Positions 1 through 64,000 of a stretch of 64,000 bases of DNA are shown here, piece after piece. The stretch is from Sulfurimonadaceae bacterium. Its GTDB lineage: Bacteria > Campylobacterota > Campylobacteria > Campylobacterales > Sulfurimonadaceae. Location of the stretch: positions 1 to 64,000 of the forward strand of contig JADGDM010000006.1 in the NCBI GenBank assembly GCA_016744905.1, read 5' to 3'. Below the pieces are notes generated by a model that saw only the letters and a list, made by a program, of their open reading frames with translations, did no database searches and had not been told where the DNA came from. Within the stretch, counting starts at the first letter, position 1. Each line of letters begins with the position of its first letter. The translations under genes were made by a program, and so were the position numbers.

Positions 1-282
1 CTCAACTATCAAGATCCCTGTGCGCCAAGCTTAGAGGTACGACTGCAAGAACTTTTTGGGATGAGTGAGACACCCAAACTTATCTCAAATCAGTTTCCAC
101 TCACCATCATCTTGCTCTCACCAGCGCACCGCCCCATGCAGGTGACAAAAGATCTGAAAAGTTTTTGGGAAAATACCTACGCAGAGGTAAAAAAAGAGTT
201 ACGCGGAAAATATAAACGACACTACTGGCCAGATGATCCACTGACCGCCATCGCTACAAGTAAGACAAAGAAAAATATGTAA
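1..282 (+). CDS. hrpB: ATP-dependent helicase HrpB, C-terminal fragment
   Basis: The reading frame is open from the first base of the window, so only the last 93 residues of the gene are seen. They match the C-terminal domain that closes HrpB-type DEAH-box helicases: the run LFGMSETPKL, then LTIILLSPAHRPMQVTKDL, then SFWENTYAEVKKELRGKY and a W-P-x-D-P motif. HrpB is a cytoplasmic DExH RNA helicase of uncertain substrate. The helicase motifs lie upstream of the window. The ATG at 61 is internal, not a start. The gene is followed by the first copy of a repeated intergenic RNA-like element. Confidence 0.85.
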   Translation, partial: LNYQDPCAPSLEVRLQELFGMSETPKLISNQFPLTIILLSPAHRPMQVTKDLKSFWENTYAEVKKELRGKYKRHYWPDDPLTAIATSKTKKNM

Positions 283-309
283 TTACACTATTTCTACATT
301 ATATAAATT

Positions 310-430
310 TATAATACCCTCATGGAAGACAGAAGTTCTCAAGACTTCTGCCTTTTCTACTTTGAAGGTGCCTTATAAAAAGGCCAACTTCTTAAGATTT
401 CTTATTCAGGGCATTTGCTTGCTCTGATAT
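310..430 (+). ncRNA. Putative structured small RNA, copy 1 of 3
   Basis: A perfect TATAAT lies at 310-315, followed by the block ACCCTCATGGAAGACAGAAG that is shared with the two other copies (1410, 1839). A first hairpin pairs CAGAAG (330-335) with CTTCTG (345-350). An extra hairpin GCCTT/AAGGC (370-374/380-384) is specific to this copy. A conserved CTTAAGATT follows, then a second hairpin TCAGGGCA (406-413) with TGCTCTGA (420-427). The predicted transcript would start near 322. It has no start codon with a ribosome site and no ORF. It lies between hrpB and the 3' end of the araC-like gene, on the opposite strand to the latter. Function unknown; calling it an RNA is inference from promoter and stem conservation. 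Confidence 0.6.
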
Positions 431-440
431 CTCCTTAAAA

Positions 441-1301
441 CTACTGTATTGGAACATACACCTCAGTTAATATTTTAGAAGCATCTTCTTCATACAGTCC
501 ATTAAGATACTTTTCAAATGCCGGTTCATCTCTAGGCGCATAACCGTTTTCACCTATCCAAGTATAAATTCCATACCATGCTTTTTCAGCCTCTTTAAAA
601 TCACCTCGATAAAGTATCTTTGCATACTTTCCACCAACAATACTTTTGCTTTCAAAACCATAATCACAAAGTACATCCACCTCTTCTTTAGTCCATGCCA
701 GCGCCGCATCATAACGAAGGTTTTCTTCTAATTCAGCCTGAGGATCATCATGACAGATACCAATCGCTTCTGCATTGCCTTGACCTAAAAGCACCTCTTT
801 TTTTGGTGGATTTTTTTCAAACTGGCTACGCAGATCTTCCATGGACGCACTTAATCGTTTCCATGCGCGCTCAGAACTACTTGTGTAATCTCCCAACTCT
901 CTTGTAAAAACTACAAAACTCTCTTCTCTTAATACTATCTCAACCGCATTCATATGACTATCCTTATATATCTTTGGTAATATCTTGGCACTACGCTTGT
1001 ACGCGCTTGGTGTGGTGCCAAAACGTTTTTTAAACGCTTTTAAAAACCCAGTAGGTGTATCAAATCCAGAATCTAGTGCAATATTTATCATGCTTTTGTT
1101 CCCAGTAATCAACTCAGTAGATGCTCTTAGAATACGTAACCGTGCCCTATAAGACATCACAGATTCACCCATGTGCAGTTTAAAAACTCTACTAAAATGG
1201 AAATGTGAATAACCTGCAATTTTCGCCAATTGAGCAAGATCTAATCTCTCGTCAAGATGTTCATGTATATACTCAGTTACTTTTCTAATCTGCTGATTCA
1301 T
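441..1301 (-). CDS. AraC-family regulator with GyrI-like effector domain
   Basis: This 286-residue protein has the Rob/SbmC architecture. Residues about 5-105 carry the two helix-turn-helix motifs of AraC regulators, ending in the signature FKKRFGTTPSAYK. Residues about 115-286 form a GyrI-like small-molecule binding domain. It probably activates or represses genes in response to a hydrophobic or cationic ligand. A -10-like TATACT lies at 1334-1329, and a GGAAAAG ribosome site lies just before the ATG. The gene is bracketed on both sides by copies of the repeated RNA-like element, which run antisense to it. The target genes cannot be told from the sequence. Confidence 0.88.
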   Translation of the reverse strand: MNQQIRKVTEYIHEHLDERLDLAQLAKIAGYSHFHFSRVFKLHMGESVMSYRARLRILRASTELITGNKSMINIALDSGFDTPTGFLKAFKKRFGTTPSAYKRSAKILPKIYKDSHMNAVEIVLREESFVVFTRELGDYTSSSERAWKRLSASMEDLRSQFEKNPPKKEVLLGQGNAEAIGICHDDPQAELEENLRYDAALAWTKEEVDVLCDYGFESKSIVGGKYAKILYRGDFKEAEKAWYGIYTWIGENGYAPRDEPAFEKYLNGLYEEDASKILTEVYVPIQ

Positions 1302-1380
1302 TCTACTTTTCCATTTTATGATAGTGACAGTATATGGGGATTGGTTTGGTTTGTCTCTTCCTAAATTGCTAAAGTTTTAT

Positions 1381-1530
1381 CTCTACACTTTCTTCACACT
1401 AATAGATATTATAATACTCCCATGAAAGATAGGAAAGGGGTTGATCAAACTCCATGAAGCTTTTCTATCCTTTCGAACACTCCTTAGATTTCCATTCAGA
1501 GCATTTTTTTTCATTTCTTGCTCTGAATAT
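1381..1530 (+). ncRNA. Putative structured small RNA, copy 2 of 3
   Basis: TATAAT at 1410-1415 is followed by ACTCCCATGAAAGATA, as in copy 3, and about 30 bases upstream (ACTTTCTTCACACT) are also shared with copy 3. The first stem pairs 1424-1437 with 1460-1474, with one bulged C and one G-U pair. Inside it, GGGG (1437-1440) can pair with CTCC (1450-1453). The second stem is a perfect 10 bp, ATTCAGAGCA (1494-1503) with TGCTCTGAAT (1519-1528), closing a U-rich loop. The stem sequences differ from copy 3 but stay paired, which suggests structural constraint. It lies between the araC-like promoter and the 3' end of the VF530 gene. Confidence 0.62.
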
Positions 1531-1538
1531 TTACCCCG

Positions 1539-1760
1539 CTACTTTTTTGGCATACTTATGTAATAACGCTCCACTCTATCTCTTGCCCACTGTGTTTTAC
1601 GCAGAAATTTTAGACATGATTTTATAGAAGGTTTTTCATTAAAACAGTTGATTTTTACCATCTTATCTAGGCGTTCCCAACCATAATGATCCACCATCGC
1701 TATCAATATTTTCTCCAAGGTCATCCCATGAAGAGGATTATTTTTATGTTCTTCACTCAT
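1539..1760 (-). CDS. VF530 family (DUF2132) DNA-binding protein
   Basis: This 73-residue protein matches the small VF530/DUF2132 family over its full length. It has the N-terminal [13 protein letters not shown] block, then [11 protein letters not shown], then INCF and [16 protein letters not shown]. Family members are cytoplasmic and have been described as DNA-binding on structural grounds, with no firm physiological role. The gene is monocistronic and flanked by RNA-element copies 2 and 3. The ATG is preceded by an AAGAG ribosome site. Confidence 0.85.
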
Positions 1761-1809
1761 AATTTCTCTTTTTTATAACTATATCCAAAACTTTAAAAAA
1801 TCATTTCAC

Positions 1810-1950
1810 TTCCACACTTTCTTCACACTTAATAGACCTATAATACTCCCATGAAAGATAAAAGACCTTGAGCTTCACTCCCTCAAACTTTTATCTCTTC
1901 TAGTCCTTAAGATTCAGAGCATTTTTTTTTCATTTCTTGCTCTGATACTC
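1810..1950 (+). ncRNA. Putative structured small RNA, copy 3 of 3
   Basis: TATAAT at 1839-1844 and the following ACTCCCATGAAAGATA match copy 2. The first stem is a perfect 9 bp, AGATAAAAG (1856-1864) with CTTTTATCT (1888-1896). It is capped by an inner stem TTGAG (1868-1872)/CTCAA (1882-1886) and extended at its base by GAA/TTC across a bulged C. A conserved CCTTAAGATT leads to the second stem TCAGAGCA (1914-1921)/TGCTCTGA (1938-1945) around a U-rich loop. From -10 box to last stem is about 107 nt, against 117 in copies 1 and 2. It lies upstream of the SPFH gene. Confidence 0.62.
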
Positions 1951-1977
1951 CTACATACTTACTACACACTTTTTCTT

Positions 1978-1983
1978 TATAAT
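1978..1983 (+). promoter_or_regulatory. -10 box of the SPFH-nfeD transcript
   Basis: TATAAT lies about 90 nt before the chosen ATG of the SPFH gene. The stretch 1761-2073 (313 nt without a gene) holds RNA copy 3, this promoter and a leader of roughly 80 nt. The leader ends in AAGGA at 2062-2066, 7 nt before ATG 2074. No canonical -35 box is visible, as is usual for the housekeeping sigma factor in this phylum. Confidence 0.5.
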
Positions 1984-2073
1984 TCATCATACAAAAATGT
2001 ATCGGAAGACTCACTCACTTTTGGTGCTTTTTTGGTTATTATTATGCATCTAGATTCTTATAAGGAACTCTCT

Positions 2074-3000
2074 ATGTTTGTAGAACTCGCCCCCGTTACT
2101 ATCATCTCCCTTGCTGTTATCTTTGCTGTTATTGTTTTATTGGTTAAAGGTATTAAAATTGTTCCTCAGTCTCACGCCGTTGTTATTGAACGTCTGGGAA
2201 AATACAACCGTACACTTGAAGGTGGTTTTCATATCATCATCCCTATCATTGACTCTGTTGCACTCAATGTCACCAAACAAGAGCAGACCATAGATATCCC
2301 TGAACAGAGCGTTATTACCAAAGACAATGTAAATATCAGCGTTGATGGTATCGTTTTTATCCAAGTTGAAACAGCTAAGGCTGCGGCGTATGGTGTTGTA
2401 AACTTCAAGCGCGCCATCGGAAATCTAGCAACCACCACCCTACGCGCCGAAATCGGAAAGATGGCACTTGATGAAACTCTCTCTTCACGTGACACCCTAA
2501 ACCTCTCTATACTCACTGCACTTGATGAAGCCTCACAAAAATGGGGAATCAAAACCATGCGTGTGGAGCTTCGTGATATCTCTGTACCCAAAGAGATCGA
2601 AGATGCGATGAACTTAGAGATGAAAGCGGAGCGTGAGAAACGTGCCATCGAACTCACTGCCACCGCCAATAAAAAAGCGACGATTCTTGAAGCCGAGGGT
2701 GAAAAACAAAAAACCATTCTTGAAGCCGAAGCGATTCAAAAGATGGCAGATGCCCTGCGTTATGAACAGGTTGCCATTGCAAAGGGTCAAGAGACCGCCA
2801 TGGAATCAATCAATACTGCCATGGCTAAAAATGAAAAAGCCGCAGAATTTCTACTCGCCAAAGAGCGTATCCTTGCCTTTAAAGCCTTAGCGGAGAGCAA
2901 CTCTAAAGATAAGGTAATTGTCCCTTATAACACCGCTGAGATGATTGGTTCACTCTCGGTCATGAAAGACTTTGTTGGCATCTCTGAGGCAACCAAATAG
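2074..3000 (+). CDS. SPFH/stomatin-like membrane protein (paraslipin type)
   Basis: This 308-residue protein has one N-terminal membrane helix (about residues 7-25), followed by an SPFH domain with the typical VVIERLGKYNRTLEGGFHII segment. An Ala/Glu-rich coiled coil follows (about residues 175-250, EAEGEKQKTILEAEAIQK). Family members oligomerise in membrane microdomains. I chose ATG 2074 because AAGGA lies 7 nt upstream. The longer frame from TTG 2032 has no ribosome site and adds 14 unlikely residues. The stop codon abuts the start of nfeD, the usual operon partner of this family, so the two products probably act together at the inner membrane. Confidence 0.9.
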   Translation: MFVELAPVTIISLAVIFAVIVLLVKGIKIVPQSHAVVIERLGKYNRTLEGGFHIIIPIIDSVALNVTKQEQTIDIPEQSVITKDNVNISVDGIVFIQVETAKAAAYGVVNFKRAIGNLATTTLRAEIGKMALDETLSSRDTLNLSILTALDEASQKWGIKTMRVELRDISVPKEIEDAMNLEMKAEREKRAIELTATANKKATILEAEGEKQKTILEAEAIQKMADALRYEQVAIAKGQETAMESINTAMAKNEKAAEFLLAKERILAFKALAESNSKDKVIVPYNTAEMIGSLSVMKDFVGISEATK

Positions 3001-3417
3001 ATGGAAGCAGTTAACTGGTCTTACCTTCTAGGCTTTGGTATTCTTCTTATCGGTTTAGAGGCTTTTTTCATGTCTTTTTTTCTACTCTGGATAGGTTTTG
3101 GTTTTATCATCGTTGCACTACTGAGCTATGGTGATTTTTTTCACAGCGCGCTGGCTCAAATAGCGGTTTCTCTACTAGTAGGCTTGATACTCGCCCTACT
3201 TTTAAGAAAATGGAGCAGTGAGTTACTTACCAAAACAGAAGACAATCATGAAGAGAAAATCCATCAAAGTGGCATCGGTGAAGTTCAAGGAAAGTCAATA
3301 AAAATGGATGGAACCTTTTGGCTGACTGATGCAGATTTAAGTGACTACAGAGATGGAGATAAGGTTGAGGTTATTGATATTGTTGAGAACAAAGCGATAC
3401 TTAAAACAGATAAATAA
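3001..3417 (+). CDS. NfeD family membrane protein
   Basis: This 138-residue protein has two or three hydrophobic helices in residues 1-66, then a soluble OB-fold NfeD domain (about residues 85-138, with GEVQGKSIKMDGTFW and VEVIDIVENKAIL). It is the short NfeD type without the ClpP-like protease domain. The ATG directly follows the TAG of the SPFH gene, so the two are translationally linked. NfeD proteins are thought to support SPFH protein assemblies; a direct role here is inferred from the pairing. Confidence 0.9.
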   Translation: MEAVNWSYLLGFGILLIGLEAFFMSFFLLWIGFGFIIVALLSYGDFFHSALAQIAVSLLVGLILALLLRKWSSELLTKTEDNHEEKIHQSGIGEVQGKSIKMDGTFWLTDADLSDYRDGDKVEVIDIVENKAILKTDK

Positions 3418-3432
3418 GCTACACTACTCTTT

Positions 3433-3957
3433 ATGAACGAACTTAAATATATAAAACATTATCCTCAAAGCACACTCACTCAAGTGCATGCTTTGATTGA
3501 TTCAGGAAACCTCAGCGCCCATCTACAAAAAAAATACCCTCAGGCACACACTTTTAAAACTGATAAAAATCTCTTCAATTATACCCTTGATCTAAAAAAT
3601 GAATTTATGAAAAAATCAAATCCCCTCTCAAAAGTGATTTATGATGGAAAAATAAATGTTATTCATAATGCCTTAGGCACACATCATTTTATTTCTCGTG
3701 TTCAAGGGGGGAAATTGAAGGCTAAAAATGAGATTCGGGTTGCATCGATATTTAAAAATGTACCTGAAGAATTTTTGCGCATGATTGTGGTGCACGAGTT
3801 GGCACATTTTAAAGAAAAAGAGCACAATAAGGCTTTTTATAAACTATGCGTATATATGGAGAGTGATTATCATCAGTTGGAGTTTGATTTAAGACTCTAC
3901 CTCACCCATATGGACATATATGGGAAGATAGAGCAGTGGAATAAAACGACTGCTTAA
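3433..3957 (+). CDS. YgjP-like zinc metallopeptidase (DUF45)
   Basis: This 174-residue protein carries the metallopeptidase motif HELAH, followed by a third ligand region EHNKAFYKL (about residues 122-140), as in YgjP/DUF45 (M48-like) proteins. The catalytic residues are present. No signal peptide is seen, so it is probably cytoplasmic; the substrate is unknown. The gene lacks a Shine-Dalgarno sequence. A TACACT box ends 7 nt before the ATG, so a leaderless transcript is possible. It converges with the arginine kinase gene, overlapping its 3' end by 4 nt. Confidence 0.85.
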   Translation: MNELKYIKHYPQSTLTQVHALIDSGNLSAHLQKKYPQAHTFKTDKNLFNYTLDLKNEFMKKSNPLSKVIYDGKINVIHNALGTHHFISRVQGGKLKAKNEIRVASIFKNVPEEFLRMIVVHELAHFKEKEHNKAFYKLCVYMESDYHQLEFDLRLYLTHMDIYGKIEQWNKTTA

Positions 3958-4982
3958 AGTGCTTTTTCCGCAGCGATAAGTGCGACCACACCATCATACA
4001 TATCTTGAACAGCCTCAACTTCAGTGATGCCTAAACGACGGCGATTACTGATGTCGTAGATACCGCCTTCACTCTCAGAGTGTTCTCCATGGATACCACG
4101 AATTTGAAGATAGTATTTATCTGTAATGGCTTTAAACGCTTCCATATCAGCCGCGAGTTTTGGTAGAGCAATATGCACACTCGCACGCATCGCCGTTCCA
4201 AGATTTGTTGGACAACTGGTGATAAACCCTAGGTGATCACTATAAGAAAATGGTACCTTTGTTTCGATACTTTTAATAGCACTCACCAGACGGGTAAATA
4301 CCTCTTTAATATCTCCACCTTGTTGCATAGAGATAATACGAAGTTGATCCTCTTCATTCACCCATACTAAGAAAGTTTTGTCATTATTATGATAAATTCC
4401 ACGACCCTCTGGCCAGTTACGATTTAGTCCAACAGCGTCAAGAAAACGATCTCCCTCTTTAAATAAAAAGTGATCTTTAATCAGATCATCTTGAACCTCT
4501 TTTGACATCCCTAAAAGTGGATAATAATTTCCACTAAGTTCACCCTCAAGCGTTTTAAGTCCTGCCACAACACTGGCCTCAACATGATCGCGCTGCTCTT
4601 TAGAAATAGCGGGTCCTAGAGGCATATTGTCCATATTACGTCCCACGCGAATACGCGTGGAGACGATATATTTTCCTTCTGGATCGGGGTTTGGTGCATT
4701 TAAATCATCTGGATTAAGATTACTTTTGTGGGCATCTTGTTTTGTAAATCCATGATACTCTTCAATGATAGGGTCTAAAAGTGCACCAAAAAGCGCATAC
4801 GATTCTTTATCTCCCGCATACACACCAATCCCACTGTCTAAGTTACGCACACCTGAGTTAATGGCTTGTTCTAAACTAAAACCATTGCTTGTCTTTTTAT
4901 CTTTAAGTGCTTCAAAAACCTCTAGGCTTAAGTGTTTACTGAGTAACGATTTACAATCTTGTGGAAATTCTGGATAGTTCAT
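3954..4982 (-). CDS. Arginine kinase (phosphagen kinase)
   Basis: This 342-residue protein is a complete ATP:guanidino phosphotransferase of the animal arginine-kinase type, not McsB. It shows the substrate-specificity loop DSGIGVY (residues 49-55), the ATP-phosphate arginines in STRIRVGR (108-115), EEDQLRIISMQ (210-220), the reactive Cys in CPTNLGT (Cys257), and RGIHGEHSESEGG (295-307), which holds the residues equivalent to Limulus Arg309 and Glu314. It should make phosphoarginine, a high-energy phosphate store, in the cytoplasm. It is the last gene of an argB-orf-kinase operon, starting 1 nt after the upstream stop. Scattered occurrence in bacteria suggests ancient transfer from a eukaryote; creatine or taurocyamine as substrate is less likely. 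Confidence 0.9.
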   Translation of the reverse strand: MNYPEFPQDCKSLLSKHLSLEVFEALKDKKTSNGFSLEQAINSGVRNLDSGIGVYAGDKESYALFGALLDPIIEEYHGFTKQDAHKSNLNPDDLNAPNPDPEGKYIVSTRIRVGRNMDNMPLGPAISKEQRDHVEASVVAGLKTLEGELSGNYYPLLGMSKEVQDDLIKDHFLFKEGDRFLDAVGLNRNWPEGRGIYHNNDKTFLVWVNEEDQLRIISMQQGGDIKEVFTRLVSAIKSIETKVPFSYSDHLGFITSCPTNLGTAMRASVHIALPKLAADMEAFKAITDKYYLQIRGIHGEHSESEGGIYDISNRRRLGITEVEAVQDMYDGVVALIAAEKAL

Positions 4983-5234
4983 TTAGTTGTCCTTTGTTTT
5001 AAAATTAAGTGTCAATTTACCTTGAGTACCAAGCTCACCTATCGTCTTCCAACGATCATGACAGTAGGATTTAAAATCATCATACTGTTCCGTATAAAGT
5101 TCCATCTGCTCTATTACTTCAAGCGCGCGGGTCAATTTTTTAAAATTTTCCAACTCGCCTTCGATAATTGCTTCGCATTGTTTAAGTAACAGAGGCGAAA
5201 CTGGCATCTTCATTTTTGGTACTTCGCCCATCAT
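4983..5234 (-). CDS. Hypothetical protein between argB and arginine kinase
   Basis: This 83-residue protein is not recognised. It is predicted mostly helical, with a central acidic/amphipathic stretch (KQCEAIIEGELENFKK, ALEVIEQMELYTEQYDDF) and no signal peptide or membrane helix. Its ATG overlaps the argB stop by 4 nt, and its stop abuts the arginine kinase ATG, so it is translated as part of the same operon. The position suggests a role linked to arginine or phosphoarginine metabolism, but nothing in the sequence proves this. Confidence 0.75.
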   Translation of the reverse strand: MMGEVPKMKMPVSPLLLKQCEAIIEGELENFKKLTRALEVIEQMELYTEQYDDFKSYCHDRWKTIGELGTQGKLTLNFKTKDN

Positions 5235-6079
5235 TTAATCACCGTTCCAACCCCTTCGCTGGTAAATATTTCCAATAACAACGCATGTTCAATACGTCCA
5301 TCAATAATATGCGCTTTTTTTACACCACCATTGACCGCATGTAAACAGGCATCTACTTTAGGAATCATGCCACCCGCAATCGTCCCTTTCTCTTTATAGC
5401 GATCAATCTCATCTTTTGTAAGGGTATGAATAAGCTCATTTTCACAATCCAGTACCCCAGCAGTATCTGTCATAAAAATAATTTTATGTGCTTTTAAACT
5501 GGCTGCAATATGGCCTGCGGCGATATCAGCATTGATATTAAATCCTGGATGCCCACTAATCGACGCCGTAGCAATAGGTGCGATCACAGGGATAAATTTT
5601 TCATCAATAAGATCATGAATAATCTTTGGATTGACCTCGGTAATATCACCCACATAACCATATTTTGCCATATCAACAGGTTGTGCTTTCAGCATTGAGG
5701 CATCTTTACCACTGACACCAATCGCTTTCGCACCATGTTCATTTAGTAGCGCGCTGATCTCTTTGTTGATACTACCCGAGAGTACCATTTCAACTACTTC
5801 CATGACTTGTGCATCAGTGACTCTCAGACCATCAATAAAGTGGCTATCCACCTGAAGTCTATCCAGCATTTTTCCAATAGCAGAACCGCCACCATGAACA
5901 ATAACAGGCTTAATACCTACAAGATACATCAAGACAATATCACGAGCAAACTTATCTTTTAACTCAGGAGAGGTTTGTGCAGATCCACCATATTTGATAA
6001 CAAAGATCTCATTGCTATAACGTTTGATGTAGGGTAAGGCTTCAAGAAGTATTTTGGCTTGATCTATTTTTTCTTTCAT
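5231..6079 (-). CDS. argB: Acetylglutamate kinase
   Basis: This 282-residue protein is of normal length for N-acetylglutamate kinase, the second enzyme of arginine biosynthesis. Visible motifs are the N-terminal VIKYGGSAQ, the glycine-rich VIVHGGGSAIGKML, the substrate region (NINADIAAGHIAASL) and the C-terminal GGMIPKVDACLHAVNGGV. It acts in the cytoplasm, where it phosphorylates N-acetylglutamate with ATP and is commonly feedback-inhibited by arginine. It is the first gene of the operon with orf83 and the arginine kinase. Confidence 0.95.
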   Translation of the reverse strand: MKEKIDQAKILLEALPYIKRYSNEIFVIKYGGSAQTSPELKDKFARDIVLMYLVGIKPVIVHGGGSAIGKMLDRLQVDSHFIDGLRVTDAQVMEVVEMVLSGSINKEISALLNEHGAKAIGVSGKDASMLKAQPVDMAKYGYVGDITEVNPKIIHDLIDEKFIPVIAPIATASISGHPGFNINADIAAGHIAASLKAHKIIFMTDTAGVLDCENELIHTLTKDEIDRYKEKGTIAGGMIPKVDACLHAVNGGVKKAHIIDGRIEHALLLEIFTSEGVGTVIK

Positions 6080-6189
6080 ATTTTCTCTTTGCTTGAAAAT
6101 TCAAACGCCATACAGAAGTATCACGCTGAAAGTATTGTACTAGAGAGTAATGTAAGAGTTGTGAAATATTTGTAAAATGTATAATTATC

Positions 6190-8061
6190 TTAAGAAGAAG
6201 GAAACCTAAGTGTAAAACATGCACCATTTCTTTCATTATGCACAGAGATACTTCCTGAAAGCTTCTGCTCCATAATCAACTGTGACATATAAAGTCCTAT
6301 ACCTGTTCCGCCTATTTCGGCCTTAGTACTGATATGGGGCTCAAATATCTGAGAGAGGATACTTTGATCTACACCACCCCCATTGTCACAAAAGAGTAGG
6401 ACATTTTCACCATTTTCTTGTGATAAGGAGATATGGATACTTCTGTCTGAATTTTTACTTTCACACAGGGCATCTTTAGCGTTGTTGAGCAGATTTAAAA
6501 GTACTTGAGCAAATTCACTTTCTGATTTTTGTGCAAAAAATATCCCCTCTTTGGCATCTAACTGCACATCTATATGGTGATAATCTAAACCCGCAGAGAC
6601 AATATTAATCGCTTGACGCAGTGCAAAAACAACATCAAAACGTTTATCATTTTCGTTCGGTGTAAAAAAGAGTCTGAAATCATCTATCGTTTGCGACATA
6701 TATTTAATCATTTGATTGCCATGTGTCATCTTTTTTTCTAAATAGACCGCATCAAGTTCACCAAATGCCTGAGCAGACTCAAGGTTCATAAAGATGCCTC
6801 CGAGCTGTGCAAGAGGCTGTCTCCATTGATGGGCGATATGTCCTATCATCTCTCCCATTGAAGCCAATCTTGATTGTTGCATCATCAGATATTCTTGCTC
6901 TTGGCGCAGACGTATTTCCTCTCTTATTTCCTCTTGAAGTTGCTGTTTCATCACCTCATGTTCTGTCACATCTTTGGCGATAAGCTTAAGATAACGGCTA
7001 TTAATATTTTTTGAAAGTGTTCCCGAAAATTCATAATTTCGAGCATCCACCAGTGCAGAAAAATTCTCAATCTGTCCACTTTTTTCAAGTGCGCTATACA
7101 GACCTATCCAGGTCTCTCCAAAAAGTGCTTGAGGAGACTGCTCTAACAAACCCTCTCCAAAATTCTCTTTGGCTTTACGGTTCATCCAATGTATTACTTG
7201 ATGATTAGGCACATCAAATATCTCAATAATCGCCTCAGGAAGCAGATCCATAATCTCCTTGGCGTGACGCAGTTTAATCTCAAGCATCCGAGCAACATTG
7301 CCCTTGATATGCTTAAATATATCTCTATTGGTTAACAACGCACGCATTGCTCCATCAGTATCGCAAACCAAAACACGTCTGATATTACTATGACGCATCA
7401 GCTCAATCACCTCGGTTATCGCCTCTTGACTTGAAACAGAAGAGACAGGTGAAGACATCAAAGTCTGCACCTCTTGTGCAAGATCAAGACCATGATAACC
7501 CGCAGAGAGAATATCTTTTTCTGTCACAATTCCTATGGCTTTAAGCGCACTATCCGTGACAATAACAGAGCCTATTTTGGCCTGATGCATCAATTCACGC
7601 ACGTCATTTAAGGTCTTCCCCTGCTCTACTGAAATCACACGTGCATCATGCTCTAGCAGATCCGCTACTTTCAAGTCAACCTTATACACATCCTCTTCTA
7701 AAAAACCAAAAAGATCCTCTTGTAAAACCATTCCACAATACAGACCCGCATCATCAATCAACACCAAGCGGCGGATATTATTGCTCACCACCAAATCAAA
7801 GGCGGATTCAACTGGTCTACTCTGATTGGCTGTAATCACTGGATGTATTGATAAAGGCATTACCGGTTGTGAAAAGTCCGTCAACTCTGCAAAGTGAGCA
7901 AGAACCAAACCCTCTGTGACGATACCTACAGGACGTCCCTCTTCAAGCAGCACCACGGAACCATTTTTGTTTTCCAACATAGAAGCCATGGCCTCCCCCA
8001 GTGTGGCACTCGAAGCGATCGAAAATCCAAGCGTATGCGCAATAGAAGATAAATCCCTCAC
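6190..8061 (-). CDS. Soluble histidine kinase with four CBS motifs and PAS
   Basis: This 623-residue protein has no membrane segment. Residues about 5-255 hold four CBS repeats (two Bateman modules; for example MSSPVSSVSSQEAITEV then NIRRVLV). A PAS-like domain follows at about 265-370. A short coiled coil leads to the H box AHQWRQPL, with the phosphorylated His near residue 409. The ATPase domain has LLNLLNNAKDAL, DNGGGVD and GTGIGLYMSQL. CBS domains usually bind adenosine nucleotides, so an energy or nucleotide signal is plausible. The GTG start overlaps the TGA of the response regulator gene (GTGA), which marks translational coupling. Confidence 0.88.
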   Translation of the reverse strand: MRDLSSIAHTLGFSIASSATLGEAMASMLENKNGSVVLLEEGRPVGIVTEGLVLAHFAELTDFSQPVMPLSIHPVITANQSRPVESAFDLVVSNNIRRLVLIDDAGLYCGMVLQEDLFGFLEEDVYKVDLKVADLLEHDARVISVEQGKTLNDVRELMHQAKIGSVIVTDSALKAIGIVTEKDILSAGYHGLDLAQEVQTLMSSPVSSVSSQEAITEVIELMRHSNIRRVLVCDTDGAMRALLTNRDIFKHIKGNVARMLEIKLRHAKEIMDLLPEAIIEIFDVPNHQVIHWMNRKAKENFGEGLLEQSPQALFGETWIGLYSALEKSGQIENFSALVDARNYEFSGTLSKNINSRYLKLIAKDVTEHEVMKQQLQEEIREEIRLRQEQEYLMMQQSRLASMGEMIGHIAHQWRQPLAQLGGIFMNLESAQAFGELDAVYLEKKMTHGNQMIKYMSQTIDDFRLFFTPNENDKRFDVVFALRQAINIVSAGLDYHHIDVQLDAKEGIFFAQKSESEFAQVLLNLLNNAKDALCESKNSDRSIHISLSQENGENVLLFCDNGGGVDQSILSQIFEPHISTKAEIGGTGIGLYMSQLIMEQKLSGSISVHNERNGACFTLRFPSS

Positions 8062-8771
8062 CGCTTCTCCTTCTCATAAAGTTTGTAACCAATGGCAGCA
8101 ATATTTTTTATCAATTCACTGTGGCTCTTTTTACGTAAGTTGCGTATCTGAGCGCGCAGGGCATCTTTGCTCATCACACTCTCTGGCCAGACTTCATACT
8201 GCAAGGCTTCATAAGAGAGTGTTTTTCCAACATTTGCGATAAAGAACTCCAAAAGCTGCATCTCTTTACGTCTTAAGTGCACTATCTCATCTTCATAAAT
8301 CAGCTCTTTACGTACCATCTCATAACAAAAACCCGCCCCTAAATCAATCTCTGTCTCTACCAATAAGGTTCGATCTTTGTACTCATCAGCTGCTTTACTC
8401 AGCGCCTCCATTAACTCGGTACTGGTCACAGGCTTAACAAGGTAGCGCGTCAGCTCCAACTCAACAGCGGTTAATAAAAACTCTTTGTCTGTATAGGCCG
8501 TTGAGATTATAATACGGGTGTCATGATCACTTAAGCGGAGTTCTCTGGCAAAGTCTATACCACTTTTACCCGGTAGATTGATGTCAAGTAATATAATATC
8601 AGGATTGATTTTTTCATAAAGTTCTTGACCTATTTCTGCGCTTTGAGCAAGATGAAGGTTAGAGGTATAGCGTCTTAAAAATTCAGCCAAATATCCTTGT
8701 ATCTCAGCATCATCTTCTACGTATAATAGGGTTAGATTTTTAATTTTTGAAGCGAAGAGATGGTGATCCAT
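8058..8771 (-). CDS. OmpR-like response regulator
   Basis: This 237-residue protein has a receiver domain (residues 12-128) with the phosphoacceptor in LLDINLPGKSG (Asp63), the conserved Thr91 and Lys113 (YLVKPV). A winged-helix DNA-binding domain follows (about residues 140-235, ending in IAAIGYKLYEK). It is the cognate regulator of the CBS kinase encoded just downstream. The leader can form a hairpin TATTTAC/GTAAATA close to the AAAGG ribosome site, which may be an attenuator between this gene and the DUF234 gene upstream. Confidence 0.9.
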   Translation of the reverse strand: MDHHLFASKIKNLTLLYVEDDAEIQGYLAEFLRRYTSNLHLAQSAEIGQELYEKINPDIILLDINLPGKSGIDFARELRLSDHDTRIIISTAYTDKEFLLTAVELELTRYLVKPVTSTELMEALSKAADEYKDRTLLVETEIDLGAGFCYEMVRKELIYEDEIVHLRRKEMQLLEFFIANVGKTLSYEALQYEVWPESVMSKDALRAQIRNLRKKSHSELIKNIAAIGYKLYEKEKR

Positions 8772-8776
8772 AGGGG

Positions 8777-8829
8777 GCCTTTATTTACAAGTAAATAGAT
8801 AAAGCCTCTGGCTTAGGGAATTAAGCCAG
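8777..8829 (-). repeat. Two hairpins between the DUF234 gene and the response regulator gene
   Basis: CTGGCTTA (8808-8815) pairs with TAAGCCAG (8822-8829) across a 6-nt loop overlapping the DUF234 stop. Next to it, GCCTTTATTTAC (8777-8788) faces the imperfect complement at 8791-8806. On the minus strand the second hairpin ends at the ribosome site of the response regulator gene. No U-run follows either stem, so a standard intrinsic terminator is not supported. Attenuation or RNA processing is possible. Confidence 0.45.
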
Positions 8830-9699
8830 TAAACTTTTAAGATTTTTCACACTGTAGAGTCTAAGGTTCTCATTTTTCAAGGCTTTTAACTCATTTGAAA
8901 AACCACGTTTTGAAAAAAGTACCAAGATATCTGCTTTTAGACCTAAGGTCTCTAACATATCTTGTAGTTTGGTGAGTTCTGCTTTTTTCATTTTGGCATT
9001 TGAATAGCGACAAATTCCTGCTACTACTTTTCCACTGGTTGTTTTACCCAAGATATCCAAGGTAAATTCTCTGTCCCAATACGCACCAAGGTCAATAAAA
9101 GCGTCATCTTTAAAAATTTGAAACAGATACTCTTGCGCTAATTTTGCGTAGACTTGTTCTGGAAATTCTGCTTTTCTATTATTAAAACGCTCTTTAATCT
9201 CTTCATACTCCTCTTTGACAATACCTTTAAACAATGGAGAAACAAAGGCAAACCAAAAACGTAAAAAAGGCATATCAAAGTTGTACTTGTCTGAGTTCTC
9301 TTCTGAATTGAGTTGACGTGAACTGATTACAGGAGAGCTATCACAAGTCAAGATATCATGTTGAACCAGAAAATCAAGTGCAGGTTGCCCCGCCTCTTTA
9401 GTAATACGTGCGCGCTTAAAAGCCGTATGACTCTGCGCATCACCCATCGCTAGACCCGTCAAAACTGAGTGATACAGTCTGTCACCCAAGGTTGTTTCGA
9501 TCAGTTCTTGATGATAATGGTCATAATTATCTAAAATATTGTCTTTAATCAGTGTATACAGTGGCACTTCAAGGTCTATCTCCTCTTCTAAGCCACCAAA
9601 CACAGAAAAATATTCCAGTGCGTTTTCCATGTTTTCAGGTTCATTAAGCGTACAAAAAGAGCGAAATTGTTGAAGTAGTTGAGGATTAGGTGATTTGAT
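8821..9699 (-). CDS. DUF234 domain protein with atypical start
   Basis: This protein carries a DUF234 domain, normally the C-terminal part of archaeal/bacterial DEXX-box ATPases, here without the ATPase (FDMPFLRFWFAFVSPL, then a nuclease-like EFTLDILG and ILVLFSKRGFS). The first ATG in frame is at 9630, giving 269 residues, but it has no ribosome site. The frame stays open and protein-like upstream (SPNPQLLQQFRSFC). A strong CTAAAGG (9712-9706) sits 6 nt before an ATC codon (9699-9697), and a TATAAT lies at 9732-9727. I therefore place the start at the ATC, giving 292 residues. ATC could be a rare start, a mutation or a sequencing error. Confidence 0.6.
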   Translation of the reverse strand: MKSPNPQLLQQFRSFCTLNEPENMENALEYFSVFGGLEEEIDLEVPLYTLIKDNILDNYDHYHQELIETTLGDRLYHSVLTGLAMGDAQSHTAFKRARITKEAGQPALDFLVQHDILTCDSSPVISSRQLNSEENSDKYNFDMPFLRFWFAFVSPLFKGIVKEEYEEIKERFNNRKAEFPEQVYAKLAQEYLFQIFKDDAFIDLGAYWDREFTLDILGKTTSGKVVAGICRYSNAKMKKAELTKLQDMLETLGLKADILVLFSKRGFSNELKALKNENLRLYSVKNLKSLLA

Positions 9700-9726
9700 A
9701 GGCGTGCCTTTAGAATTATTTGTAAA

Positions 9727-9732
9727 ATTATA
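9727..9732 (-). promoter_or_regulatory. -10 box of the DUF234 gene
   Basis: TATAAT on the minus strand lies 14 nt upstream of the CTAAAGG ribosome site. It is divergent from the promoter of the outer-membrane protein gene 43 bp away, so both genes share a short control region (9700-9786). Confidence 0.55.
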
Positions 9733-9774
9733 CAGTAATAATTAGTCTGCGTCAGCACTTACACTAACGTGTGT

Positions 9775-9780
9775 TATAAT
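9775..9780 (+). promoter_or_regulatory. -10 box giving a probably leaderless transcript
   Basis: TATAAT is followed by only 6 nt (TTAAAC) before the ATG at 9787, and no Shine-Dalgarno sequence is present. Transcription from this box would begin at or next to the A of the start codon. Confidence 0.55.
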
Positions 9781-9786
9781 TTAAAC

Positions 9787-11076
9787 ATGAAAATCCTTAT
9801 ATGGTTACTACTATTTCACTACTCTTTACTCGCCTCATCGTATCTCACCCAGGATGTTTATGACCACAATAAAACCACCAAACGCTGGGTCGCACTGCCG
9901 TACGCCTTCTCAACTACTGCGGCAGGAACCAACTTTGGTGCCATTGCCATGTTCAATGGGTACTTACAAAAAAGTATCTCTATTGTTACCAGTGCCTACA
10001 TAGGACTCAAAACACAAACCACACAAATTTCACCTGAGATACTCAATCCCAACACTTCCGAGCCAGAAGAAGCAAGAGCAAGTGGTTTTTTTATAGGTAT
10101 CAATGGAATTCGAATTCCGCACTATAGAAGATGGTTACTCTCTGGTTATTTCTACTCCGCTTACGCACCCAATCAAAGCTTTTATCTTGATGGAAGTAAT
10201 GATTCAACTGTAGAGAAAAATCGTATACAAATACAAGGTTATAATACTTGGGGATATATGGATATCAGATATGTATTGCCCATGGGTGTAAGCCGTAAAA
10301 AAGTACTGCCAATTATTCATCTAACCCGTGGTATTGCAGACAATCAAGCCATGCCAAAAGAGGGACAAAGTACGATTGGAATATCCCCTTTTTATCACTA
10401 CTATAACGCAGAAATCATCCCAAATCAGCCCAGTTTAAATAGTAATGGAATCAGTCTCTATTTGGAGCATGAACATACCAACTTTCCTTCAAATCCCAGC
10501 AATGGATTTAGGTACAAACTGGAGTACACCCAAGATTTTGGAATTTTAGACAGTAGTAGAGATTGGAACAATCTTTATGGGAGTTTTTCTTTTTTTAAGA
10601 GCTTTGCCCCTTTTAGCTTCTCTTCTCAAAACACTTTGGCCTTAAATATTCAAAGCGCCTATTCACCTTCGTTTAACTACGCCAATAAAGAGAACCCTAT
10701 CTACTATGAAGGACAAGAACCTTTTTATGGAAACAGTAGCCTAGGAGGAAGTAACCGCATGCGTGCTTATGACAGCAACCGATTTTTTGATAAGGCGATG
10801 CTTTACTATAGCGCTGAGTATCGTATGGTTATCAAGTCAAATCCTCTAGAAGATCAAGAGATATTACCAACAAAAATAGACTGGTTTCAAGTTGTTGCCT
10901 TTGTTGAAGCCGCTAAGGTCAACCCCAGCTACAATATTGCTCAATTTCATCAAGATATGAAACTCGATGTTGGTCTAAGTCTGCGTGCCTTGGCGGCTAA
11001 AATTCCTGTTCGTTTTGATATCGCTTATGGAGAAGAGGGCACCAATCTATGGGTGATGTTAAAACATCCATTTTGA
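9787..11076 (+). CDS. Omp85/BamA-like outer-membrane beta-barrel protein
   Basis: This 429-residue protein starts with a signal peptide (MKILIWLLLFHYSLLASS) and consists of alternating aromatic beta strands ending in a terminal Phe (WVMLKHPF), as expected for outer-membrane insertion. Near residue 320, SNRMRAYDSNRFF resembles the VRGY/F loop motif of Omp85 barrels, with Ala replacing Gly. No POTRA domains are present, so it resembles the short bacterial surface-antigen/D15 barrels. The substrate is unknown. ATG 9787 is preferred over the GTG at 9769, which lies in the promoter. Confidence 0.75.
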   Translation: MKILIWLLLFHYSLLASSYLTQDVYDHNKTTKRWVALPYAFSTTAAGTNFGAIAMFNGYLQKSISIVTSAYIGLKTQTTQISPEILNPNTSEPEEARASGFFIGINGIRIPHYRRWLLSGYFYSAYAPNQSFYLDGSNDSTVEKNRIQIQGYNTWGYMDIRYVLPMGVSRKKVLPIIHLTRGIADNQAMPKEGQSTIGISPFYHYYNAEIIPNQPSLNSNGISLYLEHEHTNFPSNPSNGFRYKLEYTQDFGILDSSRDWNNLYGSFSFFKSFAPFSFSSQNTLALNIQSAYSPSFNYANKENPIYYEGQEPFYGNSSLGGSNRMRAYDSNRFFDKAMLYYSAEYRMVIKSNPLEDQEILPTKIDWFQVVAFVEAAKVNPSYNIAQFHQDMKLDVGLSLRALAAKIPVRFDIAYGEEGTNLWVMLKHPF

Positions 11077-11131
11077 TATTTATCCAGCTATTATTTATAT
11101 TCTTGTAAACTCAAAACACAGAAGGTTTTTT

Positions 11132-11575
11132 ATGCTCAAAACAGTACTTATTTTTATACTCTGCCTCTTACCATTAAGCGCACTGGAACTGCCCACTATT
11201 GATGTGGAGGACAGTGTTAAACCCCATATCGTTATCTTTAAGGCGACCAATATTTTAGTGGACGAAAAGTCATCATATGAGATCAAATGGAAAACCACCC
11301 ACGCTACTGATGTGCAACTCACTTATATCGGAAAAGTAAAAATATCAGGCAGTATCATCATTACAGAAGATGAATATAATAGAGGTCCTATTACCCTGAC
11401 TGCTTCAAGCAGGGATAGTGATTTTTCAGACTCAAAAACCATCAATATGGGTGGAAAAAGTGAGGGTGGAGATGTTGTTATTTTCACCAAAGAATCACCG
11501 AGTACAAGAACCTATCAAAACTACAATACACGACCGTATCCAAGAAGATACTACCGTCCTTATAGGAGATATTAA
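11132..11575 (+). CDS. Secreted protein with basic Arg/Tyr-rich tail
   Basis: This 147-residue protein has a signal peptide (MLKTVLIFILCLLPLSA), then a beta-rich segment of about 80 residues that may be an Ig-like fold (YEIKWKTTHATDVQLTYIG, then GPITLTASS). It ends in a low-complexity tail RPYPRRYYRPYRRY. It is not recognised. The tail could contact nucleic acid, LPS or a cell-surface polymer. AAGG lies 6 nt before the ATG. The stop overlaps the start of the DksA-like gene by 1 nt. Confidence 0.7.
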   Translation: MLKTVLIFILCLLPLSALELPTIDVEDSVKPHIVIFKATNILVDEKSSYEIKWKTTHATDVQLTYIGKVKISGSIIITEDEYNRGPITLTASSRDSDFSDSKTINMGGKSEGGDVVIFTKESPSTRTYQNYNTRPYPRRYYRPYRRY

Positions 11576-11919
11576 TGAGCCCCCAAGAGCGCGCTGATAT
11601 CAAATCAAAAATTATTAATGATCTTAATTTTGTTAAAAAAGAGATAGCAGATCTACAAGAGAAAACAGCCCCCATCGCACCGGACTGTTCACTCGGTCGC
11701 CTCACACGACAAGAGATGATTCAAGAGCAACAAGTCTCAGAACACGCCTTACATGAAGCAGAGATACGCCTCAACAAACTCACCTTTGCATTTTCAAAAG
11801 TAGATAAAGAGAGTTTTGGAGAGTGTATGGAGTGCGAAGAGGATATCCCACTAGCGCGCTTGATGTTGGTTCCAGAATCCGTCTACTGTATGGAATGTGC
11901 GCGTGAAAAGTCGCTATAA
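11575..11919 (+). CDS. DksA/TraR-family zinc-finger protein
   Basis: This 114-residue protein has an N-terminal coiled coil (about residues 5-75) and a four-Cys zinc finger, CMECEE...CMEC (about residues 84-108), as in short DksA/TraR proteins. These bind the RNA polymerase secondary channel and alter initiation in response to stress. The coiled-coil tip lacks the classic DxxDxA motif, so it may be a paralogue with modified activity. It is translated from TAATG, overlapping the upstream stop. Confidence 0.85.
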   Translation: MSPQERADIKSKIINDLNFVKKEIADLQEKTAPIAPDCSLGRLTRQEMIQEQQVSEHALHEAEIRLNKLTFAFSKVDKESFGECMECEEDIPLARLMLVPESVYCMECAREKSL

Positions 11920-11951
11920 TCTTTACAAGAGAAACTTTAAAGGAGATACGT

Positions 11952-12056
11952 ATGGTTAAAAATATTATTATCGGACTTATTATCGTACTTGCTATCGGCG
12001 GTATGATTTATAAAGCCACTGCACCAAATGACTATCAACACCCAGCTACACGCTAA
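11952..12056 (+). CDS. 34-residue single-pass membrane peptide
   Basis: A short ORF begins at ATG 11952, behind an excellent ribosome site (AAAGGAGATACGT), and ends at TAA 12054-12056. The product has a positively charged start (MVKN), one hydrophobic helix (IIIGLIIVLAIGGMIY) and a polar tail (KATAPNDYQHPATR). It is probably an inner-membrane microprotein. It follows the DksA-like gene by 32 nt and may be cotranscribed. The strong ribosome site and sensible topology support translation; the function is unknown. Confidence 0.65.
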   Translation: MVKNIIIGLIIVLAIGGMIYKATAPNDYQHPATR

Positions 12057-12119
12057 AACTTCTATATTCTTCACATCTTGATTATTACTATTTTAATTGA
12101 GACTGAAGAATTTTCTTTA

Positions 12120-12162
12120 TATATCAATATATCTTGATATAGTAATTTTAATACGTTACAAT
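12120..12162 (+). promoter_or_regulatory. ArsR operator and promoter
   Basis: The inverted repeat TATATCAA (12120-12127) - 6 nt - TTGATATA (12134-12141) contains the TCAA-N6-TTGA core typical of ArsR-family operators. Its right half supplies a -35-like TTGATA (12134-12139), followed after 17 nt by TACAAT (12157-12162). Binding of ArsR would therefore block RNA polymerase directly. This controls the gene cluster starting at 12191 and implies negative autoregulation relieved by metalloid binding. Confidence 0.75.
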
Positions 12163-12190
12163 GTTTACATAAATAATTTCAGGAGTTTAC

Positions 12191-12514
12191 GTGGAGACAT
12201 TTTTAAAATCTATCTCAGCACTTAATGATGAGACCCGTCTTTTGATACTTCGATTTATCGATAAAAATGGAGAAGTCTGTGTTTGTGACTTACAAAGCTC
12301 TTTAGAGATGATACAGTCACGTCTTTCTCGTCACTTAAAGATATTAAAAGAGGCTGGCTTTTTAAAAGTTGAACGTAAAGGGACGTGGGCATACTACTCG
12401 GTTCGCTCTCCTCTTGATAGATTTCGTAGTGAAGCCTTTGAGGAGATCCGTTATCTTGAAATGGATATCCCAAAACTCAATAAAATATCGCATACAGGAG
12501 AGTGTACCCTATGA
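12191..12514 (+). CDS. arsR: ArsR-family metalloid-responsive repressor
   Basis: This 107-residue winged-helix protein has the arsenic-sensing motif EVCVCDL (Cys pair near residues 31-33) and a recognition helix SRLSRHLKILKEAGF. The GTG start is preceded by AGGAG at 6 nt. The gene lies directly behind an ArsR-type operator and heads a cluster with arsC, a permease and thiol-redox proteins, so As(III) or Sb(III) is the likely inducer. Its 3' end overlaps the arsC start (ATGA). Confidence 0.92.
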   Translation: METFLKSISALNDETRLLILRFIDKNGEVCVCDLQSSLEMIQSRLSRHLKILKEAGFLKVERKGTWAYYSVRSPLDRFRSEAFEEIRYLEMDIPKLNKISHTGECTL

Positions 12515-12921
12515 GTCAAAAGAAAAATGTACTAATTTTATGTACGGGTAACAGCTGTCGCTCCATCATGGCCGAGGCTATTTTAAATACCTACCTTGGT
12601 GAATGTGTCAGCGCGCAGAGTTCAGGCGTAAGTGCCAGTGGAAAAGTAAATCCTAACGCACAAGCACTTCTAGCGTCTAAAGGTGAGTGGAGAGAAGTTT
12701 ATCATTCTAAGGTTATCGAAACAGTTTTAGACAGGGAGTATGATCTCATCATTACCGTTTGTGACAACGCAAAAGAGACCTGTCCTCTCTTTCCCAACGC
12801 CGTAAAAACCATCCATGTAGGCTTTGATGATCCTAGTGGAAAAGCAGTTGAAGAGTATGAGACAACGTACAACTTAATCAAAAAAGAGCTGCTTCCTGTC
12901 GTCAAATCGGAGCTCTGTTAA
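12511..12921 (+). CDS. arsC: Arsenate reductase, thioredoxin-coupled LMW-phosphatase type
   Basis: This 136-residue protein has the P-loop CTGNSCRS near the N-terminus and the resolving cysteines in CDNAKETCP (about residues 80-90). These are the three catalytic cysteines of the thioredoxin-dependent ArsC family, which reduces arsenate to arsenite in the cytoplasm. I chose ATG 12511 (AGGAG 10 nt upstream, overlapping the arsR stop) over the GTG at 12502. Thioredoxin-like proteins encoded downstream could be electron donors. Confidence 0.92.
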   Translation: MSQKKNVLILCTGNSCRSIMAEAILNTYLGECVSAQSSGVSASGKVNPNAQALLASKGEWREVYHSKVIETVLDREYDLIITVCDNAKETCPLFPNAVKTIHVGFDDPSGKAVEEYETTYNLIKKELLPVVKSELC

Positions 12922-12922
12922 G

Positions 12923-13867
12923 ATGTGGAAAGAGGCGGTTGACTATCTCACCTATAATCTTCTCAGTCTTGAAGGTCACGCAGGTGAAGCACTAAACTTT
13001 TTTATCTATGACACATTCAAAATATGGTTTCTACTCGTCACCATTATCTTTGTTGTCTCTTATTTGCGCACCCACTTTAACACCGAGTATGTACGCGCTC
13101 ATCTGCAAGGGAAGTCACAGCTTTATGGCAATGTCTTGGCTGCTGTTTTTGGAATCATTACCCCGTTTTGTAGCTGTAGTGCCATTCCTCTGTTTTTAGG
13201 ATTTATCCAAGCGCGTATTCCTGTGGGGGTGACTTTTTCGTTTCTCATCAGTTCGCCTATGAATAACGAAATCGCCATTGCTTTGCTCTTTGGTCTCTTT
13301 GGCTGGAAGATTACGGCGCTCTACATTGGCTTTGGTCTTCTCGTCGCTATTCTTGGTGGTTTTATCATCGGTCGTTTGGGTATGGAAAAATATATCTTAA
13401 TGGATGTGAAACCAATGGAAGGTGAGTTAGACGAAGTGAAAATCACCCTGACTCAGCGTGAGCGTTTACAAGAAGCCTATGATTACACCAAAGAGATATT
13501 TCAAAAGATCTATCTTTATGTTTTGCTTGGTGTGGGTATTGGCGCACTGATTCATGGCTATATCCCAGCAGATTTTATAGCGCGCTACGCTGGTGCAGAC
13601 AACATCTTTGCTGTACCACTGGCGGTGTTGATGGGTATCCCAATGTATTCAAATGCAGCAGGTGTCATGCCTTTGGTTGAAGTGCTTACTTCTAAGGGGA
13701 TGTTACTTGGAACCGCACTGAGTTTTATGATGGCAGTTACCGCGCTGAGCCTGCCAGAAGCCATGATACTCAAAAAGATTTTACACATAAAACTGATTGC
13801 TACATTTTTTGGGATTGTAGGTCTTGGAATTATTGGTATCGGTTATCTATTTAATTTTATTTTATAA
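12923..13867 (+). CDS. DUF318/ArsP-type permease
   Basis: This 314-residue protein has about eight hydrophobic helices in two related halves. The signature TPFCSCSAIPLFLGF (about residues 78-92), with a Cys pair, is followed by ISSPMNNEIAIALL; the second half has IPMYSNAAGVMPLVEVL. The family includes ArsP-like exporters of trivalent organoarsenicals and uncharacterised permeases. No ArsB or Acr3 pump is present in this operon, so this is the likely metalloid exporter; the substrate is inferred from context. It starts 2 nt after the arsC stop. Confidence 0.85.
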   Translation: MWKEAVDYLTYNLLSLEGHAGEALNFFIYDTFKIWFLLVTIIFVVSYLRTHFNTEYVRAHLQGKSQLYGNVLAAVFGIITPFCSCSAIPLFLGFIQARIPVGVTFSFLISSPMNNEIAIALLFGLFGWKITALYIGFGLLVAILGGFIIGRLGMEKYILMDVKPMEGELDEVKITLTQRERLQEAYDYTKEIFQKIYLYVLLGVGIGALIHGYIPADFIARYAGADNIFAVPLAVLMGIPMYSNAAGVMPLVEVLTSKGMLLGTALSFMMAVTALSLPEAMILKKILHIKLIATFFGIVGLGIIGIGYLFNFIL

Positions 13868-13875
13868 GGAAAAAT

Positions 13876-14133
13876 ATGTTTCAAATTAACAATACTGCGC
13901 AGGGCGTGAACGCTGTTTTAACAGGTTTTAAAAGTCAAGAGTTAGAGAAAAAGATACAAGATTGCCAAGACGGTAATTGTAGTTGTGAATGTGACCCAGA
14001 AATCATGTCAAAAATTGAGGACATCTCATTTAGCAGTAGTGCCGATAGTGTCACCATTAATGTCAAGGGCAATATCGATGCTCAAACCTTAGCCCCTCTT
14101 ATGCAAGAGTGTCTAATAGATAATAAGGAATAG
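13876..14133 (+). CDS. Cys-rich hypothetical protein in ars operon
   Basis: This 85-residue cytoplasmic protein is not recognised. It carries a dense cysteine cluster CQDGNCSCECD (about residues 29-39) and another Cys near the C-terminus (LMQECL). The second half looks alpha/beta (SVTINVKGNIDAQTLAPL). The cluster could bind As(III) or another thiophilic metal, or act in redox transfer with the neighbouring permease and thioredoxin-fold protein. AAGGA precedes the ATG. Confidence 0.75.
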   Translation: MFQINNTAQGVNAVLTGFKSQELEKKIQDCQDGNCSCECDPEIMSKIEDISFSSSADSVTINVKGNIDAQTLAPLMQECLIDNKE

Positions 14134-14136
14134 AAA

Positions 14137-14370
14137 ATGAAGATAGAGATATTAGGCACAGGCTGTAAAAAATGTAAAGACCTTGAGATAGTTGCCAAAG
14201 AAGCGGTCGCAAAGATTGGTGGTTTTCACAGTGTCGAAAAAGTTGAAGATATACAAAAAATCATGGACTATGGTGTGATGAGTACACCAGGTCTGGTTAT
14301 CGATGGAGAAGTTAAAAGCACAGGTAAACTGTTGAGTGTAGATGAAGTCATCGCACTGATGAAGGGATAA
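14137..14370 (+). CDS. Small thioredoxin-fold protein (TM0996/MTH895 type)
   Basis: This 77-residue protein has the redox motif GCKKCK at residues 9-14 and the cis-Pro region MSTPGLVIDGEVKSTG. It matches the minimal thioredoxin-like family typified by MTH895/TM0996. Such proteins often sit next to DUF318 permeases, as here, and are thought to deliver or reduce a substrate at the cytoplasmic face. It starts 3 nt after the Cys-rich gene. Confidence 0.88.
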   Translation: MKIEILGTGCKKCKDLEIVAKEAVAKIGGFHSVEKVEDIQKIMDYGVMSTPGLVIDGEVKSTGKLLSVDEVIALMKG

Positions 14371-14374
14371 AAAG

Positions 14375-15076
14375 ATGCAAGAGAGCATTTTAGCACTGCT
14401 AGAGTCTCACTCCTACCTCACCTTTTTTGGTGCATTTGGAGCAGGAAGTCTAACTGCAGTTGCACCATGCTCTCTTATCTCTGTGCCTCTTTTAGTGGGC
14501 AGTTCTCTTGCCTTAAACAAAGACTTAGTGGGTAGAAAAAAAGTCTTATATACCTATGCTTTTGCCTCGCTTTTTGCCCTTGGTGTGATGATTAGCTTTT
14601 CTATACTCGGTTATATCGTTGCCAAATTTGGTGGGTTCTTCTCCATCGCTCCTCTTTGGGCATATATAATTGCCAGTATTTTAAGTATCTTCATTGGTCT
14701 TTATGCTTGGGGTGTTTTTGGTGAAATCGACAAATCATTTTTGATGCAAAAGTTGATTCACTACCGACTTTTTGGTGGTTTTCTAATCGGCATCATCTTT
14801 GGACTCGTCAGTACACCTTGCGCCTCTGCACCACTTATCGCCATCATCACCGTGGCCTCAAGTAGTGGATATATTTATGCCTATGCGCTTATACTCACCT
14901 TTGCCCTTGGTCACTCTATTTTACTTTTGGGCGCAGGTGTTTCAGTGGGCTTTGCACAGAGCATAACGTCCAGCGCACTGCTCTCAAAATTTTCAAATAT
15001 ATTAAACCGTCTGTTTGCCTTGATGCTCATTGTCTTTGGGCTCTATTTTGCATACAGCGCATTTTTACAACTTTAG
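14375..15076 (+). CDS. CcdA/DsbD-like thiol-reductant membrane transporter
   Basis: This 233-residue protein has six hydrophobic helices, with the two redox cysteines in VAPCSLIS (about residue 32) and STPCASAP (about residue 150) that define the CcdA/DsbD transmembrane family. It would carry electrons from cytoplasmic thioredoxin across the inner membrane. The gene for a periplasmic thioredoxin-like protein follows 8 nt later and is the natural recipient. Its place in an ArsR-led operon suggests use in metalloid handling rather than general cytochrome c maturation. Confidence 0.88.
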   Translation: MQESILALLESHSYLTFFGAFGAGSLTAVAPCSLISVPLLVGSSLALNKDLVGRKKVLYTYAFASLFALGVMISFSILGYIVAKFGGFFSIAPLWAYIIASILSIFIGLYAWGVFGEIDKSFLMQKLIHYRLFGGFLIGIIFGLVSTPCASAPLIAIITVASSSGYIYAYALILTFALGHSILLLGAGVSVGFAQSITSSALLSKFSNILNRLFALMLIVFGLYFAYSAFLQL

Positions 15077-15084
15077 GGAATATC

Positions 15085-15462
15085 ATGAAAACACTATTTT
15101 TACTACTACTAAGTTTATCACTTTTTGCCAGCGCGCCAACACTTAAAGAGAGTCAGTACACGTATGTTAAAAGCAGTATAGGACAAGGGAAACCTTACTT
15201 TTTAGAAGTTGGAAGTAAGGGGTGTAAAAGCTGTAAGATTATGGGAAAAATGCTTTATAAAGCCACACAAAAATATCCAAAGTATCAGATCCATTTTATC
15301 AATGTCTCTAAAGAGCGAGACGCAGCGCAAGCCCTTAAAATCAGAATGATTCCTACTCAAATTATCTATAATGCAGTCGGCGAAGAGGTCTATCGACACG
15401 TTGGTGTTTTAGGCACACAAGAGCTAGAGACACTTTTAGAACAACACTTTAAAGAAAACTAG
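15085..15462 (+). CDS. Periplasmic thioredoxin-like protein
   Basis: This 125-residue protein has a signal peptide (MKTLFLLLLSLSLFASA) and a thioredoxin fold with active site GCKSCK (about residues 46-51) and the cis-Pro segment MIPTQIIYN. It is probably kept reduced by the CcdA-like protein encoded just upstream. The target could be periplasmic arsenate/arsenite chemistry or oxidised surface proteins; neither is shown by sequence. Confidence 0.87.
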   Translation: MKTLFLLLLSLSLFASAPTLKESQYTYVKSSIGQGKPYFLEVGSKGCKSCKIMGKMLYKATQKYPKYQIHFINVSKERDAAQALKIRMIPTQIIYNAVGEEVYRHVGVLGTQELETLLEQHFKEN

Positions 15463-15471
15463 GAGCGCGCT

Positions 15472-16371
15472 ATGTCTGGACACCATCATCACCATCACGA
15501 AGTCAGTGGAAAAAACCTTTTTATAACTATCATCTTAAATGTTATCATCACTCTCTCACAAGTTGTTGGGGGAATCCTCTCTGGCTCACTTGCTCTTTTA
15601 AGTGATGCTCTTCATAACCTCAGTGATGTTGTTGCCTTGGTTATCGCTTATGTTGCAAACAAATTAGCAAAGCGCACTGGAACACAGGAAAAGACATTTG
15701 GATACAAGCGCGCTGAGATTCTCGCTGCGCTTTTTAACGCTTCAGTCTTGATTTTTATTGCTATTTTTCTTATTTATGAATCTGTACATAAATTCTTTAA
15801 TCCAGAAGCTATAAATTCCATCTGGGTGATTGGACTGGGTCTTTTAAGCATCATTTTAAATGCCGCCAGTGTACTACTTATCAAAGATGATGCACACGGT
15901 AATATGAATATGCGTGCTGCGTATTTACATCTACTAACCGATGTTATGACCTCTGTTGCTGTTGTTTTAGGTGGGGTTTTGATGTACTATTATCAACTCT
16001 TCTGGATTGATCCACTCATCTCTATCTTCATCGCACTGTACCTTATCAAAGCCTCAGTGGGACTTATCAAAGAGTCCAGTGCAGTGTTAATGCAGTTTGC
16101 CCCAGAATCTATCAATGTTGATGAAGTAATTTTATCTATCACATCACTCCCTGAAATAGAGAGTGTACATCATCTGCACCTTTGGCAACTTGATGATCAT
16201 AATATCCATCTTGAAGCCCATTTAGATTTTAAAGAAAATGTAAATTTAGAAGTCTCGACACAGATAAGTAGCGCGCTGGAAAAAATCTTGCATGATACCT
16301 TTGGAATTGAACACAGCACTTTCCAGTGTGAGTATAACAGCACCCATAACAGAGCTGTTATTGCGCATTAG
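15472..16371 (+). CDS. CDF-family cation efflux protein (CzcD/ZitB-like)
   Basis: This 299-residue cation diffusion facilitator has six membrane helices. The metal-site residues are in LLSDALHNLSDV (helix 2) and LLTDVMTSVAVV (helix 5), and a C-terminal cytoplasmic domain holds HHLHLWQLDDHNIHLEAH. The N-terminus is MSGHHHHHHEV, a native six-His metal-binding tail. Zn(II), Co(II) or Cd(II) export is likely. The ribosome site is GGAG, and its spacer to the ATG is a GCGCGC palindrome (15464-15471). It is cotranscribed with the ars genes. Confidence 0.9.
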   Translation: MSGHHHHHHEVSGKNLFITIILNVIITLSQVVGGILSGSLALLSDALHNLSDVVALVIAYVANKLAKRTGTQEKTFGYKRAEILAALFNASVLIFIAIFLIYESVHKFFNPEAINSIWVIGLGLLSIILNAASVLLIKDDAHGNMNMRAAYLHLLTDVMTSVAVVLGGVLMYYYQLFWIDPLISIFIALYLIKASVGLIKESSAVLMQFAPESINVDEVILSITSLPEIESVHHLHLWQLDDHNIHLEAHLDFKENVNLEVSTQISSALEKILHDTFGIEHSTFQCEYNSTHNRAVIAH

Positions 16372-16379
16372 GAGTGGCA

Positions 16380-17141
16380 ATGAATAATAACTTTTATATT
16401 CTCCATTATGAAGCGGGTGCGGAACATACACCTGTACCCACATGGGCCAGCAGTATGGACAATCCCTTTAATCTCCATGTTTCTGCTACAGACAGTATTC
16501 TGCGCACTGAGATAGAGACAGTCCCTGCGTGTTTTCAAGTTTTAGATGTTTTTACGCCTAAAGAGTGCCTAGGTATTATCAACACGGTTAACACCTTAGG
16601 CTTTACTCAAGATGCCTCAGTTTCTTTACCAAGAAACGTCCGTCACAATGAGAACCTTGTATGGATTGCAGATGATGCAACACAGAAAATTATTTGGCAA
16701 CGCGTTGAAGCTTTTATCAAAAAAAGTCCTGATATTTTTCAAGGTCAAACACCCATCGGAATCAACCAACGTTTTCGTTTTTATAAGTATGGAGAGGGTG
16801 ATTTTTTCAAACCGCACACGGATGGAGCTTGGCCGGGAAGTAAGGTTATCAACAAGAAGCTCATCAATGATGCTTGTGATGGTGCGTACTCTCAAATGAC
16901 TTTTCTACTCTTTCTTAATGATGACTTTAAAGGGGGCGCTACGACATTTTATGTCAATAGAAATGATGCCTCTCGTCCAGCCTATACAGAAGAAGAGATG
17001 AAAGAAGTCTCCGTGCGAACACCCCAAGGCGGAGTATTATGTTTTCCTCATGGTACGCACCCCCAACACTGTCTACACAGCTCAAGCAAGATAGACTTAG
17101 GAGTAAAGTACATTATTCGTACCGATGTTTTATTTAAATAA
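16380..17141 (+). CDS. 2-oxoglutarate/Fe(II) oxygenase, prolyl-4-hydroxylase-like
   Basis: This 253-residue protein matches the P4Hc-type 2OG-Fe(II) dioxygenases. The iron ligands are in KPHTDGAWPG (His146, Asp148) and CLHSSSKI (His233), and the 2-oxoglutarate contact is in GVKYIIRTD. It also has FLLFLNDDFKGGATTFY. No signal peptide is seen, so it is probably cytoplasmic; the substrate is unknown (protein prolines, nucleic acid bases or a small molecule). I use ATG 16380 (GGAG 5 nt upstream) rather than GTG 16374. It directly follows the CDF gene and ends the operon. Confidence 0.85.
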   Translation: MNNNFYILHYEAGAEHTPVPTWASSMDNPFNLHVSATDSILRTEIETVPACFQVLDVFTPKECLGIINTVNTLGFTQDASVSLPRNVRHNENLVWIADDATQKIIWQRVEAFIKKSPDIFQGQTPIGINQRFRFYKYGEGDFFKPHTDGAWPGSKVINKKLINDACDGAYSQMTFLLFLNDDFKGGATTFYVNRNDASRPAYTEEEMKEVSVRTPQGGVLCFPHGTHPQHCLHSSSKIDLGVKYIIRTDVLFK

Positions 17142-17160
17142 ACTCAAACACATACAGCGC

Positions 17161-17166
17161 TATAAT
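17161..17166 (+). promoter_or_regulatory. -10 box of the GNAT gene
   Basis: TATAAT overlaps the interval after the oxygenase stop and lies 33 nt before ATG 17200, so the small acetyltransferase has its own promoter. Confidence 0.5.
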
Positions 17167-17199
17167 TTTAAAAATCAAACTAATGAAATGGAATTTAAT

Positions 17200-17478
17200 A
17201 TGGACAACAATTACGAACTTATTCACAATACAGCAGAGAATCAATACGAATACCACATCGAAGGACATAAGGCGCGCTTGGTTTATGAAAATGACAATGG
17301 AGTACTTCATCTCACACATACCTTTGTACCTAAAGAGCTTGGTGGACGTGGAATCGCAGGGGCTTTAGTAAAAGATGTTTTTGCAGATATTGAGAAACAA
17401 GGATTAAAGATGAAGCCAGCGTGTTCTTACATCGTCAACTATGTAGAAAAACATCCAGAATTTGAGAACCTTTTATAG
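17200..17478 (+). CDS. Small GNAT acetyltransferase (YjdJ-like)
   Basis: This 92-residue protein is a minimal GCN5-related acetyltransferase. The acetyl-CoA loop reads ELGGRGIAGALVKDV, followed by ACSYIVNYVEKHPEF. This short type (YjdJ) lacks the first strands of full-size GNATs, and its acceptor is unknown. Longer in-frame starts at 17125 and 17188 overlap the promoter or lack a ribosome site. ATG 17200 has GGA 7 nt upstream. Confidence 0.85.
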   Translation: MDNNYELIHNTAENQYEYHIEGHKARLVYENDNGVLHLTHTFVPKELGGRGIAGALVKDVFADIEKQGLKMKPACSYIVNYVEKHPEFENLL

Positions 17479-17493
17479 GGAACTCATAAAAAC

Positions 17494-17545
17494 TGGAACA
17501 CTAAATGCTTTAAATCCTTACTAATTAAGTAATAAAGGATTTAAA
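17494..17545 (+). promoter_or_regulatory. Sigma-54 promoter and palindrome before flgE
   Basis: TGGAACACTAAATGCTT has GG at 17495-17496 and GC at 17507-17508, exactly 10 nt apart, as sigma-54 promoters require. A perfect 11-bp inverted repeat, TTTAAATCCTT (17509-17519) and AAGGATTTAAA (17535-17545), directly follows the -12 element. It includes the AAGGA ribosome site and ends at the ATG. Transcription from this promoter would begin near 17520, so only the right arm would be in the flgE mRNA. Confidence 0.75.
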
Positions 17546-19753
17546 ATGTTAAAATCACTTTACTCAGGTGTTTCAGGCCTTCAATCTCATCAAATTGCGA
17601 TGGATGTTGAGTCAAATAATATCGCCAATGTTAATACAACAGGTTTTAAATACTCTCGTGCAAACTTTTCAGACCTTCTCGCACAGGTTAATCAGATCTC
17701 TACAGCGCCTCAAGGACAACTTGGTGGTAAAAATGCTGTTCAAGTGGGACTGGGTTCAACTGTCGGGTCAATGACACGTATCCACTCACAAGGTTCTATC
17801 CAGAACTCAGATAAAAATACTGATGTTGCCATCCAAGGTGATGGATTTTTCGTAGTATCAAGTGACAGTGGAAATACTCTAAAATACACACGTGCAGGGG
17901 ATTTTAAATTCGATGCACTGGGTAACTTTGTGGATAATAATGGATTTATTGTTCAAGGTTGGTCACGTGATCCAGACACCAACAAAGTAGACTCAACTGC
18001 ACCAATCTCAAATATCCAAATCCCACCTGGACTTACTACTCCCGCAGGTGCGTCAACGGTTATCGATCTAAAAGCCAACCTTAATTCAGGCGCTCTTGTT
18101 CAAAGTTTTGGTCCAACAACGGAACAAACAATGTACAATTATCAAGATTATCTCGATGCAAAAGTTGTTATAGGTGGAGGGGGCATCCCTTCAGCTACGC
18201 AACAAGCTGCCTTAGACCAGCATGACATTAATGTTGCCAATGAAGAAGATGTTGGAGTCATGTTTAATGGACTAGGTGAGTCAATGGCCCTTACTGAAGG
18301 AAAAGGTATGTGGCTTAGCTACAAAACAGCCTTCAAAACAGACACTATTCTTGCAACTGCTGCAAATACTGCTTATTCATTTGACATTAATGGAGTCTCC
18401 GTTTCCGGTGTTTTAGCAGCAGGTGCAACCGCAACTGAAAATTCTCAAGCCATCGCTCAAGAAGTAAATAAATACAGTGCAACAACAGGGGTTAGTGCCA
18501 GTATAAATGGTGCTGACATTAATTTTGAAAATGACAACTCCAGAGAAGGAGATACGGACTCCGCAAAAAATATTATTATAACCAGTGCCGCTACTGCTCT
18601 AGGGACAGGTATCACTGATACTGATCAACTGAATGCAAGTTCTGCAGTAACTGCTTATAAATATACTTACGATAAAAATTCGACAGAACTTCTTACCACT
18701 ACTCCACCTGTGGTTCCAGGAACTGAAACGACATTTAAAAGTATGGAGACCTTACGAACTATTATTCAAGCCCATGCTAATCAAAGAATTTACGGTGATA
18801 ATAGTGATAGTATTACAGTATCACTCAATGATCGGGGTCAATTTGAAGTAAAAAATCCTGGTGATGGCGATGCTACTATAGAGAATGTACGTTTTCAAAT
18901 CACCTCTTTTTATGATGAAACCAATAAAGTAACAACGGCTCCACTGTTTGTAACTGCAATGCAATCACTTAATGGAACACTCACCGAAGGCAGTACCGGT
19001 ATAAAGCTCTCTCAAGAATTTAATGCGGCGACACACGCTTCGAGTATAGATATTTTTGATTCTCTAGGTTCAAAGCATACGGTTACAATGAAGTTTAGAA
19101 AACTCGAAGTTGATCCAACAACAGGAACCACATGGCAAGTGGACTATTCTGTTCCTGAACCTGCTGAGATTAATACCCTTAAACCACTCAATGAAATTAG
19201 CGGTACTGTACGTTTTACCAACGAGGGTGCACTTTCCAACTTCACACCAACCAATCTCTCTTTTACAGGGAATAACGGTTCTGAAGCCAACCAAAATATC
19301 AACCTTAACCTTGGTACGGTGACTAAATTTGATGGGGTAACTTCATTTGATTCACCATCAACAACTTCTGGTATCTCGCAAGATGGTTATCCAGGTGGGG
19401 ATTTACTTGGAATTCGTATTGATCAAAGTGGTACTTTAGTGGGATCATTCTCAAATGGTCGTTCATTTGGTTTGGCACAGCTTTCAATGGCAAAATTTGC
19501 AAATAATGAAGGTCTGGTTACTGATGGAGGAAATATCTATCTTCAATCAGCCAATTCCGGGGAGCCTATTGTAGGAACTGCCGCCAATGGGGGACGTGGA
19601 TTTATTCAATCCAGTGCGCTAGAAGCGTCAAATGTGGATCTCTCTAGATCACTAACACAGCTGATTATTATCCAGCGTGGTTATCAAGCTAATGGTAAAA
19701 CCATTACCACCTCAGATCAACTGCTTCAAACACTTATCGGGTTGAAAAACTAG
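17546..19753 (+). CDS. flgE: Flagellar hook protein
   Basis: This 735-residue protein has the N-terminal rod/hook signature (SLYSGVSGLQSHQIAMDVES, NNIANVNTTGFK) and the C-terminal helix (LIIIQRGYQANGKTITTSDQ, LLQTLIGL). Together these form the inner core of the hook. The central 500 residues are the variable surface-exposed domains, large as in other Campylobacterota hook proteins. It assembles extracellularly through the flagellar export apparatus. The AAGGA ribosome site lies 6 nt before the ATG. A sigma-54 promoter precedes it, consistent with middle-class flagellar timing. No GCGCGC palindrome occurs in this gene. Confidence 0.95.
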   Translation: MLKSLYSGVSGLQSHQIAMDVESNNIANVNTTGFKYSRANFSDLLAQVNQISTAPQGQLGGKNAVQVGLGSTVGSMTRIHSQGSIQNSDKNTDVAIQGDGFFVVSSDSGNTLKYTRAGDFKFDALGNFVDNNGFIVQGWSRDPDTNKVDSTAPISNIQIPPGLTTPAGASTVIDLKANLNSGALVQSFGPTTEQTMYNYQDYLDAKVVIGGGGIPSATQQAALDQHDINVANEEDVGVMFNGLGESMALTEGKGMWLSYKTAFKTDTILATAANTAYSFDINGVSVSGVLAAGATATENSQAIAQEVNKYSATTGVSASINGADINFENDNSREGDTDSAKNIIITSAATALGTGITDTDQLNASSAVTAYKYTYDKNSTELLTTTPPVVPGTETTFKSMETLRTIIQAHANQRIYGDNSDSITVSLNDRGQFEVKNPGDGDATIENVRFQITSFYDETNKVTTAPLFVTAMQSLNGTLTEGSTGIKLSQEFNAATHASSIDIFDSLGSKHTVTMKFRKLEVDPTTGTTWQVDYSVPEPAEINTLKPLNEISGTVRFTNEGALSNFTPTNLSFTGNNGSEANQNINLNLGTVTKFDGVTSFDSPSTTSGISQDGYPGGDLLGIRIDQSGTLVGSFSNGRSFGLAQLSMAKFANNEGLVTDGGNIYLQSANSGEPIVGTAANGGRGFIQSSALEASNVDLSRSLTQLIIIQRGYQANGKTITTSDQLLQTLIGLKN

Positions 19754-19767
19754 ATAAGGCACTTTTT

Positions 19768-19793
19768 TAGTCTAGCGCACTCAGCGCTAAGAC
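19768..19793. repeat. Hairpin between convergent flgE and RTX-like gene
   Basis: GTCTAGCGC (19770-19778) and GCGCTAAGAC (19784-19793) form a stem with one bulged A around ACTCA, overlapping the stop codon of the minus-strand gene. It sits between convergent genes where a bidirectional terminator is expected, but a T-run is found only on the 5' side. Termination is therefore only a possibility. Confidence 0.4.
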
Positions 19794-21232
19794 GCATCAA
19801 TCATCAACTCATTTTGAACAATCAACGTTAAATCGCTATTTTGAATCTGTGCATGATAGGTCATATTATTTTCACCCACATCATGATCCATCAATAACCA
19901 ATCATCACTCACCACAAATGTGGCACTCTCTTCACCGATTATCGTTAAGATATTATCTTCATCCGTAATGTCTAAAAGGTCTTGAGAACTCAAGTTTTCA
20001 AGTGTTGCTTCTGCTTTTAAGTAGATGTACTCTAAGTTTGATACGATGGTGTCCAGTGCTGAGAAATCTAAAGAGTCATCAAGCACCAATATATCATCAC
20101 CACTTCCAAAATCTACCTTATCCCAGTTATCACCAAACTGAACCACATCATCACCTTCCCCTGCATCGATATACGTTGCAAAAAGGTTATCTGGTTTTGC
20201 ATCACCAATAATCAGCTTGTCATTACCCTCTTCAAGTTCAGAACTGTCATAACCATCACCAGCATTCAAGAAGTCTGCTCCAGCAGTTCCATCTAAGTCT
20301 TCAGTAAACCATGAACTTTGATCACCTACATTTTCAAAAGTACCCGCTAAAGGATTTACCAAATCAACCGGAACAGACGCTGCGACAGGATCAGGAGTAA
20401 TCAGACTTTCAATCTGGTCTGAGATTGTAGTAGAAAGGAGAACTAAGCCATCTTTTGCAAAACTACCTGTAATTTCGATAGCACTAGAGACACCCCCTTG
20501 AACCGTGTCAATAAGAGAATCCGTATAAGATGCAACACTGTCACTATATTCTTCTAAAAAACTAGAGTCGTTTATAATATCTTCTGCCTCTGAAATGAGG
20601 TCATTAGCCGTTAAAATACCTTGATCATAAGCGCTACCAATATTATTAATACCTTCTAAAACATTGCCGAGATCTTGCTCAACGGCTGCCGTAAAGATAG
20701 CCTTACTCGATGCATCAGAGCCATCAATAGAAAGATCACTCATTAGAGATTCATAATCTACAGTATCAGAAAGGTAAGAGATTAAAACCTCATTAATAGC
20801 ACTTTTATCATCTATATTTGAGTAAGCCTCATATCCTCCGTCTAGTCCTCCGATACTTGTTGCTGTAAAAACTGAATAGAGTTCCATATACGCGCCAAAT
20901 GAGCTGAATAGACCAGCGTCAAGTCCAAAGGCAGTATTCATATATTCCATCTGTTCAATGGCTAAAAGTGTCTCTTCAATACTTTGGTCTTCCGCATTAA
21001 GAACATCTTTCAAAACCAAGCTTTCAAAGTCACAAGTAAAGTCTAAATGCGCATTATTAAGATAGACTGATTTACCATTGTTAAATGCAATCACAGCCAG
21101 TCCATCTGCAGAGAGATGTAAGGCTTCGTTAAGATATACAACATCACCACTGCTCAGTTCAACACTTTGCTCTCCACGAAGTGTAGTCACACTCCCTTTT
21201 TCTATTATGATCTTTGCTATATGTCCAGACAT
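19787..21232 (-). CDS. Small LapA/RTX-like secreted protein
   Basis: This 481-residue, very acidic protein has no Sec signal. The N-terminus (residues 1-65, KIIIEKGSVTTLRGEQSVEL and SSGDVVYLNEALHLSADG) resembles the retention module of LapA-type adhesins. The middle is helical. Residues about 310-400 carry degenerate RTX calcium-binding repeats (GTAGADFLNAGDGYD, DAGEGDDVVQFGD, FGSGDDILVL), as in type I secretion substrates. It is far shorter than normal LapA adhesins and lacks long repeat arrays. No transporter genes are adjacent. It may be a surface or matrix protein; the ABC exporter must be encoded elsewhere. Confidence 0.65.
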   Translation of the reverse strand: MSGHIAKIIIEKGSVTTLRGEQSVELSSGDVVYLNEALHLSADGLAVIAFNNGKSVYLNNAHLDFTCDFESLVLKDVLNAEDQSIEETLLAIEQMEYMNTAFGLDAGLFSSFGAYMELYSVFTATSIGGLDGGYEAYSNIDDKSAINEVLISYLSDTVDYESLMSDLSIDGSDASSKAIFTAAVEQDLGNVLEGINNIGSAYDQGILTANDLISEAEDIINDSSFLEEYSDSVASYTDSLIDTVQGGVSSAIEITGSFAKDGLVLLSTTISDQIESLITPDPVAASVPVDLVNPLAGTFENVGDQSSWFTEDLDGTAGADFLNAGDGYDSSELEEGNDKLIIGDAKPDNLFATYIDAGEGDDVVQFGDNWDKVDFGSGDDILVLDDSLDFSALDTIVSNLEYIYLKAEATLENLSSQDLLDITDEDNILTIIGEESATFVVSDDWLLMDHDVGENNMTYHAQIQNSDLTLIVQNELMIDAS

Positions 21233-21351
21233 GAGTATAACCTTCTCTTATTTGCTTAAATGATATCTAAATTTATGAGTGATTGTTTGTTTGAATTTTT
21301 TTTGAATGTGGGAATTTTTTTTAATGAGAAGTATAGAAACTGATTTTTTGT

Positions 21352-21380
21352 TTTTAAAGTAAGAAAAACTTACTTTAAAA
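21352..21380. repeat. Perfect 12-bp inverted repeat at the 3' end of thiG
   Basis: TTTTAAAGTAAG (21352-21363) pairs with CTTACTTTAAAA (21369-21380) around AAAAA, overlapping the thiG stop. The 142-nt gap 21233-21374 holds this hairpin and several T-runs and no gene. In the thiG transcript the loop would be UUUUU, and no U-run follows the stem, so a processing or stability hairpin is as likely as a terminator. Confidence 0.45.
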
Positions 21381-22154
21381 CTGAATCATTCCATCAACTG
21401 GTGATGACGCCGTTGCATAAGGACGTTTTGGGATACGTCCGGCAAGGTAGCTTGCGCGACCTGCAACAACTGCGTGTTTCATAGCCTCAGCCATTAACAA
21501 CGGGTTTTGCGCTTGAGCGATTGCAGTATTCGTAAGTACACCATCTGCGCCAAGTTCCATAGCGTACGCTGTATCACTCGCACAACCAAGACCTGCATCA
21601 ACGATGATAGGAAGATTTACCGCTTCTCTAACAAATACGATGTTGTAAGGGTTTTGAACACCAAGACCTGAACCAATAGGCGCTGCTAGTGGCATGATAG
21701 CGTGCGCGCCAGCATCTTCTAAACGTTTCGCCATGATCGGATCATCAGACGTGTACGCCATAATAGTAAAGCCCTCTTTGGCCAACACTTGACACGCTTT
21801 GATGGTCTCCAAAACATCAGGGTAAAGTGTTTTTTGAGTGTCACCAATAACTTCAAGCTTGATAAGATCAATACCCGTTGCTTCACGTGTTAGTCTAAAT
21901 GTTGTAATCGCCTCTTCAGCCGTTACACAACCCGCAGAGTTTGGTAAAAATTTAACATTGGTGCCGGCAAAAGTATCACGAAGATTTTCTTTATCAGGAT
22001 CAGTGATATTCAGACGACGAACCGCTACTGTAATCAACTCAGATCCAGATAGCAATGTTGCCTCTTTAGTAGTCTCAAATGAGTCATATTTTCCGCTTCC
22101 AACGATAAGACGGCTTCCTAGTTCATATTTTCCAATTTTTAAAATATTATCCAT
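21375..22154 (-). CDS. thiG: Thiazole synthase
   Basis: This 259-residue protein is full-length ThiG, which makes the thiazole phosphate moiety of thiamine from DXP, dehydroglycine and ThiS thiocarboxylate. Visible are [10 protein letters not shown], the Schiff-base Lys region [40 protein letters not shown] and [10 protein letters not shown]. The gene stands alone without thiS/thiF/thiH neighbours. No TPP riboswitch is visible in the 120-nt region before the start. AGAGAAAAC precedes the ATG. Confidence 0.96.
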
Positions 22155-22245
22155 GTTTTCTCTTTTTGAATTTAATTAACGACTTTATATCATAGAGTAT
22201 CTGTTAAAAGTCTAAAGCTTTAAGGGGTACTTATAAAACTTAGCA

Positions 22246-22269
22246 TATAATTATTAAAAGCTTAAGGAG
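22246..22269 (+). promoter_or_regulatory. Promoter and ribosome site of the chemoreceptor gene
   Basis: TATAAT at 22246-22251 is followed by a short leader with AAGGAG at 22264-22269, 6 nt before the ATG. It is divergent from thiG across a 121-nt intergenic region. Confidence 0.55.
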
Positions 22270-22275
22270 CCTATT

Positions 22276-24405
22276 ATGAAAGACCTCTCAATCAGCACCA
22301 AGATTCATCTTCCCCTTATCGCCTCTATCTTGGTTGGATTTATAATCATAATCAGTAACTATTACTATAGTTCAGCCCAGATGAAAGAACAGACTTATCA
22401 AAAAGAAGAAAAAAATCTTCGTTCTTTTTTTCAAGCACAACTTCAAAGTAAAGAGAGTATCGGCTTAACCAATGCCATCAATATCTCTAAAAACTACTAT
22501 GTTATCAAAGCTTTACAAGAAAAAGACCGTCAAACAGCGATTACCGGTCTTCAAGAAATTTCTAAGACTTTCAAAAAAAATACCAATTACAAAAATATCA
22601 AAATTCACATTCATGACGCAAACATACACAGTTTTTTACGTGCATGGAAGCCAGAAAAGTTTGGTGATGATCTCAAAGGCTTTCGAAAAACTATTGTCAA
22701 TGTAGAATCAACAAAAGAGCCTCTTGTTGCTATTGAACTCGGTGTTGCAGGTCTGGTTTTAAGAGGGCTTTCACCTGTGTTACATGAAGATAAATATCTC
22801 GGTTCTGTTGAGTTTATGCAAGGGCTAAATTCTATTGTTAAAGCGGCTAAAAGGGATCATGATTATGACATGGTCATCTTACTTGATAACAGCTATCTCT
22901 CTGTTTCTAGAGGACTGAGCAATGCACCTAAAATTGGAAACTATACTTTAGCAGTAAGAGAAGACGTCATTAATCAGAGCTATTTTAGTGAACTCGGAAC
23001 TATTAAACCCTCGAACAAGAGTGAGAGACAATTTACAAATAACTACATGGTTATCTCTGAACCCATTTTAGATTTTTCTGGAAAAACTGTTGCCTACGCA
23101 CTTGTTGGGGAGAAGCTGGAAACCGTAAATGTTGTCCTTTCACAATCAGAGTCAGCACTTCTACAACAAGTATTTATTATGGCTATGATAGATCTCTTCA
23201 TTCTTATCTTCTTAATGTTTGTTATCAAAAAAGGGGTCACAGATCCTATACTACATCTGGACAAAATTGCCGAAGAACTCGCTTCTGGAGATGCGGATCT
23301 GACTAAACGTCTTCGTATTCAATCCAATGACGAAATAGGTCGTGCGGCTAAAAGTTTTAATGTCTTTATAGACAAGGTAGAATCCATTGCCCTTGAAGCA
23401 CAAGGTCAAGCTGCCAGGTCAGATGATGCTACGAAAAAAGTGGAAGACTCTTTAGAAAAAAATGACATGGTTGTGAAACTCTCTCACAATATGATTTATG
23501 GAGCCATCAATAATGCCAATAATCTCCGTGAAAGTATGCAAAGTAACATTCAAAAAGTCAATCAAGTCAATGACTTCAATGCACAAACAGGTGAAGTGAT
23601 AGGTGATGTCCGTTCACATACAGACGAGGTTATTCAAGTCATTAATAGTATCTCTGAGATGAGTAACGAATCACGTGTATCTGCAGAGAGTCTAAGCTCC
23701 AATGTTGAAGATATTAACAATGTTATTACTCTCATTAAAGATATCTCAGATCAGACCAATCTCTTAGCACTTAATGCTGCCATAGAAGCAGCCCGTGCAG
23801 GTGAGCATGGTCGTGGATTTGCAGTGGTCGCAGATGAAGTAAGAAAACTGGCAGAGCGTACCCAAAAAGCGACCAGTGAGGTGGAGGCCAATATCAGTAT
23901 CCTCAAACAAAACACCATGGGTATGTTAGAGAACAATGAAAAAATTGAAGAGTACTCCAATGAAGCACAAGAAAAACTAGACCTATTCAATACTACCTTG
24001 CAAGATATGATTGATAATGTTGGAGAAATCAGTTCAGGAAGTGAACATACTGCCCACGAACTCTTCACAAATATGGCAAAAATTGATCATATGATTTATA
24101 AAAATTATATCTACTCTTCTGTCTTAGAAGAGAAAGTCGATCATAAATTAAAAGATCACCACTCATGCGAACTTGGAAAATGGTACGATAATGAAGGTAA
24201 AAAAATCTTCTCTAGAGCACCAGCGTATAAAGACCTAGATGTCGTTCATAAAACTGTTCATGATAATATTGTTAAAGTAATGAGACTACTTGAAGAGAAG
24301 AACGTATCCATGGCAAGTGACATTATTTCTATCTTCCAAGATACAGAAGAAGCCAGTGAAAAACTCTTTCACTATCTTGATGACTTGGTTGATCAACGAG
24401 GATAA
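22276..24405 (+). CDS. Transmembrane chemoreceptor with C-terminal CZB domain
   Basis: This 709-residue methyl-accepting chemotaxis protein has a membrane helix at about 13-31, a Cache-like periplasmic sensor of about 255 residues, and a second helix near 295-318. It then has a HAMP domain, the signalling domain with the conserved tip [20 protein letters not shown], and a C-terminal CZB zinc-binding domain ([31 protein letters not shown]). CZB domains bind Zn(II) through a His3-Cys site and have been linked to sensing zinc or hypochlorous acid. It would signal to CheA/CheW. The extracellular ligand is unknown. Confidence 0.9.
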
Positions 24406-24410
24406 AATCT

Positions 24411-25802
24411 TTATAAAGATTTAAGTCCTTCAATAAGATCTTTAGGCGTAAGTGCATAACTGTTTTTCATAAACTTCTTGGCACTCAAAGTATGTGCCAA
24501 AGAGGCGCTTATTGCCGCATCTATTGCCGTATAACCCTGTGCAAGCAGTGCACCAATAAGTCCACTTAAGACATCCCCACTCCCCCCTTTTGCTAAAACA
24601 TTACTTCCATGAGGATTGATGTAATAATTATTTTGATACGCAATAATGACATTCGCACCCTTAAGTAATAAAACTACATTTGGATATTTTTTCGAAAACA
24701 ATTCGACATATTTAAAACGTTTTGACTGTAACTCGGCGATGTCTACCTCAGCCAAACCCAGTGCGCTAAGCAGTGCTACAAATTCTTTTGGATGTGGTGT
24801 GATAACCATGTTTTCACGCTTTAGTAGTGCGCTGATATTTTCACTATAAAAGATATCTGCATCTAAAAGTAGTGGAAGTTGATTGTCTAAAAAATTTTCT
24901 AATTCCTGTGCGCTGAACTCATTTCCCAATCCCATACCTAAGGCTATTGCCGTAGAGTTATTAGGCAAGAGATGGCTCTGCATTATTTCGTAAGGAATTT
25001 GCACGTTTTCATTAGAGACCAAACTCACCAGTCCTGCACCAAAGTTCAGTGCACTAAGCGCAGAAATAACCGCTGCCCCAGACTTCTCACCACACAAAAC
25101 TGCCAAATGTCCAAACGAACCTTTATGCGTATCTTTTCTGTTTCGGTGAGGAAGCCTTATATCTTCAAAATCTAGAAGCTGATAATTTGTCTTATCCTCA
25201 TAGTGATAGCGTGCTACACCTAAATCAGCAACTTTTATTTCCCCAACCAAATCTTTTACTCCATCAAGATAAAGGGACTGTTTTAAAGCCCCCATAGTGA
25301 TGGTTGTATCTGCATAAAAAGTATCTGCCTCACATGAACCATCAAGATGTAATCCAGAAGGAATATCACAGGCAATTTTATACGCTTTGTCACTGTTCAT
25401 GGCTTGTAATATCGAACGGGTATGTGTATCAAAACTACGAGAAAAACCACTTCCAAATAGCGCATCTACTAGAATATCCGCCCCTTCATTGATCTCTACA
25501 AAGGTAATTCCTAGCGCTTGGGCGCGCTGGTATTGAAGCTGTGCCAGTTCAGATTTTACACCAAAGGGAAGAAAGACTTTTACAGCGTAGTCACTTTGAA
25601 GCTGGCGCGCTAGGACTAAACCATCAGCCCCATTGTTACCTGCGCCACAGACAATAAGGACGCAACTCCCCCTCTCGAACTTTTGCATGATAAAGTCTTT
25701 CATGCCCAAAGCCGCATGTTCCATCATCACCTCAGAAGAGAGCCCAAATTTTTTGACACAATGATCATCGAGTGAATTTACTTCATAGTAGATATTTTGC
25801 AT
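24411..25802 (-). CDS. nnr: Bifunctional NAD(P)HX epimerase/dehydratase
   Basis: This 463-residue fusion repairs damaged NAD(P)H hydrates. The N-terminal YjeF epimerase domain (about residues 1-210) has VCGAGNNGADGLVLARQL and ACDIPSGLHLDG. The C-terminal ribokinase-like dehydratase domain has HKGSFGHLAVLCG, HPKEFVALL and the NVLAKGGSGDVLSGLIGALL motif. It is cytoplasmic. It is the last gene of an operon with two outer-membrane proteins and orf93, an unexpected combination. The convergent stop region holds an 18-bp palindrome (24405-24422). Confidence 0.93.
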   Translation of the reverse strand: MQNIYYEVNSLDDHCVKKFGLSSEVMMEHAALGMKDFIMQKFERGSCVLIVCGAGNNGADGLVLARQLQSDYAVKVFLPFGVKSELAQLQYQRAQALGITFVEINEGADILVDALFGSGFSRSFDTHTRSILQAMNSDKAYKIACDIPSGLHLDGSCEADTFYADTTITMGALKQSLYLDGVKDLVGEIKVADLGVARYHYEDKTNYQLLDFEDIRLPHRNRKDTHKGSFGHLAVLCGEKSGAAVISALSALNFGAGLVSLVSNENVQIPYEIMQSHLLPNNSTAIALGMGLGNEFSAQELENFLDNQLPLLLDADIFYSENISALLKRENMVITPHPKEFVALLSALGLAEVDIAELQSKRFKYVELFSKKYPNVVLLLKGANVIIAYQNNYYINPHGSNVLAKGGSGDVLSGLIGALLAQGYTAIDAAISASLAHTLSAKKFMKNSYALTPKDLIEGLKSL

Positions 25803-25805
25803 TTT

Positions 25806-26087
25806 TTATCCTGGTTGTACTTCATTTTGTGACAAAGAAGTCATCAAAATCAACTGTCCCATCTGTTGAAAATAAGGTTCAACAGCTGGTTTCCCCTGAG
25901 GTAAAACACTTTTTAAAGAGTGGTAAAATATCTCTTTAGACTCTTGGGAACCTTGCATATAAGCCTTGATAATCCACTCTAAAGTAAGGGAGTGCAATTC
26001 ACCATTCACCTCATACTCTATAACCGAGGCGGGATTTATTTTATGTTGAAGTAGTAAATCTTTACATGTTCTTATGTTGACATTCAT
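25806..26087 (-). CDS. Hypothetical protein
   Basis: This 93-residue protein is not recognised. It has no signal peptide or membrane segment and is predicted alpha/beta. It contains a run NPASVIEYEVNGELHSLTLE and a helix EWIIKAYMQGSQESKEIF. Its ATG overlaps the upstream outer-membrane protein gene by 4 nt, and nnr begins 4 nt downstream, so it is translated within that operon. Confidence 0.7.
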   Translation of the reverse strand: MNVNIRTCKDLLLQHKINPASVIEYEVNGELHSLTLEWIIKAYMQGSQESKEIFYHSLKSVLPQGKPAVEPYFQQMGQLILMTSLSQNEVQPG

Positions 26088-26926
26088 TTTTTAGCTCCTG
26101 AGTCAAAATTCCAGATGGCAAATATGCCTGCTCTGTAACGGTTTAATATACTCTTTTGAGAAGTATAACTTGTAGAGTTGTGAATAAGAGAAGAGTTCTC
26201 AAAACGTATGCGGTAATAATAATCCAAACTTAAGGCGATATCAAAGCCTTCAAAAATACGACGTTCTATAAACAGTGTCGGTTTAAGCGAAAGTCCATAA
26301 GTAAAATCCAATCTCTTTTTCTCCTCATCAAGGTTTTCAGAATAAATCTGTATCACACTTGTAAAAATAGGCATGCCCAACATCAAACCAAACGAATAGT
26401 TCCAAGCTGAGTGACCAATTTTTTCATCTTTACTGTAGACATACCCTATTTCTAAGTTAGCACTGAGGGTATTTGTTTCTAATATTGCATGGGTATTGAC
26501 TATATTTTCTTGAAACAGAAAACGTTTGATGGTTTCGTTACTGTAGCCAGTTCCAAATAAAAAATGTTGTTTTTTTGTATATTTATAATGGGTGTAGAAC
26601 ATTAAGTCGTTGTTTCTTAAATCCATGCTATGCAAAACTGTTGAAGTGGGGAATTTTAGCTCCGCCTCATCAGTAGTATTGGCATAAAGAGTAGAGCTTC
26701 CTGCAAGGCTAAAGTCTATATATTCATTAAACTTCACCCCGGTTCCTGTGTAGTAATACGGACTCACTACAGTCCCTCTCATACTAATCTCTTCTCCATC
26801 ATCTGATCTAAATTCTTCAATATAATTGGCACTTTGATTACCAATACCAAACAGTGCATATCCATAGCCATCACGCGCAGAAGCACTCACCATCATCAAA
26901 ATAAATACAAAAACTAAAACTCTCAT
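26084..26926 (-). CDS. Outer-membrane beta-barrel protein, paralogue B
   Basis: This 280-residue protein has a signal peptide (MRVLVFVFILMMVSASA) and a beta-rich barrel-like body ending in IFAIWNFDSG. It is clearly related to the protein encoded immediately upstream: both start with YGY(A/G), then an (F/Y)xSxxGxEI segment, then (V/T)SPY(Y/I). That points to a tandem duplication. No known family is recognised. Start and stop overlap neighbours by 4 nt, indicating tight coupling. Confidence 0.7.
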   Translation of the reverse strand: MRVLVFVFILMMVSASARDGYGYALFGIGNQSANYIEEFRSDDGEEISMRGTVVSPYYYTGTGVKFNEYIDFSLAGSSTLYANTTDEAELKFPTSTVLHSMDLRNNDLMFYTHYKYTKKQHFLFGTGYSNETIKRFLFQENIVNTHAILETNTLSANLEIGYVYSKDEKIGHSAWNYSFGLMLGMPIFTSVIQIYSENLDEEKKRLDFTYGLSLKPTLFIERRIFEGFDIALSLDYYYRIRFENSSLIHNSTSYTSQKSILNRYRAGIFAIWNFDSGAKK

Positions 26927-27816
26927 CGCAGTTCATCCAATATTTCAAAGGCAGTATAGTTCCATGAGAGTGCCAAACCATAACGTGTGTTAGATTGATA
27001 ACTGTCTACTAAGGTCACTTGATGACTTTCACTCGAGGTGTATGAGGTTGGAAAATTTTCATGCCGATATTTAAAAAGATAATCCATATACATACCAAAC
27101 TCTAAACCTTTAATAAGTTTATATCCCAGATAAATATTTGGCTTAATGGAATAGCCTTGATCAAGTGCCAATTGATTTCGTCTGTAGGTGTCAAGCGTAC
27201 TAGAACGCCCTATCAAAATAGGCAGTCCCGCTTCAATACTGAGAACATAACGCCATCTGTTTTCACCCGCTTTTGAATGATTACTATAGCGATAACCAAC
27301 AGTCGTATTTAATGTGGCCACACGACTCTCTATCATAGAGGCATTTATGTCTTGTAGAGCTGCCGAACTGTACGCATAACGTTTTAAAGATTCATAGGTG
27401 TAATTTGCACCAAAGCTTAACTGCTGAAGTTTGTTGATACGGTACTGCACATTTACCGCAAGTTCTGTTAATGTATAGGTCGCTTTATGCGTATCAAAAG
27501 CCACATCATTATTAAAATATTCTTCTTTTGAAGAGCTACTAAAAAGGGTGCTCGCCGCCATAATACTAAAAGAAAATTTTCTATTAATACGTGTTTGAGA
27601 GCCTGTTAAAATATAGGGACTTGTGGTCACAAATTCACTATGAATCTCATCACCATTAGAACTGATATAATTCTCTTTATAAAATGTTGTTTGCGCACCT
27701 AAGCTCAAAGTACCATATCCATAAGGAATAGTTCGACTACTGTTGTTCTCTTCTAAAGCATATAGTGCTGTAAAAAGAAGTAAGTACATCAAGACCAAAC
27801 GTATCAGCACACCCAT
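26923..27816 (-). CDS. Outer-membrane beta-barrel protein, paralogue A
   Basis: This 297-residue protein has an N-terminal hydrophobic signal (LVLMYLLLFTALYALEE) and a barrel-like body with alternating aromatic and small residues (YTYESLKRYAYSS, LSFGANYTYE). It is the first gene of the OmpA-like-paralogue pair, orf93, nnr operon. It resembles paralogue B over most of its length, though only moderately, so the duplication is old. The start lies 30 bp from the divergent kdsD start, leaving little room for a promoter. Confidence 0.7.
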   Translation of the reverse strand: MGVLIRLVLMYLLLFTALYALEENNSSRTIPYGYGTLSLGAQTTFYKENYISSNGDEIHSEFVTTSPYILTGSQTRINRKFSFSIMAASTLFSSSSKEEYFNNDVAFDTHKATYTLTELAVNVQYRINKLQQLSFGANYTYESLKRYAYSSAALQDINASMIESRVATLNTTVGYRYSNHSKAGENRWRYVLSIEAGLPILIGRSSTLDTYRRNQLALDQGYSIKPNIYLGYKLIKGLEFGMYMDYLFKYRHENFPTSYTSSESHQVTLVDSYQSNTRYGLALSWNYTAFEILDELR

Positions 27817-27833
27817 AATCTCCCGAAATCAGC

Positions 27834-27839
27834 TATAAT
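27834..27839 (+). promoter_or_regulatory. -10 box giving a probably leaderless kdsD transcript
   Basis: TATAAT is followed by 7 nt (TGCTTTT) and the ATG of kdsD at 27847. No Shine-Dalgarno sequence is present. Confidence 0.55.
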
Positions 27840-27846
27840 TGCTTTT

Positions 27847-28815
27847 ATGAAATTAGATTATAACAAAATTGCAAAAGAAACCCTTGAGATTGAAGCACAA
27901 ACACTTCAAAATGCGGTTCATTTAATTGGCAGCGAATTTAGCGATGCCGTAGATATTATTATGAACTGTAAGGGGAAACTTATCATCTCTGGTGTCGGAA
28001 AATCAGGCTTAATTGGTGCTAAAATGGCGGCCACTTTTGCCTCAACCGGAACACCAAGTTTTTTTCTTCATCCAACAGAAGCCTTACATGGTGACTTAGG
28101 AATGATTGATAGAAATGATGTGGTGATTGCAATCAGTTACAGTGGGGAGAGTTCAGAGCTTAGCTCTATCCTTCCACACATTAAACGTTTTGAAATTCCC
28201 TTAATTGGAATGACTAAAAACGACAACTCTACTCTGGCAAAGTTCTCTGATCTTGTGATTCCTATTCACGTAGAAAAAGAGGCTTGTCCCTTAGATATCG
28301 CACCAACAAGTTCAACGACTTTAACACTCGCTTTGGGTGACGCACTGGCAGTTTGTCTGATGCGCGCTCGTAGTTTTGAAAAAGAAGACTTTGCCTCATT
28401 TCACCCTGGTGGAAGTTTAGGACGTCAACTGTTTGTTAAGGTTAGTGATCTGATGAGAACAGAAAACCTGCCTATCATCAACGAAAACATGCATACCAAA
28501 GAGGCCATCGTTAATTTGAGCGAAGGTCGTTTAGGCACTGTGTTACTGGTCGATGACAATGAAGATTTTGTAGGTTTGGTGAGTGATGGAGATATCCGTC
28601 GTGCACTATTGGGAGATGACTTTTCATTAGAAAAGCCTATCAATACCTACGCCACTCAAAATCCTAAGGTTTTAAAAGATCAAAACATGCTTGCGAGTGA
28701 CGCGCTGATCTATGTAGAGCAACACAAGATACAACTACTTGTTGTAATCAACGAAGATAATAAAATCAAAGGGGTGCTTCATATTCATCACCTCGTTGAA
28801 GCAGGAATATCATAA
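27847..28815 (+). CDS. kdsD: Arabinose-5-phosphate isomerase (KpsF/GutQ family)
   Basis: This 322-residue protein has an N-terminal SIS sugar-isomerase domain (SGVGKSGLIGAKMAATFAST, PTEALHGDLGMI, SYSGESSEL) and two C-terminal CBS motifs (about residues 205-320, GFVGLVSDGDIRRALLGDD). It converts ribulose-5-phosphate to arabinose-5-phosphate, the first step to KDO for LPS. Cytoplasmic. The active-site His in FASFHPGGSLGRQL is present. Confidence 0.93.
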   Translation: MKLDYNKIAKETLEIEAQTLQNAVHLIGSEFSDAVDIIMNCKGKLIISGVGKSGLIGAKMAATFASTGTPSFFLHPTEALHGDLGMIDRNDVVIAISYSGESSELSSILPHIKRFEIPLIGMTKNDNSTLAKFSDLVIPIHVEKEACPLDIAPTSSTTLTLALGDALAVCLMRARSFEKEDFASFHPGGSLGRQLFVKVSDLMRTENLPIINENMHTKEAIVNLSEGRLGTVLLVDDNEDFVGLVSDGDIRRALLGDDFSLEKPINTYATQNPKVLKDQNMLASDALIYVEQHKIQLLVVINEDNKIKGVLHIHHLVEAGIS

Positions 28816-28816
28816 C

Positions 28817-29671
28817 ATGATGAGATTAAATAAATATATCGCACACTACTCAACCTACTCCCGCCGTGAGGCTGACAAACTTATCACCGATGGCTATGTA
28901 AAAGTTGATGGTCTAACAGAAGAGAACCCAGCGACACAGGTTGAAGAGCGTGAAACAGAAGTCAGTGTAAGAGGTAAAAAACTTCATCCTTCTGATGAGT
29001 TTACCGTTATCGTCTACAACAAACCAAAAGGCGAAATCGTGACTAAAAGCGATCCTCAGGGTCGTAAAACTATCTATCACTCACTTCCTTCAAAGTTTAA
29101 ACACTTTGTACCCGTAGGTCGTCTTGACTACGCAACAGAAGGTGTTATCTTACTAACAGACTCTTCACATGTTGCTAATGCACTGATGAACTCTAGCCTA
29201 GAGCGTGTTTATAAGGTGAAAATCAAAGGTCCTATCACAAAGCCTATGATGCATGCCATGGAGAGTGGTTTAACACTTGAAGATGCAACAGCAGGGGCCT
29301 ACGAAAAGACAAAAATTACCTCAATGACCTTTGCACCATTTTATGGATACATGATTCAAAAAGACAGTCCAAGCTACTCTATTTTAAAAATCTCTATCTC
29401 AGAAGGACAAAATAGAGAAATTCGTCGATTTTTTGCTCATTTTGAGGCAGAAGTTGCCGATTTAAAGAGAGTAAACTATGGTGGAGTGCAACTTAACGCA
29501 CTACCAACAGGTAAAAATAGATTCCTTGATCGTTCTGAATATGTACGTTTAAGAGAATTTTTACGTCACAATAGAAAAGAGATTAAGCACGCAGCAGCCA
29601 ACAAACAAAATGAAGCGCGCCAAGCATACAAAAATACACTAGCAAATGAAAAGGTAGATAAAGAATGGTAA
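28817..29671 (+). CDS. rRNA pseudouridine synthase (RluB/RsuA type)
   Basis: This 284-residue protein has an S4 RNA-binding domain (MRLNKYIAHYSTYSRREADK) and the catalytic motif VGRLDYATEGVILLTD with its Asp. EGQNREIRRFFAHF follows. RsuA/RluB/RluE/RluF enzymes each modify specific rRNA positions; the S4 domain and length favour RluB. A Lys/Asn-rich tail ends the protein. AGGA lies 10 nt before ATG 28817; the longer frame from TTG 28796 lies inside kdsD and is unlikely. The 3' end overlaps the next gene by 7 nt. Confidence 0.9.
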   Translation: MMRLNKYIAHYSTYSRREADKLITDGYVKVDGLTEENPATQVEERETEVSVRGKKLHPSDEFTVIVYNKPKGEIVTKSDPQGRKTIYHSLPSKFKHFVPVGRLDYATEGVILLTDSSHVANALMNSSLERVYKVKIKGPITKPMMHAMESGLTLEDATAGAYEKTKITSMTFAPFYGYMIQKDSPSYSILKISISEGQNREIRRFFAHFEAEVADLKRVNYGGVQLNALPTGKNRFLDRSEYVRLREFLRHNRKEIKHAAANKQNEARQAYKNTLANEKVDKEW

Positions 29672-30063
29672 CACTAACATTTCCAAGTTCACACAAGACA
29701 CAACTAACAGATATCACGGTAGAGATGCAAGAAGAGGTCATCAAATCAGGCGTTAAAGATGGTACCTGTACTATTTTTGTACCCCATACTACTGCCTCTG
29801 TTTTTCTTTTCGAAAATCAAGACCCGAACCTACGTCGTGACCTTTTAAGTGCGTTGAAAAAACGTGTTGAGATGGATGGTGAATATAGCCACACAGGCGA
29901 CAACGCCGCAGCACATTTAAAGTCAGCAATGATGGGTGGAACCATTACTCTTTTTGTTGAAGATGCAAAATTGGTTCTTGGAAAATGGCAAGGTGTTTTC
30001 TTTGGTGAGTTTGATGGTCCAAGACAAGAACGTAAGGTCATGATGAAAGTCAGTGCACACTAA
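29665..30063 (+). CDS. YjbQ/UPF0047 family protein
   Basis: This 132-residue protein is a full-length YjbQ homologue: TCTIFVPHTTASVFLFEN, HTGDNAAAHLKSAMMG, LGKWQGVFFGEFDGPR. Members have weak thiamine-phosphate synthase activity in vitro; the true role is unsettled. It overlaps the pseudouridine synthase gene by 7 nt. Confidence 0.92.
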   Translation: MVTLTFPSSHKTQLTDITVEMQEEVIKSGVKDGTCTIFVPHTTASVFLFENQDPNLRRDLLSALKKRVEMDGEYSHTGDNAAAHLKSAMMGGTITLFVEDAKLVLGKWQGVFFGEFDGPRQERKVMMKVSAH

Positions 30064-30069
30064 TCTTTT

Positions 30070-31248
30070 ATGATCAACCTAGCGCGCAACCTTAGACCCA
30101 ATAACTTTGATGAGTTAATCGGTCAAGATCATCTCTGCGCACAAGGTTCTCCACTGCGAACACTCGCTGAGTCAGGCACCCTAAATCACAGCTTTTTTTA
30201 TGGTCCTCCAGGTTGTGGTAAAACTTCTCTAGCGCGCTTGATCGCCAAAGTGATGGACTTACCCTTTTATGAGTTTAACGCCACTTCTTTGAAGATAGAT
30301 GAACTTAGAAAAGTTTTTACCCAATATAAAAATGCCCTACAACGTCCTCTTATATTTATTGATGAAGTACACAGGTTGGCGAAAAATCAACAAGAAGTTT
30401 TGTTACCTGTTATGGAAGATGGCAGTATCTTACTGATCGGTGTCTCAACAGAAAATCCCTTCTTTTCTCTCACTGCTGCGATGCGTTCACGTGCAATGCT
30501 CTTTGAGTTAAATCCCATTGACAATAGCGCACTGGAAAGCTTACTTCAACGTGTTTGTGACAAAGAAGGCATCCATATCGACAAAGAAGGTGTTGACTAT
30601 CTTATTCATATCAGTACAGGCGATGCGCGCGCGCTTTTAAACCTCTTAGAGAGTGCCTCAAATCTTAATAAAAGTATTGATAAAAAATTACTCCAATCTC
30701 TGAAACCAAGTATCCAAAGTGGTGGAAGTTCAGAGTCAGGCAATCATTATGACCTTGCCAGCGCGCTGATAAAAAGTATTCGCGGTTCGGACGCTGACGC
30801 TGCAGTCTATTATCTAGCGCGCCTGATTGAAGGGGGAGAACCTCCAGAATTTATAGCGCGCCGCCTTGTTATTCTTGCCAGTGAAGATGTGGGTAATGCC
30901 AATCCTCAAGCTTTGACCTTATGTACCTCATGTATGACCTCTGTCGCCAAAATTGGTTATCCAGAGTCACGCATCATTCTTGCACAGACCGTTATCTACC
31001 TCAGTGCCTCACCCAAATCAAACAGCGCGTATATTGCTATAAACAAAGCACAACAAGCCATACAAAATGGTGAGATACTTCCTATTTTAGAAATATTTAA
31101 ACCTCATAATAAAGCGTACCTCTATCCTCATGATTTTGGAGGATATGTGAAGCAAAAATATCTTTCAAAGCCTCTAAGGTTTGTAGAGTTAAAAGCCATT
31201 GGATTTGAGCAAAAAATGAAAGAGTGGTTAAGTCTTATCAAGCGCTAA
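30070..31248 (+). CDS. rarA: Replication-associated recombination protein A
   Basis: This 392-residue AAA+ ATPase (RarA/MgsA) has Walker A GPPGCGKTSLA near residue 50, Walker B IFIDEVHR, sensor SRAMLFEL, and the C-terminal tetramerisation region (YPHDFGGYVKQKYL). It acts at stalled replication forks with SSB. The gene is unusually dense in GCGCGC palindromes: six loci in 1.2 kb, at about 30081, 30231, 30628, 30760, 30819 and 30858. It starts 6 nt after yjbQ with no clear Shine-Dalgarno sequence. Confidence 0.94.
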   Translation: MINLARNLRPNNFDELIGQDHLCAQGSPLRTLAESGTLNHSFFYGPPGCGKTSLARLIAKVMDLPFYEFNATSLKIDELRKVFTQYKNALQRPLIFIDEVHRLAKNQQEVLLPVMEDGSILLIGVSTENPFFSLTAAMRSRAMLFELNPIDNSALESLLQRVCDKEGIHIDKEGVDYLIHISTGDARALLNLLESASNLNKSIDKKLLQSLKPSIQSGGSSESGNHYDLASALIKSIRGSDADAAVYYLARLIEGGEPPEFIARRLVILASEDVGNANPQALTLCTSCMTSVAKIGYPESRIILAQTVIYLSASPKSNSAYIAINKAQQAIQNGEILPILEIFKPHNKAYLYPHDFGGYVKQKYLSKPLRFVELKAIGFEQKMKEWLSLIKR

Positions 31249-31283
31249 GCTCCTCTTTTGATAGACTTGTGATTATCTTGTGC

Positions 31284-31323
31284 TATACTATAAATATATT
31301 AATTAACATTCATACAGCAAGGG
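31284..31323 (+). promoter_or_regulatory. Promoter and ribosome site of the TonB receptor operon
   Basis: A TATACT box lies at 31284-31289 and AAGGG at 31319-31323, 6 nt before ATG 31330. The 81-nt gap after rarA holds only this promoter. No Fur box could be recognised with confidence. Confidence 0.45.
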
Positions 31324-31329
31324 AATATT

Positions 31330-33273
31330 ATGCTCAAATTACTCTTATTACCTTTTTTATGTATTTCACTTATACATGCTGAAGAATTTTCACTTGAAGA
31401 TGACCTTTTAAGCTCCCTAGATGAAGTCAGTACCATCGCTTCTAAAACCAAACTAAACATTGATGACATGCCTGCTTTTGTGACAATTTTAAAAGGCAGT
31501 AATTTAGAGCTTTTAGGTATTCAAGATCTTTATGAAGCGCTCTCTTTGGTCCCTGGTGTCGAAATCTCTATGGAAGGTTCAGGAGCATATGAACTTATTT
31601 TTCGTGGTGTAAAAGAGAAAGGTAAGGTGAAACTCTTAATTGATGGTGTGGCGATTAACAATAGCTATCGTGGCTCTATTTATTATTATCATGATTTTCC
31701 CGTTGAGCTTATTGACCGTATTGAAGTAATGCGTGGACCCGGTGCTATCTATTATGGTTCTAATGCCATGAGTGGTGTTATCAATGTCATCACTAAAAAT
31801 GCCAAAGAGGTGAATGATAACCGTCTCTTTTTGACAGGTTCAAGCCTTCCTAGCTACAGAGGTGGTCTGCAATATAACTACGCGCTTGGTGAAAAAAGTC
31901 GTCTGAGTCTTGATGCTTATTATCTTTATAGTGATGCCCGTATCGAATCAGAAGCGGATAGAACAGGACAAATAGGTCACAGTGATGAAAGTGCCCAGAA
32001 CTTTAGTGTCGGTCTCAATTACAGCAGTGAACATCTCTCCTTTTTAGCCCGTTTCAAACAGAGTCAAGAGGGGCTTGCCTTTGGACTCGGAAACGCTTTT
32101 GAATCACAAGATGATCAAACAGGGAGTATCAACACGTCTGTACTCTCACAACTACAATACAACAACCAAATTAATGAATCCAACCACTATAGCCTCAGCC
32201 TTGGTCTGAACAACTACAGACAAGAGATCGAGACCCGTTTTCTTCCAACTTCCTCAGGAGATTTAATTTATAAAAATAGCTACGCAGAGAGCAGTGTATT
32301 TACTGAAGGAACACTCAATAGTAGTCAATTTGATCATCATTCCTTAGTGCTGGGTGTGCGCTATGAATACGCGCAAGCAAGACATAATGAACTCAACACC
32401 TATAATGAAAATACACCAAGCATACCTTTTCTTCCAACAGAGACACTCATACAGCCCGACGCAAAACGTCATATTTTCTCACTTTATGTCAATGACAGTA
32501 TTGAACTAGGAGAGAAGGTTGATGTCGTTGGTGGATTAAGATGGGACAATTACTCTGATTTTGGTCATGCTCTCTCTCCTCGCTTAGGAATCATTTATCG
32601 CGCTATCAAAGAGTATAATATTAAACTTCTCTATTCACGTGCGTATCGTGCGCCTTCTTGGTTGGAACTTTATGCAACTATTCCTGGCATATCAGTGGGC
32701 GATCCTAGCCTTCAAGCAGAAACCTCAGACACATTGGAATTGGGAAATATTTATCGTCCTAATAATGATCAAACACTCCGTCTCAACCTCTACGTCTCAC
32801 AAATTGATAATCTCATAGTACGTGATGCAGCACTCTATCAACAATCAGGAAAAAACTACTATTATGGTGCTGAAGCAGAATGGATAGCAAGTCTGGGTAT
32901 TCATGATGATATTAAAACTACTTTGAGTTATGTTGAAGCGATAGATAATAACAATAGCGCTTTGCCAAATATTGCTAACTTGCTTGCCAATATCAGCTAT
33001 ATTCACAGTTTCGATTTTGGTATAAAAAGTGGCACGCTTCTGAAGTATGTCTCAGCGCGCTCACGAGCAGAAAATGACAGTCGTGACGCACTAGAGGGAT
33101 ATGCTCTTCTAGATCAAAGTTTTAGTTATACCTATAAGGCAGTAAATCTTACTGCCAGTGTTAAAAATATATTTGATATCAACTATGCTTATCCCGCTCC
33201 AGCAAATACCTATGTTAATGATTATGTGAGAGAAGGACGAAGTTATTGGCTAAGTGGAAGGTTGACATTTTGA
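31330..33273 (+). CDS. TonB-dependent outer-membrane receptor
   Basis: This 647-residue protein has a signal peptide (MLKLLLLPFLCISLIHA), a plug domain (residues about 40-155: DMPAFVTILKGSNLELLG, RGVKEKGKVKLLIDG, IEVMRGPGAIYYGSNAMSGV) and a 22-strand-type barrel ending in Phe (YWLSGRLTF). The N-terminal tail is about 35 residues, too short for a sigma-regulator signalling domain. The ligand is unknown (siderophore, haem, vitamin or other). It overlaps a YfiR-like gene, which itself overlaps a GGDEF/EAL gene, so binding may be linked to c-di-GMP signalling. Confidence 0.9.
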   Translation: MLKLLLLPFLCISLIHAEEFSLEDDLLSSLDEVSTIASKTKLNIDDMPAFVTILKGSNLELLGIQDLYEALSLVPGVEISMEGSGAYELIFRGVKEKGKVKLLIDGVAINNSYRGSIYYYHDFPVELIDRIEVMRGPGAIYYGSNAMSGVINVITKNAKEVNDNRLFLTGSSLPSYRGGLQYNYALGEKSRLSLDAYYLYSDARIESEADRTGQIGHSDESAQNFSVGLNYSSEHLSFLARFKQSQEGLAFGLGNAFESQDDQTGSINTSVLSQLQYNNQINESNHYSLSLGLNNYRQEIETRFLPTSSGDLIYKNSYAESSVFTEGTLNSSQFDHHSLVLGVRYEYAQARHNELNTYNENTPSIPFLPTETLIQPDAKRHIFSLYVNDSIELGEKVDVVGGLRWDNYSDFGHALSPRLGIIYRAIKEYNIKLLYSRAYRAPSWLELYATIPGISVGDPSLQAETSDTLELGNIYRPNNDQTLRLNLYVSQIDNLIVRDAALYQQSGKNYYYGAEAEWIASLGIHDDIKTTLSYVEAIDNNNSALPNIANLLANISYIHSFDFGIKSGTLLKYVSARSRAENDSRDALEGYALLDQSFSYTYKAVNLTASVKNIFDINYAYPAPANTYVNDYVREGRSYWLSGRLTF

Positions 33274-33866
33274 TAAAACTCATCACACTTCTCTTACTAT
33301 TAAGCAGTATGACCTTTGCACAAGGAATGAAAGAAGAGCTTTTGCAAATTCATGCCACCTTGATCCCTAAACTCCTAATGATGGACTATGATATTGACAA
33401 AAAAATTCATAATGACACCATTAAAATCACTGTTGTTTATGAAAGTAGTGCGCAAAAAGAGCAGGCACAACATCTTCAAAAATATATCCACGCCAAATAT
33501 CCTCAAGGAATAAATAACAAAAAGATAGACTTAAATTTTATCCCCTACTCTCAACTAAAAAATGATAAAGACAGCACACTTTATTATCTTCTACACACTT
33601 CGCATAAAGAGATCTCAAAGGCAGTAACACTGGCAAATCACCGTGCTATTATCACTTTTTGCTATGATCAAGAAGATTTGCAATATGGGGTTATGCTTTC
33701 TATTAAAGTCACCAATAAGGTAAAGCCTCTTATTAATGTTGAAGCCCTTAAAGAAGCTTCTATCACACTAAGACCACTATTATTAAAAGTAGCAGAACTC
33801 TACTATCACTCTACCTCATTTATGGAGTTTATGATTTATGATCAACAAACACTCTATAACGTTTAA
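33270..33866 (+). CDS. Periplasmic YfiR-like protein (DUF4154)
   Basis: This 198-residue protein starts at TTG 33270, with AAGG 8 nt upstream and the start overlapping the receptor stop (TTGA). It has a signal peptide (MIKLITLLLLLSSMTFAQG) and an alpha/beta body with TIKITVVYES and a late VALEA-like region. The layout resembles YfiR/DUF4154 periplasmic proteins, which repress membrane diguanylate cyclases. The family assignment rests on size, location and the position between a TonB receptor and a GGDEF protein more than on clear motifs; the typical cysteines are not conserved. Confidence 0.6.
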   Translation: MIKLITLLLLLSSMTFAQGMKEELLQIHATLIPKLLMMDYDIDKKIHNDTIKITVVYESSAQKEQAQHLQKYIHAKYPQGINNKKIDLNFIPYSQLKNDKDSTLYYLLHTSHKEISKAVTLANHRAIITFCYDQEDLQYGVMLSIKVTNKVKPLINVEALKEASITLRPLLLKVAELYYHSTSFMEFMIYDQQTLYNV

Positions 33867-36219
33867 GTTCTCTCTTTTATTAAGTGTTGGAAGCCTCCTT
33901 TTTCTTGGAAGTATTTTACTTCTAAGTAAAACCTTTGTGACACAGCAGTACGAAAAAAATGAGCATGAAAAACTACAAAGTATGATTGATAATGTTGCGC
34001 CTACTTTAGGTATTAATCTCAGTTATAACTTTACGCAAGCAGTAGAAGAGAGTGCTCAAGACCTCTATCAACAGTCTCAGATTCTTTATGTACATATCTT
34101 TGATAAAGAAGCGTCTATTGTTTCGTTAAACAGAACTAAACAGACATTTTCACAGTATAAAAAAGCCAAACATTTCATCTTAAGACAATCACTTCTCGAC
34201 CCTGTCACACACCAAGAAGTTGCTATTATTGAGGTTGTTTACTCACGTGAGCATTTTACAAAGACAATTACCTATTTTTATAACCTCTTGATTTTAGTTG
34301 GTGGACTGTTTATCTTTTTACTTTTCTTCTTCATCTACTTTATACAACGCAGTATTGCCCCTTTTAAGCACCTTATCACTGCCATGCAAAACTTTAATCC
34401 AAATACCCCAAAACCTTTTGATCTTGTTGGTGATCAAAAAAGTGAAGTCGGCTTAATTCTTCATGCCAGTAACCAGATGATTGAGAGTATTAATAGCTAC
34501 ATTCAGACACAAAACCAACTGCAAGAGACCCTACAAAAACGTGAACAACATCTTAGCAATGCACAGCGTATGGCACATGTAGGAAGCTGGGAATATACAC
34601 TTGGAACTGATAAGTTTGAAGCCAGTGATGAGATGTTGCGTATCTTAGGTATAAAAAAACAACATTTTTTCCCTCTATGGAATAATTTTTTAAACTATAT
34701 ACACGAAGAAGACAAAGAGTATGTCGTGAGTGCGATTAATGAAATTGTTAAAACAGGTGGCCAGCTCAATATAAAGTACCGTTGTATCAAAGGAAATGGT
34801 GACTATATAGATATTCACACCCAAGCCAAGGTCCGTAAAAAACTGCACAAAGAAGACAGACTTATTGGTGTGAGTATGGATGTTAGTGAACAAAACAGGT
34901 CACAACAACTCATCGAGAAACTGGCCTATTATGATCCACTTACCGGTCTCGCCAATCGCTCTTTATTTAAAAACAGATTAGATAAAACCATCATCACTTC
35001 CAAACGTCATAAAAATCAATTTGCTGTTCTTTTTATCGATCTGGATCATTTTAAAAATATTAATGACTCCTTGGGACATATGGTTGGGGATGCCTTACTT
35101 AAAGAAGTCGCTTCCATCTTTTTAGAATTACTACGTGATGAAGATACAGTATCTCGTTTAGGTGGGGATGAGTTCACTATTCTCATCCCTTCTTATAATT
35201 CCATGCAAGGTCTTGAAGAGTTGGCCCGTAAAATACTAACACGTATTAATGGGCGTCATAGTATTGGGAAACATGAACTTTATATCTCTTTGAGTATGGG
35301 AATATCGTGTTACCCTCAACATGGGGAGAACTCTGATACATTGATAAAAAATGCAGATACAGCGATGTATCAAGCCAAAGAATTAGGGCGAAATAACTTT
35401 AAGTTTTATCAAACGCAAATGGGAAATCATCTCACCCATGAACTCGAACTGGAACAAGATTTCCGTCGGGCAGTCGAAGCACTTCAAGAATTTAAACTCT
35501 ATTATCAACCTAAAATGGACTTTAAAACACTCAAAATATCTGGCGCCGAAGCACTTATTAGATGGGAACATCCAACAAAGGGTCTACTTTTCCCTGATAG
35601 CTTTATCCCTCTGGCTGAAAGCAGTGGCTTGATTATAAAACTGGGTGATTGGATTATTGAAGAGGGCATTAGACAGTTACAAATCTGGCAACAAGGGTGT
35701 AAAACACCTCTACAGCTCTCCATCAACCTCTCTGCGCAACAGTTTCAAGATGAGAGTCTCATTCCTACTATTGAGAGATTGATTCATCATTATGCGGTAG
35801 AGCCTCATCTTTTAGAATTTGAAATTACCGAGAGTATCTCAATGAACAATGTAAGCGACAATATCATCACTATGAATGCACTGAAATCATTAGGGGTAAA
35901 AATAGCTATTGATGATTTTGGAACGGGTTACTCCTCACTGGCGTATCTAAAACAGTTCCCTATTGATACCTTGAAAATTGATCAATCATTCATACGCGAT
36001 ATGCTTGAAGATGATGATGATAAAGTTATCGCTTCAACCATCATATCAATGTCCAGCGCGCTGGGACTTAAAACGGTTGCAGAAGGGGTAGAAACACTCC
36101 AACATCAACACCTACTGCAAGAGATGCAGTGTGATACCGCGCAAGGCTATTACTATGCTAAAGCCATTAACGCTAAAGAGTTTATTGAATTTGCCTATCT
36201 TCACCGTGTCCTATCTTAA
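33838..36219 (+). CDS. Membrane GGDEF/EAL c-di-GMP protein with PAS domain
   Basis: This 793-residue protein has a membrane helix at about 8-30, a periplasmic domain of about 110 residues, a second helix near 145-168 and a HAMP-like linker. Then come PAS (about 235-355), GGDEF and EAL. The cyclase signature RLGGDEFTIL is intact, with an inhibitory-site RDED 5 residues before it. The EAL domain retains EALIRWEHP and DDFGTGYSSLAYLKQFPID. Both cyclase and phosphodiesterase activities are possible. It overlaps the YfiR-like gene by 29 nt, and its 3' end overlaps the convergent cytochrome gene by 38 nt. Confidence 0.92.
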   Translation: MINKHSITFKFSLLLSVGSLLFLGSILLLSKTFVTQQYEKNEHEKLQSMIDNVAPTLGINLSYNFTQAVEESAQDLYQQSQILYVHIFDKEASIVSLNRTKQTFSQYKKAKHFILRQSLLDPVTHQEVAIIEVVYSREHFTKTITYFYNLLILVGGLFIFLLFFFIYFIQRSIAPFKHLITAMQNFNPNTPKPFDLVGDQKSEVGLILHASNQMIESINSYIQTQNQLQETLQKREQHLSNAQRMAHVGSWEYTLGTDKFEASDEMLRILGIKKQHFFPLWNNFLNYIHEEDKEYVVSAINEIVKTGGQLNIKYRCIKGNGDYIDIHTQAKVRKKLHKEDRLIGVSMDVSEQNRSQQLIEKLAYYDPLTGLANRSLFKNRLDKTIITSKRHKNQFAVLFIDLDHFKNINDSLGHMVGDALLKEVASIFLELLRDEDTVSRLGGDEFTILIPSYNSMQGLEELARKILTRINGRHSIGKHELYISLSMGISCYPQHGENSDTLIKNADTAMYQAKELGRNNFKFYQTQMGNHLTHELELEQDFRRAVEALQEFKLYYQPKMDFKTLKISGAEALIRWEHPTKGLLFPDSFIPLAESSGLIIKLGDWIIEEGIRQLQIWQQGCKTPLQLSINLSAQQFQDESLIPTIERLIHHYAVEPHLLEFEITESISMNNVSDNIITMNALKSLGVKIAIDDFGTGYSSLAYLKQFPIDTLKIDQSFIRDMLEDDDDKVIASTIISMSSALGLKTVAEGVETLQHQHLLQEMQCDTAQGYYYAKAINAKEFIEFAYLHRVLS

Positions 36220-37339
36220 TCTTCTGACTTTTTAATACTCTGAACTTTGTTACTTCTTTATTGTCTTGAAGATTAAGTGAAACAGCGCCTGCATCACTTA
36301 AAAGTTGCACACCCAGTTTTAATATAAGAACATCCCCTTTTTCAAGATGACGTGTAAATTTAACTTCACGTGAAGCATAAATGAGGGTATCTTTGAGTGT
36401 CTCGTTTGCAGCCCAAGGCATCACTTCTTTACCCTCTTTACCAAGGATACGGATAAATGAGAACTCATGAAGTTTAATCTCTTTTCCATTGCGCATAATC
36501 GTCGTTTTTAATATCCCCTCGCGCAGTGCCTGCCCAAAGAGTGCATGGTTAGATTTATTGACAACAGTGACCGAAAAACCACTGCTGTCTTCTTTTAGCT
36601 CAAAATCAATATATTTACCCATCTCACTGTTCATATGATAAATCCCTGCCATACCATGAAACGCGTGTGTTCTACTATCACTTAAACTTACTTTAGACCC
36701 CATCACTTGAGGCATATGACAGGTCACACAGCTGTTTTTATCTTTATCATCAATCACCGCATCCAGCATCGCAGTATCAAATCCATGTTCATTATTGGTG
36801 TGCGAATGACAGCCCATGCAGACATTACCATTGTAATAATTTTCATTGTTATAGTCTATTTTATGGTACGGTGAACTGGTAGAGGTTTTTACCAATCCAA
36901 AAAATGATGTTTGCGTTTTAAATTCTGCTTTTTCACTATTTCTAAGTGATTTTTCTGCTGTAAAAAACTCTTTGTGTTCCCCTGATGAGATATTGCTATT
37001 AGAGTGTTCTCCCTCATTCACATCTTTGATAGTGTGGCAAAACACGCAAGAGATTGGTTCTTCCACTTGAACTTTATTCTTTTCAAGCACTCCACGTTCA
37101 AGCACTTTATGATCAGTTGGCGTGTGACATTTTGCACAGGTGTAGCCCTTTTCATCTTTAGGATGTTTGTCCCAGTAGGCTTGATGGATTGGGTTATTAT
37201 AGACAGAACTTTTTCGGTGAGAAGAGTCATAATACTCATCATAAATAATAGGATGACATTTTTGGCAGATTTTACTTTCATTGTCCAGTGCCAAAAGAGT
37301 GAGTGTAAAGGTTAAGAAGAGTAGAGCTATTTTATGCAT
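36182..37339 (-). CDS. Pentaheme c-type cytochrome
   Basis: This 385-residue periplasmic protein has a signal peptide (MHKIALLFLTFTLTLLA) and five CxxCH haem sites: CQKCH, CAKCH, CVFCH, CMGCH and CVTCH. All fall in the first 215 residues, with extra histidines as distal ligands. A C-terminal beta-rich domain follows (about residues 240-370, FSVTVVNKSNHALFGQALREG). It resembles the cytochrome c554/multihaem electron carrier group. The partner enzyme is unknown. Its last 38 bp overlap the GGDEF/EAL gene tail to tail. Confidence 0.88.
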   Translation of the reverse strand: MHKIALLFLTFTLTLLALDNESKICQKCHPIIYDEYYDSSHRKSSVYNNPIHQAYWDKHPKDEKGYTCAKCHTPTDHKVLERGVLEKNKVQVEEPISCVFCHTIKDVNEGEHSNSNISSGEHKEFFTAEKSLRNSEKAEFKTQTSFFGLVKTSTSSPYHKIDYNNENYYNGNVCMGCHSHTNNEHGFDTAMLDAVIDDKDKNSCVTCHMPQVMGSKVSLSDSRTHAFHGMAGIYHMNSEMGKYIDFELKEDSSGFSVTVVNKSNHALFGQALREGILKTTIMRNGKEIKLHEFSFIRILGKEGKEVMPWAANETLKDTLIYASREVKFTRHLEKGDVLILKLGVQLLSDAGAVSLNLQDNKEVTKFRVLKSQKIKIGHGEDRQIQ

Positions 37340-37436
37340 ATTTGTATATCCTTGTTTGTTACTTATAGTTTATATAAGATGAAAGATTAATGCAATGACA
37401 TTTATCAAGCTTACTATTTATTATAGATTTCCATGT

Positions 37437-37468
37437 TATACTCATGTTATTAAAACAAACAAGGCTTG
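37437..37468 (+). promoter_or_regulatory. Promoter region of yajQ
   Basis: TATACT at 37437-37442 lies 28 nt before ATG 37471, with AAGG near 37464-37467 as ribosome site. Confidence 0.4.
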
Positions 37469-37470
37469 TT

Positions 37471-37968
37471 ATGGCAAAAGAACACTCACTGGATATATCC
37501 GCAAAAATAAATATGCAAGACTTTAAAGATGCACTTAATCAAGTAGAAAAAGAGGTCGCTAATCGTTATGATTTTAAAGGCACTACTTGGGAAGTTGAGT
37601 ACAAAGAGACAGATAAGGTATTGGTCTTAATCGCTTCAAGCGACAACAAATTAGAAGCATTACAAGACATCGTTGTCACGCGTCTCCTTAAACACAACCT
37701 CAACTCAAACTGTTTAGATGAGTTACGTGTTGAAGATGCCAGTGGCGGAACACGAAAGGCAACCCACAAGGTGGTTGATTACATCGAGTCCAAAGAGGCT
37801 AAGAAAATTGTTTCTGAGATCAAAAGTTTAAAGAAGAAAGTAACAGCGCAGATTGAAGGCGATACTATTCGTGTGAAAAGTCCACAAATCGACACACTTC
37901 AAATGGTTATCAAACATATCCGTTCACTCGAATGGGATGCCCCCATAGTTTTTGATAACATGAGATAA
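37471..37968 (+). CDS. yajQ: YajQ family nucleotide-binding protein
   Basis: This 165-residue protein matches YajQ/UPF0234 end to end (HSLDISAKINMQDFKDALNQ, RYDFKGTTWEVEY, VTAQIEGDTIRVKSPQIDTL). YajQ binds nucleotides, and some members bind c-di-GMP. ATG 37471 has AAGG upstream; the extra nine residues from ATG 37444 are unlikely. An HD-GYP phosphodiesterase gene follows 4 nt downstream, which fits a c-di-GMP context. Confidence 0.92.
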   Translation: MAKEHSLDISAKINMQDFKDALNQVEKEVANRYDFKGTTWEVEYKETDKVLVLIASSDNKLEALQDIVVTRLLKHNLNSNCLDELRVEDASGGTRKATHKVVDYIESKEAKKIVSEIKSLKKKVTAQIEGDTIRVKSPQIDTLQMVIKHIRSLEWDAPIVFDNMR

Positions 37969-37972
37969 AACC

Positions 37973-38950
37973 ATGTCCGAGAAACAGACAAGATACCAAA
38001 GTATTGACAAAAAATATCTCACAGAAGGCGAAACAGTAGCCTTTGACATCTATGTCGCCAATGAAGCAAAAACGGCTATGAGTGTTTTTTTACAAACTGG
38101 ATCTATTATCACTGGGGATGACAAAGTACGCTTACGCGAACTGGAAAAAGTCTTCATCAATGATAATGAGTCCGTCTCTTATGATGAGTACCTCAATAGA
38201 CATATTCAGTACATCGCAGAGCATTCTGAAGTTCCTACTGAAAAAAAATCTGCTATCGTCTATCAAAAGGCGGCAAAAGCGGTTGAAGACATGTTTAAAA
38301 ATCCAGAATCACTGGCCAATGTAGAAAAAGGTGAAGCTGTTGTAGGTGAGTTTATTGACATCATCTTGCATGATGATTTTGCTATCGAATCCCTTATGAA
38401 AATTACAGCGCATGATTATTACACCCACACCCACTCTATCAATGTTAGTATTTATACACTTGCACTGGGTGAGTTTATTGGAGTTAAGGGCAAAGACTTA
38501 GAAGATTTAGGTACTTCTTCTCTTTTACACGACTTGGGTAAAAGTAAGGTTGATGCGAAAATAATCAACAAAAATGGAAAACTGACCGACGCTGAATTTG
38601 ATGCAATGAAAAAACATCCAGCCTTTGGTCATGAGATAGCACTAAAGATGGGAATTACTGATAAACGTATTCTATCTGGCATCAGACACCATCATGAAAA
38701 AATGGATGGCAATGGCTATCCTGATGGTATCAAAAAAGATAAGATTACACTTTTTGCCCGTATTATCGGAGTTTGTGATGTCTTTGATGCCCTCTCCACC
38801 AAACGCTCTTACAAAGACCCCATGAGCTCTTTTGAATCACTCGCCATTATGAAAAAGCAGATGAGTACACATCTTGATATGAAACTGGTCAATGCCTTTA
38901 TAAAAATGCTTCATCAAAGTAATACACAAAAATTAGAAGGAAAACAGTGA
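37973..38950 (+). CDS. HD-GYP c-di-GMP phosphodiesterase
   Basis: This 325-residue soluble protein has an N-terminal uncharacterised domain (about residues 1-125), then an HD-GYP domain with DYYTHTHSINVS, LLHDLGKSKVD, HHHEKMDGNGYPDGI and the metal-binding VCDVFDALSTKRSY. The HD and GYP motifs are intact, so c-di-GMP hydrolysis is expected. It is cotranscribed with yajQ, and its stop overlaps the next start (GTGA). Confidence 0.92.
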   Translation: MSEKQTRYQSIDKKYLTEGETVAFDIYVANEAKTAMSVFLQTGSIITGDDKVRLRELEKVFINDNESVSYDEYLNRHIQYIAEHSEVPTEKKSAIVYQKAAKAVEDMFKNPESLANVEKGEAVVGEFIDIILHDDFAIESLMKITAHDYYTHTHSINVSIYTLALGEFIGVKGKDLEDLGTSSLLHDLGKSKVDAKIINKNGKLTDAEFDAMKKHPAFGHEIALKMGITDKRILSGIRHHHEKMDGNGYPDGIKKDKITLFARIIGVCDVFDALSTKRSYKDPMSSFESLAIMKKQMSTHLDMKLVNAFIKMLHQSNTQKLEGKQ

Positions 38951-39582
38951 GTAAATTAACCATTGCGCAAGCCGCTGAACACTTTAAGATATCTAAAGAG
39001 GCCATTCATAACCGTATAAGACGAGGTTCTCTTGACTGTGTTATTGAAAATGGAATGAAATATGTTCAAATTGGAGAGACTCAAAGTGTCCCTAAAGAGA
39101 CACCAACCCCTGTGCCTAATGATTCAAAATATTACAGTTATATCGAAAAAGAGAATGAACGTCTTAAGGAAAAAATTGATGCCTTAGAGGAAGAAACTAA
39201 AAAGCTTCGCACCCAAAGAGAGCAGATGCTTATTGATGAGAAAATTAAAATAGAATCCATTTATAAAGAGCGTGATGAGCAACTTAAAAATGTACTCAAT
39301 GTAGTCGCCTCAAAATTTCTTACCCATATGGATCAAGATAAAATTATCGAAGAGTCTATTACGGCTGAAATTATTGATGAAAAAGAGATTGACCTACGTA
39401 TCTCACTCAAAGCATTTTTAAAACTCAAAGCGTATAAAACCAAACGTCTTCAACGTATCAAAGAGAACTTTAAAAAAGCCAGCGCGCTACATGATTCAAG
39501 ACTGAGTGTAAAAAAAGGTAAAATTTATCTTGATCCTTCTAAGTATGACTACAAAGATCTGCTTAATAAAAAATCTAAATAA
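38947..39582 (+). CDS. HTH and coiled-coil protein of unknown role
   Basis: This 211-residue protein starts at GTG overlapping the upstream stop. Residues 1-45 form an excisionase/MerR-like helix-turn-helix (LTIAQAAEHFKISKEAIHNR). Residues about 65-125 are a coiled coil (ENERLKEKIDALEEETKKLR), and the rest is Lys-rich and helical. It probably binds DNA as a dimer. Cotranscription with an HD-GYP gene suggests a regulator or a scaffold linked to c-di-GMP output; nothing more specific can be shown. Confidence 0.65.
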   Translation: MSKLTIAQAAEHFKISKEAIHNRIRRGSLDCVIENGMKYVQIGETQSVPKETPTPVPNDSKYYSYIEKENERLKEKIDALEEETKKLRTQREQMLIDEKIKIESIYKERDEQLKNVLNVVASKFLTHMDQDKIIEESITAEIIDEKEIDLRISLKAFLKLKAYKTKRLQRIKENFKKASALHDSRLSVKKGKIYLDPSKYDYKDLLNKKSK

Positions 39583-39624
39583 ATCTAGTCTGATTTATGT
39601 CAAGTTATACAATAGATAAGAGAG

Positions 39625-39630
39625 TATAAT
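39625..39630 (+). promoter_or_regulatory. -10 box giving a probably leaderless transcript
   Basis: TATAAT is followed by 6 nt (TTCTCT) and ATG 39637; no Shine-Dalgarno sequence is present. Confidence 0.55.
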
Positions 39631-39636
39631 TTCTCT

Positions 39637-40092
39637 ATGTTTATTCAAATTGTATTATATACCCATGTTTTAGCCGCAACTGCGTGGATTGGCGGTGCTT
39701 TATTATTGTTTGCCTTAGGAATCACGCTTAAGGGAAAAGAGATTCAAGACCAAGTTTATGGTCATATTGGTCCTATCTATGGCTATTATGAAACTGTATG
39801 GCTTATTGTCTTATGGATTACTGGTCTCACCATGTTTTATCACTTCAATCTCTGGGATGTTATATTTTACGCTTCAGACACAACACTTGCTTACGCCATG
39901 ACCACGAAGCTTTATCTTGTCATATTTTTGACATTTACCACCATAGTGCACATGTATATCGCACTTAAAACCCATAAAAAAACCCGCTCAAAGATACAGC
40001 ATATGGTCTCACGCGCTGGATCAATGTTGATCTTTTTCCTGAACCTCTTTATCCTCTGGTTTGCCATTATGCTACGGGCCATTCTCTCTTAG
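39637..40092 (+). CDS. CopD-like four-helix membrane protein
   Basis: This 151-residue protein has four hydrophobic helices. It begins LYTHVLAATAWIGGALLLF, with the His and the aromatic Trp-Ile-Gly motif of CopD-type and related cytochrome b-like proteins, and has further histidines in TIVHMYIALKTHKK. It may bind haem or copper in the inner membrane. The gene is single, with its own promoter. Confidence 0.75.
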   Translation: MFIQIVLYTHVLAATAWIGGALLLFALGITLKGKEIQDQVYGHIGPIYGYYETVWLIVLWITGLTMFYHFNLWDVIFYASDTTLAYAMTTKLYLVIFLTFTTIVHMYIALKTHKKTRSKIQHMVSRAGSMLIFFLNLFILWFAIMLRAILS

Positions 40093-40105
40093 AAAAGTAA
40101 TTTGC

Positions 40106-40131
40106 TATAATGCTGGAAATTATTTCAGGAG
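40106..40131 (+). promoter_or_regulatory. Promoter and ribosome site of the parvulin gene
   Basis: TATAAT lies at 40106-40111 and CAGGAG at 40126-40131, 6 nt before ATG 40138. Confidence 0.55.
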
Positions 40132-40137
40132 ACGTTC

Positions 40138-40416
40138 ATGGCAAAAGCTAGAGCAAGTCACATATTAGTAGAAACAGAAGAGAAAGCAAATGAGTTATTG
40201 GCTCAAATTAATGATGGTGCAGACTTTGCACAACTGGCAATGGAGAACTCATCATGTCCTTCAAAAGCACAAGGTGGAGATCTTGGAGAATTTAGCCCAG
40301 GCATGATGGTTCCAGAGTTTGATAAAGCAATTTTCAGCAACGAAGCCGGCTCAATTGTAGGCCCAGTTCAAACTCAGTTTGGATACCACCTAATTTCTAT
40401 CACTTCAAGAAGCTAA
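40138..40416 (+). CDS. Cytoplasmic parvulin-type prolyl isomerase
   Basis: This 92-residue protein is a stand-alone parvulin domain (ASHILVETEEKANELLAQI, SSCPSKAQGGDLGEFSPGMM, GPVQTQFGYHLI) without a signal peptide. It resembles PpiC, which catalyses cis-trans isomerisation of prolyl bonds. It is monocistronic. Confidence 0.93.
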   Translation: MAKARASHILVETEEKANELLAQINDGADFAQLAMENSSCPSKAQGGDLGEFSPGMMVPEFDKAIFSNEAGSIVGPVQTQFGYHLISITSRS

Positions 40417-40427
40417 ATTCATAAAAA

Positions 40428-40454
40428 AACTATTCTAGTTGTGCTAGAATAGTT
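40428..40454 (+). repeat. 11-bp hairpin ending 2 nt before a start codon
   Basis: AACTATTCTAG (40428-40438) and CTAGAATAGTT (40444-40454) are perfect complements around TTGTG. The ATG of the sensor kinase is at 40457, and no Shine-Dalgarno sequence is present. The right arm contains TAGAAT (40445-40450), which could be a -10 box with the 6-nt spacing to ATG seen in other leaderless genes here. A run of seven A precedes the stem, so it would read as a terminator only on the minus strand. Confidence 0.55.
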
Positions 40455-40456
40455 GG

Positions 40457-42265
40457 ATGAAAAAACATCTTCTTTTATCATTAATTTTTATTTTTACACT
40501 CAATGCCAATCCTATTGATATTGGCACATTAAAAACTTCATTAAACCCTATCCCTCTTAGCAGTTACTTTTTTGATATAAATTCAACACTTAATTATGAT
40601 GAAATCAAACAAACTCGATTTTTACCTACAAACAATTATCGTCTAACCTATCCATCTAGTTTTGGCTCAAATATCTGGATGAAAATTGAGTTGGAAAACA
40701 GTTCATCAAAAGCCAAGGAAATCATCTTAGAATTTCAACAGCCACATATTGAGAACATCTATCTTTATGATGAAAAAAAGCAACTCTATCATGATGGATT
40801 TTTTCATGAAAACAGTGACCACACACTTAATATGACTTTCAAATTAAGACTAAAAGCCAAAGAGGTAAAAGATTACTACATACAAGTTAATTCCTCATTT
40901 GCAACTATAAGAGTTGAGATAGAGATTTATAGTCCTGAATACTTTCATGATAATGAATTAACATACCAAGCCCATCTTTTTATCTTGTATGGGGGAATGA
41001 TTATCCTCATCTTATTTAACTTTTTGACATTTTTTATGAGCAAGGAGCGCGCTTACCTTTACTATGTAGTCTTCTCCTCTATCCAACTCTATCATCAATT
41101 TTTAAAACATGGCATCGTTGATACCTATATCACAAATCTAACCCCGTATATGCTCAGTTTTTATATGCCACTCATCACCATGATACTGCTCTTTTTTATC
41201 CTCTTTACCAATAATATTTTGGATTATAGAAAATTTCCAAAGATGCAAAAAATTAATAATTATCTCATTGTTATATTAAGTATCTATACTGTCTATGCTT
41301 ATCTTTTTGAGACACTGATTAACCATAAAATATTGATTATCTATCTTTTTATCTATGTCTACTATATCTGGCAAGGAATCTATTTTTACTTTTTCAAAAA
41401 AATAAAAAGTGTCAAGTATCATGCGCTGGGATGGACTATATTTTGGATTGCTTCCATTCTCTATGCGCTGAATGATAGAGGTGTCATCGACCTGCGTTCT
41501 GCCCCTTTTATCTACGACTATGCGATGCTGTTTCAAATGTTTATGTTTGCGCTTGCGCTCTCCGAGAAAATAAATAGTACACGTCGTGAAAAAGAGCTTA
41601 ATGATAAAAAATTAATTCACCTTCAAGAATCACAGAAAAACATTCTAAAAGAAGAGGTCGCTAAACAGACCAAGGAGATCCAACACCGACTACATGAGAG
41701 AGAGTCTCTTCTACAAGAGCTTAATCATCGCGTCAAGAACAATATGCAAATCATCATCTCTATGTTACGTATGCAAGCCGATCAATATGGTGAAACTGAA
41801 AAAGAGATCGTTCAAATTGCTGAAAATAGAATCCGCTCCATGCTCTCTGTACATGAGCTACTTTATAGTAAAAAAGAGGATACAGTTTTAAGTGGGCAAG
41901 AGTATTTAACACTGCTCATAAAACAGGTTAGTCTCTCTTATGCTATCAATGCACAACAGTTGAGTGTAGAGATAGAAGATATCACTTTGGAAATGCAAAG
42001 AATGGTACTCATTGGTTTTGTTTTAAATGAACTACTGAGCAATGCCATCAAACATGCTAGAAGAGAAAAAAGCTTATTTATAGAGATTAAGTTGTATCAA
42101 GAAGGTGAGAAAATTATTCTACTCATTCATGACAATGGTGAGCAATATGAAATCACAAAAGAGGGTCTCGGAACACTCTTTGTGGATGCTGTGGTAGATG
42201 AGCAGTTAAAAGGTAATGTTACACGTCATTTTGAAGATGGCTACCTTGTACAAGTAACAATATAA
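40457..42265 (+). CDS. 7TMR-DISM sensor histidine kinase (HisKA_2 type)
   Basis: This 602-residue protein has a signal sequence and a periplasmic 7TMR-DISMED2-like beta domain (residues about 20-170; SNIWMKIELENSSSKAKEI). Seven membrane helices follow (about 175-375), then a coiled coil and a HisKA_2 kinase with LNHRVKNNMQIIISML (phosphorylated His near residue 424). The ATPase N box is ELLSNAIKHARR; the G boxes are weak. The extracellular domain probably binds a carbohydrate or other ligand. The response regulator gene follows 10 nt downstream. Confidence 0.9.
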   Translation: MKKHLLLSLIFIFTLNANPIDIGTLKTSLNPIPLSSYFFDINSTLNYDEIKQTRFLPTNNYRLTYPSSFGSNIWMKIELENSSSKAKEIILEFQQPHIENIYLYDEKKQLYHDGFFHENSDHTLNMTFKLRLKAKEVKDYYIQVNSSFATIRVEIEIYSPEYFHDNELTYQAHLFILYGGMIILILFNFLTFFMSKERAYLYYVVFSSIQLYHQFLKHGIVDTYITNLTPYMLSFYMPLITMILLFFILFTNNILDYRKFPKMQKINNYLIVILSIYTVYAYLFETLINHKILIIYLFIYVYYIWQGIYFYFFKKIKSVKYHALGWTIFWIASILYALNDRGVIDLRSAPFIYDYAMLFQMFMFALALSEKINSTRREKELNDKKLIHLQESQKNILKEEVAKQTKEIQHRLHERESLLQELNHRVKNNMQIIISMLRMQADQYGETEKEIVQIAENRIRSMLSVHELLYSKKEDTVLSGQEYLTLLIKQVSLSYAINAQQLSVEIEDITLEMQRMVLIGFVLNELLSNAIKHARREKSLFIEIKLYQEGEKIILLIHDNGEQYEITKEGLGTLFVDAVVDEQLKGNVTRHFEDGYLVQVTI

Positions 42266-42275
42266 GAAGGTAAAA

Positions 42276-42941
42276 ATGCACAATATTCTAATAGTAGAAG
42301 ATGAAAGTATCATCGCCATCGAGTTAAAAAAGATACTTCAAAACATTGGACAAAGTAAGATAGAACGTCTTAACACCAAGTCCAGCGCACTGAAGTATCT
42401 ACAAAATAATCAAGCAGATCTTGTACTTTTAGATATCAACTTAGAGGGGAAATTTGAAGGTATTGATATTGCCAAATATCTTCAAGTTAATCATCCAAAC
42501 ACCTCTATCATTTTTATCACTGCTTACGCTGATACCAGTATATTGGAAGCGATAAGCGAGATAAAATTTTCCTCTTATATTCTCAAACCATTTAGAAGAG
42601 AGGAGCTAGAAGCGCTTTTCAAGATAGAGATACTTAAGTTAGAACAAAAGAGAAGCACTACTTTACAATTAAATAATGACTATACTTTTGATACTTTAAA
42701 GTCTATTTTACTTTTTCAGAAGCAGGAGATAAAATTAACAAAGAATGAACTACATTTTATAAAACTAATGTCCTCTAGTAAACAAAAAATAATCCCCTTT
42801 GAAACCGTAGAGCAAGAGATATGGCAAGACAATAATGTCTCACAAAATACTCGAAGAAACCTCATCTATAAACTCAATAAAAAACTTCCATCTACGTTAA
42901 TACAAACACATACTTCCCTAGGCTACAGTATTATAAAGTGA
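42276..42941 (+). CDS. Response regulator with winged-helix output
   Basis: This 221-residue protein has a receiver domain (Asp53 in LLDINLEG, Thr82, Lys104 in YILKPF) and a C-terminal winged-helix-like DNA-binding domain (about 140-221; KLTKNELHFIKLMSSS, ending THTSLGYSIIK). It is the partner of the 7TMR-DISM kinase encoded just upstream. Its targets are unknown; the lipoprotein genes downstream are candidates by position. Confidence 0.88.
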   Translation: MHNILIVEDESIIAIELKKILQNIGQSKIERLNTKSSALKYLQNNQADLVLLDINLEGKFEGIDIAKYLQVNHPNTSIIFITAYADTSILEAISEIKFSSYILKPFRREELEALFKIEILKLEQKRSTTLQLNNDYTFDTLKSILLFQKQEIKLTKNELHFIKLMSSSKQKIIPFETVEQEIWQDNNVSQNTRRNLIYKLNKKLPSTLIQTHTSLGYSIIK

Positions 42942-43026
42942 TGCAAAAGTGATGCTTTAATAGTATATTTTCACACCACATAATATTACTATACATGTAG
43001 TAAAAATTTATTCGAAGGTCTAATAT

Positions 43027-43878
43027 ATGAAAAAGAATACAGCTCTATTTCTATTACTTGCGATACTCTTCTTTACCAGCTGTTCGGATCAACAGCAAGA
43101 TGATAATCCAAAAATAAACAATAGTATTTTTACTACAAATAATGATTTTGATTCTAAAGAATCAACGCTCAGTGGTAGTTTTCAATTACGCTCGGCAGAT
43201 AGTACCACGACTCTATCAGTACTTTGGGGAGGGGCCACCTCACAATATAGAGGTTTAATTATGACACTTGTACCGGATACATATTCTGGAAGTATAAACT
43301 TACTTCAAGGGTGTAGTGAATGTATTCAGATTTATATTTCTGAACTGAATATTAACAGTACTGACTATGTATATTCACATAAGGCAGCATCACTAAATAA
43401 TTTCGCCCCTTCTCAATTTGATTTAAATGACTTTAATTTTGTCGATGGAAGTATTGACACCATTAATGCTAATGAAATTGGATTGAAATACAAAGACTGG
43501 AAAGTACAAGACTCTCAAGGGAGTATTCTTCTAAGTAATTTTAACTACAAAAGAACTTCTGAATATACAGCCCATCTCGAGGTCTCTTTAAGTATGGAAA
43601 ATGTTCTCTTAAAAAATGATAATGAAGAGACACTGACACTTACTGGCTCTGTCCAATTTACAGCAGATGACACAACTCCCCCACCACCAACTACTACAAA
43701 CCCAGAAGATAGTAATGGATGTAGTACCTACAGTAGTTCAATTACTGACCCTCAAATAAAACCACTATGCCAAGCTGCATGGTCATACTCCTGTAGTGGA
43801 GACACCCAACTTGTTCAACAAAGTTGCGCCACACTTGAAGGATGGAATGAAAAATCAAATTGTTCCTATTGTCAGTGA
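43027..43878 (+). CDS. Lipoprotein of unknown function
   Basis: This 283-residue protein has a type II signal with lipobox FFTSC (Cys19). The body is beta-rich with no recognised domain. A linker of Pro/Thr (TTPPPPTTTNPED) leads to a Cys-rich C-terminal region (seven cysteines in the last 60 residues, including CSYCQ), probably disulfide-bonded. Codon and base use are more AT-rich than the neighbours. It lies downstream of a two-component system. Confidence 0.7.
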   Translation: MKKNTALFLLLAILFFTSCSDQQQDDNPKINNSIFTTNNDFDSKESTLSGSFQLRSADSTTTLSVLWGGATSQYRGLIMTLVPDTYSGSINLLQGCSECIQIYISELNINSTDYVYSHKAASLNNFAPSQFDLNDFNFVDGSIDTINANEIGLKYKDWKVQDSQGSILLSNFNYKRTSEYTAHLEVSLSMENVLLKNDNEETLTLTGSVQFTADDTTPPPPTTTNPEDSNGCSTYSSSITDPQIKPLCQAAWSYSCSGDTQLVQQSCATLEGWNEKSNCSYCQ

Positions 43879-43920
43879 TATTAAGAAATTATGAACTCAA
43901 CATTATATAAAGGCTAAAAA

Positions 43921-46200
43921 ATGAAAACATTAAAGAAAACAAAAACGCTGCTTGTCTCAATCACTGTAACAAGCTTGTTCATCCTTGGATGTGGAGATGA
44001 ATCTACATCTCAACCAACAATTAATCCAATAAAAATAGACGTTGTAGACGATACTAATACTTCTGAGGATAATCCTCTAGTCACTAATAGAAGGTTTATA
44101 CGAGATGATATAGCCAATATTATTAGAGATACCAATACCTCTTTGATATGGCAAGATAATCAAGAAGTCGGAACCATTACAAAGATGTGGGTTACTGATG
44201 ATAAGTATCCTGTGACTACTGACACAGTATACCAACTAGATGACACTTCTGGAGATACAGCAACAACCTACTGTACGGATCTTACACTTGGAGATATTAG
44301 TAACTGGAGACTGCCAACCAAAGATGAGCTTTCTAGCCTAATAGTAAGTACTCAAACACCAAAAATAGACAAAGCATTTCTATATATGGCAGAAACTCAA
44401 AATAATTTTTGGACATCTTCAGAAACATCAGAAGAGACCATAGGTCTTTCAAATGATATTATAGATGCTATCACATTTGATGGATTAGAGAATTATATTT
44501 TTGCCTCAAAAAACCTTAAACTAAAAATTCGTTGTGTTAGTGGAGAGAATGAAAACCCTTCAGAGAATATCAGAACCACAGAAAATACAACATTTACGTA
44601 TAATAAAATTACATCTCATGTATTTAAAGACCCAATAAGTCACTTTCCTGAATTTTCAACCAATGCTGATAATAATATAGTTGTATTCAGTAGTTATCAA
44701 AATCCTTTTAATTCTCAAGATGATAATTTAACTAATGACATATATCTTTATGATACAGAAAATGAGTTATATGAAAAAGTATCAACCGCACTCTATCCAA
44801 GTTTGGAAAGTTGTTCTTCTGTAGGCCATGCCTCATATCTAACACATCGTAGAACAGCGTATAAAGATTGGATTAATCAAAATATTAGTGATGATGGAAG
44901 TTTAATTGTATTTTTAGCATCCTCTCCAACATTTACAGATGGCGTTGAAACCAAACATTGTAGTGATTTTATCGTTTTATACAATAGATCCACTCAAACA
45001 CAAGAAGTGATTCAAAGCGATCTCTATTCTGGTATAAATTCAGTTGGTATTAGTGGAAATGGAAAAGTCATCTTTTTTACTTCTAGTGATGAAACTTTAA
45101 TGATGAGTTTTAATGGTGTAGATAGTTATGCCGATGCTCAAAATCAACTTTATATGTACAATATAGAAACAAAAAATACAAGTTGGATAGGAACGTATCA
45201 ATATAACTACGCAACCGATACTGTCGATAAGTATAGAAAAAACAACTATGATATGATGTATTATATTAACAAAGATGCCACTGATATATTATATACGGCA
45301 AATTTTTATATACATAAATATAATATTTCGACTGAAACACATACCCTTATTGATGTAAATAATAATAATGAGGTTGGAAGACAAAATACTTATCCAGAAC
45401 GTTCAATGTATCCAAGTATGACAGCCGATGGGCGGTACGTAACTTTTATGTCCGAAGCAGATAATTTAGGAAATCCTAATGCTAATCGTACTATTTACTT
45501 AAGAGATACCCTTGAATCTAATACTTCAATATTTAAATTTGAAGATTTAAATATTGATTATACTAGACCAGCAATTGGTAATAATGGAAGATATCTTTAT
45601 TTTGTTGGTAATCCAAATTTAGACTCTATTAACCCTTCCCGTCCAGTTTTTTCAAGATATGATATTGAAAATGACACAATGTTATTAACTCAAAATTATT
45701 CACTCTCTCAAACAACTCCATTATATGTGGATTATAATGATACAAGTGTATTGCAGCAAACAGAAATTGGCTCCGTCAATGGTAAGCTTGTCAAATCAGA
45801 TATAGATCAAAACTTAACAATATCAACATTAATACAAAAAGGATTTGATGGTATTTATGAAAGTGTACATTTTTCAGATACAAAATATTATTTAGAATTT
45901 GAAGAAGGAAAACTAATTGAGTCATATGGTTTATTTGACTCTGGATGTCGAGCAGGATTACTCAGAGATAATGTAGAAACTAAAGATATGAATTTTGTAA
46001 TGATCATAGACCCAAAAACAGGTTTTGAACAACTTATCGGTGATATACTAATTATTTCTGATTTAAATATTAGCTATGGAAAAGTATTTCCCATAGGATT
46101 AGTAGATACTGATTATAACTCTTTTCAATCTTATGCATTATATGGGTCATATAATTATAAAGTAGATGCACTTCCTGATTCGTGTATCAATTTGAATTGA
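43921..46200 (+). CDS. Lipoprotein with Lcl (DUF1566) and TolB-like propeller domains
   Basis: This 759-residue protein has a lipobox (LFILGC, Cys24). Residues about 60-210 form a DUF1566/Lcl domain with NTSLIWQDN, WRLPTKDELSSL, FWTSS and a final IRCV. Residues about 230-620 hold repeated TolB/WD40-like blades (SPSMTADGRYVTFMSEADN, IGNNGRYLYFVGN). It is probably anchored in the outer membrane and exposed. It is strongly AT-rich and Asn-rich compared with surrounding genes and contains no GCGCGC site. Confidence 0.75.
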   Translation: MKTLKKTKTLLVSITVTSLFILGCGDESTSQPTINPIKIDVVDDTNTSEDNPLVTNRRFIRDDIANIIRDTNTSLIWQDNQEVGTITKMWVTDDKYPVTTDTVYQLDDTSGDTATTYCTDLTLGDISNWRLPTKDELSSLIVSTQTPKIDKAFLYMAETQNNFWTSSETSEETIGLSNDIIDAITFDGLENYIFASKNLKLKIRCVSGENENPSENIRTTENTTFTYNKITSHVFKDPISHFPEFSTNADNNIVVFSSYQNPFNSQDDNLTNDIYLYDTENELYEKVSTALYPSLESCSSVGHASYLTHRRTAYKDWINQNISDDGSLIVFLASSPTFTDGVETKHCSDFIVLYNRSTQTQEVIQSDLYSGINSVGISGNGKVIFFTSSDETLMMSFNGVDSYADAQNQLYMYNIETKNTSWIGTYQYNYATDTVDKYRKNNYDMMYYINKDATDILYTANFYIHKYNISTETHTLIDVNNNNEVGRQNTYPERSMYPSMTADGRYVTFMSEADNLGNPNANRTIYLRDTLESNTSIFKFEDLNIDYTRPAIGNNGRYLYFVGNPNLDSINPSRPVFSRYDIENDTMLLTQNYSLSQTTPLYVDYNDTSVLQQTEIGSVNGKLVKSDIDQNLTISTLIQKGFDGIYESVHFSDTKYYLEFEEGKLIESYGLFDSGCRAGLLRDNVETKDMNFVMIIDPKTGFEQLIGDILIISDLNISYGKVFPIGLVDTDYNSFQSYALYGSYNYKVDALPDSCINLN

Positions 46201-46205
46201 TACAC

Positions 46206-47456
46206 TTAAAGAAGGTAGTCAATCCCTACCTTCTCACAATACGCACCCAACATAGCGCGCTCGAAGTCTTCGTTGGTAGAGTAATTGTAACCGAAACATT
46301 CATCCCACAGACTATGATCTTCCATACACATGTAGAAAAATACTTTTTTGTGCCATGGTTCAAATGATTTGTAGGCATGGGTGAACATCTCTTTTTTTAT
46401 GGCTAAGGGATAGGAAGCTTTTCCACTGGCATCTTCAAAAGGCATCTGCAATATCTTTGACTTAAAGCCACGCTCTCTTAGTTGCTTGATAACGGGCTTA
46501 ATAAAAGTGAGTGTTCCAAAAGAGACCAAGGCCACTTCGTCTACTTTAAACTCTTTAATCAAACGCGCATAAATATCTCCATAATCACTCAAATAATTTT
46601 CGTACTGTACAATAGGATGAAAATGGAAACCAACCTTCACCCCTTTATCTGCAAGGCGGCGCGCTGAGCGAATACGTTTATCCAGCGAGGCACTTAAATG
46701 CTCTTCATTATCAATAATGATCTGTGTATTAATCGAAAAGGTAATTAATATATTTTTAGGAAGTTCATTTTCTAACAGATACTTAATGTTGTCTGATTTG
46801 GTTTTAAACTCTAAAAGGACATTTGGATTGCTACGTGCAAAGTCCATCAAGGCATCTAAAACACCCTCTCTATTACCAAACATCAAAGAGTCTGAAGATT
46901 GCCCTGTTCCAATGTGGTAGGTCTTATTGGGGTCAAGATTGAGGTTTAAAAGTTTATCCGCAAACTTTCCATCAAAGGTGATCTTATTTTGATTATAAAA
47001 ACTCTGAATTGAGCAGTAAGAACAGTCAAAACCACATGACTCAACAGCGTCAAGCGTGAGAAGATTACAACATCTGGTTTTAGGTGAGGCAACGGGACAC
47101 ATTCCTAAACCTAAAGACTCTTTATCTTCCACATGAAAGGTAAATTTTTGCTCACTGGCTACATTTTTTAGACTAAAGTCTTCGTAACTGTTGGGTCTAT
47201 TTTTTACATTTTCATACGCTGTGCGTAGGGATTTCATAAATGCTTTTTTATTAGGATTTTCACCACAGTAGGTGATGATACTTCCCTCATCCCACATATT
47301 TAAGTCCACTGCCATCTCTATTATCTGACGAATTTCTTGATGAGAAAACCTCATTTCAGTGGCTTTTTCTCGAATGAACAACTGTTCATTACTATTTAAT
47401 TTATGGAAATAACTATTTTTTATTGATGTTTCAAATTTATCACTGTATTCATTCAT
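46206..47456 (-). CDS. Radical SAM protein, spore-photolyase-like family
   Basis: This 416-residue protein has a CGFDCSYC iron-sulfur motif (C-x3-C-x2-C, near residue 140), then the radical SAM barrel (YHIGTGQSSDSLMF, LLEFKTKSDN, GVKVGFHFHPIV). It resembles SplB-type DNA repair photolyases, but the host is not expected to sporulate, so another substrate is likely. It overlaps the helicase gene by 4 nt. A hairpin GAAGGTAG/CTACCTTC (46211-46233) lies at its 3' end, between convergent stops. Confidence 0.82.
   Translation of the reverse strand: MNEYSDKFETSIKNSYFHKLNSNEQLFIREKATEMRFSHQEIRQIIEMAVDLNMWDEGSIITYCGENPNKKAFMKSLRTAYENVKNRPNSYEDFSLKNVASEQKFTFHVEDKESLGLGMCPVASPKTRCCNLLTLDAVESCGFDCSYCSIQSFYNQNKITFDGKFADKLLNLNLDPNKTYHIGTGQSSDSLMFGNREGVLDALMDFARSNPNVLLEFKTKSDNIKYLLENELPKNILITFSINTQIIIDNEEHLSASLDKRIRSARRLADKGVKVGFHFHPIVQYENYLSDYGDIYARLIKEFKVDEVALVSFGTLTFIKPVIKQLRERGFKSKILQMPFEDASGKASYPLAIKKEMFTHAYKSFEPWHKKVFFYMCMEDHSLWDECFGYNYSTNEDFERAMLGAYCEKVGIDYLL
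46211..46233. repeat. Hairpin between convergent genes
   Basis: GAAGGTAG (46211-46218) and CTACCTTC (46226-46233) pair perfectly around a 7-nt loop, just after the stop of the AT-rich lipoprotein gene and inside the 3' end of the radical SAM gene. It may act as a terminator for the plus-strand gene, though no T-run follows. Confidence 0.4.
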
Positions 47457-50284
47457 CCTCTGCGTCCTCTACGGTGGTGTTTTTTATCTCCGCGCTCGTG
47501 TCTGTCTTTATGTTTTTTGTGGGTGTAGTTACTCTTAAAACAGCTTTGACAGATGGCGTATTCACTGTCTGTTGGTAGGGTTTTATTACACATCCTACAC
47601 GTTGGGGCGAAGTGATCTTGTTTGAGTGAACTCTCGATGTAGTGGTTCAGTCTATAACGTTCAGATTTTGCTTTTCGTACATCGGTAAAGTTTTCACTAA
47701 AACGGTAAGAGAGCCACAGATACAAAGAGATCTCTTTGACCCTATCTTCAACCTCAAGCAAATCAAAAGCACTTTTTGCCGCTTCATTGAGTTTTTCCAT
47801 GGGTAAGTAAGCCACCGGTAAATCTTTTTCCAGAGCGCTGGTGTAGCGCTCAAAAGAGGCCATGATATAAGGAGACTTTGCATTCACGGGTGCGCAAGAG
47901 AGATGATACTTGGTCGCCAAGTCTATGTCATAACGATCCGTAATTGCCGCACTATCTAACATAGACTCAAGATTAATCGCTTCAAAAGGTCCATTAAACT
48001 GCATATTCTTAACAAAGAATTTTAATATCTCTAGCAGTGACTCCTCTTCCAAAATAGAACCCACCAACTTGATATGTTCTAAGTTTGCACTCACCTTAAA
48101 TGGGATCTTTATCTTTTTATCTTCTTGATAATAGGTCTTAGAAATTGAACGTAAAATATCAGGACGTAGCGCGCCTACATAACCACTCTCATGTAGTCCA
48201 TAACGCCCAGCACGTCCAGATATCTGGTGAACTTCTGTCGCCACTAAGTCTCTATTTTTTTCTCCATCAAACTTCTCACCCTTGGCAAAAAGTATCGTCT
48301 CGATAGGCAGGTTCATCCCCATGGCAATGGCGTCCGTTGCCACGATGATTTCACTCTCTCCTTCACGAAAGCGACGCGCCTCTTCACGCCGTACTTCTGG
48401 AGAGAGGTTTCCATAAACCACACTCACTGAGTACTGAGAAGAGAGAAGTTGTTTATACCGCAGCACCTCTTTTCTTGAAAAAGCGATGACTGCCGTGTTT
48501 GGTTTAATATCTTTAATATCCGTAGGTCGCTCTAAAAGTGTGAGTGGATTTTTACGTTCAAACTCAATAATTTCTAAGGTTTCACCAAGGTACTCTGCAA
48601 GGGCTACAATCGCCTCTTTTACGTTAATAGAACCGGTCATTATCACACGCTTTGCAGGTGCGCCGATAATGGCATTGGCCCACGCCCAACCACGATCTCT
48701 ATCATCAATCATCTGCACTTCATCAATCACACAGACGTCCACATCAGCTTCATAACTCATCATCTCAATAGTCGAACTGATATGGGTCGCATCTTCATCC
48801 AATATCTGCTCTTCACCCGTTATGAGTGAGGCATCTAAGCCATCAGCGCGCAGGGATTCATAACCTTCTAGTGCCAGTAAACGCAGTGGTGCAAGGTAGT
48901 AACCCGTATCCGCAGCACCTAACTCTTGCATCGCTTGATAGGTTTTCCCACTATTAGTCGGGCCAATATGTAAAACCAACTGCCGTTTCATCGCACGCGC
49001 TTGTGGAAAGAGGTTTTTAAAGTCACGAATAGTGCGCGCCAGCAACTCTTGTCTTTGACGTTTTAAAAGGTCTTGTTGGATACTTTTATTGAAGTGAAAA
49101 AGAACAGAACGGTGTAATTTAGGGGTGATAGAGAGTTCATCATGTAGCAGTGGCAATAAATCTTTATATAGTTTATTATATAGTTCACTCTGAGACAGAC
49201 CCAAAAGACGGGCACTCTCTCCACATTCATCGGCTAAAGATTCAAGTTCAAGCATAAATCCATTGACCGTATTTGAGCGAGACTTTTCCAGTTTTGGATA
49301 GAGATTAAGGGCGGCACCTGACCAGATAGCCGAGGTCGCTTCTTGTTTATCAAAACTCAGATAAAGATTATAATTAACCTTCTCATCACTAAATGGTAGC
49401 TCAAACTCTGAGCGTGTGATGGTGATGATCTCTTGTGGTGTTGAATAGAGTTTAATCAACTCCAACTGCTGAGAAAATATCTCTCTAAAAATAACATCAT
49501 TAAGCTCAGGAGAGAGTACTTCTTCTCCATTACTTTGTCGAAGCGCTTGTACTATTTGTGTAGAAGAGAGGTAGTGATGCTCATTTTCTAAAGAGAGTAA
49601 AAAACGGTCTAGTTCTGATTGTTTTTTGGTACGCAATTCATCTTTTTTAAGACGCAGCGCGCTGATAATATCTTCTTCAGAATTTTCGTCTAAGTAAGTA
49701 TAGGCAATGGTCTCACTTTTAAGCACCACACTTTTAGAAAACTCCTCTTCAAAAATTTCATATTCTAAGTTTTCAGAAAACTCTAAACGGTTTTTATAAT
49801 CAAAACTTGCATCAATCGTATCTTCGATACGCAGACGTTTTTGCTCAAAACGCAGATGGCGTAGTTTACTCTCTATCTTTGCTGGCGTAATTTTTTTAGG
49901 TTTAACATCGATAAAAATCTGTTGCAGATCATAACGCTCCGAATCACTCATCTCATAATCTTCAAAAAGCTCATCGAGTGTTACTATCTTACTTTTCTCT
50001 TCGTGTTTAGATTTTGTACCATAATAGATCTTCGAGTTTGACTTAAAAAATCCATGAATAAGTTCACAGGTCTCTTTGTCCGCCTCAGACCATAAACGTC
50101 TAAAACTACGCACCAAAGTCTCTTTTTGCCAATCATCAGGAACAATCCCCAAAATATGTACCAAGTCAATAAGCGTGTGAGAACTCACCCTTACTATCCC
50201 CTCATCAAAACCATCTCCATCAAAAAAATGACGAATACTTTCGTTTAGTTTTGCACGTTTTTTGGTTTTCTTTCCACTTGCCAT
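47453..50284 (-). CDS. SUV3-like RNA helicase with zinc ribbon
   Basis: This 943-residue protein has a long N-terminal region (about 430 residues, helical) without recognised domain. It then has an SF2 helicase core resembling the mitochondrial SUV3: Walker A HIGPTNSGKTYQAM near residue 440, DEVQ near 524, TGSINVKEA, and motif VI HQISGRAGRYG. A zinc ribbon CRMCNK...CQSC lies near residue 900, and the tail is strongly basic with RGRRG at the end. It should unwind RNA or RNA-DNA duplexes, possibly with an exonuclease. It is operonic with the radical SAM gene. Confidence 0.85.
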   Translation of the reverse strand: MASGKKTKKRAKLNESIRHFFDGDGFDEGIVRVSSHTLIDLVHILGIVPDDWQKETLVRSFRRLWSEADKETCELIHGFFKSNSKIYYGTKSKHEEKSKIVTLDELFEDYEMSDSERYDLQQIFIDVKPKKITPAKIESKLRHLRFEQKRLRIEDTIDASFDYKNRLEFSENLEYEIFEEEFSKSVVLKSETIAYTYLDENSEEDIISALRLKKDELRTKKQSELDRFLLSLENEHHYLSSTQIVQALRQSNGEEVLSPELNDVIFREIFSQQLELIKLYSTPQEIITITRSEFELPFSDEKVNYNLYLSFDKQEATSAIWSGAALNLYPKLEKSRSNTVNGFMLELESLADECGESARLLGLSQSELYNKLYKDLLPLLHDELSITPKLHRSVLFHFNKSIQQDLLKRQRQELLARTIRDFKNLFPQARAMKRQLVLHIGPTNSGKTYQAMQELGAADTGYYLAPLRLLALEGYESLRADGLDASLITGEEQILDEDATHISSTIEMMSYEADVDVCVIDEVQMIDDRDRGWAWANAIIGAPAKRVIMTGSINVKEAIVALAEYLGETLEIIEFERKNPLTLLERPTDIKDIKPNTAVIAFSRKEVLRYKQLLSSQYSVSVVYGNLSPEVRREEARRFREGESEIIVATDAIAMGMNLPIETILFAKGEKFDGEKNRDLVATEVHQISGRAGRYGLHESGYVGALRPDILRSISKTYYQEDKKIKIPFKVSANLEHIKLVGSILEEESLLEILKFFVKNMQFNGPFEAINLESMLDSAAITDRYDIDLATKYHLSCAPVNAKSPYIMASFERYTSALEKDLPVAYLPMEKLNEAAKSAFDLLEVEDRVKEISLYLWLSYRFSENFTDVRKAKSERYRLNHYIESSLKQDHFAPTCRMCNKTLPTDSEYAICQSCFKSNYTHKKHKDRHERGDKKHHRRGRRG

Positions 50285-50366
50285 CAGAGACCTTTTTTAT
50301 AGTTACGTAATCATATCAAAATAGTCCCATAGTTATTGATTATTATACTTTGGTTAGACTGCGCTT

Positions 50367-51509
50367 ATGCAAAAAATAATTTCCCTAAAAATCAAAATCG
50401 CCTTAATGCTTATTGCTACGATGAGTGTGATGTCTGGTATCACCATTGTTGCCACGCTTCCCCTTATCTCTCATACCTTTAGTCAAATCGAAAATATCGA
50501 CTTTTATTCTAAACTGATGCTGACTATTCCCTCTATTGTCGTCGCTATTTTTGCACCACTTAGTGGAATGGTTGTTGATAAATTTGGTCGCCTCAAACCG
50601 CTTTATGTAGGTATGACACTTTTTATTATTGGAGGAAGTTCAGGTTTTTATATTCATGACTTCTGGACAATTTTAATAGGGCGCGCTATATTAGGTGTCG
50701 GAGTTGCCTTACTGATGACCAGTTCTATGGCACTTATTGGAGATTATTTTAATGATGAAGATAGACATAAATACATGTCTCTTCAAGGTATGGCTATCGG
50801 GATTGGTGGAATTATTTTTATCACCTCAGGTGGTTTTTTAGCGCAAATACACTGGTCGTATCCTTTTGCCATTTACCTTATCCCATTGCTTTTTTTCCCT
50901 TTAATTATTAATGCCCTGTATGAACCACATAATGAACATAAGGTACACGTAGAAAAAGGGAACGAGCGCGCTGTACTCTGGCCTGTCTATGTAAGTGCCT
51001 TCTTCTCTATGTTACTCTTTTATATGTTGCCTACCCAACTGCCGTACTTAATTGTTGATGTCCTCAAAGGAAGTCCTTCAAACATCGGAATCATGATCGC
51101 CTTGTCAATGTTTGTTAATGCACTCACTTCTATGCAGTACGCAAAAATAAAGGCACGTTTTTCTTATGCGACGATATTTTCATTTGCCTTTGGATTTTTC
51201 TCTCTAGGACTGTTTATCATCTCACAAGTTTCTACGGTAAATGATCTTTATTACAGTTCTATTTTTATGGGTATCGGTTTTGGTCTTATCATTGTTAATA
51301 TCAACGCTTGGTTTCTTTCCGTTGTAGAACCAAGCAGACGAGGACGTGCCTCAGGTGTTTTAGCCTCTAGTTTTTTTACAGGACAGTTTTTCTCTCCCCT
51401 GCTTTTTCAACCCATTGTTTTAGCCTATGGGATACAAGGACTGTTTTTAAGTATTTCAATTATCACCGTTTTGATTGCGATATTAATATTTGTTAACAAT
51501 AAAAAATAA
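50367..51509 (+). CDS. MFS transporter
   Basis: This 380-residue protein has about 12 hydrophobic helices and the MFS loop motif GMVVDKFGRLKPLYVG, plus LIGRAILGVGVALLMTSSMA. It is a drug or small-molecule exporter-like MFS protein; the substrate is unknown. The leader after a TATACT box near 50345 is short and lacks a clear ribosome site. Confidence 0.9.
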   Translation: MQKIISLKIKIALMLIATMSVMSGITIVATLPLISHTFSQIENIDFYSKLMLTIPSIVVAIFAPLSGMVVDKFGRLKPLYVGMTLFIIGGSSGFYIHDFWTILIGRAILGVGVALLMTSSMALIGDYFNDEDRHKYMSLQGMAIGIGGIIFITSGGFLAQIHWSYPFAIYLIPLLFFPLIINALYEPHNEHKVHVEKGNERAVLWPVYVSAFFSMLLFYMLPTQLPYLIVDVLKGSPSNIGIMIALSMFVNALTSMQYAKIKARFSYATIFSFAFGFFSLGLFIISQVSTVNDLYYSSIFMGIGFGLIIVNINAWFLSVVEPSRRGRASGVLASSFFTGQFFSPLLFQPIVLAYGIQGLFLSISIITVLIAILIFVNNKK

Positions 51510-51579
51510 CAGATTCTTCAAGGATTTGTAAGGGTTTTCTTACTATAATTATTTCTAATAATTTGATATGGAGATCATC

Positions 51580-52686
51580 ATGGGAATATTTGGCCACACA
51601 AAAGCAGAAGTCGCACTACTTGAAAACGAAATAATTGCGCTAAAAAAAGAGAATACACGTCTTCAAAGTGACAATGATTCGATGAGAGCACAGTTTGATA
51701 CTTTAAACTCTAATGATGCACAATCAGTCAATTACACTGACATGGTCTGTGACATTTCACAATCTGAAAACGAAAAGCTTATTCTTGGTCTTAAAACCAT
51801 TCAAAATAATCTTAGCAATGTTGTAGATGAAACAGAAGAGATAGCGACAGAAACAGTACAGATTCAAAATAATGCAGAGGATTCAAGATCAGGAATTGAC
51901 TCTATTTATAGCTCTGTGCAATCCCTTGGCGAGCTCTCTGTTGATTCTGTGAGTGCTATTGATTCACTCTCTAATCGTGTTAGTGAAGTTAATCAAATCA
52001 TTGAATTGATTAGAGATATTGCTGATCAAACCAACCTCCTCGCACTTAATGCCGCTATTGAAGCTGCGCGTGCGGGTGAACATGGTCGTGGGTTTGCGGT
52101 GGTTGCGGATGAAGTACGTAAGCTTGCAGACAGAACACAAAAGGCCTTGGGTGAAATTTCCATGGTTATTGCTACCGTCAATCAAGAAGCCAGTGAGATG
52201 TCGGTTAAGTCTGATACTATGAACAATCACGTACAGGAGATTACAGAGGGTATTGATGGTTTAAACAATGGTCTTGCACAGAGTTCTGATCTGGCGTCTA
52301 TGATTACACACTCTGTTGATAATCTACGTGACAATGTTTTTATTCCCCTAGCAAAACTCGATCATATCATCTGGAAAGCAAATACCTATCTCTCTGCTAT
52401 TACTAAAAAACCTGTCTTTGACTTTGTTTCTCATCATGACTGTCGTTTGGGCAAATGGTACGAGGGTGGTGCGGGTAAAGAACGCTTTGGAAAAACACTG
52501 TCGTACTCAAAAATTCCAACACCTCATGCACAAGTACATAACTCGACTAAAGATGTGTTTGAAATTATTCAACGTCCTGGTGACTTAGATTGTAAAGCAT
52601 TAAATGGTGCACTAAAACAGATGGAAGACAGTAGTGAAGAGATTTTTGATCTCTTAGAAGATATCTTAAAAGAGAAAAACCACTAA
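51580..52686 (+). CDS. Soluble chemoreceptor with CZB domain
   Basis: This 368-residue protein has no membrane helix. An N-terminal coiled coil ([20 protein letters not shown]) is followed by the signalling domain, with the tip [20 protein letters not shown], and a C-terminal CZB domain ([41 protein letters not shown]). It probably senses cytoplasmic zinc or oxidant state. ATG 51580 has GGAG 6 nt upstream; the frame from 51568 is less likely. Its stop overlaps that of the next, convergent chemoreceptor gene (CTAA). Confidence 0.9.
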
Positions 52687-54248
52687 GAAGTTTTAAAGTG
52701 GTTTAGTTGTGTATTTAATGCGCTCGAATTATTTAATAAGTTTTGAGCGATTTGTGTAATCTGTGTAATCTCTATATTGTTTTGTTCAGAGAGGTTAGAC
52801 ATTTTAGAGACTTTCTTCGTAATTGATTTCAATTTTATTTCCATTGATGATGAGTCTTCAAGTGACGCTTCACTCACATCAACATTGTGTTGGATTGAGT
52901 GACTCACCCCATCAATTTTTTCTAAAATCTCATCACTTCTGACTGCCAACTCTAAAATATTTTCACTATTTTCACTCATCATATCTGATGAATCCGAGAT
53001 AGACTGGATGACTACAGAAATAATAGAATTGATCTCTGTTAGTGATTTTTGTGTACGTTCTGCGAGTTTACGTACTTCATCTGCAACCACCGCAAACCCA
53101 CGACCATGTTCACCCGCACGCGCGGCTTCAATAGCGGCATTGAGTGCGAGAAGGTTGGTTTGATCTGCAATATCAGAGATAATAGAAAGCACATCGCTAA
53201 CTGAGGCTGCTTCAGCGGAGAGTTGCTCAAATTTTTCATTTAATGAAGCACTCATCTCGGTAGTATTGTTAATCTCATCAGAAATGGTATGCACAATACC
53301 TGTCACATCATCAAGATCACTGTTAATCTGTTTTGAACTCTCCAACGACTCTTTAGCATTTTCGACACTACTCTCAATAGATGAGGCAATCTCTTCTGCC
53401 GTTATGTTGGTATCTTTTGCTATCTCAGTGGTTGTTTTTGACTGTTGAAAAAGTGAACTCGCCACATCATCAAGTGTTTTAGTTGAACCTACGGCCTGAG
53501 AAGTAATCTCTTTTGTATCCCCAATAGTCTCTTGAATTTTACTGATGAAATGATTCAGATTGGCACTCGCTATGCCTATCTCATCACGTGCATTACTAAT
53601 AGGTAGACGTTTGGTTAGGTCACCATCACCATGAGAAAGATCCGCCGAAACCCGATCAAGTTCTTTAATCGGGTTAAGGATATTAATACCTGTTAAGTAG
53701 TTGATTCCTATAAGAAGAAGAATTAAAAGTGTGCCTAAAACAGTAAAGTACTTTAAAAACTCACTGGCAATTTCATCAAAATAGTCAGCCTTATTCACAC
53801 CCGGAACCACCCACATATCCCAAGCTTTAATATATTTAAAAGCTGCAATTTTATTTTGTCCACTTGTTGAAGAGGTGTATTCATAAATTCCACCCTCTTT
53901 ATGTGATGTAATATAGGCACCATAAGAGGTGTTTTTAAGATTTCCACCCTCTTTTTTGGGGTGAATCATTAACTCACCATCAGGAGCGATAAAGTAGACG
54001 TACCCACTTTTACCTATTCTCAAATTGTGCATCTCATTTTTAAAAGCAGGATCTTCATAGGCTTTAGGTGAGATGGATGCAATATAGTTGACAGATTTTT
54101 CAAGGGTATTAACCACCGTGAGCATATCTGATTTCATAATCTTTTTAATCGAGCCCTGCGCTAAAAAATATGCTACAATCACACTCATAAAAATAGCCAA
54201 TATGGCAGCGATGAGATTAAATATAAATTTTGATTTAATTGTATTCAT
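52683..54248 (-). CDS. Transmembrane chemoreceptor with Cache domain
   Basis: This 521-residue methyl-accepting protein has a membrane helix at about 8-30, a periplasmic single-Cache sensor ([32 protein letters not shown]) and a second helix near 165-185. HAMP and the signalling domain with the tip [20 protein letters not shown] follow. No CZB or C-terminal pentapeptide is seen. Cache domains of this type often bind small organic acids. It converges with the CZB receptor gene. Confidence 0.9.
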
Positions 54249-54317
54249 TTATGTAATCCTTAACTCTTGTATAACCATTTTAGTACAAATAAATAAAATG
54301 CCCATTAAAGGTCTCTT

Positions 54318-55643
54318 GTGAAGTTATCCTATATCGGAAAAATCGTCACTTTTCTACAACAATTTAAAAAAATATCTGCCATCTACCGTATTTCAGACTC
54401 CGTGTTAAAGGTGGTTTTCGATCGTGATGAGGCTATCTATTTTGATATGCAACGTTATGGCGCAAAAATGTTTAAAAGTGATGAAATCACACGCTCAAAA
54501 ATCTATCAAGCACCCTTTGATGTTATGCTTGCTAAGACATTTAATCGCAGTGAAATAGTCAATATTTCACAAATAAGCGATGATAAAATCATTCGTATTG
54601 ATGTAGAACAAAACAGCTCATATAAGGCCAATAAATTTTCTATTCAATTTGAATTTACTGGAAAATATACCAATATTATCCTCTTAGATGACAACAACAC
54701 TATTATCGAAGCCCTAAGACATATTGACTCTGCTTCATCTTACCGTGCTATCAAAGTAGGGATTGAACTCTTAGACCCCCCTGCACCTCCGTACACAGCT
54801 AAAGAGTATACCATTGGTGACATTGAAGAATTTTTATATGAGACCTACAACAAAGAAGCATCTCATGAGTTGGAGCGACTTAAAAAACAGTACATCCAAA
54901 CACTTGAACGTCAAAAGGCAAAGGTACAAAAAGTTCTAAACAAGCTTGAAAATGCACAACAGTTAGAAGAGGAGAGTGCTAAAAATTATAACTATGCCAA
55001 TTTGGTTCTCTCCAATAGACACCTTATTAAACCCTATTCAAAGTCCGTTGAGCTTTATAATTTTGAAGGTGAATTAATCACCCTATCGCTTCCCGAAAAA
55101 GCAGGTACCCTTAACGAGATATCTGAAACATTTTTTAAGCGCGCTAAAAAAGCCAAGCAGAAGGGTTTAAATGTTCATATCCAGTTCAAAGATTTAGAGC
55201 AGAAGATTGAGCATTTAGATCATTTTATTAACACCGTTGAAAATGCCACCAATGTGGCCAAACTTCAACTACTTTTTCCAAAAAAGAGTGTAGAGAAAAA
55301 AATTAAACGTTCTGAATCGATTGAGACCTTTTTTGTTGAAGGGTACAAAATATCTTTAGGTAAAAATGAACGTGGGAATGTCGAGCTTTTGCAAAATGCG
55401 AGAGCGCGTGATGTCTGGTTTCACCTCCAAGGTAGACCCTCAACTCATGTCATCATCAGAACGGATAAACAAAATGTACCCCTTCACGTCCTTGAAGCTG
55501 CCGCATCTTTGTGTGTGGAGTTCTCCGTATTTGAGAAAAGTTGGTATCTGGTCGATTATACTCCTAGACGAGAGGTTACGATACAAGAGGGGGCAAATGT
55601 GCTCTACAATAAATATAAAACTCTCAGCATAGAAAAATCATAA
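54318..55643 (+). CDS. NFACT/RqcH-like ribosome quality control protein
   Basis: This 441-residue protein has an NFACT-N domain (residues about 1-180, EFTGKYTNIILLDDNNTIIEAL), a coiled coil with helix-hairpin-helix region (about 185-290), and the C-terminal NFACT-R domain (ARDVWFHLQGRPSTHVII). RqcH proteins bind stalled 50S subunits and add Ala tails; homologues were long called fibronectin-binding proteins. It is shorter than Bacillus RqcH. The GTG start has AAAGG 6 nt upstream. Confidence 0.85.
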   Translation: MKLSYIGKIVTFLQQFKKISAIYRISDSVLKVVFDRDEAIYFDMQRYGAKMFKSDEITRSKIYQAPFDVMLAKTFNRSEIVNISQISDDKIIRIDVEQNSSYKANKFSIQFEFTGKYTNIILLDDNNTIIEALRHIDSASSYRAIKVGIELLDPPAPPYTAKEYTIGDIEEFLYETYNKEASHELERLKKQYIQTLERQKAKVQKVLNKLENAQQLEEESAKNYNYANLVLSNRHLIKPYSKSVELYNFEGELITLSLPEKAGTLNEISETFFKRAKKAKQKGLNVHIQFKDLEQKIEHLDHFINTVENATNVAKLQLLFPKKSVEKKIKRSESIETFFVEGYKISLGKNERGNVELLQNARARDVWFHLQGRPSTHVIIRTDKQNVPLHVLEAAASLCVEFSVFEKSWYLVDYTPRREVTIQEGANVLYNKYKTLSIEKS

Positions 55644-55653
55644 GGAGGCCATT

Positions 55654-55971
55654 ATGGCATCAGTAGGACCAATAGGCAGTACTATTCATGTAAATCAGCA
55701 GATGGCCACCGTCGCTGCGGATAAAAATGCACAACTTAACCGTTTTGACTTACAAAATGTAGCTGCTGCAGAACTCGCCAATGCTAAAAATAAAGAAGTA
55801 CTAGAGGTTCGTCCAACTGAAGAGACACATGAGGTCGACCCTGATCGTGAACATACTAAAAAAGAGGCAGAGCAAGAGACCCCTGAAAATGAAGAACCCC
55901 AAAGTGAAGAAGAGAAACAAGCTCTTAACACGGGCAACTCATCGAGACACATTTTAGATATTAAAGTATAA
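55654..55971 (+). CDS. Acidic disordered hypothetical protein
   Basis: This 105-residue protein has an N-terminal half rich in Ala/Asn (IHVNQQMATVAADKNAQLNR) and a very acidic, Glu-rich second half (EETHEVDPDREHTKKEAEQE), probably disordered. A GGAGG-like ribosome site precedes the ATG. It follows the RqcH gene by 10 nt. No function can be assigned. Confidence 0.7.
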   Translation: MASVGPIGSTIHVNQQMATVAADKNAQLNRFDLQNVAAAELANAKNKEVLEVRPTEETHEVDPDREHTKKEAEQETPENEEPQSEEEKQALNTGNSSRHILDIKV

Positions 55972-55979
55972 ACATAGGA

Positions 55980-55985
55980 TATAAT
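55980..55985 (+). promoter_or_regulatory. -10 box of the cdsA-dxr-mla operon
   Basis: TATAAT lies 31 nt before the cdsA ATG (56017), with AGAGGG as a possible ribosome site. The genes from cdsA to the methyltransferase overlap or nearly touch, so this may be the promoter of the whole envelope operon. Confidence 0.5.
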
Positions 55986-56016
55986 CTCTTCAACTATTAT
56001 TAGAGGGTATTATTTA

Positions 56017-56769
56017 ATGTTTTCAGCGCACAAAGAACGTATTGTTACAGGCACTGCCTTAGTTTTGGCAGTTTTAGCCATCGGTTTTATTGATAACTTT
56101 TTTCTTATGTGGGCTTTTTTAGGTCTCACCTACATCATTGCTTTTCATGAAGCAAACAAACTCTACGGTATTGAAAACAACAACTCTCTTTACACTTACG
56201 CTGCCATTCTTTGGATTATCGCTGCATTTTATCCTTATGGAGATGACCTTTTTATTCTTGCAGGCATCATATTTGCCAGTATTTTGGTCTACAAGCAAGA
56301 GCTTGAGTGGAAATATATGCTTCCATTTATCTATCCAACAGCCGGTATGCTGTTTATCCTAACCTTGTATCAAGAGTACGGTGTACTATCACTTCTATGG
56401 CTACTTGCTGTTGTAGCACTCACTGATGTAGGCGCCTATGTAACAGGTAAAAGCTTTGGTAAAACCTCATTTAGTATCACCAGTCCCAACAAAACTTTAG
56501 AGGGTGTTGCGGGTGGTATTTTCATCGCCACAGTGGGTGGTTTTCTAGTGGGTCTGAGTATTGTCAGTGCGCCAGTTGCCCTTGTTATCTCATTTTTTAC
56601 CGCAACGCTTTCTGTCTTTGGTGATCTGTTTGAATCTTACCTCAAACGTAAAGCAGACGTCAAAGATTCAGGTGCTATTTTACCTGGACACGGTGGTGTT
56701 CTTGACCGCATTGATGGATATCTTTTTGGTGCCATTGTGATGTTGGTTCTACTTCGAGGACTTGTTTAA
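56017..56769 (+). CDS. cdsA: Phosphatidate cytidylyltransferase
   Basis: This 250-residue membrane protein has about seven helices and the CDP-diglyceride synthase signature near the C-terminus (SYLKRKADVKDSGAILPGHG, GVLDRIDGYLFG). It makes CDP-diacylglycerol, precursor of all phospholipids. It is the first gene of the envelope operon; dxr starts 2 nt downstream. Confidence 0.95.
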   Translation: MFSAHKERIVTGTALVLAVLAIGFIDNFFLMWAFLGLTYIIAFHEANKLYGIENNNSLYTYAAILWIIAAFYPYGDDLFILAGIIFASILVYKQELEWKYMLPFIYPTAGMLFILTLYQEYGVLSLLWLLAVVALTDVGAYVTGKSFGKTSFSITSPNKTLEGVAGGIFIATVGGFLVGLSIVSAPVALVISFFTATLSVFGDLFESYLKRKADVKDSGAILPGHGGVLDRIDGYLFGAIVMLVLLRGLV

Positions 56770-56771
56770 GC

Positions 56772-57845
56772 GTGGTACTTTTAGGCTCAACAGGCTCCAT
56801 CGGGGTAAATACCCTTATTATCGCACAAAAATTCAACCTTGATATTGAAGTACTTGTTGCAGGACGTTCAGTTGACCTTCTTAACCAACAAATTGCGATT
56901 CATAAACCACGTATTGTGGTTATCGGCCAGCGCACTGACGTTGAGAAGATACATCATGATAAAGTTTATTATGGAGACAAAGGTATTCTTCGCGCTATTG
57001 AAGAGTCACACAGCGCGCTGGTTGTGAATGCACTCGTTGGCTTTTTAGGTCTTGCACCCACACTTAAAGCCATAGAGATGGGGAAAAAAATCGCCCTTGC
57101 CAACAAAGAGTCTTTGGTCGCAGGTGGAGATTTTGTTGATGTTTCCAATATACAACCTATTGACAGTGAACACTTTGGACTTTGGTACCTTCTTCAAGAT
57201 TCTAAGCCACATGAGAAGATGATTATTACAGCCAGTGGTGGTGCCTTTCGTGACATACCTCTAGAGCAACTCAAACACGTGGGCCTTAAAGACGCATTGA
57301 AACATCCAAACTGGTCTATGGGCCAAAAAATTACCATCGATTCTGCAACCATGACCAACAAGCTTTTTGAACTTCTTGAAGCGCGCTGGTTATTTGGAGA
57401 GGGTCAATATGACGCCATTATCGAAACAAAATCTCTGATTCACGCCCTTATTGACTTTAAAGATGGCTCGACAACTGCACATTTTGCACACGCTTCTATG
57501 CAGTTGCCTATTGCCTATGCCCTCGATGTTGAAGTTGATAAGCAAATATTAAAGCCCGTAAACCTTCTCGAAGTAGGCTCTTTAGAATTTCGTGCCATTG
57601 AACATGCGCGCTACAATATCTGGAATATTAAAGATGATATCTTAAAAAATCCTCATCGAGGTGTGGTTGTTAATGCTGCTAATGAACGTGCTATCGAGCA
57701 GTTTGTAGACGGTCAAATCAGCTTTTTAGATATCTCTAAACGCACCATTGAAGCGTATGAGAAGTTTGATATTAAGGCAGAAAATATTGAGGATGTCTTT
57801 GCTATTGACAGTGAAGTTCGTGCTTTTGTTGGCGCGCTGAAGTGA
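56772..57845 (+). CDS. dxr: 1-deoxy-D-xylulose 5-phosphate reductoisomerase
   Basis: This 357-residue protein is full-length DXR of the MEP isoprenoid pathway. It has the NADPH loop LLGSTGSIGVNTL, LANKESLVAGG, the metal/substrate region DSEHFGLW, TASGGAFRD, HPNWSMGQKITIDSATM and the C-terminal NAANERAIEQF. The start is GTG. The stop overlaps the next gene start (GTGA). The gene contains several GCGCGC palindromes (57012, 57380, 57606, 57832). Confidence 0.96.
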   Translation: MVLLGSTGSIGVNTLIIAQKFNLDIEVLVAGRSVDLLNQQIAIHKPRIVVIGQRTDVEKIHHDKVYYGDKGILRAIEESHSALVVNALVGFLGLAPTLKAIEMGKKIALANKESLVAGGDFVDVSNIQPIDSEHFGLWYLLQDSKPHEKMIITASGGAFRDIPLEQLKHVGLKDALKHPNWSMGQKITIDSATMTNKLFELLEARWLFGEGQYDAIIETKSLIHALIDFKDGSTTAHFAHASMQLPIAYALDVEVDKQILKPVNLLEVGSLEFRAIEHARYNIWNIKDDILKNPHRGVVVNAANERAIEQFVDGQISFLDISKRTIEAYEKFDIKAENIEDVFAIDSEVRAFVGALK

Positions 57846-58393
57846 GCAGTTTAAGAGAGCAAAAAGTTTTACTACTACACGGCTGGGGAGGAAGTGATAA
57901 CCCTCACTGGCAAGCATGGTTAGGTAGCGAAATCGTAAAAGATTACGGCACCGTTGCTTTTCCTCTTTTAGACAATCCTCATTTCCCTTCTAAAAATAGA
58001 TGGATGAAACAGTTTAAACAACTGCTCAAAGAGTTTCAACCTGATGTAGTTATCTGTCATTCTCTTGCCAATACAACCTGGTTCCATCTATGTAATGAAG
58101 GCGAGATAGACGAGGTTAAACGACTCCTTTTAGTTGCTCCTCCACGCTTAAATTTAGAACTTGATACCATTGCTACATTCTTCCCTGTTAAAGTTCCCTC
58201 TAAACTTTTTGCAAAAGAGATAACCTTGGTAACTTCAGATAATGACCCCTACATGACTGCTCAAGAAGCAAGCGCGCTACAAAAATCTTTAAATGTTGAG
58301 ATGAAAGTACTACATAACGCAGGGCATATCAATGAAGAAGGTGGTTTTGGAGAGTGGCCATGGGTACTCTCATGGCTGAAAAAAGCTTCATGA
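57842..58393 (+). CDS. RBBP9/YdeN-like serine hydrolase
   Basis: This 183-residue alpha/beta hydrolase matches the RBBP9/YdeN family: LLLHGWGGSDNPHWQAWL at the N-terminus, nucleophile in ICHSLANTTW (Ser in place of the usual GHSLG context), SDNDPYM acid and NAGHINEEGGFGEWP His. It is cytoplasmic; the substrate is unknown, possibly a lipid ester given its operon. It overlaps dxr and mlaA by 4 nt each. Confidence 0.87.
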   Translation: MSSLREQKVLLLHGWGGSDNPHWQAWLGSEIVKDYGTVAFPLLDNPHFPSKNRWMKQFKQLLKEFQPDVVICHSLANTTWFHLCNEGEIDEVKRLLLVAPPRLNLELDTIATFFPVKVPSKLFAKEITLVTSDNDPYMTAQEASALQKSLNVEMKVLHNAGHINEEGGFGEWPWVLSWLKKAS

Positions 58394-59220
58394 AGAGATA
58401 TCTCACCCCATTTCTATTTTTATTATTAATACTCTCATTACAAACCTCTCTCTACGCACAAGAGCCTCCAACTGACCTGAACAATACAGCAGTAGTCTCT
58501 GAGATACAAGAAGAGCCAGAAGAAGAGTTTGATGATGACTTTGGCGATGATTTTGATGATTTTGAAGAGGAAGAGGAAGAGCTTAAAGATGATACCTTTG
58601 ATCCCTTAAGTGGCTATAACCGTTTTATGACCTCCTTCAACAAGGGTCTATATACCTATTTTCTTAATCCTGTGCTTATTAAACCTTACAAATTTATTTT
58701 GCCTAAACCTGTCCAAGTCTCTATCAACAACTTCTTTTTTAATCTCTACTATCCCGTCAGCGCTGTCAACACTGTTTTACAGCTCAAATTTAAAGCAACT
58801 GCAACAGAAACAGGACGATTTGCCATCAACTCCACACTAGGGATTCTTGGTCTTTTCGACCCTGCTGAAAAGTGGTTCGGAATTGAGGCTCATGTAGAAG
58901 ACTTTGGACAGACACTGGGTCACTATGGAGTGGGTTCAGGGTTTCACATAGTGTTACCTTTCTTCGGTCCTACCAATCTTCGTGATTTAAGTGGTGATTT
59001 TCTTGACTTTTATGTTAATCCTATCTATTATGTTGATGTAAGAAAATATAATTTGGTTCAAAACACCTATCAATCATGGGCGGTCATTGGATATAAAGAG
59101 TTCAACGATCTTGCTGTATTTAACAAAGAGTATCAATCTATGCTTGACGACGCTGTTGATCTCTATCTCTACCAACGTGAAACTTATGAACAAAACAGAA
59201 TTAAAGATATTGAGGAATAA
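58390..59220 (+). CDS. mlaA: MlaA/VacJ-family lipid transport protein
   Basis: This 276-residue protein has a signal peptide (MKRYLTPFLFLLLILSLQTS). Unlike E. coli MlaA, it has no lipobox Cys. Residues 38-68 are an acidic tract (EEEFDDDFGDDFDDFEEE). The MlaA domain follows (DPLSGYNRFMTSFNKGLYTY, NNFFFNLYYPVSAVNTVLQ, FAINSTLGILGLFDPA, YGVGSGFHIVLPFFGP). MlaA removes misplaced phospholipids from the outer leaflet and passes them to MlaC. ATG 58390 overlaps the hydrolase stop; the longer frame from 58354 would bury the signal peptide. mlaC starts 3 nt later. Confidence 0.9.
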   Translation: MKRYLTPFLFLLLILSLQTSLYAQEPPTDLNNTAVVSEIQEEPEEEFDDDFGDDFDDFEEEEEELKDDTFDPLSGYNRFMTSFNKGLYTYFLNPVLIKPYKFILPKPVQVSINNFFFNLYYPVSAVNTVLQLKFKATATETGRFAINSTLGILGLFDPAEKWFGIEAHVEDFGQTLGHYGVGSGFHIVLPFFGPTNLRDLSGDFLDFYVNPIYYVDVRKYNLVQNTYQSWAVIGYKEFNDLAVFNKEYQSMLDDAVDLYLYQRETYEQNRIKDIEE

Positions 59221-59223
59221 CTT

Positions 59224-59805
59224 ATGAAAAAAAACTTTTTGCACATTCTTTTAGTACTATTGATGTTAAGCCCACTCTCCCTTTTTGCACTTACTGAGGG
59301 CAGTATTAAAGCCGATGTTCGTGTCGCTGTTGATGAGATTCAAAATATCAGTAAAAACAGTGCTCTCGATATGGAAGGTAAACGTCATGCCTTAGACAAA
59401 GTCATAGATCCTATTTTTGATTTTACACTGATGGGAAAACTAAGCCTAGGTAAGACAGCATGGAAGGCTCTCTCGAAAGAAGAGCGTAAAGAGTTTGTAA
59501 AACTTTTTACCCAAAGAACAAAAAATGCCTACCTTTCAAAGTTAGACATCTATAAAGATGAAAAAATCACTGTGCTAGAACCAAAAAAGGTCAAAAAACG
59601 TATCCATATCTCGACCTATCTTATACTAGAGGGTGAGCGAAAAGAGTTACTTTATAAACTCTATAAATCAAAGAAAGATGGCTGGAAAATTTATGATGTT
59701 GACGTCATCGGCGTAAGCTTAGTTCAGACCAATCGTTCTCAATTTGATGCAATCATTAAAAAAAGCTCCGTTCAAGGACTCCTTGAAAAACTACGTGAGA
59801 AGTAA
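59224..59805 (+). CDS. mlaC: MlaC/Ttg2D-family periplasmic phospholipid carrier
   Basis: This 193-residue protein has a signal peptide (MKKNFLHILLVLLMLSPLSL) and the Ttg2/MlaC fold (VIDPIFDFTLMGKLSLGKTA, KEEFVKLF-like helix, GWKIYDVDVIGVSLVQTNR, SQFDAIIKK). It ferries phospholipid across the periplasm. It is distinctly basic: a hand count of the mature protein gives about 36 Lys/Arg against 25 Asp/Glu. A basic patch KKVKKR lies mid-protein. It is placed between MlaA and an RND permease instead of the usual MlaFEDB ABC genes. Confidence 0.9.
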   Translation: MKKNFLHILLVLLMLSPLSLFALTEGSIKADVRVAVDEIQNISKNSALDMEGKRHALDKVIDPIFDFTLMGKLSLGKTAWKALSKEERKEFVKLFTQRTKNAYLSKLDIYKDEKITVLEPKKVKKRIHISTYLILEGERKELLYKLYKSKKDGWKIYDVDVIGVSLVQTNRSQFDAIIKKSSVQGLLEKLREK

Positions 59806-62300
59806 TGCTTAAACAGGTCTACTCTCGCTTTATACTGCGTTATCCTAAACTGGTTATCGCATTTATCTTAATACTCACTGCTTTGATGGGAACCCAAGCC
59901 TTAAAACTCAAGGTGGATGCCTCCGCAGAAACACTTATTTTACATGATGATGTAGACCTTGTTTATACCCGTTTAATCAATAAACGCTACAGAACAACTG
60001 ACTATTTGGTTGTCACGTATAGTCCATTTAAACCCCTTCTTTCCCAAGAGATAGTGACTGATCTTACACAATTGAGTCAAGAACTTTTAGAGGTACAAGA
60101 TGTAGAATCCATCACCTCTATCTTAAATGTTCCTCTATTACAGAGCCCTCCTAAACCACTTACCGAACTCCTTAAAGATATTCCAGCTATTAATAAAGGC
60201 GGTGTTGACCTCCAGCTTGCAGCAGAAGAGTTTAAGGCAAATCCTCTTTATAGTTCAAACTTGGTTAATAAAGACCTAAGCACTACAGCCCTACTTGTCA
60301 ACTTTAAATATGATCATAAATTTTATGCCATGCTTGATGATATCAATCACTTGCGTGATCAAAAAAAACGATCTAAAGAGGAGAAACTCCATCTGAAGAG
60401 CTTGACCAATGAGTTTAAAGCCTACAGAGATATCCTTCGAATGCAAATGCATCAGAAAATTATTGATACCAGAAAAATACTAAATGCACATCAAGCACAT
60501 GCGGAACTGTTCCTTGGTGGGGCAGATATGATTGCAGATGATATGACAGGTTTTGTTGAACATGATCTTAAAACCTATGGTAGTATCGTTTTGTTACTGC
60601 TTATTTTTGTCTTATATTACGTATTTAGACGTATCCGATGGGTATTTTTACCTGTTTTAGTGAGTGCACTTTCTATATTAATGACCATAGGCTTTATGGG
60701 CCTAAATGAATGGGAAATCACGGTTATCTCTTCAAACTTTATTGCCTTGCAACTTATTTTAACTATCTCTATTATTATTCATCTTATTGTGCGTTATATC
60801 GAGTTGGCAAAAGAGTCACCGCAAGCAGACCAGTACGAACTTGTTTTACATACCACGCTATCCATGTCTAAACCGACATTTTTTGCGGTACTGACAACCA
60901 TTGCAGGTTTTGCATCTTTAATGCTCTCAGATATTAAACCCATCAGCGCACTAGGAATGATGATGAGTGTTGGTGTGAGTATCTCCTTAGTGACCACCTA
61001 TATTATCTTTCCAACTACCTCTATGTTAATGAAACGAACCCAGTACAATGAAGCGCACGAATCACACTACCCTTATATGCAATACATCTCAGATTTTATC
61101 GAAACACGCGGAAAAATCATCCTCTTTATCACGCTTCTCTTGGTGGCTTTTGCACTGAGTGGACGATCTAAACTTTTTGTAGAAAATAGCTTTATCAACT
61201 ACTTTAAACCCTCTACTGAGATTTATAAAGGAATGTTGGTTATTGATAAAGACTTAGGGGGAACCACCTCTTTAGACGTTAGTATCGACCTTCCTCCTGT
61301 AGAAGTAGACACCGCAGCGAGTAGTGATGAGGAAGAGGATGACGACTTTGATGAATTTGATGATGAACTCGAAGCACAGTCTTCACAAAAACAGTACTGG
61401 TTCACCAGTGAGCGTATGGAAGTTATCTCAAAAGTGCATAACTATTTAGAAAGTATTGAAGGTGTTGGAAAAGTTATCTCACTTAATACCCTTCTTGAAG
61501 TAGGTAAAACTTTAAATGAGGGAGAGTCGCTTGATAATTTTGAGCTTGCCCTACTGTATAAAGAGTTGCCCCAAGAGTTTGCAAACATAATTTTAAAACC
61601 TTATATTGATATTGAAAACAATCAGGTACGCTTTGCGATGCGTATTATTGACTCTTATCCTGATCTGCGTAGAAATGATTTGATTAAAGAGATCAAGCGC
61701 GCCTTGGTTGAAGATTATAATATAGAAGCGTCTCATGTGCACCTCTCAGGTATGATGGTCTTGTATAACAACATGCTTCAAAGTCTTTTTAGTTCACAAG
61801 TTGAGACCTTAGGCGCAATGGGCTTACTTCTCTTTGTGATGTTTATATTCCTTTTTCGCTCTATTTTTGTTGCCCTTATTGCGATGGTTACCAATCTTAT
61901 TCCTATTGGTATTGTTTTTGGATTTATGGGATGGTTCCATATTCCACTAGATATGATGACAATTACTATTGCGGCCATTAGTATGGGGATTGCTGTGGAC
62001 AATAGTATCCACTATCTTTACCGTTTTAGAAAACTATTACTCCTAGGAAACAGTTATATCGAATCGATGCATCAAGCACATGAAAGTATCGGCTACGCTA
62101 TGGTTTATACTTCAGCAACCGTTATCATAGGCTTTTTGATACTGCTTATTTCTGCGTTTATCCCTACCATCTATTTTGGTCTATTAACCGCTCTAACGAT
62201 GTTCTCTTCTATTACATTGACCCTCGTACTGTTACCTAAAATGCTTATTATGTTTAAGCCATTTAAGTGTGAGACTTTAGACAAACCCATCTTGAAGTAA
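59805..62300 (+). CDS. RND/MMPL-family lipid exporter-like permease
   Basis: This 831-residue inner-membrane protein has the two-fold MMPL/HpnN-like layout. A helix at about 14-33 is followed by a large periplasmic domain, five helices near 265-410 and a helix near 440. A second periplasmic domain follows, then five helices near 665-820 (AISMGIAVDNSIHYLYRF). An acidic tract DEEEDDDFDEFDDE lies in the second periplasmic domain (about residues 508-522) and resembles that of MlaA. By operon position it probably replaces the MlaFEDB ABC complex as partner of MlaC. It starts at TAATG, overlapping the mlaC stop. Confidence 0.88.
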   Translation: MLKQVYSRFILRYPKLVIAFILILTALMGTQALKLKVDASAETLILHDDVDLVYTRLINKRYRTTDYLVVTYSPFKPLLSQEIVTDLTQLSQELLEVQDVESITSILNVPLLQSPPKPLTELLKDIPAINKGGVDLQLAAEEFKANPLYSSNLVNKDLSTTALLVNFKYDHKFYAMLDDINHLRDQKKRSKEEKLHLKSLTNEFKAYRDILRMQMHQKIIDTRKILNAHQAHAELFLGGADMIADDMTGFVEHDLKTYGSIVLLLLIFVLYYVFRRIRWVFLPVLVSALSILMTIGFMGLNEWEITVISSNFIALQLILTISIIIHLIVRYIELAKESPQADQYELVLHTTLSMSKPTFFAVLTTIAGFASLMLSDIKPISALGMMMSVGVSISLVTTYIIFPTTSMLMKRTQYNEAHESHYPYMQYISDFIETRGKIILFITLLLVAFALSGRSKLFVENSFINYFKPSTEIYKGMLVIDKDLGGTTSLDVSIDLPPVEVDTAASSDEEEDDDFDEFDDELEAQSSQKQYWFTSERMEVISKVHNYLESIEGVGKVISLNTLLEVGKTLNEGESLDNFELALLYKELPQEFANIILKPYIDIENNQVRFAMRIIDSYPDLRRNDLIKEIKRALVEDYNIEASHVHLSGMMVLYNNMLQSLFSSQVETLGAMGLLLFVMFIFLFRSIFVALIAMVTNLIPIGIVFGFMGWFHIPLDMMTITIAAISMGIAVDNSIHYLYRFRKLLLLGNSYIESMHQAHESIGYAMVYTSATVIIGFLILLISAFIPTIYFGLLTALTMFSSITLTLVLLPKMLIMFKPFKCETLDKPILK

Positions 62301-63040
62301 TGCCACACTTTTATAATAACTTCGTACCTTATTATGATGCCTGGCTAAGCAGTGATCCTACCACTGCACCCTTAATAGAACACTATAAAGAAGCCATCCT
62401 TCAACATGATCCGCACACAACTATTATTTATCTCGGTCTTGCCACAGGACGTATTGCCAAAGAACTTCTAGAGAATACTCCTCATCAATTTATCGGTATC
62501 GACTACTCCGTAGCTATGATAGAGCATGCAAAAAAACATTTTCAAAGTCTCCATCTAGATAAACGTATACAATGTTTACATCAAGATATTCTCAGTCTTA
62601 CTATCCCAACATCCAAAAACCTTTTTCTTTTACCCTTACGTACCCTAGGACACTTTGTTGAATTGAAGGATAAAAAGTCTGCCCTACGCGCTATCTATGA
62701 AAGTATGGCAGAAGGAGAGCAACTTATTTTTGATATGGAGCTTTTTAATGAGAAGAGAGCTAAAGAGGTTCATGCACAGTATATGTGTGCGCATTATGAT
62801 GAGGAAAATAAACGTGTGCTTTACAATAAGTTTAGTTTTGATTTTCAAACACAACACATTGATGTTGATGTACAACATGCCACACTTCAAGACAATACGC
62901 TTGAGGATTTGGAAAAACTGAGTTATAACTTTAGTTGGATAACCCCCGCACAAACCCATACTCTACTTCATGAACTGGGTTTTAAAAACATTCATAACCA
63001 TCAAAGTGATACCTATCAACTATGGACTGTCACCAAGTAG
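62300..63040 (+). CDS. Class I SAM-dependent methyltransferase
   Basis: This 246-residue protein has the SAM-binding motif I YLGLATGRIAKELL (about residues 44-57), then IGIDYSVAMIEHAKKHF and LFLLPLRTLGHF. The usual Gly-x-Gly is altered to Gly-Leu-Ala-Thr-Gly. The substrate is unknown; operon position suggests a lipid, quinone or tRNA substrate. It begins at TAATG after the RND gene. Confidence 0.82.
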   Translation: MPHFYNNFVPYYDAWLSSDPTTAPLIEHYKEAILQHDPHTTIIYLGLATGRIAKELLENTPHQFIGIDYSVAMIEHAKKHFQSLHLDKRIQCLHQDILSLTIPTSKNLFLLPLRTLGHFVELKDKKSALRAIYESMAEGEQLIFDMELFNEKRAKEVHAQYMCAHYDEENKRVLYNKFSFDFQTQHIDVDVQHATLQDNTLEDLEKLSYNFSWITPAQTHTLLHELGFKNIHNHQSDTYQLWTVTK

Positions 63041-63042
63041 TG

Positions 63043-63048
63043 TATAAT
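63043..63048 (+). promoter_or_regulatory. -10 box of tsaD
   Basis: TATAAT lies 21 nt before the tsaD ATG, overlapping the end of the methyltransferase operon, with AGAGAG as ribosome site. Confidence 0.5.
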
Positions 63049-63068
63049 TTCATCAAAAAGAGAGTGTC

Positions 63069-64000
63069 ATGGTTTTAAGTATAGAGAGTTCGTGTGATGA
63101 CAGTTCCGTTGCCGTAACCCGTATCAAGGACAACAAACTTCTTTTTCACCGTAAAATTTCTCAAGAACTAGAACATGCAAAGTATGGTGGGGTGGTTCCT
63201 GAACTTGCTTCTCGTCTACACGCTGAAGCACTTCCACGAATACTTGAAGAGGCAAAAGAGTACTTTAGTGAACTCAAAGCTGTTGCGGTAACAAACTCGC
63301 CAGGATTGAGTGTGACACTCGTTGAGGGTGTAACCATGGCCAAAGCATTAAGCATCTCATTAAAGATACCTCTTATCGGTGTTGACCACTTAAAAGGTCA
63401 TGTCTATTCTCTTTTTATTGATAAACCAACACAATTCCCTCTCACCGTGCTTTTAGTCTCTGGTGGTCATACCCAAGTCATGGAAGTCCAATCCTTAGAA
63501 AAGATGGAAGTTGTCGCACGCACTCTTGATGATAGTTTTGGGGAAAGTTTTGATAAAAGTGCCAAAATGATGGGTCTGCCTTATCCTGGTGGTCCAGAGA
63601 TTGAGAAATTGGCAAAGGGTGCTGATCCACTTAAACATCCTTTTACTATCCCTATGTCTCAATCAAAATTAATTGCCTTCTCTTACTCCGGAATCAAAAA
63701 CGCCGTCAGACTGGCAGTACAAGAAGCTAAAGATGAAAGCGACTATCCAGATATCGCAGCCTCATTTCAACATATCGCCGTTGCACATCTGACACAAAAG
63801 TTAAAAAAGTATTTTAAAACACACGTTCCTAAAACCTTTGCCATTGTTGGTGGAGCGAGTGCAAACCTCTATTTAAGAGATAAAATCGAAGCCCTACTTA
63901 AACCACACGGCGCTTCTTTATTACTAAGTGAACTCAAGTATTGCTCCGATAATGCGGCAATGATTGGGCGCGTTGGTGTGGAAATGTATAGAGATAAAAA
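63069..64000 (+). CDS. tsaD: tRNA threonylcarbamoyladenosine synthase TsaD, 5' part
   Basis: About 310 residues are seen; the gene runs off the window. The sequence matches TsaD (YgjD/Kae1): [13 protein letters not shown] at the N-terminus, [17 protein letters not shown], the metal-binding [21 protein letters not shown] and [15 protein letters not shown]. TsaD transfers threonylcarbamoyl to A37 of ANN-decoding tRNAs. It is cytoplasmic. The cdsA-dxr-...-tsaD order resembles that in Campylobacter. Confidence 0.96.

Follow-up and report, generated by a model that had tools for sequence, protein, structure and literature searches.

In the cytoplasm, arsenite is made by the arsenate reductase ArsC, and As(III), the product of that enzyme and the export substrate of ArsB, has to reach the exporter without poisoning thiols. 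The known arsenite carrier, ArsD, works with the ATPase ArsA, which is missing from many ars operons. The ArsEFG system of Shewanella, attributed to Chen in 2019, is reportedly an arsenical operon with a small MTH895-type thioredoxin. ArsP belongs to a published family of organoarsenical exporters and, in the relevant passages of PMC4435449, is the sole transporter in 20 of the 49 ars operons that contain it; its hallmark is a C(S/T)C motif, which in "cluster 2" has tPF before it. The arsP-arsR-arsC-acr3 operon of Campylobacter jejuni and Campylobacter coli combines ArsP, ArsR and ArsC, and the passages of PMC3774448 on which this comparison draws are silent on ArsE, CcdA, a thioredoxin and any Cys-rich gene. 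Finally, ars operons encoding CcdA, a thioredoxin and redox-active disulfide protein 2 were reported in 2010, with arsC in seven of their eight instances; the authors proposed a supply of electrons to ArsC and held a trans-membrane flow less likely, and the passages drawn upon here make no mention of a Cys-rich protein (PMC2963123).

The stretch of DNA analyzed here, hereafter the window, is 64 kb long and comes from a bacterium of the Campylobacterota, the phylum of the Campylobacter operons, and is kin to Sulfurimonas and Sulfuricurvum. The operon that it contains resembles each of these systems and differs from each. It carries the same three redox proteins as the operons of 2010, but here they sit with ArsP, and the genes for CcdA and the thioredoxin (ccdA-trxP) act as an optional cassette. 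Unlike the Campylobacter species, the genome has no Acr3 match. As in Shewanella ArsEFG, a small MTH895-type thioredoxin accompanies a membrane protein related to DsbD_TM (by NCBIfam models), but that protein scores far under the ArsG cut-off and ArsP is the probable exporter. The first-pass annotation had called the set unlike textbook ars operons, a description that is supported only in part, given the published exporter family (PMC4435449) and the redox set published in 2010 (PMC2963123, as far as the passages of both go). The operon type is thus partly described already; what is new is the Cys-rich family.

Gene content and regulation

Nine genes lie on one strand in the order arsR, arsC, ArsP_1 permease, Cys-rich gene, MTH895/ArsE gene, ccdA, thioredoxin gene, CDF gene and 2OG-like gene. 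The features are as follows.

12121-12140, no strand assigned: ArsR operator, perfect palindrome ATATCAA-N6-TTGATAT, kept in relatives
12134-12162, plus: promoter-like TTGATA-17-TACAAT, 10 of 12 matches, -35 inside the operator
12191-12514, plus: arsR, ArsR/SmtB repressor (HTH_5, NF033788), CVC sensor motif and C-terminal Cys
12511-12921, plus: arsC, thioredoxin-coupled arsenate reductase of the LMW-phosphatase type, its ATG overlapping the arsR stop
12923-13867, plus: arsP, DUF318/ArsP_1 permease (PF03773), TPF-CSC
13876-14133, plus: Cys-rich 85-residue protein, CxxGxCxCxC and C79, conserved Cys, family unnamed
14137-14370, plus: MTH895/ArsE thioredoxin-like protein (TIGR00412), CKKC
14375-15076, plus: CcdA/DsbD transmembrane domain protein (PF02683)
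15085-15462, plus: thioredoxin (PF00085), N-terminal hydrophobic signal judged by eye, CKSC
15472-16371, plus: CDF cation efflux protein, ZitB-like (TIGR01297, 261.7 bits)
16380-17141, plus: 2OG-Fe(II)-oxygenase-like gene (PF13640, near miss)
17200-17478, plus: small GNAT acetyltransferase (Acetyltransf_CG), 58 nt downstream of the 2OG gene

The genes from arsR to the 2OG-like gene are separated by 1 to 9 nt or overlap, and both the family matches and the palindrome confirm the set, order, common strand and single ArsR-type operator first proposed for this region. The operator is the sole perfect match to its sequence in the window and in the 3.0-Mb genome, and of 34 distinct comparable loci, 33 have it ahead of arsR and one, L112, lacks it (the survey comprised 36 rows, with L079 and L104 each counted twice). 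Promoter-like sites overall are no more frequent than in shuffled sequence, and terminator-like sites, with four found versus a shuffle mean of 4.2, are likewise no commoner.

ArsR matches HTH_5 with 50.2 bits and NF033788 with 83.3 bits (cut-off 55). Together with its CxC sensor (C30 and C32 in 34/34 aligned sequences, C105 in 33/34) and the palindromic operator, this gives it every mark looked for in a metalloregulator. ArsC scores 67.8 bits against LMWPc and displays the thioredoxin-coupled Cys pattern: C11, C16, C84 and C91 are kept in all 38 aligned sequences, and C11, C84 and C91 supply the P-loop Cys and two further redox Cys of the pI258 type. Its 80.7 bits against the TIGR02691 equivalog fall under the cut-off of 174.3, and by this score it is a relative of that equivalog rather than a member. 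The permease matches ArsP_1 with 244.5 bits (cut-off 32.3) and carries the ArsP motif as TPFCSC, with C83 and C85 present in 37 of 37 sequences; ArsP is the probable exporter of the operon. Outside the operon the genome encodes a second permease of 363 residues, with a Cys-rich loop and LPVCSC, that by eye looks more like SO_0444. The statement that neither ArsB nor Acr3 is present is correct for the operon, and for Acr3 in the genome as well, but an ArsB is encoded elsewhere (470 bits). One ArsM query against the genome gave no match, an absence that carries no weight as the search was run without a control.

Downstream, ArsE scores 97.8 bits against TIGR00412 (cut-off 62) and its CxxC (C10, C13) is kept in 38/38 sequences. 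The CcdA protein scores 38.9 bits against DsbD_TM (cut-off 27.1) with membrane residues C32 and C149 in 23/23, and the secreted-looking thioredoxin scores 29.9 bits with C47 and C50 in 23/23. Hence every Cys of the putative thiol relay is invariant in the aligned relatives. Eight of the 42 relatives have a same-strand CDF gene no more than 6 kb away, and the CDF protein appears to be a recurrent metal-efflux companion of the operon. The 2OG-like protein, at 26.5 bits just under the cut-off of 27, is the weakest family call. It had been counted as part of the pathway, but neither it nor the GNAT gene occurs at any of the 42 relatives' loci, and just two of 199 other genomes show strong matches to the 2OG gene. 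Both were rejected as pathway members: the 2OG gene is probably a lineage-specific passenger, and membership of the GNAT gene in the operon is doubtful. The reading of the gene set as an arsenic operon is well supported.

Comparison with related loci

Among 42 loci of relatives, to which at least four genomes contribute two loci each, arsR is found at 35, arsC at 37, arsP at 37 and arsE at 38. A further 40 arsP loci contain arsE in 39 cases, arsC in 36 and arsB in 24. These were picked by hand from 61 genomes in which a close ArsP occurs without a Cys-rich match, and they lack the Cys-rich gene because they were chosen that way. The locus sets L034-L053 and L074-L115 overlap, in that they share contigs, and were not summed. 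Gene labels at these 40 loci, at the loci that pair the Cys-rich gene with arsB (below) and for the ArsC fusions derive from profiles of the window's own genes and close matches rather than from curated models. A divergent arsB adjoins the operon in 27 of the 42 relatives and arsB is close by in 28, as it is in the 24 further loci.

The gene for ArsE accompanies arsP at all 37 named arsP loci and at 39 of the 40 further ones, which makes ArsP-ArsE the core pair. A second pair is formed by ccdA and trxP, which occur together at 22 of 23 named ccdA loci, the remaining one being truncated by a contig end, and at 10 of 12 further ones. Its position varies, some copies following arsE and others separating arsC from arsP, as would be expected of a movable two-gene cassette. 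No ccdA accompanies arsP-arsE at 14 of the 37 named loci, and a same-strand ccdA is missing at 28 of the 40 further loci, two of which have the ccdA-trxP pair on the other strand. The putative thiol relay is thus an optional add-on, and because arsE is present where ccdA is absent, a flow of electrons from ArsE to CcdA is one possibility among others. The first-pass annotation had suggested a pathway that moves electrons outward while exporting a thiophilic compound, with operon conservation as a check. What survives the comparison is an exporter together with a thiol relay that may span the membrane, the latter marked by invariant Cys residues and by the company of ccdA and trxP; tight coupling of export to outward electron flow is not supported. 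Likewise, the arsP-arsE core recurs, the ccdA-trxP pair is optional and the 2OG gene is not conserved.

The Cys-rich protein family

The 85-residue protein matched nothing in Pfam, NCBIfam or the PDB sequences, and searches of the open-access PMC literature showed no description of its family. All 32 aligned relatives keep five of its Cys residues, and for this reason the open reading frame is taken to be a real gene. Across the whole family, which extends from Campylobacterota to Bacillota, the invariant residues are C30, G33, C35 and C37, and thus just three Cys. Of 55 members examined (43 from a first search, whose 47 non-window rows also included the four weak ones G067, G039, G041 and G020, which were left out, and 12 new ones from a second), 46 lie within 3 kb of arsR, arsC, arsP or arsB, and nine have no ars gene inside that distance. 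The Cys-rich protein is fused in frame to ArsC in seven genomes, two of these fusions having an intervening [2Fe-2S] BFD-like segment, and given such fusions it may carry arsenic between proteins. Six loci (L054-L056 and L060-L062) show a two-gene arrangement of the Cys-rich gene with arsB and no arsC. A search of 72,556 plasmid records gave a single match, in the Bacillota (Alicyclobacillus), following genes for ArsR, ArsB, ArsC, ArsC and TrxB; the Cys-rich gene comes directly after trxB, in a region whose annotation includes no thioredoxin gene. Within the Campylobacterota, just 9 of the 70 genomes that encode a close ArsP also contain the Cys-rich gene, and as most close ArsP genes of the phylum are without it, the protein is evidently not needed for ArsP.

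The body of the protein is predicted to be folded (model pLDDT 80). Against the PDB the best Foldseek E value was 0.018, with none below 0.001, and the best VIA-align Z was 6.9, the rows falling mostly on one part of gyrase A; these values indicate neither kinship nor a new fold. The proposed role, that of a small three-Cys protein passing As(III) to the efflux machinery, is the one ArsD is known for, but sequence similarity between the two is not detectable: 21 members searched against Pfam gave no ArsD match at E values up to 1, and hhalign against one ArsD returned a probability of 1.4 percent. The idea of a selenoprotein was rejected as well. In-frame TGA codons in six relatives are natural stop codons just after ECLL; four of the six frames were read on the correct strand, and the alignments also stop there.

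A proposed route for arsenic and its rivals

From the gene content, operator, conserved Cys residues, linkage and fusions, all of which were observed directly, we infer the following biochemical steps. ArsR would occupy the palindrome, covering the -35 box, and would leave the DNA once its CxC motif has bound arsenic or antimony in the trivalent state. Arsenate would be reduced by ArsC, with ArsE providing electrons to ArsC, keeping the ArsP site reduced, or both. The As(III) leaving ArsC would be bound by the CxxGxCxC motif of the Cys-rich protein and passed to the membrane exporter, ArsP here and ArsB in relatives, and ArsP would export trivalent inorganic or organic arsenicals by way of its membrane CSC motif. 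Where present, CcdA and the secreted-looking thioredoxin may draw electrons from the thiols of the cytoplasm, probably from ArsE, and deliver them to the periplasm, where thiols or the arsenic already exported would thereby be held in the reduced state. Taken as a whole, an arsenic-detoxification operon with ArsR control, ArsC, ArsE, a Cys-rich As(III) carrier, ArsP export and an optional CcdA-thioredoxin relay is the reading that we favor as reasonably probable. A more specific proposal, put forward tentatively, is that the CxxGxCxC protein has no kinship with ArsD and represents an arsenite carrier of an unrecognized class, which would receive As(III) straight from the arsenate reductase and deliver it to ArsB or ArsP.

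Two other functions for the Cys-rich protein must be weighed against that of a carrier. It could, as a redox or Fe-S partner, take the place of thioredoxin in reducing ArsC, which the ArsC fusions, the [2Fe-2S] BFD-like segment in two of them and the plasmid copy right after trxB would allow. We regard this as rather unlikely: the six loci with arsB and no arsC offer no reductase to serve, the window operon already has a thioredoxin in ArsE, and the motif is CxxGxCxC rather than CxxC. A passive, metallothionein-like arsenic buffer with no specific hand-off would suit a protein that is small, optional and in some copies distant from ars genes. The family-wide count of three invariant Cys, the predicted folded body and the ArsC fusion, which points to a defined partner, make such a buffer unlikely.

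The remaining rivals concern the membrane proteins. ArsG is listed among the organic-arsenical transporters in the relevant section of PMC9144182, and the CcdA-like protein might be an aromatic-arsenical exporter of that type, acting with ArsE in an ArsEFG-like system and conducting no electrons. The NCBIfam ArsG model does align to its residues 14-228, and the small thioredoxin of the operon is of the MTH895/ArsE family, but the score of 20.6 bits is so far below the NF040495 cut-off of 200 that ArsG membership was rejected. Both CcdA-typical membrane Cys are invariant, and the usual partnership with a secreted-looking CxxC thioredoxin would be needless for an exporter; we consider this explanation improbable. 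Least probable is general efflux of thiols or of divalent metals (Zn/Cu) with arsenic secondary. A CDF pump does lie inside the operon, and the permease matches the SO_0444 Cu/Zn transporter (NF033936, 97.2 bits) and SaoE (NF040736, 107.9 bits). These scores lie far under the cut-offs of 300 and 325, and membership in either family was rejected; furthermore, arsC and a nearby arsB recur at both sets of loci, and the other permease of the genome is by eye the one closer to SO_0444.

Sorting the co-travelling redox genes into ArsP-ArsE and CcdA-thioredoxin pairs makes the question of why some ars operons hold CcdA, open since 2010, directly testable. If the Cys-rich protein is indeed an arsenite carrier, free arsenite would not build up in the cell, and some genomes would possess a single fused ArsC-[2Fe-2S]-carrier. 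A second carrier, unrelated to ArsD and fused to ArsC, would then mean that reduction and export are physically linked.

The operon, its operator and other arsenic genes

The following features were identified in the window, with family names from Pfam and NCBIfam:

12121-12140: perfect palindrome ATATCAA-N6-TTGATAT, overlying the -35 element of a promoter-like site
12191-17478 (+): ten adjacent genes (window gene calls) encoding, in order, ArsR, ArsC (LMW phosphatase type), an ArsP_1 permease, an 85-aa Cys-rich protein without a family, an MTH895/ArsE thioredoxin-like protein, DsbD_TM (CcdA), a thioredoxin (TrxP), CDF, a borderline 2OG-Fe(II) oxygenase and a small GNAT

According to the window gene coordinates, the genes through that for the 2OG oxygenase overlap or are separated by 1-9 nt, with 58 nt following the latter. 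The palindrome has no other perfect copy in the window or in the 3.0-Mb genome; of the 34 separate loci compared from relatives, 33 have it ahead of arsR with up to two mismatches. Given this tight spacing and the unique, conserved palindrome, the proposal in the first-pass annotation of one operon behind one ArsR-type operator stands, as far as the sequence goes. Also noted in the window were a gene at 8061-8771 (-), adjoining that for a CBS/HATPase protein and weakly matching the candidate defence models PDC-M60B and SduA, and one at 19787-21232 (-), beside flgE, for a 481-aa acidic protein with no Pfam match at E 1e-5.

The annotation further described ArsB and Acr3 as absent. This is true of the operon, and Acr3 has no match in the entire genome, but one copy of ArsB is encoded on another contig, and thus the absence of ArsB is a trait of this operon alone. 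A single ArsM query, a weak check, found no match in the genome. A second permease is present:

G000 (the genome of the window) contig 100, 32267-33127 (locus L072, 7088-8179): ArsP_1-type permease, 363 aa, divergent from an ArsR-like gene

It displays a Cys-rich internal loop and a Cys-rich C-terminus, CSDDSCCSS, the sensor motif of the ArsR-like protein is LCVCEIC, and by eye the permease appears closer to the Cu/Zn SO_0444 type.

The operon had also been considered unlike textbook ars operons. In PMC4435449, however, ArsP ranks third in frequency among ars transporters and is the sole one in 20 of 49 cases, and its tPF-C(S/T)C type, that of the window permease, is described. The surprise thus concerns an operon type already known.

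Gene content in relatives and the redox relay

A profile of the Cys-rich protein yielded 42 loci in named genomes, all titled as Campylobacterota kin (Sulfurimonas, Sulfuricurvum, Sulfurovum, "Helicobacteraceae" and "Campylobacterales" MAGs and similar). Within 6 kb on the same strand were found arsE (38), arsC (37), arsP (37), arsR (35), ccdA (23), trxP (22), rhodanese (14) and CDF (8) genes, with the 2OG and GNAT genes in none of the 42. A divergent arsB adjoins the operon in 27. Every arsP locus contains arsE (37/37), and trxP accompanies ccdA in 22 of 23, the odd one being truncated by a contig end.

A search for the permease also covered 298 genomes from across the phylum. Matches of at least 53 percent identity occur in 70, only nine of which carry the Cys-rich gene. 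In 40 loci from the 61 genomes with a close permease but without that gene, arsE is present in 39, arsC in 36, arsB in 24 and ccdA in 12 (10 with trxP). The ccdA-trxP pair follows arsE or else lies between arsC and arsP, placed as a movable unit would be. Among plasmid relatives of this permease, in the top five of 972 records (four Pseudomonadota, one Chloroflexota), a small thioredoxin gene lies near the permease in all five, often with rhodanese or CDF, and an ArsR or other ars gene is annotated in four; none is annotated in the Citrobacter stretch. In the Sulfuricella plasmid pSCD (L117, 4151-5415), a GDCCVxC (seleno)protein gene, encoding a further small Cys protein at this position in a different phylum, is directly 5' of the ArsP-type permease, with an arsenite methyltransferase downstream.

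Key cysteines are conserved throughout the relatives: C30 and C32 of ArsR (34/34), C11, C84 and C91 of ArsC (38/38), C83 and C85 of ArsP (37/37), C10 and C13 of ArsE (38/38), C32 and C149 of CcdA (23/23), and C47 and C50 of the secreted-looking thioredoxin (23/23). Each part of the relay is therefore chemically competent on paper. By analogy with the CcdA family, electrons would pass from ArsE to CcdA to the secreted thioredoxin, and the latter two are best read as an optional source of reducing power for the periplasm.

The Cys-rich family

Apart from a few rows at chance level, the 85-aa protein has no match in Pfam or NCBIfam, nor does any PDB sequence match it. Its predicted model (pLDDT 80, pTM 0.64) contains two beta-beta-alpha units, the first long helix being followed by the Cys loop; fold searches gave nothing interpretable. 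Residues C30, G33, C35 and C37 of the CxxGxCxC motif are invariant in all members aligned. Type 1 members, mostly accompanying ArsP, retain five cysteines, and type 2 members, accompanying ArsB or ArsC, retain three. Of 55 members with surroundings examined, 46 have arsR, arsC, arsP or arsB within 3 kb and nine have none. Six loci (L054, L055, L056, L060-L062) show a two-gene unit of the type 2 gene and arsB, with arsR on the opposite strand, overlapped in L055 by a BrkB/YihY-family membrane protein gene. Genes of a third branch, CNSGGxCSCEC (L063, 7563-8356; L043, 10713-11506), overlap the start of a gene for a CopZ N-terminal-type metal-binding protein, and that of L063 has no ars gene within 3 kb.

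In seven genomes (L057, L068, L121-L125) the type 2 domain is joined in frame behind ArsC, in two of them with an intervening [2Fe-2S] segment, assigned in L068 by Fer2_BFD (31.2 bits) and recognized by eye in L121, where the Cys pattern is the same:

L068, 1297-2187: ArsC, BFD-type [2Fe-2S] segment and CxxGxCxC domain in one protein, then arsB
L121, 6632-7516: the same arrangement

Such a fusion is possibly an all-in-one arsenate-to-export protein. The only match among 72,556 plasmid records, from Alicyclobacillus (Bacillota), carries the identical CxxGxCxC motif and lies 3' of genes for ArsR, ArsB, ArsC, ArsC and TrxB.

Trivalent arsenic is common to ArsC, ArsB and ArsP, and the Cys-rich protein accompanies each and is fused to ArsC in some genomes; most simply, therefore, this small three-Cys protein would hold or carry As(III). 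It might instead donate electrons to ArsC, as the fusions with an Fe-S segment and the adjoining trxB of Alicyclobacillus would favor, but six arrangements with arsB only speak against such a role. What is new in this analysis is the Cys-rich family, together with the modular logic of the operon.

Follow-up and report, generated by a model that had tools for sequence, protein, structure and literature searches.

How does one soluble lipid carrier find its partner at each of two membranes? The question is raised by three adjacent genes, mlaA, mlaC and rnd, in a 64,000-nucleotide stretch of DNA (the window) from a Sulfurimonadaceae bacterium (contig JADGDM010000006.1). An initial annotation of the window noted acidic tracts in MlaA and in the RND permease encoded on either side of a basic MlaC, and proposed that both membrane proteins dock the same carrier by the same acidic bait. 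The sequences and coordinates of the two tracts, DDDFGDDFDDF in MlaA and DDDFDEFDDE in the second periplasmic domain of the RND protein, were confirmed in our analysis.

Genes and features of the cluster

56017..56769, + strand: cdsA-like CTP transferase of phospholipid synthesis, upstream of the cluster and given as context only (PF01148, E 1.6e-50)
58390..59220, + strand: mlaA, 276 amino acids (PF04333, E 2.8e-62; domain of the AF2 model matches 5nup, Z 20.8)
58507..58593, + strand: MlaA acidic tract, residues 40-68, EEPEEEFDDDFGDDFDDFEEEEEELKDD region (sequence; AF2)
58540..58554, + strand: MlaA tract core FGDDF, residues 51-55 (consensus F-[DE]-[DE]-E-F)
59224..59805, + strand: mlaC, 193 amino acids, periplasmic lipid carrier (PF05494, E 8e-40; AF2 model matches 8dte, Z 21.2, and E. 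coli MlaC 5uwa, Z 19.3)
59584..59601, + strand: MlaC KKVKKR, residues 121-126 (sequence)
59805..62300, + strand: rnd, 831 amino acids, MmpL/HpnN-type RND transporter (PF03176; AF2)
61305..61385, + strand: RND disordered insert in the second periplasmic domain, residues 501-527 (AF2)
61347..61370, + strand: RND tract core FDEFDDEL, residues 515-522 (64 orthologues)

MlaA, whose start codon is the ATG at 58390, and MlaC are placed in their families by these Pfam matches and by fold matches to MlaA structures (Z 20.8) and to MlaC/Ttg2D structures (Z 19-21). The RND model (AF2 pLDDT 85.2, pTM 0.79) has MmpL4/5, HpnN and NPC1 as its closest folds. Its MMPL signature (PF03176) and its matches to MmpL5 (Z 45.5) and HpnN (Z 42.4) identify an MmpL/HAE3 fold, with a TIGR00921 HAE3 match (3e-45) that lies under that model's cut-off. 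A proton-relay Asp in both RND repeats (TM4 and TM10) is taken as defining. Among 64 orthologues, D732 in TM10 is invariant, and TM4 has an invariant H326 and no Asp. The N-terminus of the transporter is expected to lie on the cytoplasmic side.

MlaC and the RND protein resemble the hopanoid-associated pair of MlaC-like HpnM and RND protein HpnN: HpnM is the best NCBIfam match of MlaC (3.2e-23), the RND protein matches HpnN (7e-31), and HpnN structures align with the RND model over about 645 residues (Z 42). However, the scores fall far under the family cut-offs, so that the RND protein is not an HpnN equivalog by TIGR03480 (106.9 versus 751.85 bits) or NF052374 (82.2 versus 1100), and here the cluster includes mlaA.

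The RND transporter as proposed partner of MlaC

Because MlaC and the RND protein are found in the identical 215 of 397 genomes of the class, we propose that the transporter is the inner-membrane partner of MlaC, in place of MlaFEDB. A short MlaD does not track MlaC: PF02470 matches occur in 19 of 21 relatives, with or without MlaC, and one genome (G393) carries MlaC and the RND protein with no MlaD match. In the genome studied here PF02470 matches only two long multi-MCE proteins (884 and 898 amino acids); judged by this family, it has no single-MCE MlaD and no MlaFEDB with such an MlaD to serve at the inner membrane.

The RND model also aligns with NPC1-type proteins of eukaryotes. In NPC1/NPC2 a soluble lipid carrier hands lipid to an RND-fold protein, which is the same idea, although the analogy is one of function only; we know of no MlaC-like carrier and no acidic tags in that system. 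A review lists mlaA-mlaC and mlaDEF for Campylobacter, not the RND gene, and the literature that we found holds no experiment that pairs MlaC with such an RND. Campylobacterota and a number of other phyla would gain a Mla pathway with an RND partner that is undescribed in that literature.

A shared core in the two acidic tracts

MlaA consists of a signal peptide without a lipobox Cys, the acidic N-terminal tract and the membrane domain, with no C-terminal tail. DDDFGDDFDDF occupies residues 48-58 within a longer acidic stretch (about 40-68), which in the AF2 model is disordered up to residue 48 and has a predicted helix at 52-65. DDDFDEFDDE, residues 512-521 of the RND protein, lies inside the 501-527 insert, the sole internal stretch of the model with pLDDT below 50, where a helix is predicted at 516-524. 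Across 53 MlaA orthologues, position 51 is hydrophobic in 98%, D54 acidic in 100% and F55 hydrophobic in 100%; among the 64 RND orthologues, hydrophobic residues stand at F515 (97%), F518 (100%) and L522 (100%), and E521 is acidic in 63 of 64 (98%). The common core of both tracts is [FL]-x(1-3)-E-[FYL], near-invariant inside variable disordered segments.

Both tracts recur in place in Campylobacterota, SAR324, Desulfobacterota, Planctomycetota and Kiritimatiellia, and in both gene orders, mlaA-mlaC-rnd and mlaC-rnd-mlaA. The initial annotation had named absence of the tracts from orthologues with all three genes as evidence against its proposal, and instead both are kept across phyla. The tract is also present in RND proteins encoded away from mlaC. 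Loss of the transporter where none adjoins mlaC was considered and rejected, as each such genome has a tract-bearing orthologue (44-47%) elsewhere. None of six control MlaA proteins of other groups (E. coli and annotated plasmid records) has an N-terminal tract.

The basic character of MlaC, put at about +11 with KKVKKR, also stands for this protein, whose net charge (K+R-D-E) is +13 for the whole chain and +11 for the mature part, with KKVKKR at residues 121-126. Orthologue charges have a median of about +5 and range from -7 to +24 (with the mature part delimited roughly), with +4 in E. coli. What is conserved in MlaC is particular basic positions, not strong net basicity; R126, for example, is K or R in 90% of 81 sequences and Ile in E. 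coli. The trait under selection appears to be the E-F core with a hydrophobic residue two to four positions earlier, rather than bulk acidity set against a very basic MlaC. The proposal of one acidic bait on both partners thus survives in part: it gains from the co-conserved tracts, from the RND protein that tracks MlaC and from a match to E. coli chemistry (below), whereas strong basicity of the carrier is not general. The charge observation becomes a precise, testable motif, and a possible account of one-site capture at both membranes.

Proposed capture of MlaC

The tail helix of E. coli MlaA (I241/L245/I248 with D243/D244/D247) binds MlaC, with a KD of 57 uM alone, and the MlaD loop F118-E-D-P-E122-L123 engages MlaC at an overlapping cleft; with overlapping sites, the binding of MlaA and MlaD to MlaC is thought to be mutually exclusive (PMC10245069, PMC10719372, PMC11289387). 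The system described here is alike in its MlaA and MlaC families and in having one acidic-hydrophobic element per membrane partner, although capture of MlaC is proven there and inferred here. Moreover, FEDPEL of the MlaD loop resembles the core F-x-x-E-F/L of our tracts. The differences are that an RND protein replaces MlaFEDB at the inner membrane, that MlaA is without the lipobox Cys, that the MlaA bait is N-terminal rather than C-terminal, and that the two baits are nearly one motif. In E. coli MlaA, 11 residues precede DPL and the tail is ~29 residues long; here the arrangement is reversed. The E. coli-type C-terminal acidic tail helix is missing, and by comparison with E. coli almost every orthologue ends ~8 residues past the conserved core.

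E. coli already provides the precedent of acidic elements on both partners that capture MlaC in the manner of a bait, so the initial description of a new mechanism for Mla systems was too strong. What is new is the RND partner, the N-terminal MlaA bait, the near-identical motif on both partners, and a second instance of the design, in which both carrier and motif differ.

We consider it likely that a Mla-type shuttle operates in which the MlaA arm and the RND insert capture MlaC at one site by the same motif. MlaA would hold out a flexible arm just before its membrane domain, and the RND protein a flexible insert in its second periplasmic domain, both bearing the same acidic amphipathic helix with the core [FL]-x(1-3)-E-[FYL]. 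Each arm would fish for MlaC in the periplasm and fold onto one basic-hydrophobic cleft, so that the lipid pocket of the captured carrier meets either the MlaA channel or the RND protein. We infer that the tracts bind MlaC and that a single MlaC site receives both; such a site would admit one partner at a time, and MlaC would therefore shuttle. The cargo is presumed to be phospholipid. MlaA and the RND protein probably pass lipids to a common small carrier, and the near-identical acidic, phenylalanine-rich motif suggests a single type of hook for its capture at either membrane. With short peptides, the way in which such carriers locate their membrane partners becomes open to test.

Docking of MlaA and MlaC was modelled as one AF2 chain, a read-through of both genes (one frame, TAA read as Gly; 105 alignment rows). 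The domains are confident with no docked arrangement (pTM 0.55), and the MlaA tract helix has pLDDT 49-76. This is a weak test of docking because the MlaC signal peptide sits in the linker. A similar chain of MlaC and the RND protein would be unable to dock, given its short linker and the expected cytoplasmic position of the RND N-terminus.

A second carrier system with another motif

A second RND set in the same genome has a LolA-like carrier and a DUF1302 outer-membrane protein. Its outer-membrane protein and its RND both carry DDLxGFDDE, unlike the MlaA/RND motif, and since one motif is again found on both partners, the shared-motif design recurs. In a third RND/carrier/outer-membrane protein set the tract is missing from both partners. 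The operon architecture of the second set is that of AmeABCD from Castellaniella, which joins a DUF1302 outer-membrane protein, a DUF1329 protein of the LolA superfamily and an HAE3 RND in monoterpene tolerance, and whose authors propose that the periplasmic proteins are fusion proteins; the part of that description considered here reports no shared outer-membrane protein/RND motif (PMC6394551).

We regard it as evenly balanced whether such motifs are private address tags, each carrier reading one acidic motif on its outer-membrane protein and its RND, and different motifs keeping parallel systems apart. F-x-x-E-F would then be the tag for MlaC, and DDLxGFDDE, a predicted docking motif for a second, uncharacterised system, the tag for the LolA-like carrier.

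Both tracts might instead bind a partner other than MlaC, such as a porin, a peptidoglycan-bound or divisome protein, or be bridged to one another independently of MlaC, and so set MlaA opposite the RND protein. Flexible arms could bind any common partner, the read-through model resolved no MlaC docking, and the net charge of MlaC varies widely. However, the counterparts of both partners in E. coli engage MlaC itself through acidic-hydrophobic elements, and the second system pairs another shared motif with another carrier, which fits a motif read by the carrier rather than by a shared third protein. We find this reading unlikely.

Statistics of the tracts

It is very unlikely that these are acidic disordered linkers of a generic kind, serving as spacers or in solubility or cation binding, and alike merely because such linkers resemble one another in AT-rich genomes. 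Both segments are indeed predicted to be disordered, with variable lengths and flanks. A fixed-place acidic regular expression missed many true tracts, and a loose motif ([FLIMYV]-x2/3-[FY] with at least five D/E and at most one K/R in ~12 residues) was therefore used. Composition alone yields this motif in 21% of shuffled MlaA stretches and 32% of shuffled RND inserts. Nevertheless, it is present in 102 of 131 MlaA upstream stretches and 101 of 103 RND inserts, against 15 of 1871 (0.8%) 40-residue windows from other proteins of the same loci. The six other MlaA proteins have no N-terminal tract. The spacing of hydrophobic residues is helical in the RND tract (i+3, 171 observed versus 67 expected; i+5, 9 versus 53) and in the MlaA tract (i+4, 145 versus 87; i+2, 40 versus 105). 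The core is fixed across several phyla (acidic in 98-100%, hydrophobic in 97-100%), and two systems carry two distinct motifs. The tracts are more than chance low complexity.

A role in cis, with each tract as plug or lid of its own MlaA channel or RND periplasmic cleft until displaced by arriving MlaC, could draw on tethered acidic amphipathic helices beside a lipid channel (predicted at low confidence), but we give it very little credence, as it requires the same motif to suit two unrelated pockets and a single shared receptor is simpler.

Within genomes, the MlaA and RND tracts are more similar than under random pairing (z 6.8, free permutation). Among close relatives most of this excess is gone (p 0.01 to 0.7 by threshold and direction), and for that reason we do not claim that the two co-evolve in lock-step. 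Across the whole genome, [DE]F[DE]x[DE]F occurs at eight sites, one of them in MlaA, compared with six in the reversed control; the other sites, mostly in cytoplasmic-type proteins, look like chance.

Conserved acidic tracts in MlaA and an RND protein

The outer-membrane protein MlaA, the soluble periplasmic lipid carrier MlaC and an RND protein are encoded head-to-tail, preceded by a cdsA-like gene, dxr and a serine hydrolase gene and followed by a methyltransferase gene and tsaD.

58390-59220, + strand: mlaA (Pfam MlaA, 2.8e-62)
59224-59805, + strand: mlaC (Pfam MlaC, 8e-40)
59805-62300, + strand: rnd (Pfam MMPL, 1.6e-18)

The initial annotation described a basic MlaC between two partners bearing matching acidic tracts, and these are present at MlaA residues 48-58 (DDDFGDDFDDF) and RND residues 512-521 (DDDFDEFDDE); mature MlaC indeed carries a net charge of +11, a value that is not constant across orthologues. 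The MlaA signal peptide (58390-58460) is of the plain type with no lipobox Cys. Such a Cys is present in MlaA of many relatives (for example ‘SGCSSK’ at loci L072-L080), and from these sequences MlaA lipidation seems variable inside the family.

Orthologous clusters, collected at the level of the family and of the class and from a named set of genomes, retain both tracts in practically every case, confirming an observation that is far more general than first claimed. The acidic Phe element lies a few residues ahead of the conserved DPLxGYNR start in MlaA and directly before an invariant YW[FY] in the RND protein. These clusters, ordered either mlaA-mlaC-rnd or mlaC-rnd-mlaA, occur in Campylobacterota, SAR324/Lambdaproteobacteria, Desulfobacterota, Planctomycetota (including Scalindua) and Kiritimatiellia, as named in public records, the majority being metagenome bins.

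By a fixed definition the element is found in 102 of 131 MlaA stretches and 101 of 103 RND inserts, against a background of 0.8% of windows in the other proteins of these loci; when the tracts themselves are shuffled with their composition preserved, 21% (MlaA) and 32% (RND) match. As judged from sequence, the tracts are more than chance. Among 64 aligned RND proteins, positions F515, F518 and L522 are hydrophobic in 97%, 100% and 100%, and E521 is acidic in 98%; among 53 aligned MlaA proteins, F51 and F55 are hydrophobic in 98% and 100%, and D54 is acidic in 100% (Glu in 50 of the 53). Because of these percentages, the common core can be written [FL]-x(1-3)-E-[FYL]. The likeness of the two tracts within a genome is mostly accounted for by kinship.

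The spacing of the hydrophobic residues fits a single helix face, and AlphaFold2 places helices on the tract residues (MlaA 52-65 and RND 516-524) amid otherwise disordered stretches. Residues 501-527 are the sole internal stretch of the RND model with pLDDT <50.

The RND protein as the probable partner of MlaC

Among 397 genomes of the class, searches with the MlaC model and with the RND protein matched the identical 215 genomes. Where the RND gene does not adjoin mlaC, a tract-bearing orthologue (44-47% identical) is encoded elsewhere in that genome. The distribution of MlaD does not parallel that of MlaC: many relatives that lack MlaC have MlaD, one genome (G393) has MlaC and the RND protein with no MlaD match, and the only MCE proteins of the present genome are two long multi-MCE proteins. 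The RND protein is the probable partner of MlaC. Some genomes of the family (G043, G046 and G162) have two RND orthologues, one adjoining mlaC and the other elsewhere, and in some genomes a fused glycoside hydrolase 17/glycosyltransferase 2 gene occupies the RND place beside mlaC (locus L073, 4457-7168).

MmpL4/5 and SecDF give the best alignments to the RND model, and HpnN and NPC1-type proteins align with it as well, which places the protein in the RND superfamily near the lipid-moving branch. A relay-type Asp is found in the second repeat only (Asp732 in TM10, 61959-62027, invariant in 64 orthologues). In TM4 (60747-60797) an invariant His326 replaces it in the same orthologues, so that any proton coupling may be unlike that in MmpL proteins.

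A proposed shared bait for MlaC

In E. coli, the acidic C-terminal tail helix of MlaA and a loop of MlaD occupy overlapping sites on MlaC (PMC10719372, PMC10245069, PMC11289387). The MlaD loop, F118-E-D-P-E-L123, is similar to the core of the RND-type system. RND-type MlaA has no C-terminal tail of the E. coli kind, stopping ~8 residues past the conserved core, and instead has an N-terminal arm, whereas just 11 residues precede DPLEGFNR in the E. coli protein. None of six MlaA proteins representing other groups, namely Escherichia, Serratia, Cupriavidus, Halomonas, Caballeronia and Fusobacterium, has the N-terminal tract. MlaC residues K72, K77, K106, R126, K145 and R171 are 90-100% conserved in the RND-type system, while their E. 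coli counterparts are non-basic.

The same sort of bait would have moved to the opposite end of MlaA and be present on the RND protein too. Since both partners carry it, they would capture MlaC in turn through one site. This simplest reading, whose common bait the initial annotation had proposed, is plausible, and conservation together with the E. coli precedent supports it well, short of proof: the sequences show the tracts, their conservation and spacing and the co-occurrence of MlaC with the RND protein, and from these we infer binding of the tracts to MlaC, the single common site and the cargo. An AlphaFold2 read-through chain, with MlaA and MlaC folded as one polypeptide, gave domains matching MlaA and MlaC structures (Z about 20) and pLDDT 87.7, but docking was not obtained (pTM 0.55). 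The mechanism had been called new; its principle is partly known already, whereas the form seen here is new.

In Campylobacter jejuni, mlaA and mlaC occur together and vesicle release rises after mlaA loss, according to a review. A search of open-access papers found no account of this RND protein as part of Mla, tentatively suggesting that this component is new.

Recurrence with LolA-like carriers

The proposed bait design recurs in a second set in the same genome (locus L219, contig C28, 1-12000).

3867-6308: RND protein (PF03176)
6311-7099: LolA-like carrier (PF17131)
7062-8606: DUF1302 outer-membrane protein

Here the N-terminus of the outer-membrane protein (DDLDDAMGGFDDE...MSGFDDE) and the first periplasmic domain of the RND protein (SVDNFSEGFEDDF) have a common acidic Gly-Phe motif. 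In relatives both partners share DDLxGFDDE, in one to three copies downstream of the signal peptide of the outer-membrane protein and as an element of this type in the first periplasmic domain of the RND protein. Within the family, [LFM]xGF occurs in the tracts of 30/30 second-set outer-membrane proteins and 14/19 RND proteins (16 under a looser rule), compared with 4/131 MlaA and 2/103 Mla-type RND proteins. Motif identity goes with the carrier in this one bacterial family, which is what recognition of the tag by the carrier would predict. A third set (locus L221, contig C29, 4618-9035), comprising a LolA-like carrier, an outer-membrane protein and an RND protein of 768 aa, lacks the tract in both membrane partners. 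Elsewhere on this contig (locus L220, about 58500-61000, - strand), with no adjoining LolA-like gene, an RND protein of 807 aa has DDDLSGLDDFDSDEGE in its first periplasmic domain and is followed by an OprD-like porin gene. The architecture of the second set resembles that of AmeABCD of Castellaniella (PMC6394551).
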